A DNA stretch of 64,000 bases. It comes from Syncephalis fuscata. Taxonomy: Eukaryota; Zoopagomycota; Zoopagomycetes; Zoopagales; Piptocephalidaceae. Positions 1 through 64,000 of this stretch are shown piece by piece; the stretch's first letter is position 1; each line of letters opens with the position of its first letter. The translations under genes and the position numbers were made by a program. The notes beneath the pieces are model-generated. The model was given only the letters and a program-made list of their open reading frames with translations. It ran no database searches and was not told the origin of the DNA. Location: the NCBI GenBank assembly GCA_025786725.1, contig JAHLTZ010000007.1:620001-684000 (forward strand), in the 5' to 3' direction.

Positions 1-2
1 CC

Positions 3-1256
3 AGCGTGAACGATCTACGAGCGCCTAAACGGAAATCATCGATGATGAGCACACCTTTGGCGGTGGTGGGTGCGGTTATACGCCGTACAAGTTCAGCTTT
101 GCCCCTGGCCCCTATTAATACCAATGTTAATCCAACAGCAACAGCTATTAAATCGCCCTCCTCTCCATTGGCCTCACCAAGTAGTTTTAATAGCAGTATG
201 CAACGGAAGGTATCGATTAAACGAGTGGCCGACCCATTCTGCATTGATCCATCGGAACTGAAGTTTTTTTCAATCGATGATAATACATCGGATGCCGAGT
301 CAGCTTTATTCGCTACACCGGGCCTACCTGATGCGGCATTTTGGCGTGCCGTCACACGTTCCTATCCATTAGTGGCGCGTCGAACACCGCATTTACTAGC
401 GAGTCGATTACGACAAGGTGTGCCGCCACCATTACGTGGTCGTGTTTGGCGGTCGTTGACTCGATCGGCCGCTACGCATTTAGCACCTGTTTATCCGAAA
501 TTGCTAGCAGAACGATCGCCATTTGATAAAATTATTATACGTGATTTAGCTCGTACTTTTCCGGGTGTGCCTATGTTCCGCGAGGCCGGCGGTAAAGGTC
601 AGCGGGCACTAGGCCGTCTATTACGAGCCTATGCTATTTATGATGCAGAGGTCGGCTACTGTCAAGGCTTAGGCTTTTTAGCCGGTCCTCTACTAATGAA
701 CATGCCTGAAGTCGATGCCTTTTGTACGTTTGTGCGTCTACTTGATTCATTTAATCTACGTACGATGTTTACACCAACGATGAGTGGACTGCATTTACGA
801 TTACATCAACTAAGTCGACTTATTGAAATGCATCTGCCGGCCATTTATGCCCACCTTAACGAACATGCTATTCCTACACCACTTTTCGGTTCACAATGGT
901 TCCTTACTCTGTTTGCCTACAATTATCCATTACCATTCGTGCTACGTGTATGGGATGTAGCAATGGCCGAGGGTGTAGCGGAAACGGTACTGCGCGTGGG
1001 ACTTGCTTTATTAGAGCGTAATTATCGTCGACTTATGCGCTGTAACGATTTTGAAAGTCTAGTTCGTATGCTTACTCGAGGTTTATGGCACGTTGAGTCT
1101 ACTGTAACGTCGCCTTCGTCAGATACTGCTATTACTGTCGATGTTAATGTTACGACGTCAACGGCGACATTAGAAGCCAATGGAAGCGAAGAAGAAGCAT
1201 TTATGCTACGTGAAGTTAATGAGATTATGTTGAAGCAGTTGGCTGGGGCAAAGTAG
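3..1256 (+). CDS. TBC-domain Rab GTPase-activating protein (5' end open)
   Basis: Rab GAPs speed GTP hydrolysis by Rab GTPases in membrane traffic. The TBC domain spans about residues 135-365 of the reading frame. It shows the arginine-finger motif IIIRDLARTFP, the glutamine-finger motif YCQGLGFLAG, and later FGSQWFLTLFAYNYPLPF and RVWDVAMAEG, the usual order for the GYP5/EVI5 group. The 60-80 residues before it are Ser/Thr/Pro-rich and look disordered. The frame is open at the window edge; the first ATG is at 42, so the protein either starts there or continues upstream. The frame stops at 1254-1256, but the -1 frame carries on with VTPETLEALKEEW to a TAA at 1346-1348. That reads like the missing helical tail, so a one-base error near 1250 is likely. 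Family call is firm; the subgroup is a guess. Confidence 0.9.
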   Translation, partial: SVNDLRAPKRKSSMMSTPLAVVGAVIRRTSSALPLAPINTNVNPTATAIKSPSSPLASPSSFNSSMQRKVSIKRVADPFCIDPSELKFFSIDDNTSDAESALFATPGLPDAAFWRAVTRSYPLVARRTPHLLASRLRQGVPPPLRGRVWRSLTRSAATHLAPVYPKLLAERSPFDKIIIRDLARTFPGVPMFREAGGKGQRALGRLLRAYAIYDAEVGYCQGLGFLAGPLLMNMPEVDAFCTFVRLLDSFNLRTMFTPTMSGLHLRLHQLSRLIEMHLPAIYAHLNEHAIPTPLFGSQWFLTLFAYNYPLPFVLRVWDVAMAEGVAETVLRVGLALLERNYRRLMRCNDFESLVRMLTRGLWHVESTVTSPSSDTAITVDVNVTTSTATLEANGSEEEAFMLREVNEIMLKQLAGAK

Positions 1257-1348
1257 TGACGCCTGAGACACTGGAAGCATTGAAAGAAGAATGGGAGCGC
1301 GACCACTTATCTCCCGTACAAACACCAACTAAAGAACAACGACGCTAA

Positions 1349-1671
1349 TATAATATTGCCATCTTCTTATGTTATGTTGAATCTATTTACTTTGTCTTTT
1401 TCTTGTTTTGGGTGGGTATGTGTGTGTGTTTGGTGTTATTAACACAATTAATAAATTTATTAATTCATTAGTAAAATGTAAAACATAATTAATTAATTAA
1501 TTTTATAAATGACGCTATTGAAACAGTTAAGCCAACTATAGCTTAGTGACACTTCTTTTTTCTTTTCTGTTCTCTACTTACACCACTATACTCTGTGTAA
1601 GTTTTATTACTGCATAGCTCAACTATGGCTATACTAATTAATGGCTATTTACTTGATAAATATAGTAAACT
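1349..1671. other. Intergenic AT-rich spacer
   Basis: About 320 bp between the TBC gene and the MICOS gene. It holds runs of TTAATTAA-type sequence and a TG-rich patch near 1415-1435. I see no coding exon. It must contain the promoter of the downstream gene. Confidence 0.6.
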
Positions 1672-3056
1672 ATGTCTTTTTTTACACGCGCCGCGCAAGC
1701 AACAACTCAGGTAAACTAGTATAGATATGAATATAAAAGCATTTATGCTAACAATTCTATTGTATTAGCGTTATTATACAACGCGAGCAGTTGGTTTGGC
1801 AGTTGCTGGCGTGTCGACAACATTAGCCACATCTTATGCGTTAAACCGTTCGGTTTATGCGCAAGGTCGTGAGGAAAAGGTAGGTGTTCAAATCAGAGCG
1901 GATCTATAGAAGGCATGACGTACTTATGCAAACACGGTATAGTTGGGCATTTATGATGAGCCAGTGGCCACCAATGTTGATCAGGAGCCCTCTCCAAGTC
2001 GTCTACAAGTATTGCTTGGTGAAGCACGGGAGAAAGCAACACAAATTGCCCACGAAGCAACGGTAAGTTAATCGATAATAAAGGTTATAATTAATAGCAA
2101 ATGCTATTTATTATTAGACCCATAGTAAAGGATTTGTTGATACAGTTATTAAAGCTGAAGGGGAAGTAGAACGTAAGTTTGTATAATTACAGCTGTTTAA
2201 AACCTGCTAATGTGTATAAATAGGTACGGTGCGTAAAGTTCATGCTAAGGAAGAGCCTATGATGCCAAATCTATTGTATATTGGATTGGCTGCTCTGGCC
2301 GGCAGCATTCTTGCCACGCGTCGATCGATTGTTGCACGCGTTGCATTCCCAACATTGGCAGCACTTGGTGCATCTTACTACTTTATGCCGAATACAACCC
2401 GTTCATCACTTCATCTTCTTCGCGATACGGCCGATTCGGATGAAGTGCGCGGTAAAGTGCGCCAACATGCACCCAGCGTACTAGATACTAGTGATCGGGC
2501 TCGTGAAACGGTTACTCAAGGTGTAAATCAAGTGGGCCAGCTACGCCGCAACATCGAGGAGACTGTTAGTGATAAAGTAGCGAAGGCTCGTCGTGAAATC
2601 GACTCGCTTGAGCATCGTGTACGTGGTTCGCTTGGCGGAGCTAGCGACGAACTTAATCATCGTACACGCGATGTCAATGACGAACTAAAGAAGAAGGCAG
2701 AAGAAGCACGTCAACAAGCCGAACACGTATCAGGTTGGCTACGGGCCCGTGGTGATGAAGTTGCCGAAGCATTGCCAGAGGTTGAAAAAGCCGTTACGAG
2801 CACTAGTGATAAATTGCGCGAATCAACACAAGAATTACGCGAACGCGTTGAATCTGGTCTTAAAGATGCGCGAGAAACGCTTGATGGCGCGGTAAAGCAA
2901 ACACAGGAGCAAAGCCGTGATGCGGCCGATTGGGTCCAGGTTAAGGTTGACGAAGGACGCGAAAAGGCCCAGAAAGTATTGGATCAAGGTCGTGAAAAAC
3001 TAAAGCAAGCTGAGCATTCGTTACGTTCCGATGAAGCAGGCCGTCGTCCATCATAA
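1672..3056 (+). CDS. MICOS complex subunit MIC26/MIC27 (apolipoprotein O family)
   Basis: Component of the mitochondrial inner-membrane MICOS complex that shapes crista junctions. Five exons fit one open frame: 1672-1710, 1769-1879, 1943-2062, 2118-2172 and 2224-3056. Introns are 50-63 nt with GT-AG ends; intron 1 has a GCTAAC branch site. The start MSFFTRAAQATTQ looks like a presequence. The family hallmark LGIYDEP follows exon 2, and the two hydrophobic hairpin segments are NLLYIGLAALAGSILATRRS and RVAFPTLAALGASYYFMPNT. After the hairpin about 200 residues of charged amphipathic helix follow (for example REKAQKVLDQGREKLKQAEH), with repeated Arg/Glu heptads like apolipoprotein or LEA proteins. 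That tail seems longer than in MIC26/27 proteins I know. Whether it is MIC26 or MIC27 cannot be decided from sequence alone. Confidence 0.88.
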
Positions 3057-3389
3057 AAATTTGATTTAGAATAAAATGACTTTTATTTTTCTAATTATTA
3101 GTATTATTATTAATGTTAAATAATATACAAGTGATATATTCTTAAGTTGTTGTATGATAATAGTATTTTTATAAAACAATTACTGATCAAATATAATGGG
3201 CTTATAATAAAAGATTTGCTATAATATATAAACAATGCAGCCATTATCTAGTTAATATACAAATATAAATCAAGGTGGGTTATTAGACATAGCAAAAATA
3301 AAATCACGTTAAAACATATTTTTTCACCAATTCATTCTAATTATTGTTACTGTTTGCACTATTTATTTTTGGTTTATTAATTAAACGCA
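3057..3389. other. Intergenic spacer
   Basis: AT-rich spacer of about 330 bp holding the 3' end of the MICOS gene and the promoter of the first RING gene. No gene seen. Confidence 0.5.
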
Positions 3390-4647
3390 ATGGAATGTAT
3401 TATTTGCTATGAACCATTTCCGGGAGAAAGTCAAGGTCTTTTGTCACCAGTAGCTGCTATGCCTTGTAAGTATTGGCAATTCATTAGGATACATATTAAT
3501 AATTAAAACACGGTCAAGGTGGCCATATTTTTCATAGTAGCTGGCAAGTACAAGATACATAGTTGCTATTGTACTGTTTTACTAATATTCTACATAGTGC
3601 TATACGTTGTTTAAATGTTTCACGTAAATGTCCAACCTGTCGCAGGCAACCAATTCGTAGTGATAATTTAATCTATCTTTATGGGGATTGGGAAAATACT
3701 GCAAAGAAATCGGCGACCATTTCAGACAATCAGCAAAAAGAAGAACTGACAATGGATTGTGCTGTAAGGCTAATTACTAGGTGTTTTTACTAAAATTGAT
3801 AATCAAAGTATAGACAAAACTAGAACTAATGAAACAGCATATAAATGAGTGGTTGGCTGATGCTGCAGTACAAAAAGAAGCGCAAGAAAAAGAATTGAAA
3901 ACAATGCGTACCGAGTTGCGTGATCAAACAAATAAGATTGATCGTATAAGTTTTGATTTAAATGAAAAACGACAGGAAAACTTATCGTTAACAGCTCGTT
4001 TAAACGAGACTAGCATAAAGCTAAAGCAGAAAACCGATGAGGCACAAGAATACATAATGTTGCAGCGTAAGTCAAATTCTGTTACCATTTGTTATTGATT
4101 AATTGTGATGCATAGTGTACAAAAAATACTAAAAAAATCACTTGATTCCGAAGTTCAAGCTGATTTAAAACAATATACGAAGTCGAATCAATCCACACAA
4201 CACTTAGTATTGATAGCACTGCTTAGTGAAATGAGCGAAATGCGCAGGTACCACAACCAAAATCATTATATTATTAATATTTGGTAACTAATACCTATTT
4301 TAATAGACAACTAGCAATGACCAAAAATGAACTGGAAAAAGAAAAACACCTTAGTAATACAACAGAAACGCGAATGCGCATTGCTACTACACAATTATGC
4401 CAAGAACAAGCAAAGGTAAGCAAGCAATTATAGTTAATGATACAATCATTGTTTAAAAATAATATATATATCGTAATTATAGGTCCGTTCATTGAATACA
4501 AAACAAGAGGCGTTAAGAATAAAATTGGAGCAAACTACAAAAGAGCTAGAACTAGCACATAAAAAACTACAACCAAAAAATGATAATAACAATATTAAGT
4601 TTAACACAAAAAATGTAGAACTATTTACTACACAAATAATAAATTAG
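3390..4647 (+). CDS. RING-H2 / coiled-coil protein, copy 1 (TRAIP-like), frame damaged
   Basis: Probable E3 ubiquitin ligase of the RING plus coiled-coil type. Exons: 3390-3465, 3519-3543, 3598-3763, 3814-4066, 4116-4247, 4307-4415, 4483-4647. Spliced, exons 1-3 give CIIC at residues 3-6, then MPCGHIFHSSC and RKCPTCRRQPI, which is a full RING-H2 ligand set. The sixth ligand (Cys) is formed only if intron 2 (3544-3597) is removed with a GC donor, GCAAGT. The rest is charged coiled coil (EAQEKELKTMRTELRDQTNK). Exon 4 lacks one base near 4052 compared with copy 2, which puts exon 5 out of frame. After the TAG at 4645 there is still coding-like sequence (SKRPPGHYSFDGMGGSSRK, about 4855-4960), so the original C-terminus lay further on. 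It may be a recent pseudogene or carry an assembly error. Confidence 0.7.
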
Positions 4648-4960
4648 TAGATAATGGTACTATTCATGCCAGTCTATAAAAGGCTTGGTAAAAGAAGCAC
4701 AGCCAGCATCATTGCCACCATCCGCTCCACTTTTCTTAAATGGTGCGCGAAAAAGAACTATGACAGGAGTAACATTAGGGGCAAGAACGGGAACAGTAAG
4801 TGCTAAATTAATTTTATTACTATAATAATTTACTGTTAAATAGTCAAAGCGGCCTCCTGGCCATTATTCATTTGATGGGATGGGCGGTAGTTCACGTAAA
4901 TTAAGTTCTTTGCCATTAAGTCGAATGCCAGCAAACAATACTCGATTTAAGCGTAAATAG
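4648..4960 (+). pseudogene. Remnant C-terminal exons of RING copy 1
   Basis: Two coding-like blocks, about 4685-4797 (residues such as ASLPPSAPLFLNGARKRT) and 4845-4960, separated by an intron with GTAAGT donor and TAG acceptor. They lie after an in-frame stop of the gene. Copy 2 has matching but more decayed DNA at 8693-8910, so both are likely the ancestral tail. Confidence 0.5.
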
Positions 4961-5249
4961 CATCAATAATTGTTTAATATTTTATATAATTGCGATTTCT
5001 GTTATAAAATTGCTGATTTAAGCTATAATTGAAAGTTAAAGTTATTCGATGTTGATAATAATTATTTTATTGAATTAATATCAAACATCTGACTAGGCTA
5101 CCTTTCTGCTTTCCTCTACTTTTTTGGTTGTTTGATCAACGTTGCATCATTACATTAATGATGCTGTGGCTATTATCTTTTATATTATTTTATAGTTTAT
5201 TGCTCACATTCTATTACTAAAAAAAATCAATAATTTAAACATTAAACTG

Positions 5250-6255
5250 TCAATCAGTTTTTACTACTGAGAAGTGTGATTTGTTGATACAGTGTCATAT
5301 TAACCCAATCAAATCAATCAGTATTAATTAATTAGCACTATTTCAATATCAAAATAAATATTAAATAATATTTCACGTTACTTATAATAAAATATAATAA
5401 ATAAATGTTAATCCATATTATTGTTGCTGTAAAGTATTCAAAGCATTATAATTTGATATTTAATGTTGCTCACCATCCAGTTCCATGTTTAGCAGAATAA
5501 CAAATGTGTAGTTCAATCAAGTAAAGGATGTCGTTTGGTTGTTTGACACTAAATTACATAAGTCTACTTGTTAATTAATATATGGAAGCTATTCTACTTT
5601 ACTCCCATATTTTTTATTTACCCATTTCATACTTTTTTCTTAATACTTTTAAACACCATTAAACATTTATTTGTCGCTATTCCATGTATAAGATTGCATC
5701 CAGCATTAACTAATTTATGTGTAATTATCAATACAATGCTGTAATTAATTAGTTATCTTTATTATTGCTTTAATATATATATTGTCATTATGCTATAAAT
5801 TGTTCAAATGTCATTTATTTAGTCAGATTGGCTATAAAGAAAGTGGCTGTTCAATAAACGACATTTATAATAATTATATTAATCTTGATCTTACATCACA
5901 AATATGCCCAAAATACAATAGTAGAATATTAGAAAATAGAAGAGACCATTCAGATGTAATAATTCATACTGTATGTAGCAACAATAACAACAAATGCATA
6001 ATGACATGGGATTGCAATCATATGACTTCTATTAATATTTAATCAATCTTTCTACGTATAGCCAACAGCAACAACAATCAGCCTCAAATGTTTCAAAAAA
6101 TCAAATAATATGTTATATTGTTTATTTAAATCAATTTATTAACAACGTTTAATAGAAAGTAATATAACTATATTGTACCTAATAATAGTATGACTTTAAT
6201 TGAAATGAGTTTTGCTTTAAGAACTCAAAATAGGGGAGCCAAAGTAAAACTCTAC
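5250..6255 (+). repeat. Dispersed repeat R1, copy A
   Basis: About 1 kb that recurs in inverted orientation at 39060-40025 and partly at 35400-35715. Long stretches match almost base for base. It contains a degenerate reading frame (5782-6042) ending ILENRRDHSDVIIHTV, then NNNNKCIMTWDCNHM. In copy C the same frame has a CPKC motif, suggesting a zinc-binding domain. I found no terminal inverted repeats or target-site duplications by eye. It may be a fragment of a multicopy gene or a mobile element. Confidence 0.75.
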
Positions 6256-6772
6256 ATTATGTATATTGCTATGCGTTGCAACTGAGCATAAAATTGAAAG
6301 GTACACGTCACCTACATATCCGCACTGCATGAGCTGCAACGCTCAATACCAATGCATATACGACTGCTTAGCTCTTAATAAAACATTGGCATTTGCTCTA
6401 TTATCATTTTACTCCTATTCAGTTCAGTCCTTACAACAACATTTTTATTACATTGTTTCAGTTTGATTGTTAGAATTGTCTTGAAATATACTGTTCCAAT
6501 TCGCTAACAATAGCCGTGAATGAATGAAAGAGAATTGGTTAAACTGACTTTATCATTTTAACTTAACTAAACAAGTTACCGGCTGACATAATTATTTAAA
6601 CAACAAACGTGACTGGCATTATAGGCTACTGTATAACCACCCGCTTGTCCCTTATTTTGTTACGTCTTTTCAAAAAAACCGTAACAGCGCTAAAGTAGCT
6701 TTTTTATCAATTCATCCTGTTTTATTTCTATTATTGAAGCTATTTGCCATTTTAGTTTATCAATTAAACGCA
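6256..6772. other. Intergenic spacer before RING copy 2
   Basis: About 500 bp, AT-rich, no gene recognised. Its end does not resemble the region upstream of copy 1; similarity between the two RING loci begins only about 10 bp before the ATG. Confidence 0.5.
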
Positions 6773-8692
6773 ATGGAATGTATTATTTGCTATGAACCAT
6801 TTCCGGGAGAAAGTCAAGGTCTTTTGTCACCAGTAGCTGCTATGCCTTGTAAGTATTGGCAATTCATTAGGATACATATTAATAATTAAAACACGGTCAA
6901 GGTGGCCATATTTTCATAGTAGCTGGCAAGTACAAGATACATAGTTGCTATTGTACTGTTTTACTAATATTCTACATAGTGCTATACGTTGTTTAAATGT
7001 TTCACGTAAATGTCCAACCTGTCGCAGGCAACCAATTCGTATTGATAATTTAATCTATCTTTATGGGGATTGGGAGAGTATTAAAAATAACCAAAATGTA
7101 AGTATAGCTATTAAATGCTTTAACTGGATTTGTAATAAAGTACATAAGAAGCAAGAGGCAATGAAGCGGCGTATAGATGAGTTGTTGAACAGTGCAGCGA
7201 CGGAAAAAGAAGCGCACAAAAACGAAATAGAAGCAATGCGTGCCGAATTGAATAATCAAAAGGAATTTATTGTGGACATGAATAGTATTTTGGATTATTC
7301 ACGTCAGGGAAATATAGCTTTGAAAGCTCGTTTAAATGAGACTAGCATAAAGCTAAAGCAGAAAACCGAAGAGGCACAAGAATACCATAATGTTGCGGCG
7401 TAAGTCAAATTCTGTTACCATTTGTTATTGATTAATTGTGATGTACAGTGTAAAGAAACTACTGAAAAAACCGCTTGACTCTGAAGTTCAAGACAGTTTA
7501 AAACGGTATGCCGAGTCGGATCAATCTACGCAACACTTAGTAGTAATGACATTGCTTGATGAAATGAGTGAAATGCGCAGGTGATACAACTAATAATCGT
7601 TATATATGCTACTTTTATTAATTAATCAAAGCTTTAATAGTGAACTAGCAATGGCTAAATATGATTTGGAAAATGAAAGGCAGCTTAGTAATGAAATGGG
7701 AAAGAAAATGGATGTTGCTACTACACAACTATGTCAAGAGCAAGCAAAGGTAAGCAAGTAGCTATAGTTAATGTTGTAATTACTGTTTAAATATAATATC
7801 TAATGCAATTATAGATCCATTCATTAAATACAATAAAAGATGGATTACAATTAAAATTGGAACAGACTAATGCAGATTTTTCTGTAAGTTAGCCATTAAC
7901 TTATCTAACTAAAATTGATAAACAAAGCATAGAAGAAGTTAAAGGCTATGGAGCGTAGTATGTATAAGTGGTTGGCCAATGCTGCAATACAAAAACAAGC
8001 GCACAAAAAAGAATTAGAAATAACACGTGCTGAGTTGTATAAGCAAACAAAGAAGATTGAGCATATGAATCTTGATTTGAATGATAAATGTCAAGAGAAT
8101 GTGGCATTAAAAGCTCGTTTGAACGAAACTAGCGTAGAGCTAAACCAGAAAGCTGATGAGATACAAAAATATCATAATATTGCTGCGTAAGTTAGAACCT
8201 CATCACCATTTGTTACTGATTAACTGTGATGTATAGTATACCAAAAATACTACAAGAATCATTTGATTCTGAAGCTCAAGCCAATTTAGAAGAGTATACA
8301 AAGTCGAATCAATCTGCGCAAGATTTAGTATCAATAACATTGTTTAATGAATTAAATGAACTGCGCAGGTGATACAACCAACAACTATTATAGTCATTAC
8401 TTTTATTAACTAATAATTACTTTGATAGACGACTAGCTATGACTAAGGATCAAGTTGGAAAGGAAAAATTCTATCGTAATGCAGCAGAAATACGACTACG
8501 CGTTGCTAATACACAGCTATTCAGTGAACAAACAAGGGTAAGCAAGCAGTTATAATTAATAAGGCAGTTATTGTTTAAAAATAGCAGCTAATGTAGTTGT
8601 AGGTCCGTTTATTAAATGCAACACAAGAAGCATTAAAGCTGAAATTGGAGCAAACTACAAAAGAGTTGGAGTTGGCACATAAAGAAGTATAG
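6773..8692 (+). CDS. RING-H2 / coiled-coil protein, copy 2 (TRAIP-like), with duplicated coiled-coil cassette
   Basis: Paralogue of the gene at 3390. Exons: 6773-6848, 6902-6925, 6980-7097, 7149-7399, 7449-7580, 7641-7749, 7815-7883, 7933-8186, 8237-8368, 8429-8537, 8603-8692. The first 300 bp, including two introns (one GC-AG, 6926-6979), match copy 1 almost exactly. Exon 2 has four T where copy 1 has five (about 6911-6914), so the RING would lose frame after GHI. Exons 4-7 (coiled coil) are repeated as exons 8-11 at lower identity, making the coiled coil about twice as long as in copy 1. The frame ends at TAG 8690-8692; the downstream homologue of the copy 1 tail is full of stops. Likely a decaying or mis-assembled E3 ligase gene. 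Confidence 0.68.
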
Positions 8693-9353
8693 TCAGAAAA
8701 AGATAATTGCAAGTTTGGCTTAGAAGATAATGAGCTATTTATTGCACAAAGTAATAAGGCAGAAGGCCATAAATCTAGTTATCCCATCCTATAGAAAGTT
8801 TGGTAACAAATTACAGCCAGCAACGTTATTGCCATCATTACCTTTTTGAATGACGCACACGAAGAATTATAACTAGAGTAGTGATAAGAGTGGATACAGG
8901 AATAGCAAGTGTTAAGCTAGTTTTATCAATATAGCAATTTAGCGTTAAACAATTAGAATATTATACTTATTGCACTTTATATAGTTTCTATTGCATCGTC
9001 GTTATTACGCTATTTGCTATGCTTCTAACCTTTTTTTTACGTGACAGTTAACTACATACCAATGGTTTTACTATGACGTACAAGTTTTTCTTTTTTTCAT
9101 TAAACTAGCCAGTAACAATACTAGCGAGCGTCTTTTTATTATAAATAAATATCAGACAGTAATAAGCAGATTAGTATTAAGTAATAAGATGATTAATAGT
9201 TTATTGGATATACCTTGATGATCACCAATCTAATCTTCATCAGAATCAGTATTCTGCATCGTAGATCTCTCATCACAGTCACATTTATAGTTCCGCGCGA
9301 ATTTTATTACGTGATTCTTTTTCTCTCTTTCTTCTATTTTTGCCACTAGTAGA
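8693..9353. other. Spacer: decayed RING tail, then HIS5 promoter
   Basis: 8693-8910 is a stop-ridden homologue of the copy 1 C-terminal exons. The rest, to 9353, is AT-rich with a pyrimidine-rich leader (about 9316-9340) just before the HIS5 start. No other gene seen. Confidence 0.5.
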
Positions 9354-10706
9354 ATGCAACAGAAAGATAGCTTTTCGATAGACGACCTTGTTCGCCCCAA
9401 TATCCGGGCACTTACACCTTATCGCTGTGCCCGCGATGACTATAATCAGGGCATGCTACTAGATGCCAACGAGAATGCACATGGTCCGGCTATGCTATCC
9501 GGCGCTACACTTGACTCGGCGGCATTAGCAGAGTTGACGGAACGAGCTAGCAGCTATCATCGCTACCCGGACCCGTTGAATCTTAAAGTCAAGAAACAAT
9601 ACACTGATTGGCGTGGCTTGCCTGGACCCGAATGGGCTTTCTTTGGCGTAGGTTCCGACGAAGCTATCGATATGATAATGCGCGTATTTGGCATACCTGG
9701 CAAGCAGAAAATCCTTATTTGTCCACCGACCTACGGTATGTATAGCGTATCAGCCGCCACCAACGATCTTGGTGTTGTTAAGGTTCCGCTTGACGTTGAA
9801 GAGGGCCGATTCCAGTTACGAGTCGATGACGTAAGCTTCTGTAGCTACAGTTAAAGTGTCATGCTAATCAACCACATTAATAATGGGCTATTATGATTTG
9901 TGAATAGATTCTGGCCGAAACAGCAAAGGATGCGGATATTCAGATTATGTTTCTATGCTCCCCGGGTAATCCTACTGGTGTTTGCTTGGCCAAGCGCGAT
10001 TTGCGACGTATTCTTGAGTCGGACTATCACGGTATTGTCGTAGTGGATGAGGCATACGTCGATTTTATTGAAAAATCCGACGATGGTAACGCCGACGAGG
10101 ACGAAGAAAATAGTAAAGGCAGTGTTGCTAAATGGACAATGCGCTATCCAAATCTTATTGTCATGCAGACATTAAGTAAAAGCTTTGGCCTTGCTGCCAT
10201 TCGGTATGGTTTTTAATGGTTATTAGTACTTGAAACTGATTTATCATAATAGATTAGGAATTGCTATTGCTTCACCCAAAATCATATTCTGGATGAATGT
10301 AGTCAAGGCGCCATATAATATTCCTGCGCCCACAATTGCCCTGGCCGAGCATGCTTTATCGTCACAGGGCATTCAAGGAATGAAAAACGTAGTACAGGAG
10401 CTACTTTGTGAGCGTAAGCGTTTATCAGAGCTTCTTATCACGCTGCCTGGAGTATTACGCGTCATGGGCAACAAAGATGCAAATTTTGTTCTATGTATTA
10501 TTGGTAAACGTGATAGCAATGAGCCAGATAATCAACGGGCTGAGAATATTTATCGCTGGATGGCCGATAACGGCGTGGTAGTGCGATATCGTGGCAAGGA
10601 ACTTGGCTGCACTGGTTGTTTACGAGTTACAGTTGGCACTTCAGCGGAAATTGATGCAACTATTGCAAAATTGACCGAAGCATTGGCCAATCAATCGTTA
10701 GGTTAA
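9354..10706 (+). CDS. HIS5: Histidinol-phosphate aminotransferase
   Basis: PLP-dependent fold-type I aminotransferase that converts imidazole-acetol phosphate and glutamate to histidinol phosphate, in histidine biosynthesis. Three exons (9354-9830, 9908-10203, 10253-10706) give 408 residues, a normal length. Visible landmarks: LLDANENAHGP near the N-terminus, RYPDP, GVGSDEAIDMIMRVF, CSPGNPTG, VVDEAYVDF, and the PLP-lysine motif QTLSKSFGLAAIR, split over the exon 2/3 junction (cg|a). The C-terminal domain has RYRGKELGCTGCLRVTVGT, the expected substrate-binding Arg region. Introns are 77 and 49 nt. No frame problem, unlike many genes further right. It converges on the membrane-protein gene, whose stop lies only 90 bp downstream. 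Confidence 0.96.
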
Positions 10707-10795
10707 CTTGTTTTAACGACGACAGCTACTAGTCAATTTTATTACTGTTCGTTTGAATAAATACACAGATATGAATATAAATCTATATTGTTAAA

Positions 10796-11896
10796 TTACA
10801 TATGGCTCGAATGCTGTGCACCGTGTGTCCATGTCGGTGTCCATGTAATCCCTGTGCCTAGCGTGGCACAGAAAGGTCGTGGCTCGGGCATATTTTCCTT
10901 TACAGAGCTGCATTGCTGTGTCGATAAAGTAGCTTTTTCTGAATAAAAATATTGAGTTATCCCACTAAAACAGTCAAAAGTATTTCGTTTTACCGGCATG
11001 TTTATTTCTTCTTTGTTATGCGGCATATTTATACTGATTGATTCTGACTGTTCATTAGTAATATCTGCATGCTCATTACTTCCTCTATCCTCTATTTTGT
11101 CGTGGACATCCGTTAGACACATCCATTCAGCCCAAACCTGCACGGACATTAAGCCTACACCAAGCAAAATGGTAATAAATCCAATGATGCATTTAAACCG
11201 ATAACTAAACCTTTCGGCCCGCACTCGACTTTCATATATTGAGATTAAATAGTTTGCTACTGCCTGTTTACTTGCTGTTTCGGTTGGTTCATTAGATTGA
11301 TGATTCAAATTGGTGGGCTTATTTTGAAAGTTATTTCGCAAATAATGTGTTGACTGTCCATACAAATCGGTGTATACATCAAAAAGATCCGTTTGTTTTT
11401 GTTCTTCGATTAGTCTGTTTAAATATTGCAGATCAAATACGCCGCCATCTCTTTGTATTTCTAATAATTTTTCGATATTTTTTGTTGATTTGTTGTTAAG
11501 TGGCAGGCGAATAAACATATTCATTCCTATCAATGATAACAATAATCCTATAAGTGAGATGATTCGAAAAGTCCAGCGAAAGTCAGAGGATATTGGCCGT
11601 AGATTGCGATATTGATGACGCTTTTGATTTATTCCATTTATTTTGTGTTGACTAACTTTGATAGAGTCAATGTTTTGTTTTACATCATCAACTCCTGTTT
11701 GATTACTACTAGCTGATGTTGGCGTGTTGTGATCTGATGAATGTTCAATTGGTTCGTCAGTCTTGTTATTACACTTGCTGGCCGGCCAACAGCATAGATG
11801 TATAACTTCATGGTTTGGTTCTTGCATGGACGTATAAGCAGTGTCGTAGCGACTATAATCCATTATTGCGTAGCTAGTGTGCTTTTGATGCAGCAA
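10796..11896 (-). CDS. Hypothetical two-pass membrane protein
   Basis: A single 366-codon frame; the more likely start is the second Met (MDYSRYDTAYTSM, ATG about 11861-11863), giving about 355 residues. There are two hydrophobic helices: IISLIGLLLSLIGMNMFI (about residue 112) and CIIGFITILLGVGLMSVQVW (about 238). About 100 hydrophilic residues lie between them (IEKLLEIQRDGGVFDLQYLN), and there are Ser/Asn-rich polar tails on both sides. I recognise no family. The arrangement, two helices with a helical loop and cytosolic tails, could suit an ER or plasma-membrane scaffold, but no motif supports a function. Codon use and length support a real gene. Confidence 0.65.
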   Translation of the reverse strand: MLHQKHTSYAIMDYSRYDTAYTSMQEPNHEVIHLCCWPASKCNNKTDEPIEHSSDHNTPTSASSNQTGVDDVKQNIDSIKVSQHKINGINQKRHQYRNLRPISSDFRWTFRIISLIGLLLSLIGMNMFIRLPLNNKSTKNIEKLLEIQRDGGVFDLQYLNRLIEEQKQTDLFDVYTDLYGQSTHYLRNNFQNKPTNLNHQSNEPTETASKQAVANYLISIYESRVRAERFSYRFKCIIGFITILLGVGLMSVQVWAEWMCLTDVHDKIEDRGSNEHADITNEQSESISINMPHNKEEINMPVKRNTFDCFSGITQYFYSEKATLSTQQCSSVKENMPEPRPFCATLGTGITWTPTWTHGAQHSSHM

Positions 11897-11929
11897 TATA
11901 TAAAAAGTAGTATGAAGCGATATAGTATA

Positions 11930-13031
11930 CAGTTGTTGTGCTTTGCTATACGTGAGAATAAGTGATATTGAAGCTACAACTAATGGTATAAGATTAAATG
12001 TTTTTACATTTTGTATACAAGTTTGTTAAAGAGCAATAACTTGGCCAATGCGTCATAGTATCCCCTTTACTGTTTATTCTTTAGCACCCCTTGCAGTCAA
12101 CGTGAAATGTAGAACGTAGATAGAATTATTGTAAAGTAACCACTGTTGATCCACCCCACGTTACAGGATGGTGGAAAGGGGCGGTGCTGAGGGGGGAGAC
12201 TGATGTCACCAAACAATGTATACCCTTTGAAACAGCCATTCAATGACATCACAATAACATTACGTAGAAGGAATACGTACATAGCTAATGATTTTCTCTG
12301 GTTTGAAACTAGGCTGTTATAATGCTTTATTCTATCTATATAGCTGTAGTACGTAGATAATGAATAATAATAATAAGGTTACCAATTTAATGCGACAGCA
12401 GAGACTAACAGTCCAATAGCCTAATATGCCGTGAAACAGCATAGACGGCGCTTAATCAGGAGGTGGATCGGGGCATATAAAAAACAACACTTGTCTTGTT
12501 GGCAGAGCTGTACTAGCATCAATTGTCTATGCAGGAGATTGGTGTAACTTTTCTATGCCCAAACTGTAGCGATTGATTTATTCTCATTGACTACAAAGCA
12601 TTCATGGCTGACTTTTATTCTGAATAAAACGCATCACTTGTATTGGCTAGCATGAGAAACAGCGCCGCCTTGTAGGCATGTAAATAGTAATTTATTTGCT
12701 CAATTAATAACTATTTTTATTTGCAGTGTAAGTATGAGAACTTTTAGGACCAAATTGTTGCGTAACTGGACAATTGAATCCCAGTCCATACGAATATTGT
12801 AATACCGGGGTAGAGCGTTTCACACAGTATTACCAGTTTCAACTATACTTGTTTCATTCATTCTTATTGGCACACACGTGTGTAGAGTGATCGACGTCTG
12901 GTATTTATAAGCGTCGTTTGTTGACCAATCTATTGTTTTCTTACGCACACTTCTATCTTATTTACTACCAAGTAGCCAACCATCCAACCAACTATTCTTT
13001 ACAACTAGCCGGGCTCAACCTCTATACTACT
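11930..13031. other. Long intergenic region with promoter of the secreted protein
   Basis: About 1.1 kb without a convincing gene. It separates two divergent genes. A TATA-like TATTTATAAG lies at about 12902-12911, roughly 125 bp before the ATG at 13032, followed by a pyrimidine-rich leader. A G-rich patch occurs at about 12160-12200. Confidence 0.5.
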
Positions 13032-13346
13032 ATGCATCTTATCAACTTTTTGGCTATTAGCATGCTGGCATGCACCACAAGCGCCTTTATCCTACCCAAT
13101 CCTCGTCTCATATGTCCTATGATGGTGACTAAATGTTCTTGTAAAAGCGATTCTCTCTGTGTGCGTAATACGGCTTTATTTTCGTGCAATACAGTAATGT
13201 GCGTGCCACTTAAGCCGAACAAGGGCTGCCAGGCTCCGAAATGCGCATCTAAATGCAAGTCAACACAGCAGTGTCTCTATGTTGGTGCTACATCCAAGGA
13301 CTGCGGCAAACCTACTTGTGTTGAGCCATCTGAAACTTTGATGTAA
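13032..13346 (+). CDS. Small secreted cysteine-rich protein
   Basis: 104 residues starting at MHLINFLAISMLACTTSA, a clear signal peptide with a likely cut after TTSA. The open frame extends upstream to 12918, but the region before 13032 reads as untranslated leader and the TATA box is at about 12905. The mature part is about 85 residues with 12 cysteines (pattern includes CSC, SLC, SCNTVMC, KGC, PKC, SKC, QQC, KDC, PTC), enough for six disulfides. It is basic and ends in a short acidic tail. It resembles small cysteine-rich secreted proteins or trypsin-inhibitor-like folds in general style, but I cannot match a family. A role outside the cell, in host or prey interaction or defence, is inference. 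Confidence 0.75.
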   Translation: MHLINFLAISMLACTTSAFILPNPRLICPMMVTKCSCKSDSLCVRNTALFSCNTVMCVPLKPNKGCQAPKCASKCKSTQQCLYVGATSKDCGKPTCVEPSETLM

Positions 13347-13613
13347 ACAACTATTAAAGCAAGTTTATTAAATAATAACGATAATAAGCGCTTTATTTCT
13401 TTAATATAATATAAATACTGTTGCTAATCATTTAACTAGTGCCTATTGTGCATGGCTATACTGCTTATTTATTTATGTAACTCAATTGCAAATAAAGCGT
13501 TTTATATTCATTGTTAGTTGCACAGTTGTTTTAAATAGGCTTATATTGCTTTATTGACGTCTAGATTACCAATTTAGCTTGCAAGCATTTAATTAATTCA
13601 AAATTATAGCCTT

Positions 13614-14977
13614 TTATTTACGAACAAACGCTTTTGCATGCTGTATAGTTTCGGGAATTCGCAAGAAATTGCGAACCCATGGTGCGCGGAATGCAAGAAT
13701 CTGTAATATGGAGAATATGCTTGACGTGAGCCAGTAAATGTGAAGTGACTAAGTGTAAAATTAGTATGTTTACCATGAACAAATTGGTGCTACTTACCAC
13801 TGGAAAAGAGGCAGTAAACCAAACCATAGCTGCAGGCAAGATTCGCATCGCCAACTTCAGATTGGGCGACATAGCAACGTTGGGATTAAAGTACATGTTT
13901 AACTGTTTAGATTAATTAGCCCAAGTATTGCTGACAAGCAGTGAATTGATTTACCTCCGACGTAACCAAAAAACTAAGACTTGAAAGTATAGGGAAGACG
14001 TAGGTGGGATCAGCAGCAGCCAAGTTTTCAAACCACCATAGACCGCCAACGGTCAGTTGAGGCACCGGAATCTCCGACATACTACGCAGAGCCATGAAGA
14101 AAGATAGAAAAACTGGTATTTGGGACATCGATAGGAACAATGTTCTAACTGGGCTTACGTTGTGCTTTTCGAACAAAGTACGAATTTCCTGCGAATGAAT
14201 AGCAATCGATGCCGAGTCTTTATCTCTTTGTGAGCGTAGCAGCTTCTTTTTAACAATCTCCATTTCCGGATTGACATTATGAAGAGCTACAGTATTGCGT
14301 TGCTGTGCCGCCATTATAGGTACCATTGCAGCACGTACCAGAATAGTGACGGCCGGGATGGTTAACCACCATGGCATGCCTGTCCACACCTGAGTTGCTT
14401 CCAATAATGCTTCTACTGCACCTACAGGCGTGTAATTAACTAGACCCATTGCTTTAAAGTCGCCTATATGTAATGCAGCATTGGCGGCCGCTTCAGAGAC
14501 ACCGCTGGCAGCAGTGGCCGTTGCTGCTTCTGTTACAGCAGTGTTGGCCAATGCACTTGATGTTTCCAATGTAATTTCTGGAGTTGCAGCCAACGGTGCA
14601 ACACCAAGTGTTTCTGTTTGGTTGCTTAGAGTAGATGAAAAACGCACACCGTTTAATGTACGCGATCCTGTGCTGCGACGTATATCGGCTAATACAGCGG
14701 AGTGTTTAGACCATGGTCCACTGCAAGAAGATATTGAACGCGAGTTATTGCCCGTACATTTTAACTATTATCCAAAGTTAATGTTTATATTACCAATAAC
14801 TTGTATAAAATACTTACTGGCTGCTGCCTCGCTATTATAAAAGCGGATAAAGTAGAGCGGCCAGCAGTGCTAAGACCGCTAAACACCAAGTAAGTAATAA
14901 AATACTTATGCTTATTTTTACACTTACGTTCGCGACGAGATCCGACCGATTGAACTATTAATAACCCGCGCGTACAT
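13614..14977 (-). CDS. OXA1: Mitochondrial inner-membrane insertase OXA1
   Basis: Member of the YidC/Oxa1/Alb3 family; inserts mitochondrially made and imported proteins into the inner membrane. Five exons (14928-14977, 14818-14878, 13955-14764, 13798-13902, 13614-13748) join to 386 residues without a frame break. The N-terminus MYARVINSSIGRISSR is a basic presequence. The insertase core shows GMPWWLTIPAVTILVRAAMV, the matrix hairpin VKKKLLRSQRDKDSASI, FLSMSQIPVFLSFFMALRSM, GGLWWFENLAAADPTYVFP, then VAMSPNLKLAMRILPAAMVW and HIYWLTSSIFSILQ. The five membrane segments follow the family order. Introns are 49-53 nt apart from intron 1 (49 nt). The C-terminal tail is short and basic, ending FVRK. 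Confidence 0.95.
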
Positions 14978-15340
14978 TATAACGTCAAATCAAGAAAAGA
15001 GCAAAATATGACTGGAACGTAAATGCGTTAGACGGTAAAGAATCGTCAGGCCGCGATTGTTGTAGCAATTATATAAAAAAAGAAAATGATCCGACATCCA
15101 ATCAGCTTTTAAACTAGCTATTATTCCATTACCAATAGTGATTTAGCTGTTGTTATATGAATAGTAAATAAAGTGTTTAAATGACACGTAAATGTAGCTT
15201 TATCTATATGTTTTATTGGTGTCAAAATGGTCTTTATGAATTTATACAGCATCGGCTGTTTAGTGTTAGTTGCTCAAAGCTATCGACTGTAATCTTAGTG
15301 CGGCAGCTATTCAATCTAGCAAATATTTTCTACATGTCTA
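14978..15340. other. Spacer between OXA1 and EAF7
   Basis: About 360 bp holding the OXA1 promoter and the 3' end of EAF7. No other gene seen. Confidence 0.5.
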
Positions 15341-15861
15341 TTATTTAAACAAAAGTTCTCCAAAATCGCGTAATGGCAACGAAAATTCCTCAACGCCAGA
15401 GTGCTCGTTATTGTTGTTATCCTGCCATTTTAATTCGGCTTGGTCGTTCTCCTCTTCCTAAAAATGCATCAAGATTAGCTAAACAGCCAGTGTAGAGGTG
15501 TACATGCTAATACTTGCCATTTCATCAAGCGAAGTCAAATCGTACATGGCAGCTAGATGGGTCCAGATATCTTCAGCAGTTAGTTTAATAGGTGATTGAC
15601 GATTGTATTCTTCTACAACGCCCATCATACGGAAATGCTTGTGCAAGCCTGAACAGCAGAATACGGCCGTTGAGTTTCGCTGCAAACAAATAGCAAGCCA
15701 CACTTACCAACAGGTTTGTGGCGGGCAATCGCTCGAAATAGCGCAATCTCCATAGCTGTGGTCCAGATCGTGTCGGGTCCGTCCGAAGGTGTCGACACCG
15801 ATGGACCTGTCAACGCAGGTGAATGTAGCAATTGCGGTGATGCCAATGAGTCAGATTCCAT
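15341..15861 (-). CDS. EAF7: NuA4 histone acetyltransferase subunit EAF7 (MRGBP)
   Basis: Subunit of the NuA4 acetyltransferase, partner of EAF3/MRG15. Exons 15708-15861, 15518-15648 and 15341-15457 give 133 residues. The family core is unmistakable: WTTAMEIALFRAIARHKPVG joined to LHKHFRMMGVVEEYN, then LTAEDIWTHLAAMYDLTSLD, then FSLPLRDFGELLF near the C-terminus. The Gly between KPV and LHKH is made across intron 1 (15649-15707). Intron 2 (15458-15517) has a GC donor (ATG|GCAAGT); without removing it the frame stops after 13 codons, and removing it joins DEM to EEENDQAE. The protein is shorter than the yeast homologue and lacks the long Lys-rich C-terminal tail. Confidence 0.9.
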
Positions 15862-16063
15862 GGCTAAGCAAGTAATTTAGAAAACGAAACAAGATCTAAA
15901 CAAAAGCTGGCCAGTAATGGGAAAAAGTAAAGTGATATTTATTGCTACAAGTGAGCTACTGTACTACATAGTAATAAAAATGGTATAATTATAGTGATAG
16001 CAGACCAGCGAGTGAGTGTAATAAACAAACAATTGATATTTATTATTGTTACTATAGCTAATA

Positions 16064-19000
16064 CTACACTTCCATTCGATCAAGCATAGTATATATGTTT
16101 GTTTCAGCTTTCTCAGCAAAAGCACTTAATGCTGAACCAAGTGCTACAATTTGTGGCTGTAACTGTGCTGCAATAGGTGCTTCAAATACTCCTAATGCTA
16201 TTCGTAAGTATTCTATCCTAATCAATTACTCCAGCTTACCGGCAAGCCAATCGTGTATAGGCCGAATAAAACTCAAAAAGTCTGTATGTACATTTGCATT
16301 CAATGCCGATACCACTGAAATGAGCCCAATTAACACCACCTCAAGTATTTCTGCATTTGGATGATATCTTAGTGGCATCAATAGTTCAAGCAACGTATTA
16401 CACAAGGGCCATATATCAGGCGCATTTTCTATTATGTCACAATAAGAATTGACATATTAATCTTTACATTTATCATCGCTTACTTGAAAGTGAAATCATG
16501 TCAGACAGCGTTGCAATATACGGACGTAGTACAAGTGTGTCCTGCAACATTAAATGTCTAAAAAGTGTTATTATATCAATAAAACTAAAATACCATCAAT
16601 TACCTATTATCAGCATTAACGCTTAGATTAAGTAAATGATGAATGACAGTACTATGTCGTTGCATCCACTGAGTAGTGCCATGTTGTGGTGATTGCAAAC
16701 TAAGGCGCATTGATGTCCACACTACTGTACCAGATGGTTTTGATATTTTTGATTTCTAATAGAATAATAAGTAACAAAGAGCTGGTAAAATACCACTTAC
16801 TTTATCAGTGCTAGTTGGGAGTTGGTTTAGCCGATGCGTTGTTTGTCGTAAACATTCTAACAATAAAACACGACGTGATAAAGAACAATCCCGATTACCA
16901 ATAAAATCAATGATTTGTCTTTAAAACCATTGATCATTAGTTAATAATAATGTAATTAATAAACAGTTTATACATACTCAGTAGCCACTTCACTTTTTTC
17001 CATTAAAACTGTCAATGCAGCACATAGACATGGAATAAATTCTGGCTGTTCATACACATCTTGTAAATAGACTAGGCGACGTGTCAAGGGTATGACCCAT
17101 ACAGCTATTATTGATTAGTAGTTGTTAGTCAATTCATATTAATATTATTTATTTATTTAATATAGTAGTTTACCTAGATCTTGATTATGAACTATATGTA
17201 TAAGCTCTGCTGCTGCTATAATTCCCACCATCCATTTATCAACATCATCTTCACAACTTAAATACTGAATAAGGTCTCGCAAATACCTAGGTACTAATTT
17301 AGTAAAATATTTAAATTATTTAAAAATCTTACTTTGGTTTTTTTGTTTTCCATGCTCCATTCTCTTCTATATCGATAGATTTAGTTACTGAAATAAAGCT
17401 GATGTCCAATCTTTACCTGATACATCGTCTTTTTCTTCTTTTTCTTCTTCTTCTTCTTCTTCTTCTTCGGATATAGCGTCAATTGATTGTATAATTGCAT
17501 CTGGATCATCTAGCGTATCCTCGTTGTAAGATAAGTCGCCATTTAGAATATAAGATTGATTTAAGGCATTTCATCAGGTTTAACATTAGTATTTGCTGTA
17601 TAGCAATGCTCAGGTATCTCTGGTGTATGGCTTAAATTGCGCACAGTAACCACTTCTGGATCATCTTTATCCAGTTCAAAGTTCAATTTGCTATCGGTGG
17701 GACTGGCTATATTTGAAAATGACTCGGCTGTAATCTATTTACTTGATGAGCTAATGTTATTGCTGATTTGCATCATATTACCATTCCAATTTTCCTATAC
17801 AACGAAACTGTGCTATCTAATCGTCGATTGACACCATCTAGAAATACTGAAGTGTGTGCTATATTCTCAACAATCTTTGGTGCAAAGTATTTGATCATAA
17901 CAAAAATAGCGTGTGTTACATCTAATTCAAATAATTAATGTTAAAAGCTTTATGTTTTTGTCGACTTACTTAATTGCTTAAATTGATTCGCAGATTGTAT
18001 AAACATTAGATCGCCCCAGTAGCTAATTATTTGGTTTAGTAATTGTGACTGAATGTCAACTGGTAGTCTTGGTTAGCCCATATACAGTATGATAAATATT
18101 GTCTATCTAGTTACCTTTAGTATTGTGCTGACATGGTACAGATGCAATATGTTTAACAAAAGAATGTAATACATAAGCTTTCCATTGTATAGAAAGTAGG
18201 GTTTGTCGCAATGTGTAAACGAATGACTCTTGTTGAGCCGCTGTCCATTCGTGACTAGGTACGGCATCTTTTGGCAATAATAAGGCATTTAACAAATCTC
18301 GATTAAACAAGTAGGCATCTTGATTCTTATTAATTAATTAATTAATTAATTACTATAACTTTAAAAACTACCTTCATTAGATTGCATAGTATTTTGTATA
18401 ATAATTCTTAAAACTTGTGATTTTTGAGATGTTGCCATCTGTTCTACCAAACGGGGCCAAATAGGATAAGAGGTCTGTTGATGTGTTTTCATTATTATAG
18501 GTACTATAGCCGCTGTATATATACGTTAGTACGGTATATTCCATCATAGCGCTAATCAGCTCTACCCACCACCATGGCCGAGTCTTATACAGCGCTCGAC
18601 TAGTTGTGACATGCTTTTGAGAAATGCACCATCATTTACAACACCATCTGTATTGGTCGTTAATTGTTTGCGCTATAGCTTTCATGTAAACTTTCCTGTA
18701 TTAAATTGTACTTTTATCGCGTTAAATATCTTTTGGATCAAATTCTGGAAATAGAGTCTATGTGTATGGTTAAGGGCCAATTAGTTTTGATCACCAAGTG
18801 CTGTAAAGGATACGTAGAATCAAGCAGAGCTGATGGCAGTTCTCCCGCCAATGCATTGGCAACTCGTGTAGGTATCGAGCACAGTATTGACGTAATATCA
18901 TGCCAAGCAGCTGTCTCTTTTGGGCTAGCTTTTGTTGGTGTACAAGTCAATTGGCTTTGATAAAGATATAATATAGGTAATTTCTGTAACAGTTCAGTTA

Positions 19001-19463
19001 ATAGGCGTAGTATCGTCTGCAAAATAAATTGATCTTGAGTTGCCCAACCTTCCGATAAAGAGCCAGTTAGAACGCGTAAGCTATTTGCATAAATATGACT
19101 ATTGAGCAATTGTGTTTCTGTTGAATACTGCGTATCTTGCTGTAATGTTGGTATAAAATATGCGTCAAAGTATTTATGTCTTTGCTCTTTGGTGAAAGCT
19201 GGTAACCAGTTCACACATACATTTCGTAATAAAAATCGCGTATGTTCTGGGAATCCTGCTTCAATAAGAAGTGTTCGAGTTGTTGTTGTAGAGGATAAAG
19301 ATTCTGGTGGCGGTGTTGTTGTTATAAGATTACTGGTGTCGTCAAGCTGTAACCAGACTAAAGGTGCAGCTAATAGCGAATGCAAAGTGGAAATGTCAAG
19401 ACCCGGTGTAGCAAGCTCGACGCGTAGCTTTCTAAGCCACTTGCGTACAATGGACGACGTCAT
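16064..19463 (-). CDS. TEL2: Telomere length regulation protein TEL2 (TELO2), many introns
   Basis: TEL2 is the core of the TTT co-chaperone complex that stabilises PIKK kinases such as TOR, ATM and ATR. The first exon (down to about 18800) encodes MTSSIVRKWLRKLRVELATP and runs to SIPTRVANALAGELPSALLD. Later exons give NRDLLNALLLPKDAVPSHEW, an acidic linker with eight Glu in a row (about 17445-17470), then the telomere-regulation domain: YLRDLIQYLSCEDDVDKW, IAAAELIHIVHNQDL, VYEQPEFIPCLCAALTVLME, then CSLSRRVLLLECLRQTTHRL. The last exon ends SAFAEKAETNIYTMLDRMEV at a TAG (16064-16066). At least ten short introns interrupt it, so the given span is the gene and not one frame. The strand matches EAF7, with about 200 bp between them. 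Confidence 0.85.
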
Positions 19464-19689
19464 GGCAAAAAATAAAAAGAAATAAAGCTTATAGATGTGA
19501 ATTTTGTTATTTTAATTATGATCTAGCATAGCCATCATTGAATATTTCACCATATTACGTATTTGATACTCTTTTGGCTCTATTGTTTTATTAATGATAC
19601 AAATGTAAATTATAAATCTAAAATCATAATAGATGAAAGCAGCCTACCAAGAAAAAATGTTTTATTACATGTATATTTAATACAGTTTA

Positions 19690-20680
19690 TTAAATGTTTG
19701 TTATGGATTTTGCCGTAGCAATCTGTGATAAATGAAGCATATGGTGGGTCATGGGACGATGTGCCAAGCTAGTACTGCTTCGCATACGCTGACAATGATT
19801 GACCAATATTGTCGTGACAATCATCCTAATGGCTATTAATTAAATAAATAACAATTTAGCAATGTACTCACCAGTCCACTGCAAAAAATACATCGGAATT
19901 GGCCGTATTTAAATGACTAATCACAAAAATGCAACAAATAATATTGCAAAGTATAGCCAAACACAGCGTTTGTATTCCTTCCTGTGCCAGTCGCTTCCAC
20001 GCTATCGATCCAAATGTACGATACTGCTGCAAGGCAGCCTTGCAGAAAATAGCAGAGAAGAATATGTTGATAGGACCATTGATTACAATCCAATACCATA
20101 CAAAGAAATGAGTATAATAGATCGTACAGCCTAGCTTTGCTTCTATCGTAAAGAAGCTGCTATATATCATCATAAAAGCATAAAATGGCTGTGCCAACAT
20201 CAGTGGAATGCTAAAGTATATTACCCATTTCTTCTGATAAAGCACTAAATAAGTTTTTCGAAGTATAATCAAGCTATTGCATGCCATTGCCACTCCTTGG
20301 CCAAATGCCATAGACCACACGACCATTCGACAGTTAACCAGAATCCCTAGATGCACAAGAGCTGATACTATTCCGATGCATACGCCCATAGAGGAAGGAA
20401 TTAGGCAGCACCATGAAAATATGTTGCAAGGCTGTAATATTGCCATCTTACCGGCCACAATCGAGTTACGTCCAAATAAATATAGCATGACTACCGTCAA
20501 TACTACTTCAAGATGAGCGCCCGTAAAACGGATGCGCTGCTCTTTAATATCGCCGGAGGCATTCATTAAGAAATCGATGGTATTTATTTCACCAAGCGGG
20601 TGGAGGGGAATACCCCATTTTGTTGCAGCATCTTTTGTCCACTCAGTATGGTTTAAATTTGTAAAATCTATGACCGGCAT
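19690..20680 (-). CDS. Seven-pass membrane protein, intact copy
   Basis: Exons 19872-20680 and 19690-19825 (intron 46 nt, GTGAGT...TAG) give 314 residues from MPVIDFTNLNHTEW. The polar N-terminus of about 50 residues is followed by about seven hydrophobic helices, including EVVLTVVMLYLFG, GVCIGIVSALVHLGILV, YFSIPLMLAQPFYAFMMIY, FFVWYWIVINGPINIFFSA and TLCLAILCNIICCIFVI. A basic loop RKTYLVLYQKKW follows helix 3. The topology fits a receptor-like 7TM protein with an outside N-terminus, but I see no motif of a named GPCR class. A clear but broken paralogue lies head-to-head at 21638. Probably a lineage-specific family; function unknown. Confidence 0.72.
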
Positions 20681-21637
20681 GGATAATTTGCGTGTAATAA
20701 ATGAAATGAAATAAAATAAATGATTGTAGTGGCACGCAGTTGAATAAAAAGAGAAGATATTGATGTAAATAACCAACCAAATCAGGGCAAATGTGGATTT
20801 GCATGCGTAGAATCAATTGCTGCCATGGTTCAATATATTTAACAGGTTTAGTGCAGCCTATTGCATAAAGCAGCCTCAGTTAATTCATATTTATTGGATA
20901 TTATGAAGAAAGAAGGAATGTGGTGAAAACGTGCCACAATATGAAACAAACATCCATATTCTGCTATTCAATATCAACTAGCTGTTTAGGCATTATCATC
21001 TAATAGATGATAGAAATGCTAGCAACATGTATTCAACTTTGAACAAATAAACCAGTAGCAATTCTAATATAAAATATGGATACTGTTGTACTTGCAATAA
21101 TACATGTGCTTAAGCGTTTGGACTCCAAGCACGTCTGAGTCTAACCGAACGGTAATACACTAATGCTTTCCTGTGTTTTTATGACAATATTAAAGAATAG
21201 TGGTAATACGTAGTATTAATACATAGGTATCTAAGCGAATATTAGCTATTTTTCCAACTAAACGATGATGCGGATCTGAGCAACGTTATTCTATATTTAT
21301 CGTGGCAATTTCTTTCACGCATCCACATCGTCCGCTACAACCTTGTATCATGCGCCTGACTTGGGCCAGTGCATACTAGTTGATTCAAGCACAGGAAATG
21401 ATATGCTTTACCTCCGACCAATTTGGAAATCGGTCTCTCCTTTAACCATTCCAGGAAGAGTATAACAGGTTTACAAAAGCATGGCACCATTGCCACCAAC
21501 TCGTTTCTATACCTTTATACCTGACTCCTGCGTAATTATTGTCCATTTTTATTATTAATAATTCTTTCTTTAGCGCTATATATGTTATAATCCGATCCTA
21601 TTTTTGTCCATACTTTATATAGTTACTTTATTCTTCA
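20681..21637. other. Shared divergent promoter region of the 7TM pair
   Basis: About 960 bp between the two start codons of the head-to-head 7TM copies. No open gene seen. It must hold the promoter of the intact copy and the old promoter of the broken one. Confidence 0.5.
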
Positions 21638-22625
21638 ATGCCGGATATTGATTACAATAACCCAGAAAACACCGAATGGATAAAAAATGTCACAAGACTA
21701 TGGGGCATTTCTCTTAATCCGCTTGGCGAAAAGAATGTACTTGATTTCTTTGTAGAGGCTAGTGGTGATATCAAGGAGCAACGCACTCGTCTAGTAAACA
21801 TTCAGATAGAGGTTTGATGATTGGTACAATGTTTTATCTTTTTGGCCGTAACATCATGATAGGCGGCAAGATGGTTTTATCAAGACCTAAAAATCTATTT
21901 TCCTAGTGCTGTCTCCTTCCCTCAATGGCAGGCATGATAGTAACTTTGGTCACTACATTTACATTGCTAGGCTCCGCTTTTAACTGCCGAACAATGATAT
22001 GGACGATTGCGTTTAGTTCATCAGTGGCTATGCTCGGCAACACTCTGATTTTGTTTCGAAAGGCTTACCTGGTACTTTACCAGGATAAATGAGTGCTCTA
22101 TGCCACTGCTTTATTCATGCTACCTCAACTAGCGTACGCCCTTATTGAGCTGCATTTTTGCTATATCACTTTGGAGCCAAAGTTTGGATGTGCCCTCTAC
22201 TATCCAAGCTTCTTTATATGGTACTGGCTTGGGATTAACGGTCCTCTCAACGTATTCTTTTCCATCATCTTTTGCTACTCCACTTGGAAGCAATACTGTG
22301 TGTTTGGATCGGATGCGTGGAAAAAACTGGCACGTGATGGATTACAAACTATTATACTGGCCGGATTATGCAACATTTTTTGCTGTATTCTGGTTCTTTG
22401 TCCTATAAGCTATACAAATCCTGACATATTCCTTGTTGTGGACTGGCAAGTAAAATCTAACTAATGTCACTGCTTAGCTAATAGATATTTAGGATTATTG
22501 TTACAGCAATATTGGTGCAACATTGTCAAAGTATGCAAGATAGCACGAAAACATCCCATCGTCCTAAGACAAGCTATGTGCTTAATATCTCTCAAATTAC
22601 TACAACAAAATCTGTAGTCCATTAA
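21638..22625 (+). pseudogene. Broken paralogue of the seven-pass membrane protein
   Basis: Starts MPDIDYNNPENTEW and follows the intact copy at 19690-20680 over its full length (GISLNPLGEKN, EASGDIKEQRTR, FVLCPISYTNPDIF region, LVQHCQSMQ near the end). It has at least three lesions: a frame loss after IQIEV (TGA near 21817), a TAG near 21905 where the intact copy has Trp, and a TGA at about 22090 where the intact copy again has Trp (KKW). The intron near 22450-22510 has a GC donor (GCAAGT) where the intact copy has GTGAGT, and the second exon then runs to TAA at 22623-22625. The frame loss could be a read error, but the two Trp-to-stop changes are substitutions, so real decay is likely. Confidence 0.78.
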
Positions 22626-24233
22626 ATTAAAAAAACCATTAATATTGTAAAATAGTATGCGTCCCAAGGATCTAACCATTGTGTGAGTAATTGGCAAGCA
22701 AGCAAAAACAGCAAAACAACAATTAAAGTATAAACACGTGTAATTATTAGAAGAGTATTAAAAATGCTTTTTTGTAAATATGTAATTTAAAATAATGGCG
22801 CGCCAAGATCGCAATATTTGAAAAGAAAATAATAATAAATAAATAAAGAGATAAAAGATAAACTAAAACAACTGGAAAATAATTTTTGTTAAAGCTGAAG
22901 ATGTGCAAGTGTCAAGCCTACCTTTTTGTTTCTCTTAATTTACATTTACATTATTAATAAAATAATAAAACCAAATATATAAATTCAAACGTACAATCTA
23001 CATAGTTCAAATTCACAATGATAAATGTAGCACAACACAGTATGATTGATGCTTTATATATATATATACGTTTATTATTTATTCATGTAACTATCATATT
23101 TGGTGCTTATAAACTATCTGGCTTTTTCTCACTTAGAACTGTAGCAGTTTAAAACAAAAGCACGCACCCAAAACCATCTTTTAATAAATTAAATTAATAA
23201 AATGCGATGCTCAACACCATTTAAAAACTATTTAGCTTTTTAAAGCGCATTATAACATTGGTCGTAGTTGTGCGTAGCTAGAGCTGCCAGACAATAAGCG
23301 TTTGCTCTTTTTTGTCTCGAAACACCAGTTTTTAGTTTAGCTATCGTTTTGTGATCATCTTAACGTGTAAATTTAAAGATAAAATATTAGTGCTGTTATT
23401 CTTATTTATCTTATTACAATTCAAATAATAAATGTTAAAAGTGTAACTAACATTTAATAAACAATATCATTATATGACCAGCTCTAAGAAATTGAAAAGC
23501 CATAATTATTAAATGTAAATTATAGTACAATAATATACTAAAAACTTAAATAAACATGGACACAATGAGTTTTATGACAGGTGTCAATTTTATTAATTTG
23601 CATTTAATATAAATAATATATATTATGCTTAATCGAGGTGTGCGAATAGTAATAATTATAAGTAAAAGAGCTATCGTAATGAAAAAGAATCATTGCAGCC
23701 AAAAAGGGCCATGCCAAGAGCGATGAAATCAAGGATGTGTGCACACACACGAAAAAGCAAACAACTACAAAATACATGCTTCAAAGGAAGGAAAATCTAA
23801 ATCCACCTAAAGAATCCAATGAGCCGGAGGATTCTTTTGTAGAATAAAGTTGAGGAGAAAAGAGAATTTTTAAGTAGGTGAATTCATCACAATAATAACC
23901 ATTACCATAGGCTTCTATAGAGCTGCAAATGCAAATAGAGATACACCAAAAGGGTGTAGACAGGCGACTGGTGCCGACTGGTAAATAAAAGAGATAAAGC
24001 AGCCATGGTAATAGGTGTCGGTGAATAGAAATGTACGATCAAAAAGAAGCAAATACGTTACGCATGGCGAAAAGAAATACGCACGGCGAAGAAGCGTAAC
24101 GCAATTCCGCCGATGCACCTGTCGAGGAACGAAAAAAGAAAAGGAAAGGAACAACAAAAAATAACAAATAGTGGTTTTGCGCAAGCAGAAACTGTGGAAT
24201 AACAACTACACGATAGAAATGGAATAATTACAC
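22626..24233. other. Long AT-rich intergenic region
   Basis: About 1.6 kb between the broken 7TM gene and the 3' end of the TPR gene. It holds TA-repeats (about 23055-23075) and purine-rich patches (23790-24190). Open frames there are short and show no domain. No gene supported. Confidence 0.5.
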
Positions 24234-26126
24234 TCAATCGTACATGTTAACGAGTAAAGGTACCTGGGCAACAAATTCAGGCAAAAATACACGATCTTCA
24301 TGCTTTAGATCTTGAATACCGCCACCAAGAGCATGCCAGTGTGCAAGTAGTGCGGCACATTCTCCAATACGGCGCTGACGATGGCATACCTGAGCCAAAC
24401 GAGCTACTACCTCATCGTCTTCAGCATCGACAGTCATTGCGTTACGGTACCAGCGCTCGGCTTCAGCAAGTAGACGGGCCTCAGCAGCTGGATCGGCAGC
24501 AATACAAGCACTAATGAAGCAGGCATCGCCCAAACGTTCTTGCATTACTGCGTTTTCTTTGTTTGCTTGAACTGCGCAACGGAAAGCAGCACAGGCCCGG
24601 TCAAAGTATGGTCGGACGACGGTATGGAGCGATGTAGCAATTTCAACATTGGTGTATTGCTGGCCGTGCAACGTATTCAGCTCGGTAAGACGGGTATCGG
24701 CGATAGTGTGACAAAGCTGACCATAATCAAAGTGTAGATCAGCAAGTAATTCACTATTGACGGCAATAGCTTCATCAATTGCCTCTTCGTATTTGGCCAA
24801 TGCTTCATCGAACAAAAGCGGATTGGCTGAGCCTGCACGGTCAGCTCGTGTTTTGGCCATTGTTTCGAGTAGCTCGGCCCATTCTGCAAGTAGTTCAACA
24901 CGATGACTTGGCACATCAACAATTGCTTGGGCCAAAATATGAATGGCATCTGCGTATAATCCTTCAGCCATAACTACTGCGCGACAAGCTTTTAATAAAC
25001 GATTAATTAGTATATAGTTCAGTTTCCATGTTTTAATGCAGTTACCATTTGCCTGATCATCTTCATCATCCTCTTCATCATCCTCCCATTGCTCGGCGTA
25101 TAAATTGGCTAGCTGTGCAAGCACACCAATCAATGAAACAATAGTATTGACCAATGCATCGGCACTAGTGACGTCTTCTTCTTCTTCTGAAGCAATGGCT
25201 GGACCTGGAGTAGGTGTACCAGGTGGACTACGACCACAAATAGCTCTGAATGACATCTGTGCCATATAGGCGCGGCGATAAGCGACAATAGAGTGCTGCA
25301 ATGATGCATATGCATTATTGGTAGCAACATCAGATGCAGCATTTTCAGGATCGTCGGCCTGTTGAAGTAGTAAGTTGGCCTGGTCGGACAGTGCACGTCC
25401 CAAGCCTAATAATGCACCAACGTGTTGTGGATCACGTATCGATGCAAGTTCAAATACACGAATAGCATTGCCAAGCTGCGCTAAACGCCATCCAAGCTGG
25501 GCCTGTTGACCAGCACGTTCAAGTGCTAGCAAATTAGCACGTCCCCAGCGATAAAGACAGTCCACATCGGCTGGATCAAGTCGATGTGCTTGTTCACAGG
25601 CAACAACTGCTTGTTGTAAGGCAACATAGATTTGGTCGTCTGGTAAAGTATTGCTGCGCACTAAAAGAGAAATAGAAAACAAGTAGGGAAGTAGTAGAAA
25701 TGGCAATAACAGCGTGATTATTAGTGACACGTGATAGCGGTGATAATAATTTAAAATGCAGCTGTACACATCAGCCGGCCACTCATGGACGCAATAATCT
25801 AGCAAAATGTGCATGCTTTGAAACGCCTCAAATGCTGCACCCCGTGCATTTGCGTTTCATATCAAATCATTCCTGTGTTAAAGCTACTTACCCTTGTCCA
25901 ATAAAGCAATGGCCACTACAAATGAAACATATGCATGCATTAGTATTTGTTTGAGTGTTCTACATCTCTCCCTGTTACACGACCGGCCATAGATTATTGC
26001 ACTATGTCTCGTCGCGTACTTACCGGCAGTCCAGGCTTGACAGGTATGTGCGGCTGGCATTGGTGATGCTTGACCCATAGGAAATAGAGCGGTTGATCTG
26101 GTTGTGTTAATGGCGATAATGGTCAT
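24234..26126 (-). CDS. TPR-type helical-repeat protein (ETT1/NRO1-like?)
   Basis: Four exons (26024-26126, 25892-25915, 25046-25660, 24234-24988) join to 498 residues; exon 2 is only 24 nt. Intron 3 (57 nt) is in frame without stops, but has a GTAACT donor, an ACTAAT branch site and an AAG acceptor. The protein is made of helical pairs typical of TPR repeats: DCLYRWGRANLLALERAG, HVGALLGLGRALSDQANLLL, ELLADLHFDYGQLCHTIADT, AVMQERLGDACFISACIA and ERWYRNAMTVDAEDDEVVAR. Acidic loops (EEEEDV, DDEEDDEDDQ) separate blocks. A related protein lies at 63069-64000. The shape recalls the fungal ETT1/NRO1 family, linked to translation termination and nuclear transport, but I would not insist. The last exon could extend by another splice at CAG|GTACC. 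Confidence 0.7.
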
Positions 26127-27718
26127 TGTAGCTGTGATGGTGGCCGGCTTGTTCGATAGACGCTGTGTATAGTTTGGCGTAGAGGAGACGACAATTTGAT
26201 GGCAGCAGAATGATTGGGCAAATTGAATATCAACAAAAAATAAAGTGTCTTAAATAATTTCAGTAAAACTAAGCACTATTCACGAGCAATACTACTTGAG
26301 TAAATAGCACGTTGATAGCAACGAAGGAAATAGTAGCTGAAGTAGAGAAGACACGATTGAGAGCAAAGAAAGCGAATGGAGAATATGAAGTCAGCATCAA
26401 TAACGGCTGAATTTTATAAGCAAAAGCAATGGCGGTATTTAGATAGGAGTGTACTACAGCTGCAGCTGCAATATTGATGACAAGGTAGTAGCGGCGACAG
26501 CAGCTGCAGTGGCGGCACTAGTAACAACAGGTTCAGAAGGACTGGCATGTTAGACGTGGATAGCTGTGGGCGGTAGTTGAAGCGGAATTGTCGACTGTCG
26601 GACCTGCGCGCCATACACGCGTGTATGTTTGTGTGTGTGCGTTCAACTAGAAACGCTGGCGGAGCCCGCACAGCCACGATGCGAAATCCGCATTCAGCTG
26701 TCGTGCAACACATAGCTCTTGACAAAGCTGGCCATAGGTAACACACCTTTCAGACTGGTTATTAGGTGGCCTTTTCTTGCGAACAAGGTAGGATGAAAAC
26801 AATGATGCATGAAAAGTGTGGGTCGGCACGAAAGTATGCAGAAATAAGGGATGCATATGCAAAGGTGATGCAATGGCGAAACGTGTAATTTACGGAGACA
26901 TATACATCCACTGCATGCATATGAAAATCATGATAGTAGTAACAGTAGTAAAATAACAACAACAACAGTAGCCATAAACAAACGGAGAAAAGAATCCGGC
27001 CTATGCCAATTCAAACGATTCATGCTTGCTTATTTTTTGGCGGTACTTGCAGTGCATTGCAGACTGCTGTATTATGTATGCACGGCTATATTGCAGCAGC
27101 TGCAGTAGCAGTAGCAGCAGTAGCCATCATTACCGCCATTGCCATCAACAAAACTAAAACAATAACAACAATAGCAAAGCACGGATGATGCAGGTGCAGC
27201 AAATGCATGTATGTATATGCAGTGGTTTGCTGCAGTTGAAGTATAGACCGTTCGTGATCAGCTATCTAGTATGTAGCATACTATTTGTTCAATAGATGAT
27301 CAATAACGGTTTATAGAACAATTGTCGTTGATTGCTGCATATACATACATGCATATATGCATACACACGAACAAGTTGCACCTTGCTATTCAATTGATCA
27401 ATGAAGGCAAAAACAATAGCTGCAATTTACACCAACCAAATGCGTATGTAAACAACCATGACGAGGCCATCGCTACTAGGAATGGCCATATCGATAGATG
27501 CAGCGATAGGACCTGCATCGTTATGACGAATAAACAAAAACAAAAACAAAAACAAACATAGGCCAATAGGCATGTTCAAGTCGGTCGACTAGAATACAAT
27601 GACAGCATTAGCCATGAGTAAGGCATATGCCAATGTAGAATACATATCTATGTGCATGTAAGCGTGTATGTACGTGTGTATGTATTCATCCAATGCAAGC
27701 ATGAGATTGCTCGCTACT
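26127..27718. other. Long promoter/intergenic region with low-complexity DNA
   Basis: About 1.6 kb between the TPR gene start and the 3' end of CYT1. Rich in CAG/GCA words (about 27085-27125), TGCATGCATATA-type palindromic runs (27335-27365, 26890-26925) and an A4C repeat (27535-27557). The frames here encode only Ala/Val or Lys/Thr low-complexity strings. No gene supported. Confidence 0.55.
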
Positions 27719-29074
27719 TTATTGTTTACCGGCCGAGGTAGGTGGTTTAAACACAATCTTGCGCGTCTTCAATGGAGCCCATCGCATGCGCTTCAAGACG
27801 ACCATCAAGCCAGTCAGAATTGTAAACATCGTCACTACTTTGAAGCCAAGTCGCTTGCGTTCGTCGTGCTCGGGTTCAGAGGCCCACGACAAGAACTCAC
27901 TAACATCCTTGGCCATCTGCGATGCTGTAGCCGGTGTACCATCCTCGTATTCTACAACGCCGTCATAAAGAACACGCGCCATAGCAATTGCACCGCCAGG
28001 AAAGTATGGATTGTAATTAAGACCTTGACGGATTTCTACACCAGCTGGTGGATCACAGTAACCAGTCAATAGTGCAAAAATGTAATCCTAATAATAGCAA
28101 ATCATCAATAAATAATGACATCATTTATATTATTACTATTGATGCTACTATTGTATTAATAAAATCACTTACTGGACCACCATGACGGGCCTTGACAATC
28201 AAACTGAGATCGGGTGGCAAAGCACCGGCATTACCAGCACGAGCCGCTTCATCATTAGGATAAGGAGCGGGTAGATAGTCGGACAACTAATTATATTATT
28301 ATTATAAAGTTACAAATTATATATAATTAATAACAGCTAGTCTATCTACTTACCTTGCCAGGACGTTCAAACATTTCTCCCTGATCATCAGGTCCATCGA
28401 TGTAAGTCTCATCTTCTGCTAGTGCACGTGCCTCGTCCTTGCTATGCGTAACATTGACCAGATTACGGAAAGCAATACGGTTCATTGAGTGACATGCCGA
28501 GCAGACTTCCTTATAGACTTGATAGCCACGACGAATACTATCCATGGCAAATTAGCATATAATAATCGAGGTAAATATTAAATAAATACTTACGCGGCAT
28601 GATCAAATGTCTTGAATGGACTGTTAAATGACCATGGATAGTGTGGTGCATGCATGCCGGTATCGGCAGTCTCGGCACTTGCATGTACCTCTGACTGCGA
28701 GAGATACAAATAACCAAGAGAGCCGGTAGCAACAGCGGCTATCGATGCCTGAACAGCACGATTACCTAAGACATCCTAAATAATATAATTATTATTATTA
28801 TTATTAGAAATCAATATTATTATTAAATCATTTATTAGCCATCATTGTAATAATCAATAATTAGTTAATCGATTGATTGATTCATTAATTACCTGTGTAG
28901 TCGATTGTGTAGATACACCACGTGTCTTTTTCATTCATTAATGACCATCAAATGGATAGATAGTATTAGTAACTTATTGTCATGGCTATTGTATTGCTTG
29001 TCTCGTATTACCTGTTGAACGGCTCTACGTGCCGCAAAACGCACTGCATTCACGTTTGAGATCCGTGCAAACAT
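27719..29074 (-). CDS. CYT1: Cytochrome c1, heme protein of respiratory complex III
   Basis: Electron carrier of the cytochrome bc1 complex, anchored in the mitochondrial inner membrane. Six exons (29012-29074, 28893-28925, 28594-28775, 28354-28537, 28173-28286, 27719-28087) join cleanly to 314 residues, the usual size. The presequence [19 protein letters not shown] is Arg-rich, and a second hydrophobic sorting segment follows ([19 protein letters not shown]). The heme site is [11 protein letters not shown] (CxxCH). Later landmarks are [51 protein letters not shown] and [20 protein letters not shown]. The C-terminal anchor is [20 protein letters not shown]. Intron 2 (28776-28892) is long for this window at 117 nt. 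Confidence 0.97.
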
Positions 29075-29747
29075 AACCTAGTAAATAAAAAAGCAATAGA
29101 ACACGTCATAAATACACATTCTACCTTATAGTATGGCTTTCCCGTCCACCCATACATTTAGATTATTAAACAAGGTATATCGACGTTAAACGCAGCGTTT
29201 ACTCGTCGATATGCCGATTGATCTAATTATCTATACACTACTATCATAACAATACCATAGATGTACGTCATCTATAATAAACACTTTGATCTAGTACGCG
29301 TCTCTCTACTACAACTACCATATCCATCTATTATTCAATCATACCCACCGAGAAACCTAGTGATCAGCCAGACGAAGAGGCCACTACGTGTTCATACACA
29401 CGGAAACAAACAAGGTAAATAGCAAAGAAAAAGCGGAAATAGTGTAGAAAGAAAGAAACCACACCACTAACCACCACACAATACACTTACCCTCTTGTTG
29501 TAAAGGGGGTAAAACTATAAGTGGAAAGAGAGAACAGCGAGAACAGAGAGAGAGCAGAGAGAGAGAGAATGGCAGCGTATTGACTAGCAAACATACAGAA
29601 TGCAAACACACACACACACAGTAATTTAGATGTCATATCATTCATACGGAGAGTTACGGAAGTAGTTTTGTCACTCACAGTTTAATCTCATCGCCTTATT
29701 ATCGGCATTCTCACTTTACTTTCTATACTAAATAATACGCGCGTGAT
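29075..29747. other. Divergent promoter region of CYT1 and YbeY
   Basis: About 670 bp between two divergent start codons. It holds a GA-rich block (29520-29570) and a CA repeat (29603-29620). No gene supported. Confidence 0.5.
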
Positions 29748-30479
29748 ATGACGATACATTTAAGCAATATATGTCATAGCGTTCAATTTAACCATAACGC
29801 AGTGACTCATTTACTACGCACTATTATTAATAATACTCCGTACAAAGGTTGGTCTGTTTCGCTGCAACTATGCGGACTAGCCTCGATTAGACAGCTTAAT
29901 CAGCTATATCGTAACAAGAACCAAGCAACAGATGTGCTGTCATTTCCATTTCATCTCGTAAGTAGCTATTAAATAGATAAAAAGGACATGTTTATTTGCG
30001 CATCTATTGTTTGAAAAGTATAATAACGTGTAGACTTATTTACTATAAAGGCACAATCGCCTGGTGTATTACCGGCACCATTAACACCGCAGCACTGTTA
30101 TCTTGGTGACATCTACGTATCAGTACCTTATGTGCGTAAACACTGTTTATCAGAGTGGCTTGCTGCCCGTTCGAGCACACTACCGGCTAGTAGTCGTGTT
30201 ATAAACAAATGGCTTTGTTCGGCAGAAGAGATAAGTGCACTAGAAATACGTCTACGTGAATTATACGTTCATAGTATTTGTCATTTAATGGGATATGACC
30301 ATGAAACGGACGAGCAATATAGCAAAGTAAGTAATTTTTAACTAATACATTAATTAATTAATAAATTATTAATACTAATATCGTTATAGATGTTGGCCGT
30401 GGAAGATGCAATATTAGATAAATTGCCATCTGACCCACCAACTACTATTAAAAGTATATTTAAACAGCAAATACAATGA
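29748..30479 (+). CDS. YBEY: YbeY-type metal-dependent endoribonuclease
   Basis: YbeY processes ribosomal RNA; in eukaryotes the homologues act in mitochondria or plastids. Exons 29748-29957, 30051-30326 and 30390-30479 give 191 residues with no frame break. The zinc-binding motif HSICHLMGYDH (H-x3-H-x5-H) is complete and followed by ETDEQYSKM. The first domain has NQLYRNKNQATDVLSFPF, the typical TDVLSFP strand, and exon 2 has LGDIYVSV. An insert of about 30 residues (AARSSTLPASSRVINKWL) separates the sheet from the metal-binding helix. Baker's yeast, as far as I recall, has no YbeY, so its presence is informative about lineage. No strong presequence is visible. Confidence 0.93.
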
Positions 30480-30552
30480 TATAACTGTAATTAATAAACT
30501 ATCAATAAACAATTATTCCGTTGAAAGCAATTTATTTGTATGTGTTTGCTGG

Positions 30553-33500
30553 TTATTTTATTACGGAAATGATACTAAAAAATGTCCTCAACATTATCCC
30601 ATTTAGGCTGTTCCCTGCATCAACTGCTTTGGCCACTTTAGCACGTATTTTCCAGTATTCATTGTTAAAGCGCCAGTATTCAGCACCAGTATCTGGTTCA
30701 ACATCATGTTCAAACCAACGTGGCTGATGTGTAGCATGCTCGTCGTCTACTTCACGTTCTCGTCGTTTGGCACGCTGTTTCTCTTCAACTCGCGTCTTTT
30801 CTTGCGATGCTAACTCCCATTCACCACGCTCCAGTGCATGTTGATCTGGTCGAATACGCGAGTCGGTGGGTACCAAATAACGACGAAGGCTATCGGGACA
30901 ATCGTTAAGACTAGCGGCAAATTCGGTCAAGTTAAAGGCCGTGGCACTTCAGGTGTTGGATTCTTGCGCCATAGAATAAAGCTACGGCCACGTGCACTGC
31001 CTGATGTCATTGAAGCTGAATCGGCATCTGCTCCTGACAAATGGAACTCGTCATCGGCCACACGACGAGCAACAAACTTATCGCTCCATTTGCCGTGTAG
31101 CTCGTAAAGCACACGTCCCTGTGTGTCTTTAAGCGATCCCTCAATAACATGCTCATCTTTACCACGCCAGCCACGCTGTTTAAAGGTAAGCATACAAGTC
31201 TCGCCCGTTAAATGATTAGTAATCGGCATATCGCCGTAATGTTCAATGGTAAGACGACCAAGAATTAGATTATTAACGGCAGTTACGCACTTTGTCCATG
31301 AATAATGTTCATCAATCCGTCCAGTATCTTCAGCGCTACTATCGATACTGTTAACATCTCCATCATCTTGACCGCCTCTGATGTGTTCCTTGGGCACTTT
31401 TAATACCAAATGCGAAACACCGGATGGATGCATTTCAAGTGTATTGCCAAGAAACTTTGAACGAACGTTAACTTCGGCAAAAAACGAATAATTAGGTGAA
31501 TCACAGTGACAAGCACTAATAGGCTAGAATGAACAAACATTAGTAACAAATAATATATATATATTATAAAGTGCCATTTAACTAAGCTATTACAATTTGT
31601 TTGCTATTTACTTACTGGATGATGACTAACTTGTTCGGAAATGTAGCGATACTTTTTGTCTGGTCTTACATACTCAAATGTCTCTCCCTAGTATATTGTT
31701 AATAGAATTAACATGTAAATATTAGTATATCCACCTATTACTACAACTAAATAAACACTTACCAACAGCGGATTAAATGGTTTAGCAATACGTCCTAATG
31801 TACTTGAATAATTACTGATGGCAAAGGCAGCTACATAAAGCATACGTTCTGCACTGCCTCGTTGTTTAACGGCCGTATCAAGCAAATCAATATACTCGAT
31901 ATCTTCACACATTCGCTGCAACATCGATGTTGGCTCGTTGAAGATAACCGGCATACTGATCTTCGTAAGATCTTTGCCAATAGAGTTCTTCAACACCGAC
32001 CATACACTGACTGCAGGCGCGGCACTATCTGGCGGTGGCAGTTCCGTACGGAAATCGGCCGCTTCACTTGGGTAGCCAAGGAACGAGAGTGAAAAGTCGG
32101 CATCAGCTTCACGCTCTTCAGTAACAATATCAACTGCGGTAGCAACTGATACTGCAGCCTCAGTCTCTGATATGCGTGATAATTCACCAACAGATAGACG
32201 TGATATCGACAAGGATCGTAGTGTCTTTGGACTTGTTACTGCAGATGCATCGGCCGATAACACCTCTTCAAATATAAATCCTTCTTCAGTTGCATCAAAA
32301 AACTCGTCTTCATCTTCAAGCTCTTCGCATTCTCGTTCAACGATTGGACCATCAATAGCGGCAGTTACTTCAAATGCACCACTTTTACGTGCCAATTGTT
32401 TGACCGAAGTAAGCGTTTCAAACATCTCCTCACGTTCAGTGGCCACTTGCTTAAGACTTGCCTCCCATAGACGCTGTCGTTCTGCTTCAGAGTCACAACG
32501 AGAACGCCAGTACACCTCTCGATCCTCGCTTATATGTCTGGCTGATTCAACAAGTCGTTGAAGTGCATCCAATGATGTTGAAAGACCTTTAGTTACAAGA
32601 TCGCAACGTCGACCAGCATCTGTATCCAGACCAACGACATTGGCTACTGTTGTTTCAATTGATTGCAGCAATTGCTTCTGAATATCAAGTTGGACGGCCG
32701 CAGCCTGGAATGCAAGAATAAGCTGATCACCATAGGGCGGATCGGTCGCTATACCCGAATTAGTGCCTGAATCGTCCGACTGTGGTGAAGCAAACAAAGA
32801 TGGTTCATTCGTCGCTGCTTCCTTCTTTGTAGACATATCAGTCTCATAAATCGATTCAGTCTCTTGTTCTGCAGCTGTATTAATGCTGCCACCACCCGTA
32901 CTGGCAATACTTGGTGTTGTTTCAATGTTGGGTGTAAGTCGCTGTGCTGCTTGTTGACGTTTACGTCCATCAGACTCAATATTGCCTAAATCAATGCCCA
33001 GACTACTTGATTGTATAGGTGCATTCAATGCAACAGCTGCATTTTGTGTCATTTGCATAGCATGTGATGGTCGAAGTGTTGCATTGACATTCGGTGCTAC
33101 ATTGCCAGTTGAAGGAGTTGCTGGTGTAGAAAGCGATTCTTGCACCCATTGCTTCGATTGAGTAAGTGCCATAATCCATCGTTTTGCTTCAACGGCATGT
33201 TCACTTCGTAAATGATAGCGAACTGATCCTTTGCCAAGAATATCAAAACGAGTTTTATCGCCTGCATCCATCCAAATCTTGGCCGTACCAATGTTGATAC
33301 TGCCGCGACAAGCATTGCCTGCATCTTCTTGGTTTTTATAATAAGATAAAATACCTGATCCACGTTGATTAGCCATTGCTCTTCTATCTAATGAATAAAA
33401 AACCAACCATTTTCAAGTACAAAATAACGTAGTTTATAGCCACTTGCAAAGTTGGTCCACTTGTAAAGGCTGCCTTGCATTTTAGGCACTTCTCCGGGTG

Positions 33501-34540
33501 TTGTTGTTAATACGGCATCATTAAATGCTAAATTATTTAAATTATTATTATAAGCATTATCGATAATATTTGCTGTTGCTAACCTTCTTTAATAACCGAT
33601 TTAATGGCCTCGGCTTTTGTTAGTTCAAGAGCTGTTTTGCCTTTTCTGTCGCGTACAAATGGATCGGCACCTTTTCGGAGTAGATAGCGAACTAAATCTG
33701 CACTGCCTGCCACTACCGCTTCGTGTAAAGCGGTACGTCCCGTCATTGGATTCTGATGATTGATATCAAGTGCACCAGCTCGTGGATCTTCAAGCAGTCG
33801 TTTCACTTGATCAAGATCGCCTTTAGATGCAAATTGGTGCACTTGTGGGCCAACTTGATTTACAATATTATTACGATACTCTAAAATATAGATAAATATG
33901 CAATTAATTAATTAACAATTTACTGCTATTTGTATCCAATGTCACTCACCAACAAGAATATCCACGATATCAGCACCACGGGCTATATCGATTGCCATTT
34001 GGTCTTCATCGTTGCGTATACTAATGTTTACATCCTTTCGCTCTAAAAGTTCACGCACAACATCAGCTCGACCAGATTTGGCTGCCAAATGAAGTGGCGT
34101 ATTGCCCTCAAGATCTCGCTGATTAACATCAAGCTGTTGGAAAGATAATAGATACGAAATTAACTCCAGCGGAACAATCTGCACTGCAATATGTAGTGGT
34201 GACTGTCGATAGTTATCATTCTGGCTGCGAATCGATGCAGCACCGCTCATGGTGGCATCGCTGTCACGAGTAGCTTGAGCGTTTATTAAACGCTTTAACA
34301 GCTCTTTGTCACCAGCATGGAGTGCTTCAACCAATTTGAAATTATATAACGCGGGATCTGCCGCATAATCAGCCGCCGATACTGATGACGATGACGTCGA
34401 TGGTAGCTGTATTGATGCACGGCGCTCTATAGCCAATACATTGTACATGTATTTACATACAAACATATATATATATATTAGCTGTCGTCATCGTTACAAG
34501 TAAAGCTAGACTTACCGGCCGGGTCGGTTGACTCTGACAT
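30553..34540 (-). CDS. Oxysterol-binding protein with ankyrin repeats, PH domain, FFAT motif and ORD (OSH1/OSH2-like)
   Basis: Moves sterol or phosphoinositide at contact sites between the ER and other membranes. Exons include 34516-34540, 33950-34426 and 33584-33880, then the PH exon and the long linker. Ankyrin repeats: SPLHIAVQIVPLELISYLLS, EGNTPLHLAAKSGRADVVRE, TGRTALHEAVVAGSADLVRY. The PH domain begins MQGSLYKWTNFASGYKLRYF and ends near AKRWIMALTQS. The FFAT motif EFFDATE inside DEDEFFDATEEG binds VAP in the ER. The ORD begins with SMPVIFNEPTSMLQRMCE; the signature EQVSHHP is split before PISACHC. Two one-base gaps break the frame: an A6 run at 33397-33402 (after FVLENG) and near 30934 (before NLTEFAASLND). 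This is the same architecture as yeast Osh1 and Osh2. Confidence 0.93.
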
Positions 34541-35399
34541 GTCAATAATCTCCTGATGTCGCAATAATAATATGACGCGATGAGTAGACAATAAGGAAAA
34601 GGAGAGGTAAAGTAAGGATAGTTATCACGGCAACACTGCTGGTACTACTAATATAATATTAGGCAATGTCGAAAAAGCCCATCACAGCCAATACTGGCAC
34701 CCGTAATAATAGCGGCAATAGTAGTAAGAAACAATAGGCACCAAAGCAGCAATTGTTTATCGCAAATACTACTGTGGAACAAATACTAAATAAACGTAAA
34801 GTCTTGTGAAATGTGAATAAAATAGAAAATCGCTATTTCACTGTGTCAAGGCAGCCATAGATAATGAATTAAGAACATGTGTTGAAGCAGATGGATATGA
34901 AGATATACTGCTAACACCTGTGTCCCGTGTAACAAACGCTTAGGTGAACAATTGCCCGTATCACGCCACCGCACTCACATCTGACTATTGGTTCGGTTAT
35001 TCAACAGTAGCATTGTTAAATTAATACAAAATAAATGGATACAATAAATAATATAAAAGAAGCTACTGTACTTTGACTCTCACATCTTTTGTTTACTTAT
35101 TTGAACATCAATAAAAAACACTATTCAATCCCTAGTCTTTATTTATCTTATTTTACATCAATATTTGCTCAAGTAACCTCAACGGCATGGCATATCTTCT
35201 GGTTACAACTGTCGCTACAAGATTTTCCTGGTGAAAACACTCAATCTATCATCATTGCATATGGTGGAGGCCATTTGCTTCATCAATGGCCGGCAAATAA
35301 ACTGTACCTACCAAGTTGATACCAAGAATGCTCAAGACAATGGTGAACATCAGAAATGCTAGTCGTCCTACCTTCTTGTCACCATAGACGAGTATCTTA
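34541..35399. other. Intergenic region upstream of the OSBP gene
   Basis: About 860 bp. A short minus-strand frame at 35252-35455 encodes one hydrophobic helix (LAFLMFTIVLSILGINLVGT) preceded by KILVYGDKK. It may be a relic of a multi-pass membrane protein, but nothing upstream completes it. No other gene seen. Confidence 0.4.
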
Positions 35400-35715
35400 C
35401 ATCGTAAATATGTCCAAAATGCAACAGTACAAGATTGGAAAATAGGAGAAATCATTTAGACGCAAGGAAATCACACTGTACGTAGCAACAATAACAACAA
35501 CTGTGGAACGATATGAAATTGCAATCATACGGCTTTTATTAATATTCAATCAATCTTTTTACACATGGCCAACAACAACAATAATCAACCTTAAATGTTT
35601 CAATAAAATTAAATGAACGCTATAACCATGTTTGTTATGCATAGCAGCATAACTTCAATTCGAACAAGTTTTGTTTTGGGAATTCAAATGTGGGAGTCAA
35701 AGTAAAAATAACTTG
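35400..35715 (+). repeat. Dispersed repeat R1, copy B (partial)
   Basis: Matches the right-hand third of copy A (about 5905-6255): both carry the segment around GTAGCAACAATAACAACAA, the TTAATATTCAATCAATC-like block and the GGGAG(T/C)CAAAGTAAAA block. More diverged than A and C are from each other. Confidence 0.65.
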
Positions 35716-37306
35716 ATCATGTAAATATTACGCATTCAATCCAATATTTTGTTTTATTTTAATATATAGCTATACAACTTTTATTAATGATCAATAAATA
35801 AAAACAATCTGTTTTTCTATTGTTGCAATAATGTATAATATTAGCTGCTTACTCTGATAAATAATTAAAGTAAGCCTTATAATAGTTGGCTTAGTTGGTG
35901 GTCGTGTAAATGTAAGTATATAAGAAGTTACAATGTGATTGCAAATATTTATCCGTACAAACAATCAGAATTATAAACTATAGTAACAATAATAAGTTAT
36001 TTAATTACTAAACTCATTGATTCAATTTTATTTACAACTCTCTGTTTTCTGTGCGTTATTTCGGTTTAACATTGCTGCTTCTCTAGCTGCATCAGCAACA
36101 GTTAATTTTTTAATAAACACAGTCCAGCTTAGCATAACTATAACCATTTGCTATGGTTAAACCAGTAAACCTTGAGCTGTTAATTATTTTCCATTGATTT
36201 CAGCTTTGGCTTGTTCTTCTACATTCTATCTTGCTTAACTTGTCAAAAGTGGTTTCAGAAATGTAAGCAGCACTTAGGCCTTGTATGATTACCCATTAAT
36301 AGACGATCCATAGCCATTACGTACTCGAAATTACTGTTATTTGGCTAGAATTTTCATTGTGCCTAACTAGTGTCTTCATATTGTATTGCGTGTAATTTAT
36401 CCAATGCAATCTAGTTTACAGCTGAAAAACTGATGACAAAAATGGCTTGTTGAAATACTCCATTGTTCAAAATGCCGTGATGCATTATCCTACAAACAAT
36501 ACTCATTGTATAATCAATTTTAGGCAATTTAGATCAGCCGTCATTTGAGTGATGGCAGTTGCACAACATGTAGCATGATATGCTTGGATGTGATACATTT
36601 ATAATTCAAAACAATGATTGCCCCTGTAACAATCGGCGTAGTGTTGAATGAAATGCATGCACGTACCAATCAACACACTTTATAATTTAAAAATTATAAT
36701 TGGCTTATATAGGGCAGTAAAACCTGTATAAAATACCAGTTTGATACATTAAGCTTGTTTTTGCATCATTATTGTGTGTTATTCTGTATACATACAGATA
36801 TTGAGGACCGAATCGGTAGAAATGACAGCAAAGACATCATTATTGTTTTTACAAAACCAAGCATATACTTGTTTTTACCAAATAGTTAGACCGTGTAACA
36901 AAAAAACAGGCTAATATGTTTATTTCTATCGCATATGTACTGAGTTATTAGCGTTGTTCCATTATTCATGCAAATGACTAGCATATTGGAGTAAAGACTG
37001 GGCAGGTTAAAATCAAGACTAGGGCATCCTATCACATTATGAATCTATTGGTACATGTGCACCTCAACCACTGTTTGGATTGTTTTATTGGTTCATATTA
37101 CACATCAATGGTATATATCGTATACTACAGCATACTAGCATTTCAACAAGATCATAAGTTTAAATAGCCCACAAAATATACACAACCACCAACTGCGATA
37201 TCATCATCACACTCTATTTCTTGCTATACACGCACTACCCTCCACTTTACACCAACCACACTCTACTATCTCTTTTATTTGTTTGTCTCAACAAATCAAT
37301 ATCACC
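35716..37306. other. Long AT-rich region upstream of the microexon gene
   Basis: About 1.6 kb. No gene recognised. The last 130 bp before the ATG at 37307 are C- and CT-rich (leader-like) and are preceded by a TTTAAATAG box near 37160, a plausible core promoter. Confidence 0.5.
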
Positions 37307-37957
37307 ATGAAGCTTTCCATTCCCGTCGTTTGCACCGTCGTTGTGGCGCTTATGGCCGTTACAACCATGGTGGATGCTAAACCAGCTTTAGCTCGTCGTG
37401 GTATGTTGCAATCACAATAAATATAACAGTATTTGCTTATTAATAGTATTTTTGACCAATAATTATAATAGGCTGTAAGTTATATTGTATATCAACCAAC
37501 TATGTACTAATTATATGCCATGTACTGTGTGTATTGATAACTTAATACTAACAGGCAGTAAGTGATATTGTATATTAACTGGCTATACATTAATCATATA
37601 TCATGTGCCATGCGCATCAACAACCTAATATTATAGCTGGTAAGTTGTATTGTATATTGACTGACTGCACTAATTATGTACCATGTACTGTGTGTAACAA
37701 TGACCCAATATTAATAGCCTGTGAGTGGTATTGTATATTAGCTGACTATGAACTAATTACATACTATTTATTGCGTATCAATGACTTATTATTAATAGAT
37801 TGTAAGTGGTATTGTATATTAACCAAATATGTACTAATCACATGCTATACACCATGTATATCAATAACTTAATACTAATAGGCGGTAAGTAGCATTATGC
37901 ATTAATGGTTTATAAATTAATCATATGACAATATTTTTATTTATAGATAAACAATAA
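37307..37957 (+). CDS. Secreted peptide precursor with six consecutive 3-nt microexons
   Basis: Exon 1 (37307-37400) encodes MKLSIPVVCTVVVALMAVTT then MVDAKPALARR, a signal peptide with a likely cut after VDA; the ATG sits in CACCATG. Six triplets follow, each with AG before and GTAAGT (once GTGAGT) after it: 37472-37474 gct, 37555-37557 gca, 37637-37639 ctg, 37718-37720 cct, 37799-37801 att, 37882-37884 gcg. The last exon starts at 37947 and stops at TAA 37955-37957. Splicing all of them in phase 1 adds GCTAYCDKQ after the Arg-Arg site. The mature product would be a 9-residue peptide with Cys-x3-Cys, if a Kex2-type protease cuts there. The alternative is readthrough of exon 1 to TAA 37418-37420, or skipping of the whole array. 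The splicing is inferred, not observed. Confidence 0.6.
37401..37946 (+). repeat. Tandem array of intron-like units (period 81-83 bp)
   Basis: Five consecutive units (37475-37554, 37558-37636, 37640-37717, 37721-37798, 37802-37881) are 78-80 nt and clearly related: each begins GT(A/G)AGT, then N(N)TATTGTATATT or similar, has (C/T)TAAT in the middle and ends in (A)TAATAG or similar. Exactly three bases separate each unit from the next. The first (37401-37471, 71 nt) and last (37885-37946, 62 nt) are less alike. Interiors have drifted noticeably but every donor and acceptor is kept. Confidence 0.85.
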
Positions 37958-39059
37958 TCAATGGTTTCAAGACATCAGCATTGGTAGGGCAATCAAACCA
38001 CTATTCCAATACACTTTAGGTATATAATCGGTGGAAATCAAAATTATTTGACAACTACGCCGTCCAGTCTATTTATATATCAAGTTTTGGCCAATGCTCC
38101 GGTTTATCCAGTCTTTAATCAATGGAATCATTATTTTATCAACAAGATTGTATCTAGTTGTTTCTATTCAACTGTGCAAACTTATAATAATAAACTTATG
38201 GTTCCATCTTAATTATATACAATCAAATTGCTATATCTATAATCATGTTTTATTTGCACTCAATAATAACAACTATTAATCAAATAATTAAATTAATAAC
38301 AAAATGTGTATAATTATATCGTGTAAGCTATAGGCATAGATTGGTATTAATAGTAGCATAGCTATTATTATCATATAGCCAAATAATAGTATACTGAATT
38401 AAAATAAAGACGCTTTTCTAATAAAACACGGCAAAAAGGCATAGGCTATTAGAGTTAACTGCCAAATAACATTAAACAACCAATAGTGCGCTTAATATTG
38501 TCGAAAAGGCTATCTTTATTTAGTTAATAAAAATATCATAAAATTTAATACAAATCAAGTGGTTTAAATGATCCGTCACAGCACCCTTTTAAGCTTCTTT
38601 TGCCATGTCCCACGACCTTTTAAATTAGAATATTAGAGCGAATTTTGTGGCATTTATGAATGGATGTTGCAAGTAGATTGTTCTAATTTATCAACGACAA
38701 ATGCTATGTTGACGGCTTTATTTTGCATATCTTTACTTTTGCTTGATAATTAGCTAAGTAATTTAAGTTGGTTGAAACAATAATACTTTTATGCAATTCA
38801 GACTTGTTTAATTGCTAAATCTGATATCTAAAACACTCTAAATAAGGCAATCTAATTTATTTGTTGGTTAAATTTTAATTTTAAAGAAATATTTATTGAG
38901 TATATTATTTTTGTTTGCATTATACTTTATTTGTTTATTTATTTTAATAGTTGCTTTATTAGTAGTTTGTATTTATTCAATAAATAAGTATTTAAATTAA
39001 AATTCGTTGCGTTTATTACAATTAACTTTTCTTATCAAGCATTTAAAACTTTTTTAAAA
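37958..39059. other. AT-rich intergenic region
   Basis: About 1.1 kb of very AT-rich DNA downstream of the microexon gene. No gene or repeat recognised. Confidence 0.5.
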
Positions 39060-40025
39060 CTCCAATTTTACTTTGACTCGCATATTTTAAGTCCTCGAAG
39101 CAAAATTGGTTTCAATTGAAGTTAATGCTACTATGTAGAAAAAACATAGTCATAATGCTTTTATTTGCTTACTTTGAAATTCACGAGGTCGATTATTGTT
39201 GTTGTTGGCTATGCGTAGAAAGATTGATTAAATATTAATAGAAGTCATATGATTGCAATCCCATGTCATTATGCATTTGTTATTATTGTTACTACGTACA
39301 GTATGGATTATTGCGTCTAAATGGTCTCTTCTATTTTCTAATATTTTACTATTGCATTTTGGACATCTTTGTGATGTAAGATCAAGATTAATATAGTTAG
39401 TATAAAAGTTGTTTATTAAACAGCCATCTTCTTATAGTCAATCTGACTAAATAAATGGCATTTGAACAATTAATATCATAATGACAATATATATATTAAA
39501 GCAATAATAAAGATAACTAATTAATTACAGCATTGTATTGATAATTACACATAAATTAGTTAATGCTGGATGCAATCTTATACATGGAATAGCGACAAAT
39601 AAATGTTTAATGGTGTTTAAAAGTATTAAGAAAAAAGTATGAAATGGGTAAATAAAAAATATGGGAGTGAAAGTAGAATAGCTTCCATATATTAATTAAT
39701 AAGTAGACTTATGTAATTTAGTGTCAAACGACCAGAACTGACATCCTTTGCTTGATTGAACTACACATTTGTTATTCTGCTAAGCATGGAACTGGGTGGT
39801 GAGTTATATTAAATATCAAATTATAATGCTTTGAATACTTTACAGCAACAATAATATGGATTAACATTTATTTGCTTATTATATTTTATTATAAGTAACG
39901 TGAAATATTATTTAATATTTATTTTGATATTGAAATAGTGCTAATTAATTAATACTGATTGATTTGATTGGTTAATATGACACTGCATCAACAAATCACA
40001 CTTCTCAGTAGTAAAAACTGATCGA
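39060..40025 (-). repeat. Dispersed repeat R1, copy C (inverted relative to copy A)
   Basis: The reverse complement follows copy A (5250-6255) over almost its whole length; in the best part (about 39200-39500) I see only scattered differences. The degenerate frame reads RCPKCNSKILENRRDHLDAI and then NNNNKCIMTWDCNHM, with a CPKC zinc-ligand pair that copy A has lost (CPKY). Upstream the frame is broken by stops, so it is not intact here either. Confidence 0.75.
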
Positions 40026-40168
40026 CGGTTTATTTGAGTTATAAATCTTTTTGTCATCATTTAAGAATAAAGAGTCAAAATGCAATCCAATCAAATTAGA
40101 TATCCAAACAATATTGATACATATACTATATTTAAACTGTTGTTCTTTATTGATCTAAATTAGCGCTA

Positions 40169-41189
40169 TTAAAAGAATAGTCCCTTATATTTTTGAATAA
40201 ACAAATCTTTAAACTCGGTTTTAAGAAGATTTGCTATTTTGGCATCATCAAAATTAAAGCGTTGCAAAAAGCTTATAAGAAATTTTTCTGTTTCATTATC
40301 GATTTGGGTGACGGTTTGCTTATATAAAGCGCCTTTAAAGAAGAGACGCGACTTGACCGGCAACAAGTTGTCTAATTTGACGAATCTGACGTTTTTGTCA
40401 TCGATAGGCTCCACAGTTGATTCATTGATCCTGTAATACCATCCCAACTCTTTTAAGAAAATGGCTCCTATAGTGTATTGGATTAGCTTTGCATTTAAGA
40501 ATATTTTAATTGCTTACCTGCTTTGATTTGATCAATCAATCCCTTTATAGCCATGTCTTGATTAGGACGGTTTTTATATCTATCAGCGACATTTAGTAGA
40601 CTCTCGTTGATTCGACTGGGCTTGGTTGCATAACAGGAAATGTTATTTTCAAGATTGTACCGCTTGATAGGACAACCAATAATGTCTTTGGCTTTTTGGA
40701 GCTTTTGGTATTTTATATCCGTGCATTTCTATCATTCAATTAGATGTGTATCTTAACAAAATTGCTATAATTTGTCCTACTTACTTGGTAAACATTAAAA
40801 GGAAAGTTTTGGTGGCCACCAGCGTTAGCACAATAGATCATAACAGGTGTTTTAACTAATACGCCAACAGCTCCTATACCGAGCTCATGGGTAAAAGTAT
40901 GTGCACCCTTGTTGGCAACAGTAAGGCTAAGGTCGCCAAATACTCCTGCTTTTCCAGCTTTATATCCAAAAAACGATTTGCCTTGTTGATCTATAGGATA
41001 ATTAATATTACTGCAACATAGCATAAACAATTGCCTACCTTCATACCATCCAGTGGGATTTTGTATCACTTGGCCTTCTTCATTGCGGATTGTTAATTTT
41101 TCTGCTTCGGCAACATCCTGTATAGTCGATACCAGCAGTAGCGCAGCAACAACAGCGGGAATAGCGATCTTGTTTTCAAATAGCATCAT
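40169..41189 (-). CDS. Secreted protein of unknown family
   Basis: Starts at MMLFENKIAIPAVVAALLLV (either Met), a signal peptide with likely cut after VAEA. Exons run from 41189 to about 41038, about 40989 to 40784, about 40731 to 40520, and about 40450 to 40169. The first intron (48 nt) is in frame without stops and so is less certain. The mature protein has NPTGWYEG, DQQGKSFFGYKAGKAGVFGD, THELGIGAVGVLVKTPVMIY, GHQNFPFNVYQ, KCTDIKYQKLQKAKDIIGCP, then a charged, helical C-terminal part ending FKDLFIQKYKGLFF. Cysteines are few. I recognise no domain. It lies next to a copy of repeat R1 and the microexon gene, in a stretch without housekeeping genes. Confidence 0.68.
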
Positions 41190-42906
41190 GGTAAATGATA
41201 TTCTTGGTCTATAACTTTAAGTGGCTTAAAAATGGTAAAGTGGCGAGTGTAAAGGTTTTCAAAGGAAGTTGTTTGTAAAGTGATAATAAGAAAATAAAAC
41301 GCTTTTGCTTAAAAAACGATGCATATTTATAGTATATTATCTATACGGCGAGTAAAACAAACTACTTTGAAAGTTATGGGATACGCACGTATAGACTATC
41401 CAATTTGAATTACAATCGATGAGAATTGGCAAATCACTAAAAGAATCTTCTAAAAGCATAAAAGTGACTAAATAGTCACAGTGCTGGGCTGTTTCAGAAT
41501 TGCATGCAATAATATAAGTGGTAATAAAAGTATAATGTTACAATGCCGATACGCATAAGTAAATTAATTGTAGCAAAATGGACATAGGATGGCTATTAAT
41601 TAAAACTCAGTCATGTTTGCGGCAATTTGATTGTCGCTGTTACGCGTAGCATTTACCATTTACAGTATACTTAATTGCTGTAGCTATTTTTAGTTTTTTA
41701 GCTATTCGTTTATTCGGTTTTACATTTGCACAATAACATCGAATACAAAAGTATGCATGAATACATTTTTGACAGTCAACTAAAAATTACTATGTAAATC
41801 TAAACCTTTATTTCTATTATTTTAGATTTACACGTGTCTGAACAATTGCAACGGCATTATTGTATCGATCGGTTACAAATATGAAACACGCACGTGTATA
41901 CAATTCCGGCTAAATCACTGTTAATCAAATTTAATTATTGGTGTAAAATAATACCTTTAGGGAAATGCCATACTAATTGTTTTGTTTTAGAAGTAAATGT
42001 TTTGGAGCTGCATGCAATGAGGGATTGCAAATACTGGGCTATCGAATTGAATGATAGCATAGAATCTATTGAACATGATAGTGGGTGGTCAATGACATCA
42101 ATCATCAAAACACTCATCATCATGTTTAATAGATTGAATGTGCAGTTTAATTACGCGAATATTATTAAATTTAGTCATGTCATTATTACTATTGTCATCT
42201 AATCATTTTGTATAACTAAAACTGTCACATACTTTGTTTTTCTCTCTCTCTGCTGTTATTCTTCCAATTAATTCAGTATATGTTACAACTCGAAGAGCAC
42301 TATCTATTTTATTTGTATATCATTAACTTTTGTTAATTCTATTTAATAAATTGATAAAAACTTCTTATTAACATGACTGTGCTAGTATGGACTATCATTA
42401 GATGCTAATCAAACTCTACAATGAAATACAAATCATCGATTTACTTTTATAACGACTAATTACTTAGTCTCTTTATTTATATATTTTGCACAACGCCTAC
42501 TATTTTGATGAATTATGGTTAGATAAAGTACAGGTACGCCGAATACGAATACGATCCGCCAGGGATAACCGACTAATAAGTTGGTTGGACACAAGCGAAG
42601 GCGCGTTTAACATGGCAGCCGGTCGGGCCAGTGTACACGCTCGAGCGTGGATCCTGGCCAGCCTGATGGGTTGGAAAAGTGCCGGTTACCGGTCGAGACA
42701 CATTAGTATGAGCAGGCATATTATTAATGCTCGTTAATTGGGCAATAATTGACGAAGTAAACGAAGATGTCGACGATGGATAGTTGTCGGAATAATTAGC
42801 AGTAGCGTATCGCTATTGTCATTAATTAATGAAAATGATGTTGATTTGCGACGTCGATCTACTCGTGTCTGATAGAGTGATGTTCTACCATGCTCTCTGT
42901 GTTGCT
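41190..42906. other. Intergenic region with two doubtful open frames
   Basis: About 1.7 kb. A plus frame at 41894-42202 (102 codons) has ordinary AT-rich composition and no domain. At 42486-42737 a GC-richer island is open on the plus strand (SWLDTSEGAFNMAAGRASVH) and on the minus strand from about 42719 (MPAHTNVSRPVTGTFPTHQ). Either could be a small exon or gene; I cannot choose. The rest holds the 3' end of the PPR gene. Confidence 0.35.
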
Positions 42907-45293
42907 TTATATCATAACATTGCTATTGTTATCAGAATTAATAGCATTAGCAGTTGCGGTAGTCTTTGTAAACAACGATGCTTTGCTATCTGTATTCAAC
43001 GTATTAGGCAACGTCGGTGTTTTATCCTGAGTATATAGTGTTGGTGTATCCTTTAACGCATTTGAATCATTACTCTGATCAGCACTATCATTCAAAGATG
43101 TCTCATGATTATCGATACGAAGCCGAGCACGTCGGCACATATCAAAGACATAGTCACTCGGTGTAATGCCATGTTGAATCAATGCATCACCCACTTCAAG
43201 TACACCTCGATACATATTGGCTCGTAATAGAGTTGACATAGCCACGGCATAAGTACTTTGACGAGCAGGCCGAATACCCCATTGCTGCATATCCCGGAAC
43301 CAGCCAAGCACAAGTAGACCACGCTGATACCAATTGGCATTATGGAATGAAGGTGACGATGATTGTCGGGTTGCCGGCAATTGTAACGGATCATTTTCGC
43401 TTATCTCTTCATCTTCAATGCCCATCAATGCTCGTGGATGACTGGCATTAAATAGCCATGTGTATGTGAATGCATCAGGCGTTAATCCGTGACGTATCAT
43501 ATCGCGATAAACAGTACTGGCCCGTCGATAATCACCAAGTCGTGCTGCTGCCCAAATCAATGTATTGCAAGTGACAACATTTGGACGAACGCCACGTAGT
43601 CGCATTTCACGCAAACATACCGATAAGCTTTCCTGGTCGCCAACACTGGCAAACCAACGAATCATCGCTGTATATGTAACAACATTCAATTCAACGCGAT
43701 TTACAAGCATATCGCGATAGACGTGCCAAACAGCTGCCAAATTGTTCTGGCGCGCATAGGCTTTCATAAGTGATGTATAGCAGAAGCAATCGGGCTTATA
43801 GCCGTCAGCAATCATTCGCTGCAGCACCCGTTGTGCACCGACAACATCGCCACGACAAGCAAATTGCTCAATAAACGAAGTATGTGCTACCATACTCATT
43901 TTCGGATAACTGGCAAGCATTGCCGAGTAAAGTCGTGTCAATACTTCTGATGTAACACGACGACTACGTGCAACCGAATTTACCAGTGTTGTTTGTGTTA
44001 TCAGTCTAAGTGGTATACCTTCACGTCGCATACGTTGTGTAAGCTCGGTAGCCTGTTTAGTAAGATTGTACTTGGCCAATGTACCGGCCAATCGATTCCA
44101 CATCTTCGTCTGTTCCTCTGGCTCAAGACTTGGTCCGTTGACCAACAACGGGTCGTCAAGTGGCATTTGTGAGAGTCGTGCATAAAGGGGTGCAGCATCA
44201 AAAGGCTGTTCACTTTGCAAATAGCCTAAAATGACGTGTATATGCAATGGTAGGCCGGGTCGTTCACGATAACCGGCTTGTAACATGCCATTTAATGCCG
44301 ACTGTGCACCAATACCATCGCCCAATTGTGCTAGTGATAGTATTAAACACGCCCATGCCTGTGGCCCAGGTGGTCGAGGTGTCTGGTCTACTGCTGCGCC
44401 TTGTTGATTCGGCTCTATCTGTTCACTATCTCGCTTTTTACGTTTATTCTTTAAAGGCGGCTTTCCCGACGCTTTTTGTTCTATTCGACGTTGAAATTCG
44501 GCTTCAGCCTCGGCTTCTTCAACAGCCGCTTGCATTTGTCTGAATGCTTGTTCAACACGTTTAAATGCTTGTAATCGATAGAGTGACCACAAATATGCCG
44601 CTTCTGCCTCAAATCCCACGGCTACTTCATCAGCTGCACTGCGTTTTCGCCAGCATTTTCGCTGATCTCTGCATAGAATGACTACACTTTGTGGCCCAAT
44701 GGGCCCCGTTTGATGATGCAGGACATTTCTTAACCAAGAGAAATGCTCCTCTGTTAATTCAGCCATAGCTTTTGGGTCTTTTCGAATTTGACAATAAATA
44801 GCCCATGCTGCATTTGGGTCCAAATAGGCTGATTTCATTGCACGTTCAAGTGCACGAATTGATCGAAATGATTGTGTAGTACTGGTCAATGGTATTCTAA
44901 TTGCACATAATCATGTTGCTGTACATTAATATTTAACGCTTTATAGTCAGTATTGACTTACATGTCTATGGTACGCGTCAGCCGTGTCCTTCGTCTACCA
45001 TGCGTTGGCATTGGATTAGATGAACTGGCATTACTTGAACTCGGACCTGAATGCGGACCGTGTATTTTCGTACAACTAGTAAAACGTCGACATTGTTTTA
45101 CTGGTAAATGTCCGCCATGACGCAGTACAATTGAATCTGTAGCTATATACGATCGGTAGCTTATAGACCCAATATCTGAAGTGATCTTAAACGTCAATGA
45201 GCGTCTAGCGCGTAATATTGGTAGTAAATGGCTGGTTTGCTGTTCAATCCGACGAAGTGCTCGGTCAAAACATGCTGTCCACATTGTAGTCAT
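42907..45293 (-). CDS. Pentatricopeptide repeat protein, probably mitochondrial
   Basis: PPR proteins bind organellar RNA and act in its processing, stability or translation. Two exons: 45293 down to about 44963, and about 44898 down to 42907, joined through GAC AT|A ATA; together about 770 residues. The start MTTMWTACFDRALRRIEQQ plus following Arg/Ser-rich residues (ILRARRSLTF, SYRSYIATD) suits a presequence. PPR repeats are clear in the second half: CFCYTSLMKAYARQNNLAAV, NVVTYTAMIRWFASVGDQES, NVVTCNTLIWAAARLGDYRR and DAFTYTWLFNASHPRA, with an earlier TSFIEQFACRGDVVGAQRVL. A Lys-rich disordered insert (PPLKNKRKKRDSEQ) sits before the repeats. The C-terminal 60 residues are Asn/Thr-rich. It may start further upstream (45353). 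Confidence 0.9.
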
Positions 45294-45417
45294 AAAGCGC
45301 TTTCGACTAGTCAACGCCGTACGTATAAATAATAGAAATAAACAATAATGCAATATAGAAGCCTACCCGTAATTGTAATACTAAGCATCAATAGAAAAAA
45401 GGAAAAACTAAATGATT

Positions 45418-45574
45418 ATGGCCGCGATCAGTCAACTATCTATGTAGAACACTAATTCGCTCTGTCCCCTTCAATAAACGCGCGTCGTCTACTCGTCGTC
45501 TTCTTCGTGATGCACCAACAGGTGGATCCAAGTACACGACTAACAATCCTGTTGTCGGTAAAATGATCGTGTAG
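45418..45574 (+). CDS. Small, possibly mitochondrial protein (frame broken once)
   Basis: ATG at 45418 gives MAAISQLSM and a stop. One base away, another frame reads RTLIRSVPFNKRASSTRRLL then RDAPTGGSKYTTNNPVVGKM to TAG 45572-45574. The Arg/Ser-rich part looks like a mitochondrial presequence. An AATAAA signal follows at about 45589, and the PPR gene starts divergently 125 bp upstream, so a short gene is plausible. I do not recognise the product. Confidence 0.35.
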
Positions 45575-45842
45575 AGCGCGGATAGAATAAAGGAAAAACG
45601 TCAAACGGCGATAGAAAGAAGAAGCAGTGAATTTAGCCGTTTATTAAGGTAATTTGTATAATTATTTTGATTGATTTATTCAAATGACAATATCATTCAT
45701 ATTTACAACACCACATAATAATACGAACATACAAACATTGACATCATCGCCATTGCCATCAGTTACATAAACAAATATAGATTATATATATATATATATA
45801 GCTATATCATTAACAATATAGTGCTTAATAGCGTATAATTAT

Positions 45843-48350
45843 TTAAGGCATAGGAGCAGGTATTTGATCGATCTCCTGTCGAGCATCTTCCCAAGCAGAT
45901 AAATTCTATGGTTATAATATTAATAATGTTAACAAATTCAAATTCAAATTCAAAAACTACTTTACGACACCACTTGGATTGCATTCGAGCATAAGCTAGC
46001 ATAATGTCACGGAAATCACGTAGCTTTTGTTGTTGGCATCGATCAAGCTCTTGTTGAATATCCGTAGAAGTACGAACAAGTTCATTTTCGGCGACTTCAA
46101 CATATTCTTCAAGCTAAATAACAGTATTATTACAATTTAATCATATTTAGTTATATTTCCCATTTTCATATTAACTTACCATTGCTATAAGTTGTTGTGT
46201 TCTACCGATATTATTACGTCGCGTTGCTTCAGGATCTACATCTAATAGACCATGGAATGTATCGCTAATAAAGCTAAATATGCTGCCGCCACTTCCTCCT
46301 GCTGCTACTGGTGTTATCGATGCACTGCCATCAACTGGAAGACTAGCCGTCTTTGGTTATGAATAAGTGCATTGGTTGTTGAGGTGATGCTTTGATCATC
46401 TATAGCACCGACTGGGTGTGATAGACGTCCTGGATGCGAATAAGGAGGACGTCCACTTACATTAGTAGCTGTGCCAGACTCGTCTATCTCGTCTAATACC
46501 GGTGGGCGTAATAAATCTACTTGTCGATGACCACCTCCATAGCTTGTATCGGGAAATGAATTGGCGAATGCAGCGTTAAACGTAGGTGCTCTTGATGCTG
46601 GTACCGACCAACTTTCCTCGGCAACTAATCCATCGCTAAAGAAAGCAGCATGATGCTAGACACCTTGCTCGTGTCTTCCGTGCCTTGTACTCCAAATATC
46701 GAATTCAATTCGGAATTAACTCGATCTTTATCGATTGGATTTAATGAATTAAATCTACTGGCATCGTTGCTGCTCATCTTTGCTTCATCATCACTATCAC
46801 CTCGCTCTTCTTCGTTGTCATCTTCGCCTTCGCCACTGCTTAACTCTTCAGAGGCTGCGATATTTTCATCAACATTCGATGTGGCTTGTCGTCTTTCCTC
46901 TTCTTCCTGCTCCTGCTGGCGTTTTTGTTGTGCTGCTTGTGCTGCCATGGCTTCTTGTTGGGCAATGGCTCGGATAGTCGACGTGCCTCTTCGTCGGCAC
47001 GTAGCAATGTTATCAATTGAACACGAGCCTTTTCAAGCTGGAATTTAAAAACTCCAACTGCTGATGCCGTTGATGTCGATACTTGAGTACCGCCTTAATT
47101 GCCGTGGCAAATTGGACGTATTCATGTAGCCGTTCTCCAACTTCATTTTCCATATTTGTGGCCTAATTAAATAATAAGCCAAATGTTATAAATGTTTACA
47201 TTTACTTACTAGTCCATTATTGGAAGATATGCCGTGTCTATGGCCTGTCCAACCTTTTCAATGGCCATTGCTAAATTATCCGTTTCTGTTAAACTGAATC
47301 CATTGTACAATGCACCTACTCAGCATTATCGCCAGCCAATTCTAATAGCAATAGTCCATTTAGTACCGAATTGGTAATGCCATTAAGCATATAATATATA
47401 TCTTTATTATCCTACCTAGTAATTTACGGCTTACTTTATACTGATCTGGATCAATATGTAGTTGAAGATGTTTGGCAAAGTTATTCGTTTTAACCTCTAG
47501 ATCTTCAAACAGTGGATTCGGATTTTTTAACTTGGCAACACCGCGAGGAACAGGAATATTATAGTCACGTTCCGATGCTTTATCCTCTGCGGCTGGTCTT
47601 GGTGGACGTTGGATCGGTCGTTTAGGCAATGATGTTACTAATTCAGATTTTAAAACACTTGACTATTTGCCACGAATAAATAACTGAAATTCGTCATTAT
47701 TAACCATGTTTAGCACTTACCCAGTCCTCATCAACATTAAGAAATTGGTGAAGTGTGTGCTCAGTCGACAGTATGGGATGTGTGACTAGACGATTAAGAA
47801 AAGAGCCTAGCATGCGCTTTCGTTTTTCGATAATACGCATATCTTCTTTGGCACGGCTTTGTTTGGTTGCGTAATCGGCTATATAGAATTGATTAAATAC
47901 ACTCTATCAATAAAAATAATAGACTTACTCAATGAATGCTTTTCGGGAATAGGCGGGATAACAGCAGTAGGATACATACGTCCTAGAATCTTGCGCAGTG
48001 AAGCAAATTCAGAGTATCGTCGCCGTACTTCTAAATTCTAAAAGAGAATTGTAAGCTAGACGTTACTATCTCATCTACACAAAACCTACGCCAAATCGAA
48101 TACAATAAGCAATAAATGTACTCCCGCCAGCGTCAATAGTTTTATTGGCAGCCGTAATCACCATGACTATGCCCGGTGCATGAATAGCGCGGTCCAACGA
48201 GCAACAATAAACGTTTTGGGGTGGCGTTGAAGTTATATGAGCAATATAAGGCTCCATACTGCCGCTAGAACCAAATGGATCGCTAGACTCGAGGCCTGCG
48301 TCTAAAGGATGTATCGCGGCTACTTCTCCAGTTAGTGTAGTATCGGTCAT
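45843..48350 (-). CDS. Sorting nexin of the ATG20/SNX41 type (PX-BAR), frame broken several times
   Basis: Binds PI3P on endosomes and the pre-autophagosomal site; works in retrieval of SNAREs and selective autophagy. Starts [19 protein letters not shown]. The PX domain runs [35 protein letters not shown], then [18 protein letters not shown] and [18 protein letters not shown]. The BAR region includes [60 protein letters not shown] and [14 protein letters not shown], then a long acidic/Gln insert ([15 protein letters not shown]) typical of fungal ATG20, and ends [18 protein letters not shown]. Frame changes occur near 46345, 46650, 46969, 47036, 47222 and 47316; most are mended by one added base in a short homopolymer, so they look like assembly errors. 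Confidence 0.82.
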
Positions 48351-49130
48351 GATGTATAAAGATTTAATTGGAAAACGGCAACGGTGATGTCGTAGAAGAA
48401 AAGTGAACGTCCGTCACGCGCTCATAATGCAAAGTCAACCCAGCTTGGCTTAATTGAATTGAGCCAAAGCACTATACTTAAATAGTTGGCTGTATCATTA
48501 ATAATTGAGTGTTAGATATCTATTATTTATTAATATTAGTATTAGTATTGCTGCTATATTGTAATTGACTAGAAGAATGTAAAGTATAAATTTTTACACC
48601 CATTTAATCAGTAATTACGTATTTATTTTGGTAATTTGTGCCAATATTACTGATTAATATCAAAATATAAATTGGCTACTAATCAATTATAAATAAAAGT
48701 TTATTAGTTTTAGTCTGAGATGGCTTTGCTTACATTAGTTAATAATTAATGAAACAGTGTTGAATGATATTATTGCCGTATGTTTTTTAATATTGTCGGT
48801 GATATGTGGCCTCTCAATATCATTGTAATTGTGAAAAGAGAAAGATGTTACGTAAATTGCATTCTATACAGTTAACAGCTATTTTTATAATACTCGATGC
48901 AAAACGATAAAATAATAAGAATAATAAACACAAAAAATAAAAGTCAATTTGCCCAATATGTCGGTATGTCATTAGATATTTCATCATTAAATTAACGAGT
49001 GTAGTATGAAAAATACTTTTATTAATAAAATAATCATGCTATTAAATGACAATAGCGAGCAGTTCAAGTTATATATATATATATATACTATAGAACTAAA
49101 ACATAACGAACAAGACTATCTTTTGACTAT
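48351..49130. other. AT-rich intergenic region
   Basis: About 780 bp between the nexin start and the 3' end of the hydroxylase gene. Very AT-rich; a TA repeat lies at about 49068-49090. No gene seen. Confidence 0.5.
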
Positions 49131-50270
49131 TTACGATGATTTGTCTACATTCGATTTAGCCGACGAGGATGTTGATTCAATTGGATTTTTTGGCTGCCAA
49201 TTGGCACGATATAAGCTATATTTGCCTCGAGTATTATGAATAACATCAAGGAAGCCGAAAACTCCAAAGTTAGAATTAAAAACTTGGTGATGGTAGTCAT
49301 GATCCATAGGTGTGGGCAGGAACGGCAATTCTAAACCACAGTGCAGATGAACATGAATAACAAGAACTAGATGCAATATAGTTGGTTAATAATCAATATT
49401 GATAAAGAAAGTTGCAAACAACAACTTACTTATTGATACCCAGAGCCAGACAGTCATAAGATGCAATTGCAGCAATACAGGGCCGATGAGAACAGGTATA
49501 GCATTGGTAGCAATAAAGTCGAGTGGATGCATATGGAATGCTGTTAAACTTATTAGCTACAGTGATTTATGTATTCGCTTGATATACTTACCAGCAATGG
49601 GAATAGGTGCCGTAAAGTCGTGATGCACCTTATGAACATATTTGTAGACACGTGGATGGTGTGCAGCCCGATGTCCGTAATAATAAGTAATTTCCAATGC
49701 GGTTGCACAGCCTAAAACCCCAAAAGGGTCTCAACAAGCGATGGCAGTGTTTCGGAGGCCACGCACGCTGTTGGCCATACGTTACAATATTATAGCTGAC
49801 CCAAAGAGCAATTGGGCTTATGATAAGTAGATTGGTCGCGGCCATGGGCAATGTCTTGTAGTACCATGCGGCGACCGATCTTTTATTGGGCTGAATTCGA
49901 TAGCGATCCAGTGATTTGGGGAAATAACCAAGATCGATCAGTGTCATAAGTCCCATATGGAGAGAGACTACCGTTAAAATGATGGCAGCCGACCCATAGA
50001 TAAAGACTTGAAAATCGGTGTACTGGGATATCCATTCCCAGAAACGGGCAGCGAAAAGCTGATGTGGCAGTACAAGTGCAGCAACATAGCCGATAATTGC
50101 AAGAACATTGTCAAGCTCAATAATGTCAAGTATTATGCTAACAATGTGACTGGTTTGTCTTGTTGTTCTTGTTCTTGTTTCTGTTGTTGTTGTTTCTGTT
50201 GTTTTGAATCATTGAGAACCGTAAAGGTCTTCGTTGGTTGATGATCCAGAGTCTGTTGAACGGCTACCAT
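49131..50270 (-). CDS. Fatty-acid hydroxylase-family membrane protein (FAXDC2-like), frame broken
   Basis: Di-iron membrane oxygenase of the sterol desaturase/fatty-acid hydroxylase family, acting on lipids in the ER. The histidine boxes are present: GHRAAHH, VHKVHHDF, then LHCGLELPFLP and DYHHQVFNSNFGVFGFLD. The last box set matches human FAXDC2 better than C4-methylsterol oxidase. Membrane segments precede them (LAIIGYVAALVLPHQLF, FIYGSAAIILTVVSLHMGL, TNLLIISPIALWVSYNIVTY). The N-terminus has a Gln/Lys-rich stretch (SKQQKQQQQKQEQEQQ). The last exon is 49131-49366. Frame changes near 50135, 49762 and 49715 split the frame; in each case the other frame continues the family sequence. Product call is good; exon ends upstream of 49366 are approximate. 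Confidence 0.8.
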
Positions 50271-51397
50271 GATTATATTATCGTTATGACCAGTGGTATT
50301 TACACAAAAAATAGAATAGTTGCTATATCTAGCGATTATTATGAAAGTAAGCTTGATAGACTGCAAAGTGATGGCGCTTTGTTGATATAGCAAATTAAAA
50401 TCGAACGGGAAAAGTAATAAGTGTGTGGGAGTGACGAGTAGCTAACAAAAACTACGGGTACCAAATACATCGAATAGTTATACAAAACAGGACTATCGCA
50501 ATTCTCCAAACCCATGACTATGATGCCGAGCCACCTTGAGCAGCTGCAGCAATCCAGTAAAACATCTTTAACTTGCAGCGCGTTCATGAGGGCTATAATA
50601 TCGCAGAAGCCACATGCTTTATTACGATTATGAAATTCAAAATATAGCACGCTTAATCAAACAAGGCATAGTTTATGGAGAAGCGTGATCTATGCCTTGT
50701 AGCGTATGTCATGCCCGGTAATTTCTTATACTCCGTTTAGCTGCTTTAGCGAATACAGCATACCTGATATGCAATGCACGAAATTATCCAATTTCGTATT
50801 TTCATCCCATGTGACCATTTCTATGTCAATGAACAAACAAACAGGGACATTGATAATTTCAAAAAAAACTCCAAAGCAATTACTAATCTTTTGACCATCA
50901 TTGCATGGGATAATGGTTTTTACGCTTGAGTTCAATGATACATTTATTAGATATCTTGATTTGCCAGTAAAAATATGGTAATACAAAATCATAGCCAATT
51001 TTTTATTTCTGGATCACTGTCATGTGACAATCGCAAACATGCTGATTTGTGGTCCTTGAATGATACATAGCTTTATTCTATAAAGCATTTTGAATTTCAA
51101 ATAATAAATATACACGCAGCTATTATTGCAAGCTTATATATAATATATAGCGTTATCTTTTAAGCACATTTACCCGAGCAAATGGATATTGGTATGGCAC
51201 ACGTTGCTTAAATATAGCGTATCTTTTGGCAATCATCTTATCTTAAATCCATGTAATACTATCAATTTAACATTTGTTATAGCTTTCAATTTATTTCATT
51301 TACAACATAACATATTTAATAAAGTTTACACTCATGTTTATTTATTCATAATTCACTTTAGTAGTTTTATTCATTTAACTTGAAATGTATTAGCAGT
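50271..51397. other. Intergenic region with a possible decayed gene
   Basis: About 1.1 kb. Minus-strand frames at 50726-50998 (IEMVTWDENTKLDNFVHCIS) and 50450-50650 (CGFCDIIALMNALQVKDVLL) look protein-like but are in different phases with stops between, and I recognise no domain. They could be parts of one broken gene. Nothing else seen. Confidence 0.35.
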
Positions 51398-53214
51398 TTA
51401 TGTAAAGAGTTCAAACTTAGTGCCATCAAAACCACCACGTAGTGCTAACTTGGCACGACATTGGCCATTTGGACAAGTGTATAGGTAGCGCGTTAATTTC
51501 CAATTATTCTTGCCTTCGTAGAAATTACCGCGCTCTTGAAGTTGATCCTCCAAATAGTTAATGGCAGCGCTAGGCAAATTGGTCATGTAAGATCCATTGT
51601 ATAAATCACTACGCTTTTCAAATCGTTTATCGCCCCAATTGCCTTTGCACATATCTTCATTTGCACTGGCACAGACGGCATCCAATAGGCATCGCCTTGC
51701 GAAAGAAGCATAGACTGAACCATATTAATTTGGTAATCGCGATAGAACTTGTCAGCCGAAATATCGTATTTTCCAGCTGTAAAATCGGCTAGCACCCCGT
51801 ATAATTGCTCAATAGTTGCAGTATTGAACATATCGATATACGCTGCATACATATCATCGGCAATGATATCCGAGTATCCAAGTGCGTACATATTCCACTC
51901 GAGTAGATCACTCGCCGTGGGTTCGGGCTGTTTACTGTAATCAGCTGCTTTTTGTTTAAGACCTTTCGTTACTATGGGTGGCAAAGGTAAAGCGCTGACA
52001 ATCGAGTTTAGAATTCTAATTGGATGGCCCATAAAGCCTTTAAGCTGATCAGCTGTAAAAATCATATTGACTAAATGATCTACCAGCGGTGTACCCGCCT
52101 TATAGTTCTTCCACGCGTTTTGAACATTAAGCTTAACGAATCTAGCAAGATCAAACACTGTGGTAAGTGGTTTTAATGCACCGGGTACAGTGGAATTAAC
52201 TCTGCTGATTTCATTAGTTATTAATTTGCCAACGTTCGATTGACGATTTAAACCGAGACGAGCAGTGATATTGGCAATCTTGAACTGATCGGCATATTGT
52301 TGAATGGTCATCGTACTTATAAACCCGTTAATGGTGTCCTGGACATCTTCCATGTACCAGTTCTGGATACCAGCATACTGTGGATCGCATGTCGCTACCA
52401 AAAGCGGCGTAAGGAGTTCTGTCTGTGCGGTAAGACAAGCGTCAATACTATACGGCATAATCTGATAGGACGTGGTATTACTGCTGCTATCTTTTGTAGA
52501 GTTCAATTTAAATAGCTGCGATGGGTCTCGAGCACACGGTACAATGGCCGGTGTAGGTGTGGGGCCATTATTGGTATTTACTGATAAAATAGCCAGACAA
52601 GTCATTGAATTGCTAAAGCGAATCATGTAAATATTGCTTTTTGGCTTGACTTCCCAATAATTGATATACTGGAATTGGGCACCGTAGCCACACGTTTCCT
52701 GGTAAGGCATGCGTACTGTCTCATCCTGATTGACCTTTGGCATTATAGCCGCACAGCGTTGGCCTCCATTTTCCTCAAACGGTGGCTGAAGGAACTTGTA
52801 CTGCTTCATGCCTCCAGGATTTGGATTATAAATATAGTCGTTGCCAATGGATGGCATTTGAGGAGCACTAGCTCCTCCATTGCTGGTAGCTGCTGTTTGA
52901 CCTGCTGTTGTAGCTGCTGTTCGACCGGCTGTTCGACCTGCTGCTTTAGTTACTGTTTGGCCTGCTGTTGTAGCTGCTGTTTGACCTGTTGTTGTAGTTG
53001 AATTATTACTTGATGAAGCGGCATTATTGGCTGAAGCTTGAGATTTGGGCGTGGTATTTGCTTGGGCATTATTAACTGGTGTTTGCCCTGCTGCTGTAGC
53101 TGCATTGCTATCCAATTGAACATTGTTGGTTTGGTCAGCTAGTGGATTTTGGACAACTGCCGCTGATGCGACGGATAAAAGTGCAAGTAGTGCACCTACT
53201 AAATGTAGCTGCAT
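51398..53214 (-). CDS. Secreted beta-trefoil (ricin-B-type) lectin-like protein
   Basis: Starts MQLHLVGALLALLSVASA, a clear signal peptide. Residues about 25-115 are Ser/Thr/Ala/Asn-rich with repeats of TTAGQTAAT, likely heavily O-glycosylated. Then comes a region with beta-trefoil character: MTCLAILSVN, AIVPCARDPSQLFKL, and DACLTAQTELLTPLLVATCD ending QNWYME; the QxW-type motif and the paired Cys suit a ricin-B-type carbohydrate-binding fold, but this is pattern reading only. A helical domain of about 250 residues follows (ADQFKIANITARLG, HPIRILNSIVSALPLPPI, YADISADKFYRDY region). At about 51682 the frame slips: one frame stops at 51583, the other continues with CASANEDMCKGNWGDKRF to TAA at 51398. 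One missing G explains it. Confidence 0.7.
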
Positions 53215-53709
53215 ATCGTATATTGGTTATTGCGCTAACCAGCAATAGAAATGGTTGTTGGAAAGAGAAGGTGATATGAGGATGCGTGTGTATCGTAGAT
53301 ACTGTCCAGCAGTAAGCAGAAATAAAAGATACGTAATAAACGAAGAGGAAATGGCAATCTAGTCGCCAGAAAAGATACGAAGACGAAAATACCGCCTCAG
53401 TGGAACAAATAATAAGCTCAATAAATAAACAAACTATCAAGGGCAGCGTTTCATGAAAGGCTCCAATAGAAGATAGCAGTCATCTCCTTAATCTATACTC
53501 CGTTTAAAATACGGAACCAATACGGAGTTGATTGCTAAATGGGTCATCTATTTATTACAATGTCTCATTTTAGTAAATCATATAATGGCATCGATCATAC
53601 CTGACATTTAATGCTATATTCATTAAATAATCACGACACAAAATATAACATTAAATAAAAACAATTTAATTGCATAAACATCAACTATTACAATTACTTC
53701 GTAATAGGA
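53215..53709. other. Spacer with promoter of the secreted lectin-like gene
   Basis: About 495 bp. No gene seen. Contains the lectin-like gene's upstream region and the PPT1 3' end. Confidence 0.5.
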
Positions 53710-55042
53710 CTACAAGTTTAAAAAATCCGTTTCATCCTCTTCAAATTGCGAAACTAAGCGTTGGCTGGCCTCTTTACTGAAATAGGGGCGTAATACTTCA
53801 GCGTCAAGATAGTCCAGAGTGATTCGCATCTGCGTGCCCACATGCCAGGTTAATAATGTATCCATAAAACTATGAAACAATAGTTATAACTTACATGTTC
53901 GCCTGGCGCCTCCTTAAACACCAGTCGACCAGTGGTATCAAGTTCACGAAGACCAATCCAATCCTGCCAACATGTTACAACAGCGTATAATGTATGCTGA
54001 GTATCCACTTACTTGTGTATAAATAGGCAGTTGCTGAACAGGTAAAGTCACATTACCATTAGCATCGTAGAAACCAAATGACTAGTAGCCAATATTACTT
54101 ATTTATTTATTCATTCGTTTGTTTGTTTAAATGCCACTTACTGCCGTTTCTTTAGGTATAATCATGGTATCCTCAGAGAAGCTTATTAACACCAGTCGCT
54201 CCAATTGCTTTAGATTTTTACTATAAGTTTCATTCTTTTGCTAAACATTAAATTTACAATTAAATTAATTATCATTTATACTGATTTCACATAATGTATT
54301 ACCTTGTGCTCATTATTAATATTGGGAAGAAAAACATTATACTTCAAGTAATCTTCAAGTTTACTCAGCAACTAATTAACAAACCATTAGACTACTAGCA
54401 TATTTAGTCAATAGCACGTACCTTAAAGTATTGAGCCTGAATCGAATGAGTCTGCGCCCATGATCCATAGACTTGTCCATTAACAATACTGCGCATAATA
54501 CTGCACCATATTGACCACTTGCCCGTACAACCAGGCACCTCAGTTACACCTATCCATATGACAACTATTAAATAGCTATACACAGCTATTGGCCTAATAA
54601 CATACCCATGTGTGGTGAACCAAACGTCACTAAATTATACACGGGTGGATCGTTGCATCGTTCTACATAACCACGCATAAATAGACCGCCTTGTGAGAAT
54701 CCAATAGCATTGAATCCGTTACGCAATTCGGGTATTTCCTTTAACTTGCGACAAACATCATCAATCTATCATAACTAAATAAATAAAATAAAAATAATAC
54801 ACTATAGCCTAATTACTTGATCATTAATGATGCCAAAGTAAGATGCTTTACGGTCACTATCTCGATCATCGGCTGTACTGATAGAATGTACAAATACACC
54901 CGGTAAACGAGACTCAATAAACTTGGTTACAGCCCCCATACTATATTAACATCCCTGTTTAAATAACTATTAATGGATTCATTAATTGTAGCTTACCTAT
55001 CTGGATTACAGCAGTCATCTCCCATACCATGCCATAATACCA
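53710..55042 (-). CDS. PPT1: Palmitoyl-protein thioesterase 1 (5' end unresolved)
   Basis: Lysosomal/vacuolar hydrolase that removes palmitate from cysteines of proteins. Many exons with 45-70 nt introns. Landmarks in order: VVLWHGMGDDCCNPD (54997-55042), SMGAVTKFIESRLPGVFVHS, the nucleophile motif GFSQGGLFMRGYVERC, NLVTFGSPHMG, VPGCTGKWSIWCSIM, SWAQTHSIQAQYFK, then HVGTQMRITLDYLDAEVL and a stop at 53710-53712. These match PPT1 over its length, with the Ser nucleophile in GFSQGG. An upstream exon with DPLNIVR (about 55085-55110) seems to belong, but does not join in frame to VVLW, and I could not find a signal-peptide exon with confidence. Confidence 0.85.
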
Positions 55043-55742
55043 CTTTAGAATAAAATAATATATTAATTGGACTATTCGTTTAAATAGTATTTACTTACCC
55101 GGACGATATTGAGTGGATCAGCCAAGACTATCACGTCATTAGATGTCAGTAAGTATAGCTTAATAGTATATATATATGTATACTTGCCACTAGATAAACC
55201 AGTGAGACCAACTGTCACAAGAGACAGACTAAGAAAAGAATACATAGCTTATTGTAGACGACAAATACTAGACGAGTGGTTATTGATGAGTAAGTGGATA
55301 CAGAATAGAGATGTAACCAAGTGCTACACTATTGATTCTATTATTACTAACAATAATAATAGCAATAACAACGCACCATTAGTATTAATGCATCAAAACT
55401 TAGCCATTATTTTAACATATAATACTACAGTAATAAATCGACTCTTTATTAATTGAATTCATCTTTATTTATAATCTAATCGATGGTAGAAACGACTACG
55501 ACAGTGATTGCACTGTATCATATAACCAGTTTCATTGACTGATAATGGCAAAACTGCCATCAACAATGTTAAACTGATGATCAACGAAAAAGATTGATTA
55601 ATACGTTCCACATTTGTCCTGACTATCATTAACGATACGTGGTTGTCGTCCTCGTTATCTTCTTTATTTGGTCTTCTCTCCAGTAGTCGTTATTGGTGTG
55701 GATATATAAGATATATAGGATATATATATAGGTTATTGCAAC
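55043..55742. other. Region between PPT1 and ADE13 with doubtful small frames
   Basis: About 700 bp. A plus frame at 55109-55456 includes DKPVRPTVTRDRLRKEYIAY, which looks protein-like but has no ATG that I can connect. A minus frame 55465-55629 (54 residues) has one hydrophobic helix (FSLIISLTLLMAVLPLSV) and QCNHCRSRFYH; it could be a tiny membrane protein or a stray. Neither is recognised. Confidence 0.35.
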
Positions 55743-57385
55743 ATGACTGACGTTCACGCCAAATACCAAAGCCCGCTTACCTCGCGCTATGCGTCAGAGG
55801 CTATGGCCTATAACTTCTCGGATAACAAAAAGTTCTCGACCTGGCGTCAATTATGGTTAAATTTGGCCACCGCCGAGAAAGAACTTGGTTTAGATCAAAT
55901 TACCGACGAGGCTCTTAACGAGATGCGTGCCAATCTAGTAAGCTATTAAATAGTACTATAAAGTGGTAACTAATCATAGTAACCTATACAATACTAGACA
56001 AATATCGATTATACAATGGCAGCTGAAGAAGAGCGTCGTCGTCGACATGATGTCATGGCCCATGTACATACATTTGGCGTGGCATGTCCCACTGCCGCAC
56101 CTATTATCCATTTAGGTGCCACCAGCTGTTTTGTTACCGATAATGCTGATTTGATTGCTTTACGCGATGGCCTTGATATTCTATTGGGCCGTCTCGTTAT
56201 TGTCATTGATAGTTTGGCGCAATTTGCTACAAAACATCGGGCATTGCCTACACTAGGCTTTACCCACTTCCAGCCGGCCCAGCTCACGACTGTTGGTAAA
56301 CGGGCCTCGTTATGGCTACAAGAGTTGTTATGGGATCTGCGTAATATACAGCGAGCCCGCAACGATCTTTGCTTCCGTGGTGTTAAGGGCACGACCGGTA
56401 CTCAAGCATCATTTCTAGCGCTATTCCACGGCGACCATGCCAAAGTAACCGATCTTGATCGACGAGTAACTGAGCTATCTGGCTTTAGCGCCCCCTATGC
56501 TGTGACTGGTCAAACCTATTCACGTAAGGTGGATGTTGATGTTATCCAGTCACTAGCATCATTGGGTACAACAGCCCACAAGATTGCTACCGATATTCGC
56601 CTACTAGCCAATCTTAAAGAGATGGAAGAGCCATTTGAAAAGGATCAGATTGGCAGTTCGGCCATGGCTTATAAACGTAATCCTATGCGTTGTGAGCGTG
56701 TTTGTGCTCTAGCCCGCCACTTGCAAACACTCGTTTTTAACACGATGTCAACAGCCAGTACACAATGGCTTGAACGAACACTGATGACAGGTAACAATAC
56801 AAATACAACAATACTAATATATAATAGTAGCAATACTAATAGCGTACTTTATTTAATAGTGCCAATCGCCGTATTACTCTACCAGAAGCCTTCCTACAGC
56901 AGATATTATCCTATTGGTATTGCAAAACATCACCGATGGTCTAGTTATCTATCCAAAGGTCATTGGTCGCCGTATTGCTCAAGAATTGCCGTTCATGGCT
57001 ACCGAAAATATCATTATGGCCATGGTTGGAAAGGGCGGCGATCGCCAAATCTGCCATGAACGTATTCGTGTACTTAGCCATGAAGCAGCCAAGGAAGTTA
57101 AAATGGAAGGCCGTGAAAATGATTTAATTGATCGTGTTCGACAAGATGATTACTTTGCACCCATCCACGCCGAAGTAAGTAGATTAATTAATTAGCATTG
57201 TTACAGTTTATTAATATTGTTACAATTGTGTTTATTAATAGTTGGATTCACTGTTGGACCCTTCAACATTTATTGGTCGTGCCCCTGAACAAGTGGATGA
57301 ATTTATTCGTAATCACGTGCAACCAGCCTTGAATCCATATGCGTCAACCATTAGTGCGAAACAAGCAGCACAGCTTAATGTCTAG
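55743..57385 (+). CDS. ADE13: Adenylosuccinate lyase
   Basis: Fumarase/aspartase-superfamily enzyme with two steps in purine synthesis: cleavage of SAICAR and of adenylosuccinate, both releasing fumarate. Exons 55743-55937, 55998-56790, 56860-57174 and 57242-57385. Landmarks: [86 protein letters not shown], and the signature loop [20 protein letters not shown] (SSxMxxKxNP-type). The C-terminal part has [20 protein letters not shown]. Two frame breaks, near 56783 and 56895, are each mended by one extra base in a short run: ERTL[D]D...[12 protein letters not shown] and [16 protein letters not shown]. No biology argues for loss of this essential gene, so they are best read as assembly errors. 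Confidence 0.95.
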
Positions 57386-58431
57386 TGCATTACTTGTCAT
57401 GAATAATAAGTCTCCTGTTGGATCTACTTGTTTAAAACACATTAATTGAATAAATCATGTTCAATGGAATCAATAGATAGATATACATATTACGGTTCAG
57501 ATAACTATAACTATAATAGCACCAAGCCATTCGGTATTATAATTTTACATTGACCATCTACTACTTTTAATGACGGTAATAGTCCATGATTCAATACCCA
57601 TTGAGGTATTAATCTAAAAATGCTTTTTACATCCATATAGATAGACACTCATATAAACATGCCATATTTATCGATCATGTATTATGTTTATTGCTATGTT
57701 ACTGGGACAGCTTTTCACAGTCAATAGTTATTTATTCTATTACTTTTCTCTCTCTCTTTCGCTTTTACTAGTCGCCTATTCTCCTTTTTCTTTTATTATT
57801 ATTATTATTATTGCTATAGCTGCTCTATCCCAGTCATATTGAAACCTTTCGGGGATTGTCTTTGTTTCCGCTCTTGTTCCACTGACTACCTTTGCGTCGT
57901 ATGTGTAAGGCGCTCTCTACTTGTTCATCTACTTTTATCGTATACTACTAACAGCGAGTTGCTCGTCCCTACCTTACGTATTCTACTATCTTTTTTGACT
58001 GTGCCATCTGTCCTGCCTATACCGACCAGTTTTCGTTATTGTCAGCTGACTGAAGAGCGGACATTTCTGCTTCATAGTCTGTAAGGCTGGTCGTATCCCC
58101 TACGCATTGTTGTAGTGGACCACCCCTCCTTTTTCTAAAGCAAAGCTTCGGTTGAATTTTGCAGCTTTTTTTATATTATACACAAGATATACACGGCAAC
58201 TATTACGCCCAGTTTTGTTGTGGGGCCTTAAGATTCCCCTTCATCATCTTTATATACAGCTCTATTGGCCGCTCTATTGATTGATATACCACAGATACCT
58301 ACTTTAACTATCTACGGTTAAACACTTGTACACTTGTTCTTTCATTGGATTATCGGCAATTATTTGTTTTTTTGTTTGTGAAGTCGTCCTTTCTTTAGTT
58401 TAACTACCAAACTACTACTACGAATTTGTTC
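57386..58431. other. Long leader/promoter region
   Basis: About 1 kb between ADE13 and the disordered-protein gene. It has pyrimidine-rich tracts (57740-57800 and 58120-58380) as expected for a long leader, and an ATT repeat (57797-57811). The longest frame (57839-58084) is a pyrimidine-tract artefact. No gene supported. Confidence 0.5.
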
Positions 58432-59762
58432 ATGTCTGACTTGAGTTCAGTTAGCCCGGCTGCGTTTACCAGCGGGTACTCAGATATTAAACTACAGCCT
58501 TATAGCGATTATTCTTCTCAATACTCGCCCACCTCTAACGGTAACGGAATGCCACCTGCTCCACTACCTGAAGATAATGGCGGCAATGGCGGCGAGTTCG
58601 ATCTATCCGACGAACAAGCCGAGCAGCTATTGCGTGAATTAGATTTATTGGGTGCACAACTGCAGATAATGGATCATGAAACACGTATGCTAGGCACAAA
58701 AACTGGCAACAATGCAACACGGAGTTCATTGAGCAACAATGCTAGTGCGCAATTTGGACGCGGCAATGCCGTAACACCCTATCGTATGCAATTGACAGAG
58801 AATCCATCCGATGAACAACGTAATTGGGAAACGCAAAGCTCATTAGATATAGGCAGTCCCGATGAAGAAGTTGGGGAGGGTGCGAATGGCCGGTCACAGT
58901 CGGCTGGTCGGTCTACACGTAAACAACGTGCCTTATTTGTTCCAAGGAAGCCCACGACAGCGAAGCACTTATGGCAGTTGATGTATCAAGTCTACCGGTA
59001 AATCCATCTGAATTGGAACCGCTTGAACTGGCACCTGAGCCTAGTAGCTCTCTTTCACCAAAGAATTGGGTCAATTCATTTTCTCGTTTGTTAAATCGTA
59101 GTAATAGCATTAGTGGTCATCACATTTACCTGACTTTTCTGCACCACCGGGTGTACTTGAACGATCGCGTACAGCAGGTGCCCGACCTCGTCCACGTTCA
59201 TTAATGATGTTTGGTACTGGTTCTCGTCGACAAACTCTATTTTTTCATCACCAGTTGATCAACAGCCGACTCGTGTTGACATTGCTACACTTACTAGCAT
59301 GAATCACCTGCTACCTCGCCTTTGTCGTCTAGTCCAGAACCAGCACCTAAACCACGTCGTAATCGGCCTTATTCTATGAGTTTCTTTTCTCGTTCCAATA
59401 CGGTGGAGAAAGCAGCATCACTAGATATGAATGGTGCCGGTAATAAATCGGCAGAGGGACATGACGTAGAATCGGATACGCTACTTCAGCAGATTAATGC
59501 ACTTAATCAAGAGCTTAATGCTAATCCAAAATCGGTACGATTACAAAATGATTCAGTTCAAGCGGGTACTGCCGCTTTATTCTCACTTGCTCGTCGTCGT
59601 ATACAATCACGTAATGCCTTCAGTACCAATGACACCAATAGTAATCACGGCGAGATTGCCGAAGAAGAGGAAGACGATGAGATACAAGGCGTGACACTGA
59701 ATGCCGGTGGTGCCGTCAATTATGCTCGACGTGTATCCACTTCCGTCTATTCCTTTGCCTAA
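58432..59762 (+). CDS. Serine-rich, mostly disordered protein, frame broken several times
   Basis: Starts MSDLSSVSPAAFTSGYSDIK at 58432. Coding-like sequence continues across three frames: EFDLSDEQAEQLLRELDLLG, GAQLQIMDHETRMLGTK, then EALMAVDVSSLPVNPSELEP, SLSPKNWVNSFSRLLNRSNS, PPGVLERSRTAGARPRPRS, ESPATSPLSSSPEPAPKPRR, NRPYSMSFFSRSNTVEKAAS, and finally LLQQINALNQELNANPKSVR to a stop at 59762. Frame changes sit near 58945, 59125, 59235 and 59300. The protein has two short helical segments in Ser/Pro/Arg-rich disorder with many potential phosphorylation sites. I recognise no family; a cytoskeletal or signalling adaptor is only a guess. Confidence 0.6.
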
Positions 59763-61114
59763 GCTTTCTCGTCTATCTCTATGTTTGTGTGCGTGCGATT
59801 TTATTTGTGTCTTTGAATAAATGACTTTTACATTTAATAATAATTCGTAAAATGTAGAGTTTAATATGATTATTTATATTAGTTAGCTACTGAATTTTTT
59901 ATTTAATGAATTATATTAATAGCAGTAACATTAAAAAGCAGAATATGAATAAAGAATTTATGCAGTTATATATATATAGTGAGCAAAATAAACAAATTAA
60001 ATTAAGCTTTACAATGAATACTTTTAGCAACAAACAAAGAATAGGTTTGAATATAGTAATGTTTTTATACGACATAACAATCCAAGTATACAATATTGGT
60101 AATATAAATAGTAGAAAATATATGCATACTAGATAATAAATTTACAATAGCAAGTATTTGATGATTGATGTTATTTACCATCCATTATCATGTTCATTAA
60201 ACGAACGTGTAACTCAATTGTGCGAATAATATTAGATATAGTCATTTAACACTAAATGATACTAAATTATTAATAAATTGTTGCTTAATGTCAAGTGACA
60301 CACAACATAACATGGTGTAGAAATAACTTGCTTAGATATTCACAAAATAATATTTGTGAAACTAACATTGCTTTATTAAAAGACAAATAATCATCTGCAT
60401 GTTATATGATCGTATATGGCCTACATATTTTGAATGTAGAAATCCACATCGTTTAAGAACAGTGTGTGATCGTACTTTTAATTTAATCTATGACGATTAT
60501 CGTAATTTACACGCTTGAAAAGTCAAAAATGAATAGCAAAAGTACGCGTTTACTAGTGAAGTAACAATAATAGAAATAAAGAATGCAATTAATTAGATAA
60601 AATATGGATAGTATTGTTGAAATGGATAACATATGTGTAGCTATATCTAATGAAACTAAATGTAATGTTTTATTATAATTAAATAGATAAATAACGTTAC
60701 AGCCATTGACATTTTATTGTTAACGTGCTTACATTTTGTCTTTTGTTTGTGTAGTTATAAAACATCCATGCTTTTTATATGATAAACAGTATACGACACT
60801 TTATAAACTACACTCTTACATATTGTTTATTCAAAATAATGATTTTTATCTAATATGCTAATTGATATAGGTTAGGCACCGATTTGAGCCATATTATCGT
60901 AGTCCCATAAATGGCATCAATTATTTTGTATTTAGAATTTCTTTTATATTTAGAAAAGCCACTTGTTATTTTTAGCTGATATTACGAAAATGGACAATTT
61001 ATTCAAGCGGCGACCATATTGGAAACCGCTAAATAGCACTTTGTTTTCATGCTAGTCTTTCATATCTTTTTACTTCTAGAACCTCCTTCTTTTCGTTTTT
61101 TTAGAACCTTTAAC
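59763..61114. other. AT-rich intergenic region with one R2 repeat
   Basis: About 1.35 kb. A frame at 59906-60136 is AT-composition noise. A 39-codon frame at 60399-60518 (RIWPTYFECRNPHRLRTVCD) looks protein-like but has no partner. The R2 repeat copy lies at about 60155-60290. The kinase-like gene's promoter must be at the right end. Confidence 0.4.
60155..60290 (+). repeat. Repeat R2, left copy
   Basis: Starts TATTTGATGATTGATGTTAT and continues with CCATTATCATGTTCA and CTCAATTGTGCGAAT. The same series occurs at 62663-62790 with about one change in five bases, in the same orientation, on the other side of the kinase-like gene. A weaker match is at about 5455-5570, within R1 copy A. Confidence 0.65.
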
Positions 61115-62403
61115 ATGTTATTTTCAAGGCATCATTTAGCAGCGCTTTTGATTTGCGCCTATACGTTTACTTCGCTTCCAACCTTATCCATTGCAAATCC
61201 ACTAAAAGCAACTGTTTCTCACGGTAAGTAGCCAGTAGATTTACATTAGCAGCCAACCAATCAAATATATAGTTGGCACAACAAAGAAAACCTTTCTAGG
61301 CGAACCTATTGGAAATTTTAATGCCCTCGGCCAAAAACTTCTTAAAATTGATAAAGTACTATCGCCAGATGGACCTATACAAATAGCAATATCAACATTT
61401 ACTGCCGAAAAGACTAAAGAGCCTACAAAGACGCTTACTAAATGTATTCGTTACGTGGATGATAATGGACAAAACATTCCATTAACTCTTAAATTAATAA
61501 AAAATGAAAGGACTGCGTATGCTGTAAGTATACAATAGCCATAATGTGTAATTGATGTTTATTAACAATGATTACTACAGTATTTGGATAAAGCAGACAT
61601 GAAGTTAAAAGGTGCAGCAGCAGATGGAAAACATTTGTCAGTTCGTAGACTCCACGAGTTTTCAATTGGAAAGAAGCATATCTGCTTTGTAATGACTTAT
61701 GCTGGTGACACTCCCCTAGGAGAATACACGGTTTTTATGCCACCCAAGGAAAAAGCAATAATACTACCACAAATATTAAGAGAAATATTAAGAGGTTAGT
61801 AGCACGCCGTCGATTTAATTCTAGCACACTCATCCGTTTACTTAGGCTTGGCTTACATGCATCGGGCTGGGCTCGCACATAACGATATTAAGCCTGATAG
61901 TAAGTTAAACGATGTGGTATTGATTATAAAAATAACAATGTTGTATTACAGACATTATGGTTTTTCAATTGCCTACGGGTGGATTTGGTCTTAAGATTAT
62001 TGACTATGATCTTGTAGTACCATTGAAAAAAAATATTTTTAGGAAACTAAAGTATATGACCAATAATTCTGGTTCGCTCGAATATATATCACCTGAAGCT
62101 GTAATGAAGATGCCATGCGATTTGCGTAAAAAAGATACCTGGGGAGCAGCAATGACTATTTACACTTTGCTATTCAATCGTTATCTATTTGAAGAAGAAA
62201 AAAGTAAATTTGCAAATAAGCTCATTGAACTAAGAAACCTTGGATGGGATTTATCGATAGAAATTCCCCTAACTTATAACGTGGATGCAGATACCAAAAT
62301 GGGTTTAGAATCGCTTGTCAGGACTCTTATACTTTTGCTAAAGCCTAAGTTTGAAGATCGTTATACACCTGAGAAGTTTTTAATGCAAAAGCGAGTTAAT
62401 TAG
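61115..62403 (+). CDS. Secreted protein-kinase-fold protein
   Basis: Five exons (61115-61223, 61300-61523, 61581-61794, 61846-61899, 61952-62403) give 350 residues without a frame break. The N-terminus MLFSRHHLAALLICAYTFTS then LPTLSIANP is a signal peptide. Kinase landmarks follow: LGQKLLKIDKV (glycine-loop position but poor in Gly), PLTLKLIKNE (possible ATP-binding Lys), HICFVMTYAGDTPLGEY (hinge), MHRAGLAHNDIKPDNIM (catalytic loop with HND for HRD), IIDYDLV (DYD for DFG), SLEYISPEAV (APE-like), and KKDTWGAAMTIYTLLFNRYLF (DxWG-type). Catalytic Asp, Lys, Asn and metal-binding Asp are all present, so activity is possible; the weak glycine loop leaves it open. A start at 61049 would add a poor leader. 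Kinase domains entering the secretory pathway are unusual in fungi. Confidence 0.82.
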
Positions 62404-63068
62404 TCTAGCTGGCTACTGGTTTCACGGCTTCTAAAATGGCTAATTGCTAGTCTTGAAATTTGGCTATTAGACTTTTGACTATTATAAATAAACACTTGTC
62501 ATTTACTATCTAGTAACACTGAGTCAACATGCAATTAATTGGAATATATAACAATAAATGTGTATATTGTATCGTAGAATGATATACAGTAGTGTGGGAT
62601 AAAATGGGGATAATGCAAGTAAATGGTGGATATATACATATTGGATAATGAATCTATGATGATGAGTATTTGATGACTGATGTCACTCACCACCCATCAT
62701 CATGTTCAATAAAAGAATGTGCAGCTCAATTGCGCGAATGTTATTAAAAATAATCACTTGATTCCAAATTACATTAAATGGCTAGTAAATTGTTTAATAA
62801 AATATATACAATAAATGCATCCCGTACACTAATATGTACATAATGACAGCAAATTGTTGCTGTAAAACCTTTTTTTATTTCATAAATATATTGCTAAATA
62901 AATAAAATAAGATGAATGTAAGCCGGCTACTTTGCTACAATTGTTCTTTACATTTACGTACACATGCACTAAAAATAAAATAAGAGAAATGCGACAAAAG
63001 GGCAGGTTTTTATATAATTTTGAACTGATATAGAACGCAAGATATAATACCATTGTTGTAATTAAAAA
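62404..63068. other. Intergenic region with the right R2 copy
   Basis: About 665 bp, convergent between the kinase-like gene and the TPR gene. Apart from the R2 copy at 62663-62790, nothing is recognised. Confidence 0.5.
62663..62790 (+). repeat. Repeat R2, right copy
   Basis: Direct repeat of 60155-60290: TATTTGATGACTGATGTCAC, then CCATCATCATGTTCA, CTCAATTGCGCGAAT. About 2.5 kb from the left copy, so the pair brackets the kinase-like gene. Confidence 0.65.
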
Positions 63069-64000
63069 TTACTCCTCGTCTTCAAAGTCTTCATCTTCGT
63101 CATCATCTTCGATATCGGCCTCAAACTTTTCAAAGATGTGCTCGATAAACTCACGTTCGAGGATGTCATCAGCTTCGTAGAGTGTTTCCAAACCGGAACC
63201 GCCCTCCTTCCATTGATCCAACAAGGTAGAGCATTCGTCGGCACGCTTCAAGAAGAAGACCGACTGGGCAAGACGCAACAAAACAGCCGACTCATCACGC
63301 TCCTTTTCCAGCTTTAAAGCAGTACGATAGTTTTTCTCAGCTGAAGCCAACAATTCATTTTCGTTAGCCTTGCTTGATGGCAATGGGAGCTGGGAGCGAC
63401 CAAAGATAGCATCACCCAAATACACGTGAAGTGCCGAGTTTTCAGAGTCAACACTGACGGCGCGTTCAAATTGCTGAATAGCCTTTTCGTAATGAGGAAC
63501 AATATCGGGTTCGGCTGCGGCAATACGGGCATCAATTATGGCGGTGATCTTCTCCTCATCTTCTTCATCTTCTTCATCGTCCTCTTCATTTCCAATTGAA
63601 GCCTCAGCCAAACGACCATGAGCCAAGCTCAAATAGAGCTCAGCCAAATCAACGATGGCTTCAGTGCGCTTCTCATCGGCAGCAATGGCCTCCTCGAGTT
63701 TGGCAATGGCTGGCTCATAGAAGCTAGCATTAAGTTCGCCACTTTGGTCCTGGCGATAGCTGGCCTGTGCCTGCAAGACATTGGCCCACTCTTGAAGTAG
63801 CTCTGCACGACGACTGGCATCCAAATCCAAAGCACGTGCAATGCGGCCAACAGAATCTTCAAACTTCTTTTTGGCCTCCTCGCTTGTGCTTTCCATGCAA
63901 CCCAACGATGTGATGGATTGAACGACGGCAATGACAATGTCAATCAAGTGGCCGTTGGTGTAGGCCTCGCCCTTGGCATCAACGGCACCGGAAGCAATCT
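63069..64000 (-). CDS. TPR-type helical-repeat protein with acidic tail (5' end outside window)
   Basis: A paralogue of the protein at 24234-26126; the frame is open to the window edge (AIASGAVDAKGEAYTNGHLI at the edge). Helical pairs: RRAELLQEWANVLQAQASYR, EPAIAKLEEAIAADEKRTEA, DLAELYLSLAHGRLAEA, HYEKAIQQFERAVSVDSENS, ALHVYLGDAIFGRSQL and EKNYRTALKLEKERDESAVL. It ends in a strongly acidic tail, DIEDDDEDEDFEDEE, and has an acidic loop NEEDDEEDEEDEEK. Third positions are GC-richer than in neighbours, which suggests good expression. ETT1/NRO1 family is possible but not certain. Confidence 0.75.
   Translation of the reverse strand, partial: IASGAVDAKGEAYTNGHLIDIVIAVVQSITSLGCMESTSEEAKKKFEDSVGRIARALDLDASRRAELLQEWANVLQAQASYRQDQSGELNASFYEPAIAKLEEAIAADEKRTEAIVDLAELYLSLAHGRLAEASIGNEEDDEEDEEDEEKITAIIDARIAAAEPDIVPHYEKAIQQFERAVSVDSENSALHVYLGDAIFGRSQLPLPSSKANENELLASAEKNYRTALKLEKERDESAVLLRLAQSVFFLKRADECSTLLDQWKEGGSGLETLYEADDILEREFIEHIFEKFEADIEDDDEDEDFEDEE

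Follow-up and report, generated by a model that had tools for sequence, protein, structure and literature searches.

A question raised by one locus of the fungus Syncephalis fuscata (Zoopagomycota, Zoopagales, Piptocephalidaceae) concerns the lower limit of exon size; namely, whether a row of splice-site pairs that enclose only three bases each is a repeat that happens to resemble a gene, or whether a secreted peptide is spelled there one codon at a time. The locus lies at 37307-37957 of a 64,000-nucleotide stretch (C267:620001-684000, referred to here as the window), and we followed it through the 28.95 Mb of the S. fuscata genome. The window gene is a member of a large family encoding secreted peptides. 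Judged from sequence patterns, the peptides of this family are very probably spelled almost wholly by phase-1 exons of 3 nt set between spliceosomal introns of about 78 nt, with exon 1 providing the signal peptide.

Anatomy of the window gene

The gene is flanked by conserved leader and trailer sequences and has the following parts.

37250-37306, + strand: 5′ leader, conserved in the family (within query 37250-37402; 40 scored matches, 89-100% identity)
37307-37400, + strand: exon 1, with the ATG, the signal peptide, a short pro-region to Ala-Arg-Arg and the first base of the next codon (phase 1)
37401-37471, + strand: intron 1, 71 nt, GTATGT...ATAG
37472-37474, + strand: 3-nt exon GCT
37475-37554, + strand: intron 2, 80 nt, tandem unit
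37555-37557, + strand: 3-nt exon GCA
37558-37636, + strand: intron 3, 79 nt, tandem unit
37637-37639, + strand: 3-nt exon CTG
37640-37717, + strand: intron 4, 78 nt, tandem unit
37718-37720, + strand: 3-nt exon CCT, with donor GTGAGT
37721-37798, + strand: intron 5, 78 nt, tandem unit
37799-37801, + strand: 3-nt exon ATT
37802-37881, + strand: intron 6, 80 nt, tandem unit
37882-37884, + strand: 3-nt exon GCG
37885-37946, + strand: last intron, 62 nt
37947-37957, + strand: coding part of the last exon, ATAAACAATAA, which completes Asp and adds Lys, Gln and the stop (TAA, 37955-37957)
37958-38230, + strand: 3′ UTR, conserved in the family (query 37945-38230; 40 scored matches, 90-100% identity)

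Exon 1 ends in ...CGT CGT G and is followed by a GTATGT donor. The initial annotation had placed six YAG-NNN-GTRAGT units after a signal-peptide exon, and all six are present, at 37472, 37555, 37637, 37718, 37799 and 37882; the donors are GTAAGT or GTGAGT, as it had said, the latter at one of the six. The intron length of 78-80 nt that it gave holds for introns 2 to 6, but the first intron measures 71 nt and the last 62 nt; removal of all seven shortens the gene by 528 nt. Joined in phase, the triplets do read GCTAYCDKQ after Arg-Arg and the stop falls within the last exon, so that the joined product is MKLSIPVVCTVVVALMAVTTMVDAKPALARR-GCTAYCDKQ; the unspliced frame past exon 1 stops at TAA 37418-37420, the read-through end that had been foreseen. 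Tandem Repeats Finder reports a single array at the gene (period 83, 5.2 copies). Across the rest of the 64-kb window, on both strands, the splice motif occurs three times at 3-nt spacing, which is not above the other spacings (0-4 per spacing, 0-12 nt).

Models of 29 array genes

From 156 kb in 40 stretches we obtained 36 exon-1 matches and modelled 29 genes, which were drawn from the best matches to the window array and its ends and some of whose contigs may represent second haplotypes. The matches that were dropped are a second, partial C211 match with no ATG, two with no donor (C135:38634 and C135:96100), and those on C201, C249, C262 and C280, whose 3′ end lies beyond the retrieved stretch. 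The two copies on C135 apparently have a signal-peptide frameshift in common and look like pseudogenes. Exon 1 was set by similarity to that of the window gene, and was required to be open and to end in phase 1; the 3′ end was set by similarity to the window 3′ UTR. Internal exons were picked from splice-site motifs and intron length alone, with 3, 6 or 9 nt as permitted lengths. Other modelling schemes were discarded: an acceptor profile of 22 nt excluded too much, a less stringent chain search yielded some artefacts of lengths other than 3 nt, and a limit to 3-nt exons missed the exons of 6 nt.

The models contain 776 internal exons, 748 of 3 nt and 28 of 6 nt; the longest run comprises 49 successive 3-nt exons (C135:464390-460214), and the window gene has the fewest microexons of the 29. 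Intron length has a median of 78 nt (n = 805; 5-95% range, 70-81). Donors are GTAAGT in 671 of 776 cases and acceptors TAG or CAG in 774 of 776, shares that are partly built in by the motif-based choice; exon 1 is followed by GTATGT in 29 of 29 models, and the acceptor profile of the array introns is TATTAATAG. The 6-nt exons, often exon 3 or 4, have their acceptor placed upstream, typically as ATTAG-N6-GTAAGT.

All models but one are open up to the last exon (28 of 29), the exception being C165:5528, in which an in-frame stop within a microexon ends the peptide (DPCDPFHPCTS, then stop). This openness requires passing over units of 1, 2, 4 or 7 nt, which is an assumption: if internal exons may have any length to a maximum of 39 nt, 7 of the 29 models stop early, namely C165 and six others that each have such a unit.

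Some arrays carry larger interruptions. A C135 array gene has an insertion of about 410 bp (L003:710-1110) in one of its introns of about 80 nt, one end of which looks tRNA-like by eye; the model of this gene is still open, and several further models contain introns of 469-502 nt. The arrays at L007 (C177:1873-5039) and L093 (C2:275300-276120) are broken off by an identical sequence end (..TTCTTTTTTCCTTTGAA), probably that of a mobile element inserting into arrays. L007 carries another copy of the window gene, which is truncated and whose final triplets, ATT and GCG, are identical. The array introns themselves gave no Rfam match for the stretch searched, and that stretch folds no better than its shuffles (z = +1.92; equal or greater stability in 98 of 100).

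Predicted peptides

A hydrophobic leader, judged by eye, is present in 29 of 29 models and is followed by a dibasic RR in 28, the remaining one ending in VGR. The peptides after exon 1 are 9-49 residues long and rich in cysteine (136 in the 29 models versus 73.3 ± 5.9 in shuffles). Exactly six cysteines are found in 17 of 29 models (shuffles: mean 0.8, maximum 7) and fewer than six in 11. With strict sites and 3-nt exons only, none of the 29 had six; the 17 appeared after weaker units and 6-nt exons were added, and the reading frame was not used in adding them. The usual spacing is C-x2-C-x3-C-xn-C-xn-C-xn-C, with exceptions. The array genes are thus predicted to encode secreted, mostly cysteine-rich peptides. 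Syncephalis species are parasites of other fungi, and these peptides may have a role towards the host fungus.

Sequence searches of Pfam and PDB with family peptides returned no family above cut-off. Among ten proteins scanned against Pfam, the peptide of the C96 array matched Toxin_2 (scorpion short toxin) at 22.0 bits (E = 2e-4), below the cut-off of 25.1, and the only other row was ARC6 (E = 0.084). An AlphaFold model from the alignment of intronless paralogues (see below) has low confidence (mean pLDDT 64, pTM 0.35); it places a helix at 36-47, across the CxxCxxxC part, and then a short strand.

Triplets are probably joined in order

If the triplets are codons in waiting, their order should matter at the junctions, where the last base of one triplet and the first two of the next form a codon. 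When the motifs were kept strict (26 chains, 323 triplets), the 297 junction codons include 0 stops versus 15.5 in shuffles of order within chains, and none of 5,000 shuffles reaches 0. The 29 models have 1 stop in 804 junctions versus 41.2 ± 4.8 in order shuffles, the lowest of 10,000 shuffles having 25; after similar peptides are reduced to one (23 genes), the count is 1 in 615 versus 30.7, with a lowest value of 18 in 5,000 shuffles. Read as bare frames, the models have stops at 5 of 804, 53 of 775 and 1 of 775 codons at offsets 0, 1 and 2, respectively; because offset 0 is independent of exon order, only the shuffles are decisive on the frame.

The reading of the arrays as satellite DNA or dead pseudogenes, in which intronless copies do the work and what resembles splice sites is only the conserved portion of a repeat, is hardly tenable: the units are indeed tandem repeats and intronless genes with the same leader do exist, but the exon-order shuffles rule out a satellite, and neither the six cysteines of so many models nor the scarcity of changes at the splice sites of recent copies (3 of 1,140 bases, versus 171 of 6,149 in intron interiors) fits this reading.

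A use of the arrays for alternative splicing, with combinatorial skipping of cassettes by which one gene would make a family of peptides, is also improbable. The initial annotation had proposed that any cassette could be kept or left out in frame. Skipping does leave the frame intact, since each of the 776 internal exons in the models has a length divisible by 3 (with 3, 6 and 9 nt permitted), and schistosome microexon genes are described as making variants in this way (PMC5825161). There is no sign of such use, however, in the 28 open models: joins of each exon to the next contain 0 stops in 763, whereas joins that skip contain 48 in 735 (i to i+2), 46 in 707 (i to i+3) and 33 in 679 (i to i+4), close to the rate of about 5% in order shuffles (41.2 of 804). 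The same level was seen in an earlier gene set (17 stops in 271 skip joins versus 14.1 in shuffles). Skips would moreover upset the cysteine spacing, and the genome has many complete genes rather than a single variable one. With neighbour joins poor in stops and skip joins undepleted, the pattern is that of coding exons joined one after another; ordered, full inclusion is, by this measure, what selection appears to have seen.

The anatomy suggests how such a message could be made. The ordinary spliceosome would take out the introns singly, beginning at the 5′ end, and would join each donor to the closest acceptor downstream of it. Recognition would be by intron definition, as the introns are short and uniform with a very strong donor and a near-invariant acceptor. 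Exon 1 would give the signal peptide and, in nearly all genes, the dibasic site; each 3-nt exon, separated from the next by a similar intron of about 78 nt, would split a codon after its first base; and the last exon would give the stop codon and the 3′ UTR. The upstream exon would lengthen by one codon at each step, and a 3-nt exon would therefore never have to be bridged from both sides. A Kex2-type protease may then cut at the dibasic site and free a disulfide-bonded peptide.

Probable one-codon exons across the genome

Tandem pairs of 3-nt units (YAG-N3-GTRAGT-N60..90-YAG-N3-GTRAGT) number 2,967 in the genome (1,248 + 1,719) versus 1 in the reversed control. The spacing is specific: TTAATAG-N3-GTAAGT has 1,992 matches (control, 1), spacings of 0-2 nt between the same two motifs sum to 16 (control, 19), which is background, and the 31 spacings of 4-34 nt sum to 185 (control, 98). 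The proposal that the window triplets are in-phase exons of a secreted-peptide gene is thus supported by hundreds of modelled units and thousands of motif matches. With the window array as query, 255 genome matches were obtained; those listed fall into clusters of array-like appearance, checked in part.

A strict pattern of exon 1 plus donor has 66 matches (control, 0) and is fitted by 15 of the 29 models, from which we estimate about 130 array genes. The 29 modelled genes, with their 776 microexons, contain 512 of the 2,967 strict pairs, a ratio that leads to about 170 genes and about 4,500 microexons. Both totals are extrapolated from a sample of well-matching genes, in an assembly that may hold second haplotypes.

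Database searches with the array-gene family (4 and 11 matches) returned S. fuscata records only. Two deposited S. fuscata proteins, P0004 and P0042, seem to continue from exon 1 into array intron (KLYCILTDYALI-like), and because they apparently translate intron sequence, these public gene models look wrong; the public annotation seems to miss the products of array genes. A divergent subfamily at C1:609265 (+) and C1:576384 (-) has the signal peptide MKFSIAVVCAILVAIVASTATVDARPNLIRR and diverged introns, with the 3-nt architecture kept; the chain search recovered AAPPGFTQ as part of its peptide, a segment that lacks cysteine.

Intronless paralogues

A search with the predicted precursor found an annotated S. 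fuscata protein, P0001, of 69 residues and with six cysteines in its mature part, which is coded without introns at C236:180381-180587 and C273:42395-42601. Among the listed matches of a genome search with P0001 (150 matches), 44 extend to query residue 43 or beyond, 5 of them with internal stops, and the rest stop near the exon-1 boundary; this is a rough, hand-counted split into uninterrupted and interrupted copies. In the intronless genes, a homologous leader precedes the same signal peptide, and the peptide, of the C-x2-C-x3-C...C...C type, is coded in one frame and directly followed by a 3′ UTR homologous to that of the window gene and to the last exon of the arrays (TAATCGATGGTTTCAAG and variants). 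The homology of leader, signal peptide and 3′ UTR supports both outer splice junctions of the array genes.

The peptides correspond as well. That of the C96 array, which has 31 microexons, aligns with the intronless L090 over 31 residues with no internal gap (E = 1.2e-4 and 52% identity in the genome search), and cysteine positions are common to array and intronless peptides in alignment A2. Taking the 20 array genes whose peptides have 4 or more cysteines and 25 or more residues, we compared matches to the intronless paralogues with those of shuffled versions. The real exon order scores above all 300 order shuffles in 13 of 20 genes, and the real peptide above all 300 residue shuffles in 11 of 20; some order shuffles equal the real match in 7 genes and some residue shuffles in 9. 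The cysteine fraction is 0.169 in arrays (791 codons, 28 genes) versus 0.166 in intronless genes (374 codons, 10 genes). Other residues differ in use (Lys, 0.078 versus 0.139; Ser, 0.077 versus 0.029), and base use is also somewhat different. As far as comparison of sequences goes, these results and the junction counts show triplets constrained as consecutive codons in order, and predicted peptides that resemble the cysteine-rich kind of the intronless paralogues.

Evolution of the arrays

Because intronless paralogues have the same cysteine framework, gain or loss of whole intron sets is part of the history of the family. In four independent pairs of recent paralogues, the differences counted above at splice sites and in intron interiors are accompanied by 14 in 342 triplet bases, which is not a significant excess over the intron rate of 171 in 6,149 (p = 0.18). 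A suggestion of diversifying selection from a larger set (54 of 567 triplet bases versus 390 of 10,273 intron bases) was withdrawn, as that set included three related copies and also the second half of C124/C96, which is unrelated. Introns of the same gene that are at least 95% alike have different following triplets in 36 of 48 pairs; either homogenisation or copying affects the introns independently of the exons, or the triplets change quickly after duplication.

One route to this pattern is intron gain, in which an introner-like element invaded intronless ancestors between codons and exons were not multiplied by unit duplication. The shared framework of the intronless paralogues and the differing triplets after near-identical introns, as if the intron had been copied alone, are in keeping with it, and introners can leave target duplications of 3-9 bp (PMC9860276). 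Random insertion, however, would not give a near-universal 3-nt spacing in one phase. In trees of the 5′ and 3′ flanks, which have low resolution, the intronless genes are moreover interspersed with array genes, and repeated loss through cDNA fits this at least as well. The array and intronless labels change 5 times on these trees, and well-supported branches force at least 2 changes in the 5′ tree and 1 in the 3′ tree. We regard gain as rather unlikely.

The alternative, to which we give an even chance, is that the arrays came first: units were duplicated in tandem, conversion homogenised their introns, and some of the genes were later overwritten by reverse-copied spliced mRNAs, with the loss of all introns in one step. 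It agrees with the exact 3-nt periodicity and with the homologous 5′ leader and 3′ UTR kept by the intronless copies. It is also in keeping with an excess of identical neighbouring triplets (41 versus 26.9 ± 4.9), block duplications (for example, introns 20-21/24-25 in one gene) and the mosaic C124/C96, in which a near-identical first half is followed by an unrelated second half. Intron identity decreases from 0.775 at distance 1 to 0.716 at distance 25. Against this, intron pairs drawn at random from different genes have an identity of 0.741, higher than that of distant introns in one gene, and at a distance of 2 there is no excess of identical triplets (20 versus 26.1). The flank trees leave the direction undecided, and the first origin of the peptide from duplicated triplets is not accounted for. 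Overall, an array-first history with repeated loss through cDNA is favoured over gain, and growth of a peptide residue by residue through unit duplication, as originally proposed, is plausible. In such a history, arrays would grow, shrink and mix through unit duplication and recombination among the repeats of about 80 nt.

We advance tentatively a wider reading, which is somewhat less likely than not: splicing would serve as residue-by-residue assembly in some 130-170 genes with several thousand one-codon exons, each in an exchangeable cassette of about 80 nt, and messages would be copied back in intronless form. If this is true, duplication, loss and recombination of cassettes would add, remove or swap single residues, and peptides could diversify rapidly.

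Relation to known systems

Conotoxin-like superfamilies have a conserved signal peptide and a hypervariable mature peptide with a cysteine framework, as does the S. fuscata family; we know of no one-exon-per-residue structure in conotoxin genes. The part of the open-licence PMC literature that was covered yielded no description of arrays of 3-nt exons.

Schistosome microexon genes encode secreted or exposed proteins and consist largely of numerous symmetric exons that measure only 6-36 bp (PMC5825161), and the S. fuscata arrays likewise build secreted proteins from many short symmetric exons. The size range sets the two apart, since only the 28 internal exons of 6 nt fall within it and the 748 of 3 nt lie below. 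The schistosome genes are moreover described as varying their proteins by alternative splicing, whereas skipping in S. fuscata shows no sign of selection, and the array introns, unlike those of the schistosome genes as described, are similar tandem copies. Aphid bicycle genes, fast-evolving putative effectors, have numerous small internal exons, almost all of which begin at codon position 2 and so are in phase with those of the arrays; the accessible description mentions unusually small exons and microexons, with no 3-nt arrays, and the organisms and proteins are different (PMC9168663).

A 3-bp exon of Drosophila homothorax indicates that the spliceosome can handle that size (PMC7392893), and Arabidopsis APC11 has a constitutive 1-nt exon, the smallest alternative exon known earlier being of 3 nt (PMC4674806). 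Those genes, as reported there, have one extreme microexon each, whereas in S. fuscata as many as 49 follow one another and matching units number in the thousands. Introners, introner-like elements and fungal stwintrons are similar introns multiplied within a genome (PMC9860276, PMC8469720, PMC12403724); introners are described as inserting into many genes, whereas the S. fuscata introns are arranged in tandem, with 3 nt between them, and belong to a single gene family.

By the general definition of a spliceosomal microexon gene, canonical introns with a strong donor and acceptor surround each microexon in the 29 models, and the family would on that basis be classed as an extreme case of a known kind. 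We rate the one-codon-exon architecture as categorically new, the machinery presumably being the ordinary spliceosome. A 3-nt exon, usually a rarity at the limit of the spliceosome, is the standard exon of this family. The arrays offer a natural system in which to test how far exon recognition reaches, in what order introns are removed and how faithfully serial splicing proceeds, with intronless paralogues as matched controls within the same genome. They also bear on the multiplication and loss of introns and on the diversification of secreted peptides in microorganisms.

Other features of the window

The window also encodes a PPR protein, for which a 660-residue query is 100% identical to BDF19DRAFT_494615 of S. 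fuscata. Two hydrophobic ORFs in opposite orientation, at 19868-20776 (-) and 22093-22464 (+), look related by eye; a Pfam scan of the former gave no match, nor did one of a secreted-looking 543-residue ORF at 51583-53214 (-), which has a 12-bp tandem repeat inside it at 52890-52993. The ORF at 12918-13346 (+) has a hydrophobic leader and then a cysteine-rich stretch (MHLINFLAISMLACTTSAF...), and is possibly another secreted cysteine-rich protein. Finally, an identical 12-nt sequence, CTGCTATGCCTT, lies between TAG and GTAAGT at both 3454 and 6837 (+), 3.4 kb apart; the copy at 6837 adjoins an ORF that looks RING-like by eye, perhaps reflecting a duplicated gene with a 12-nt exon.
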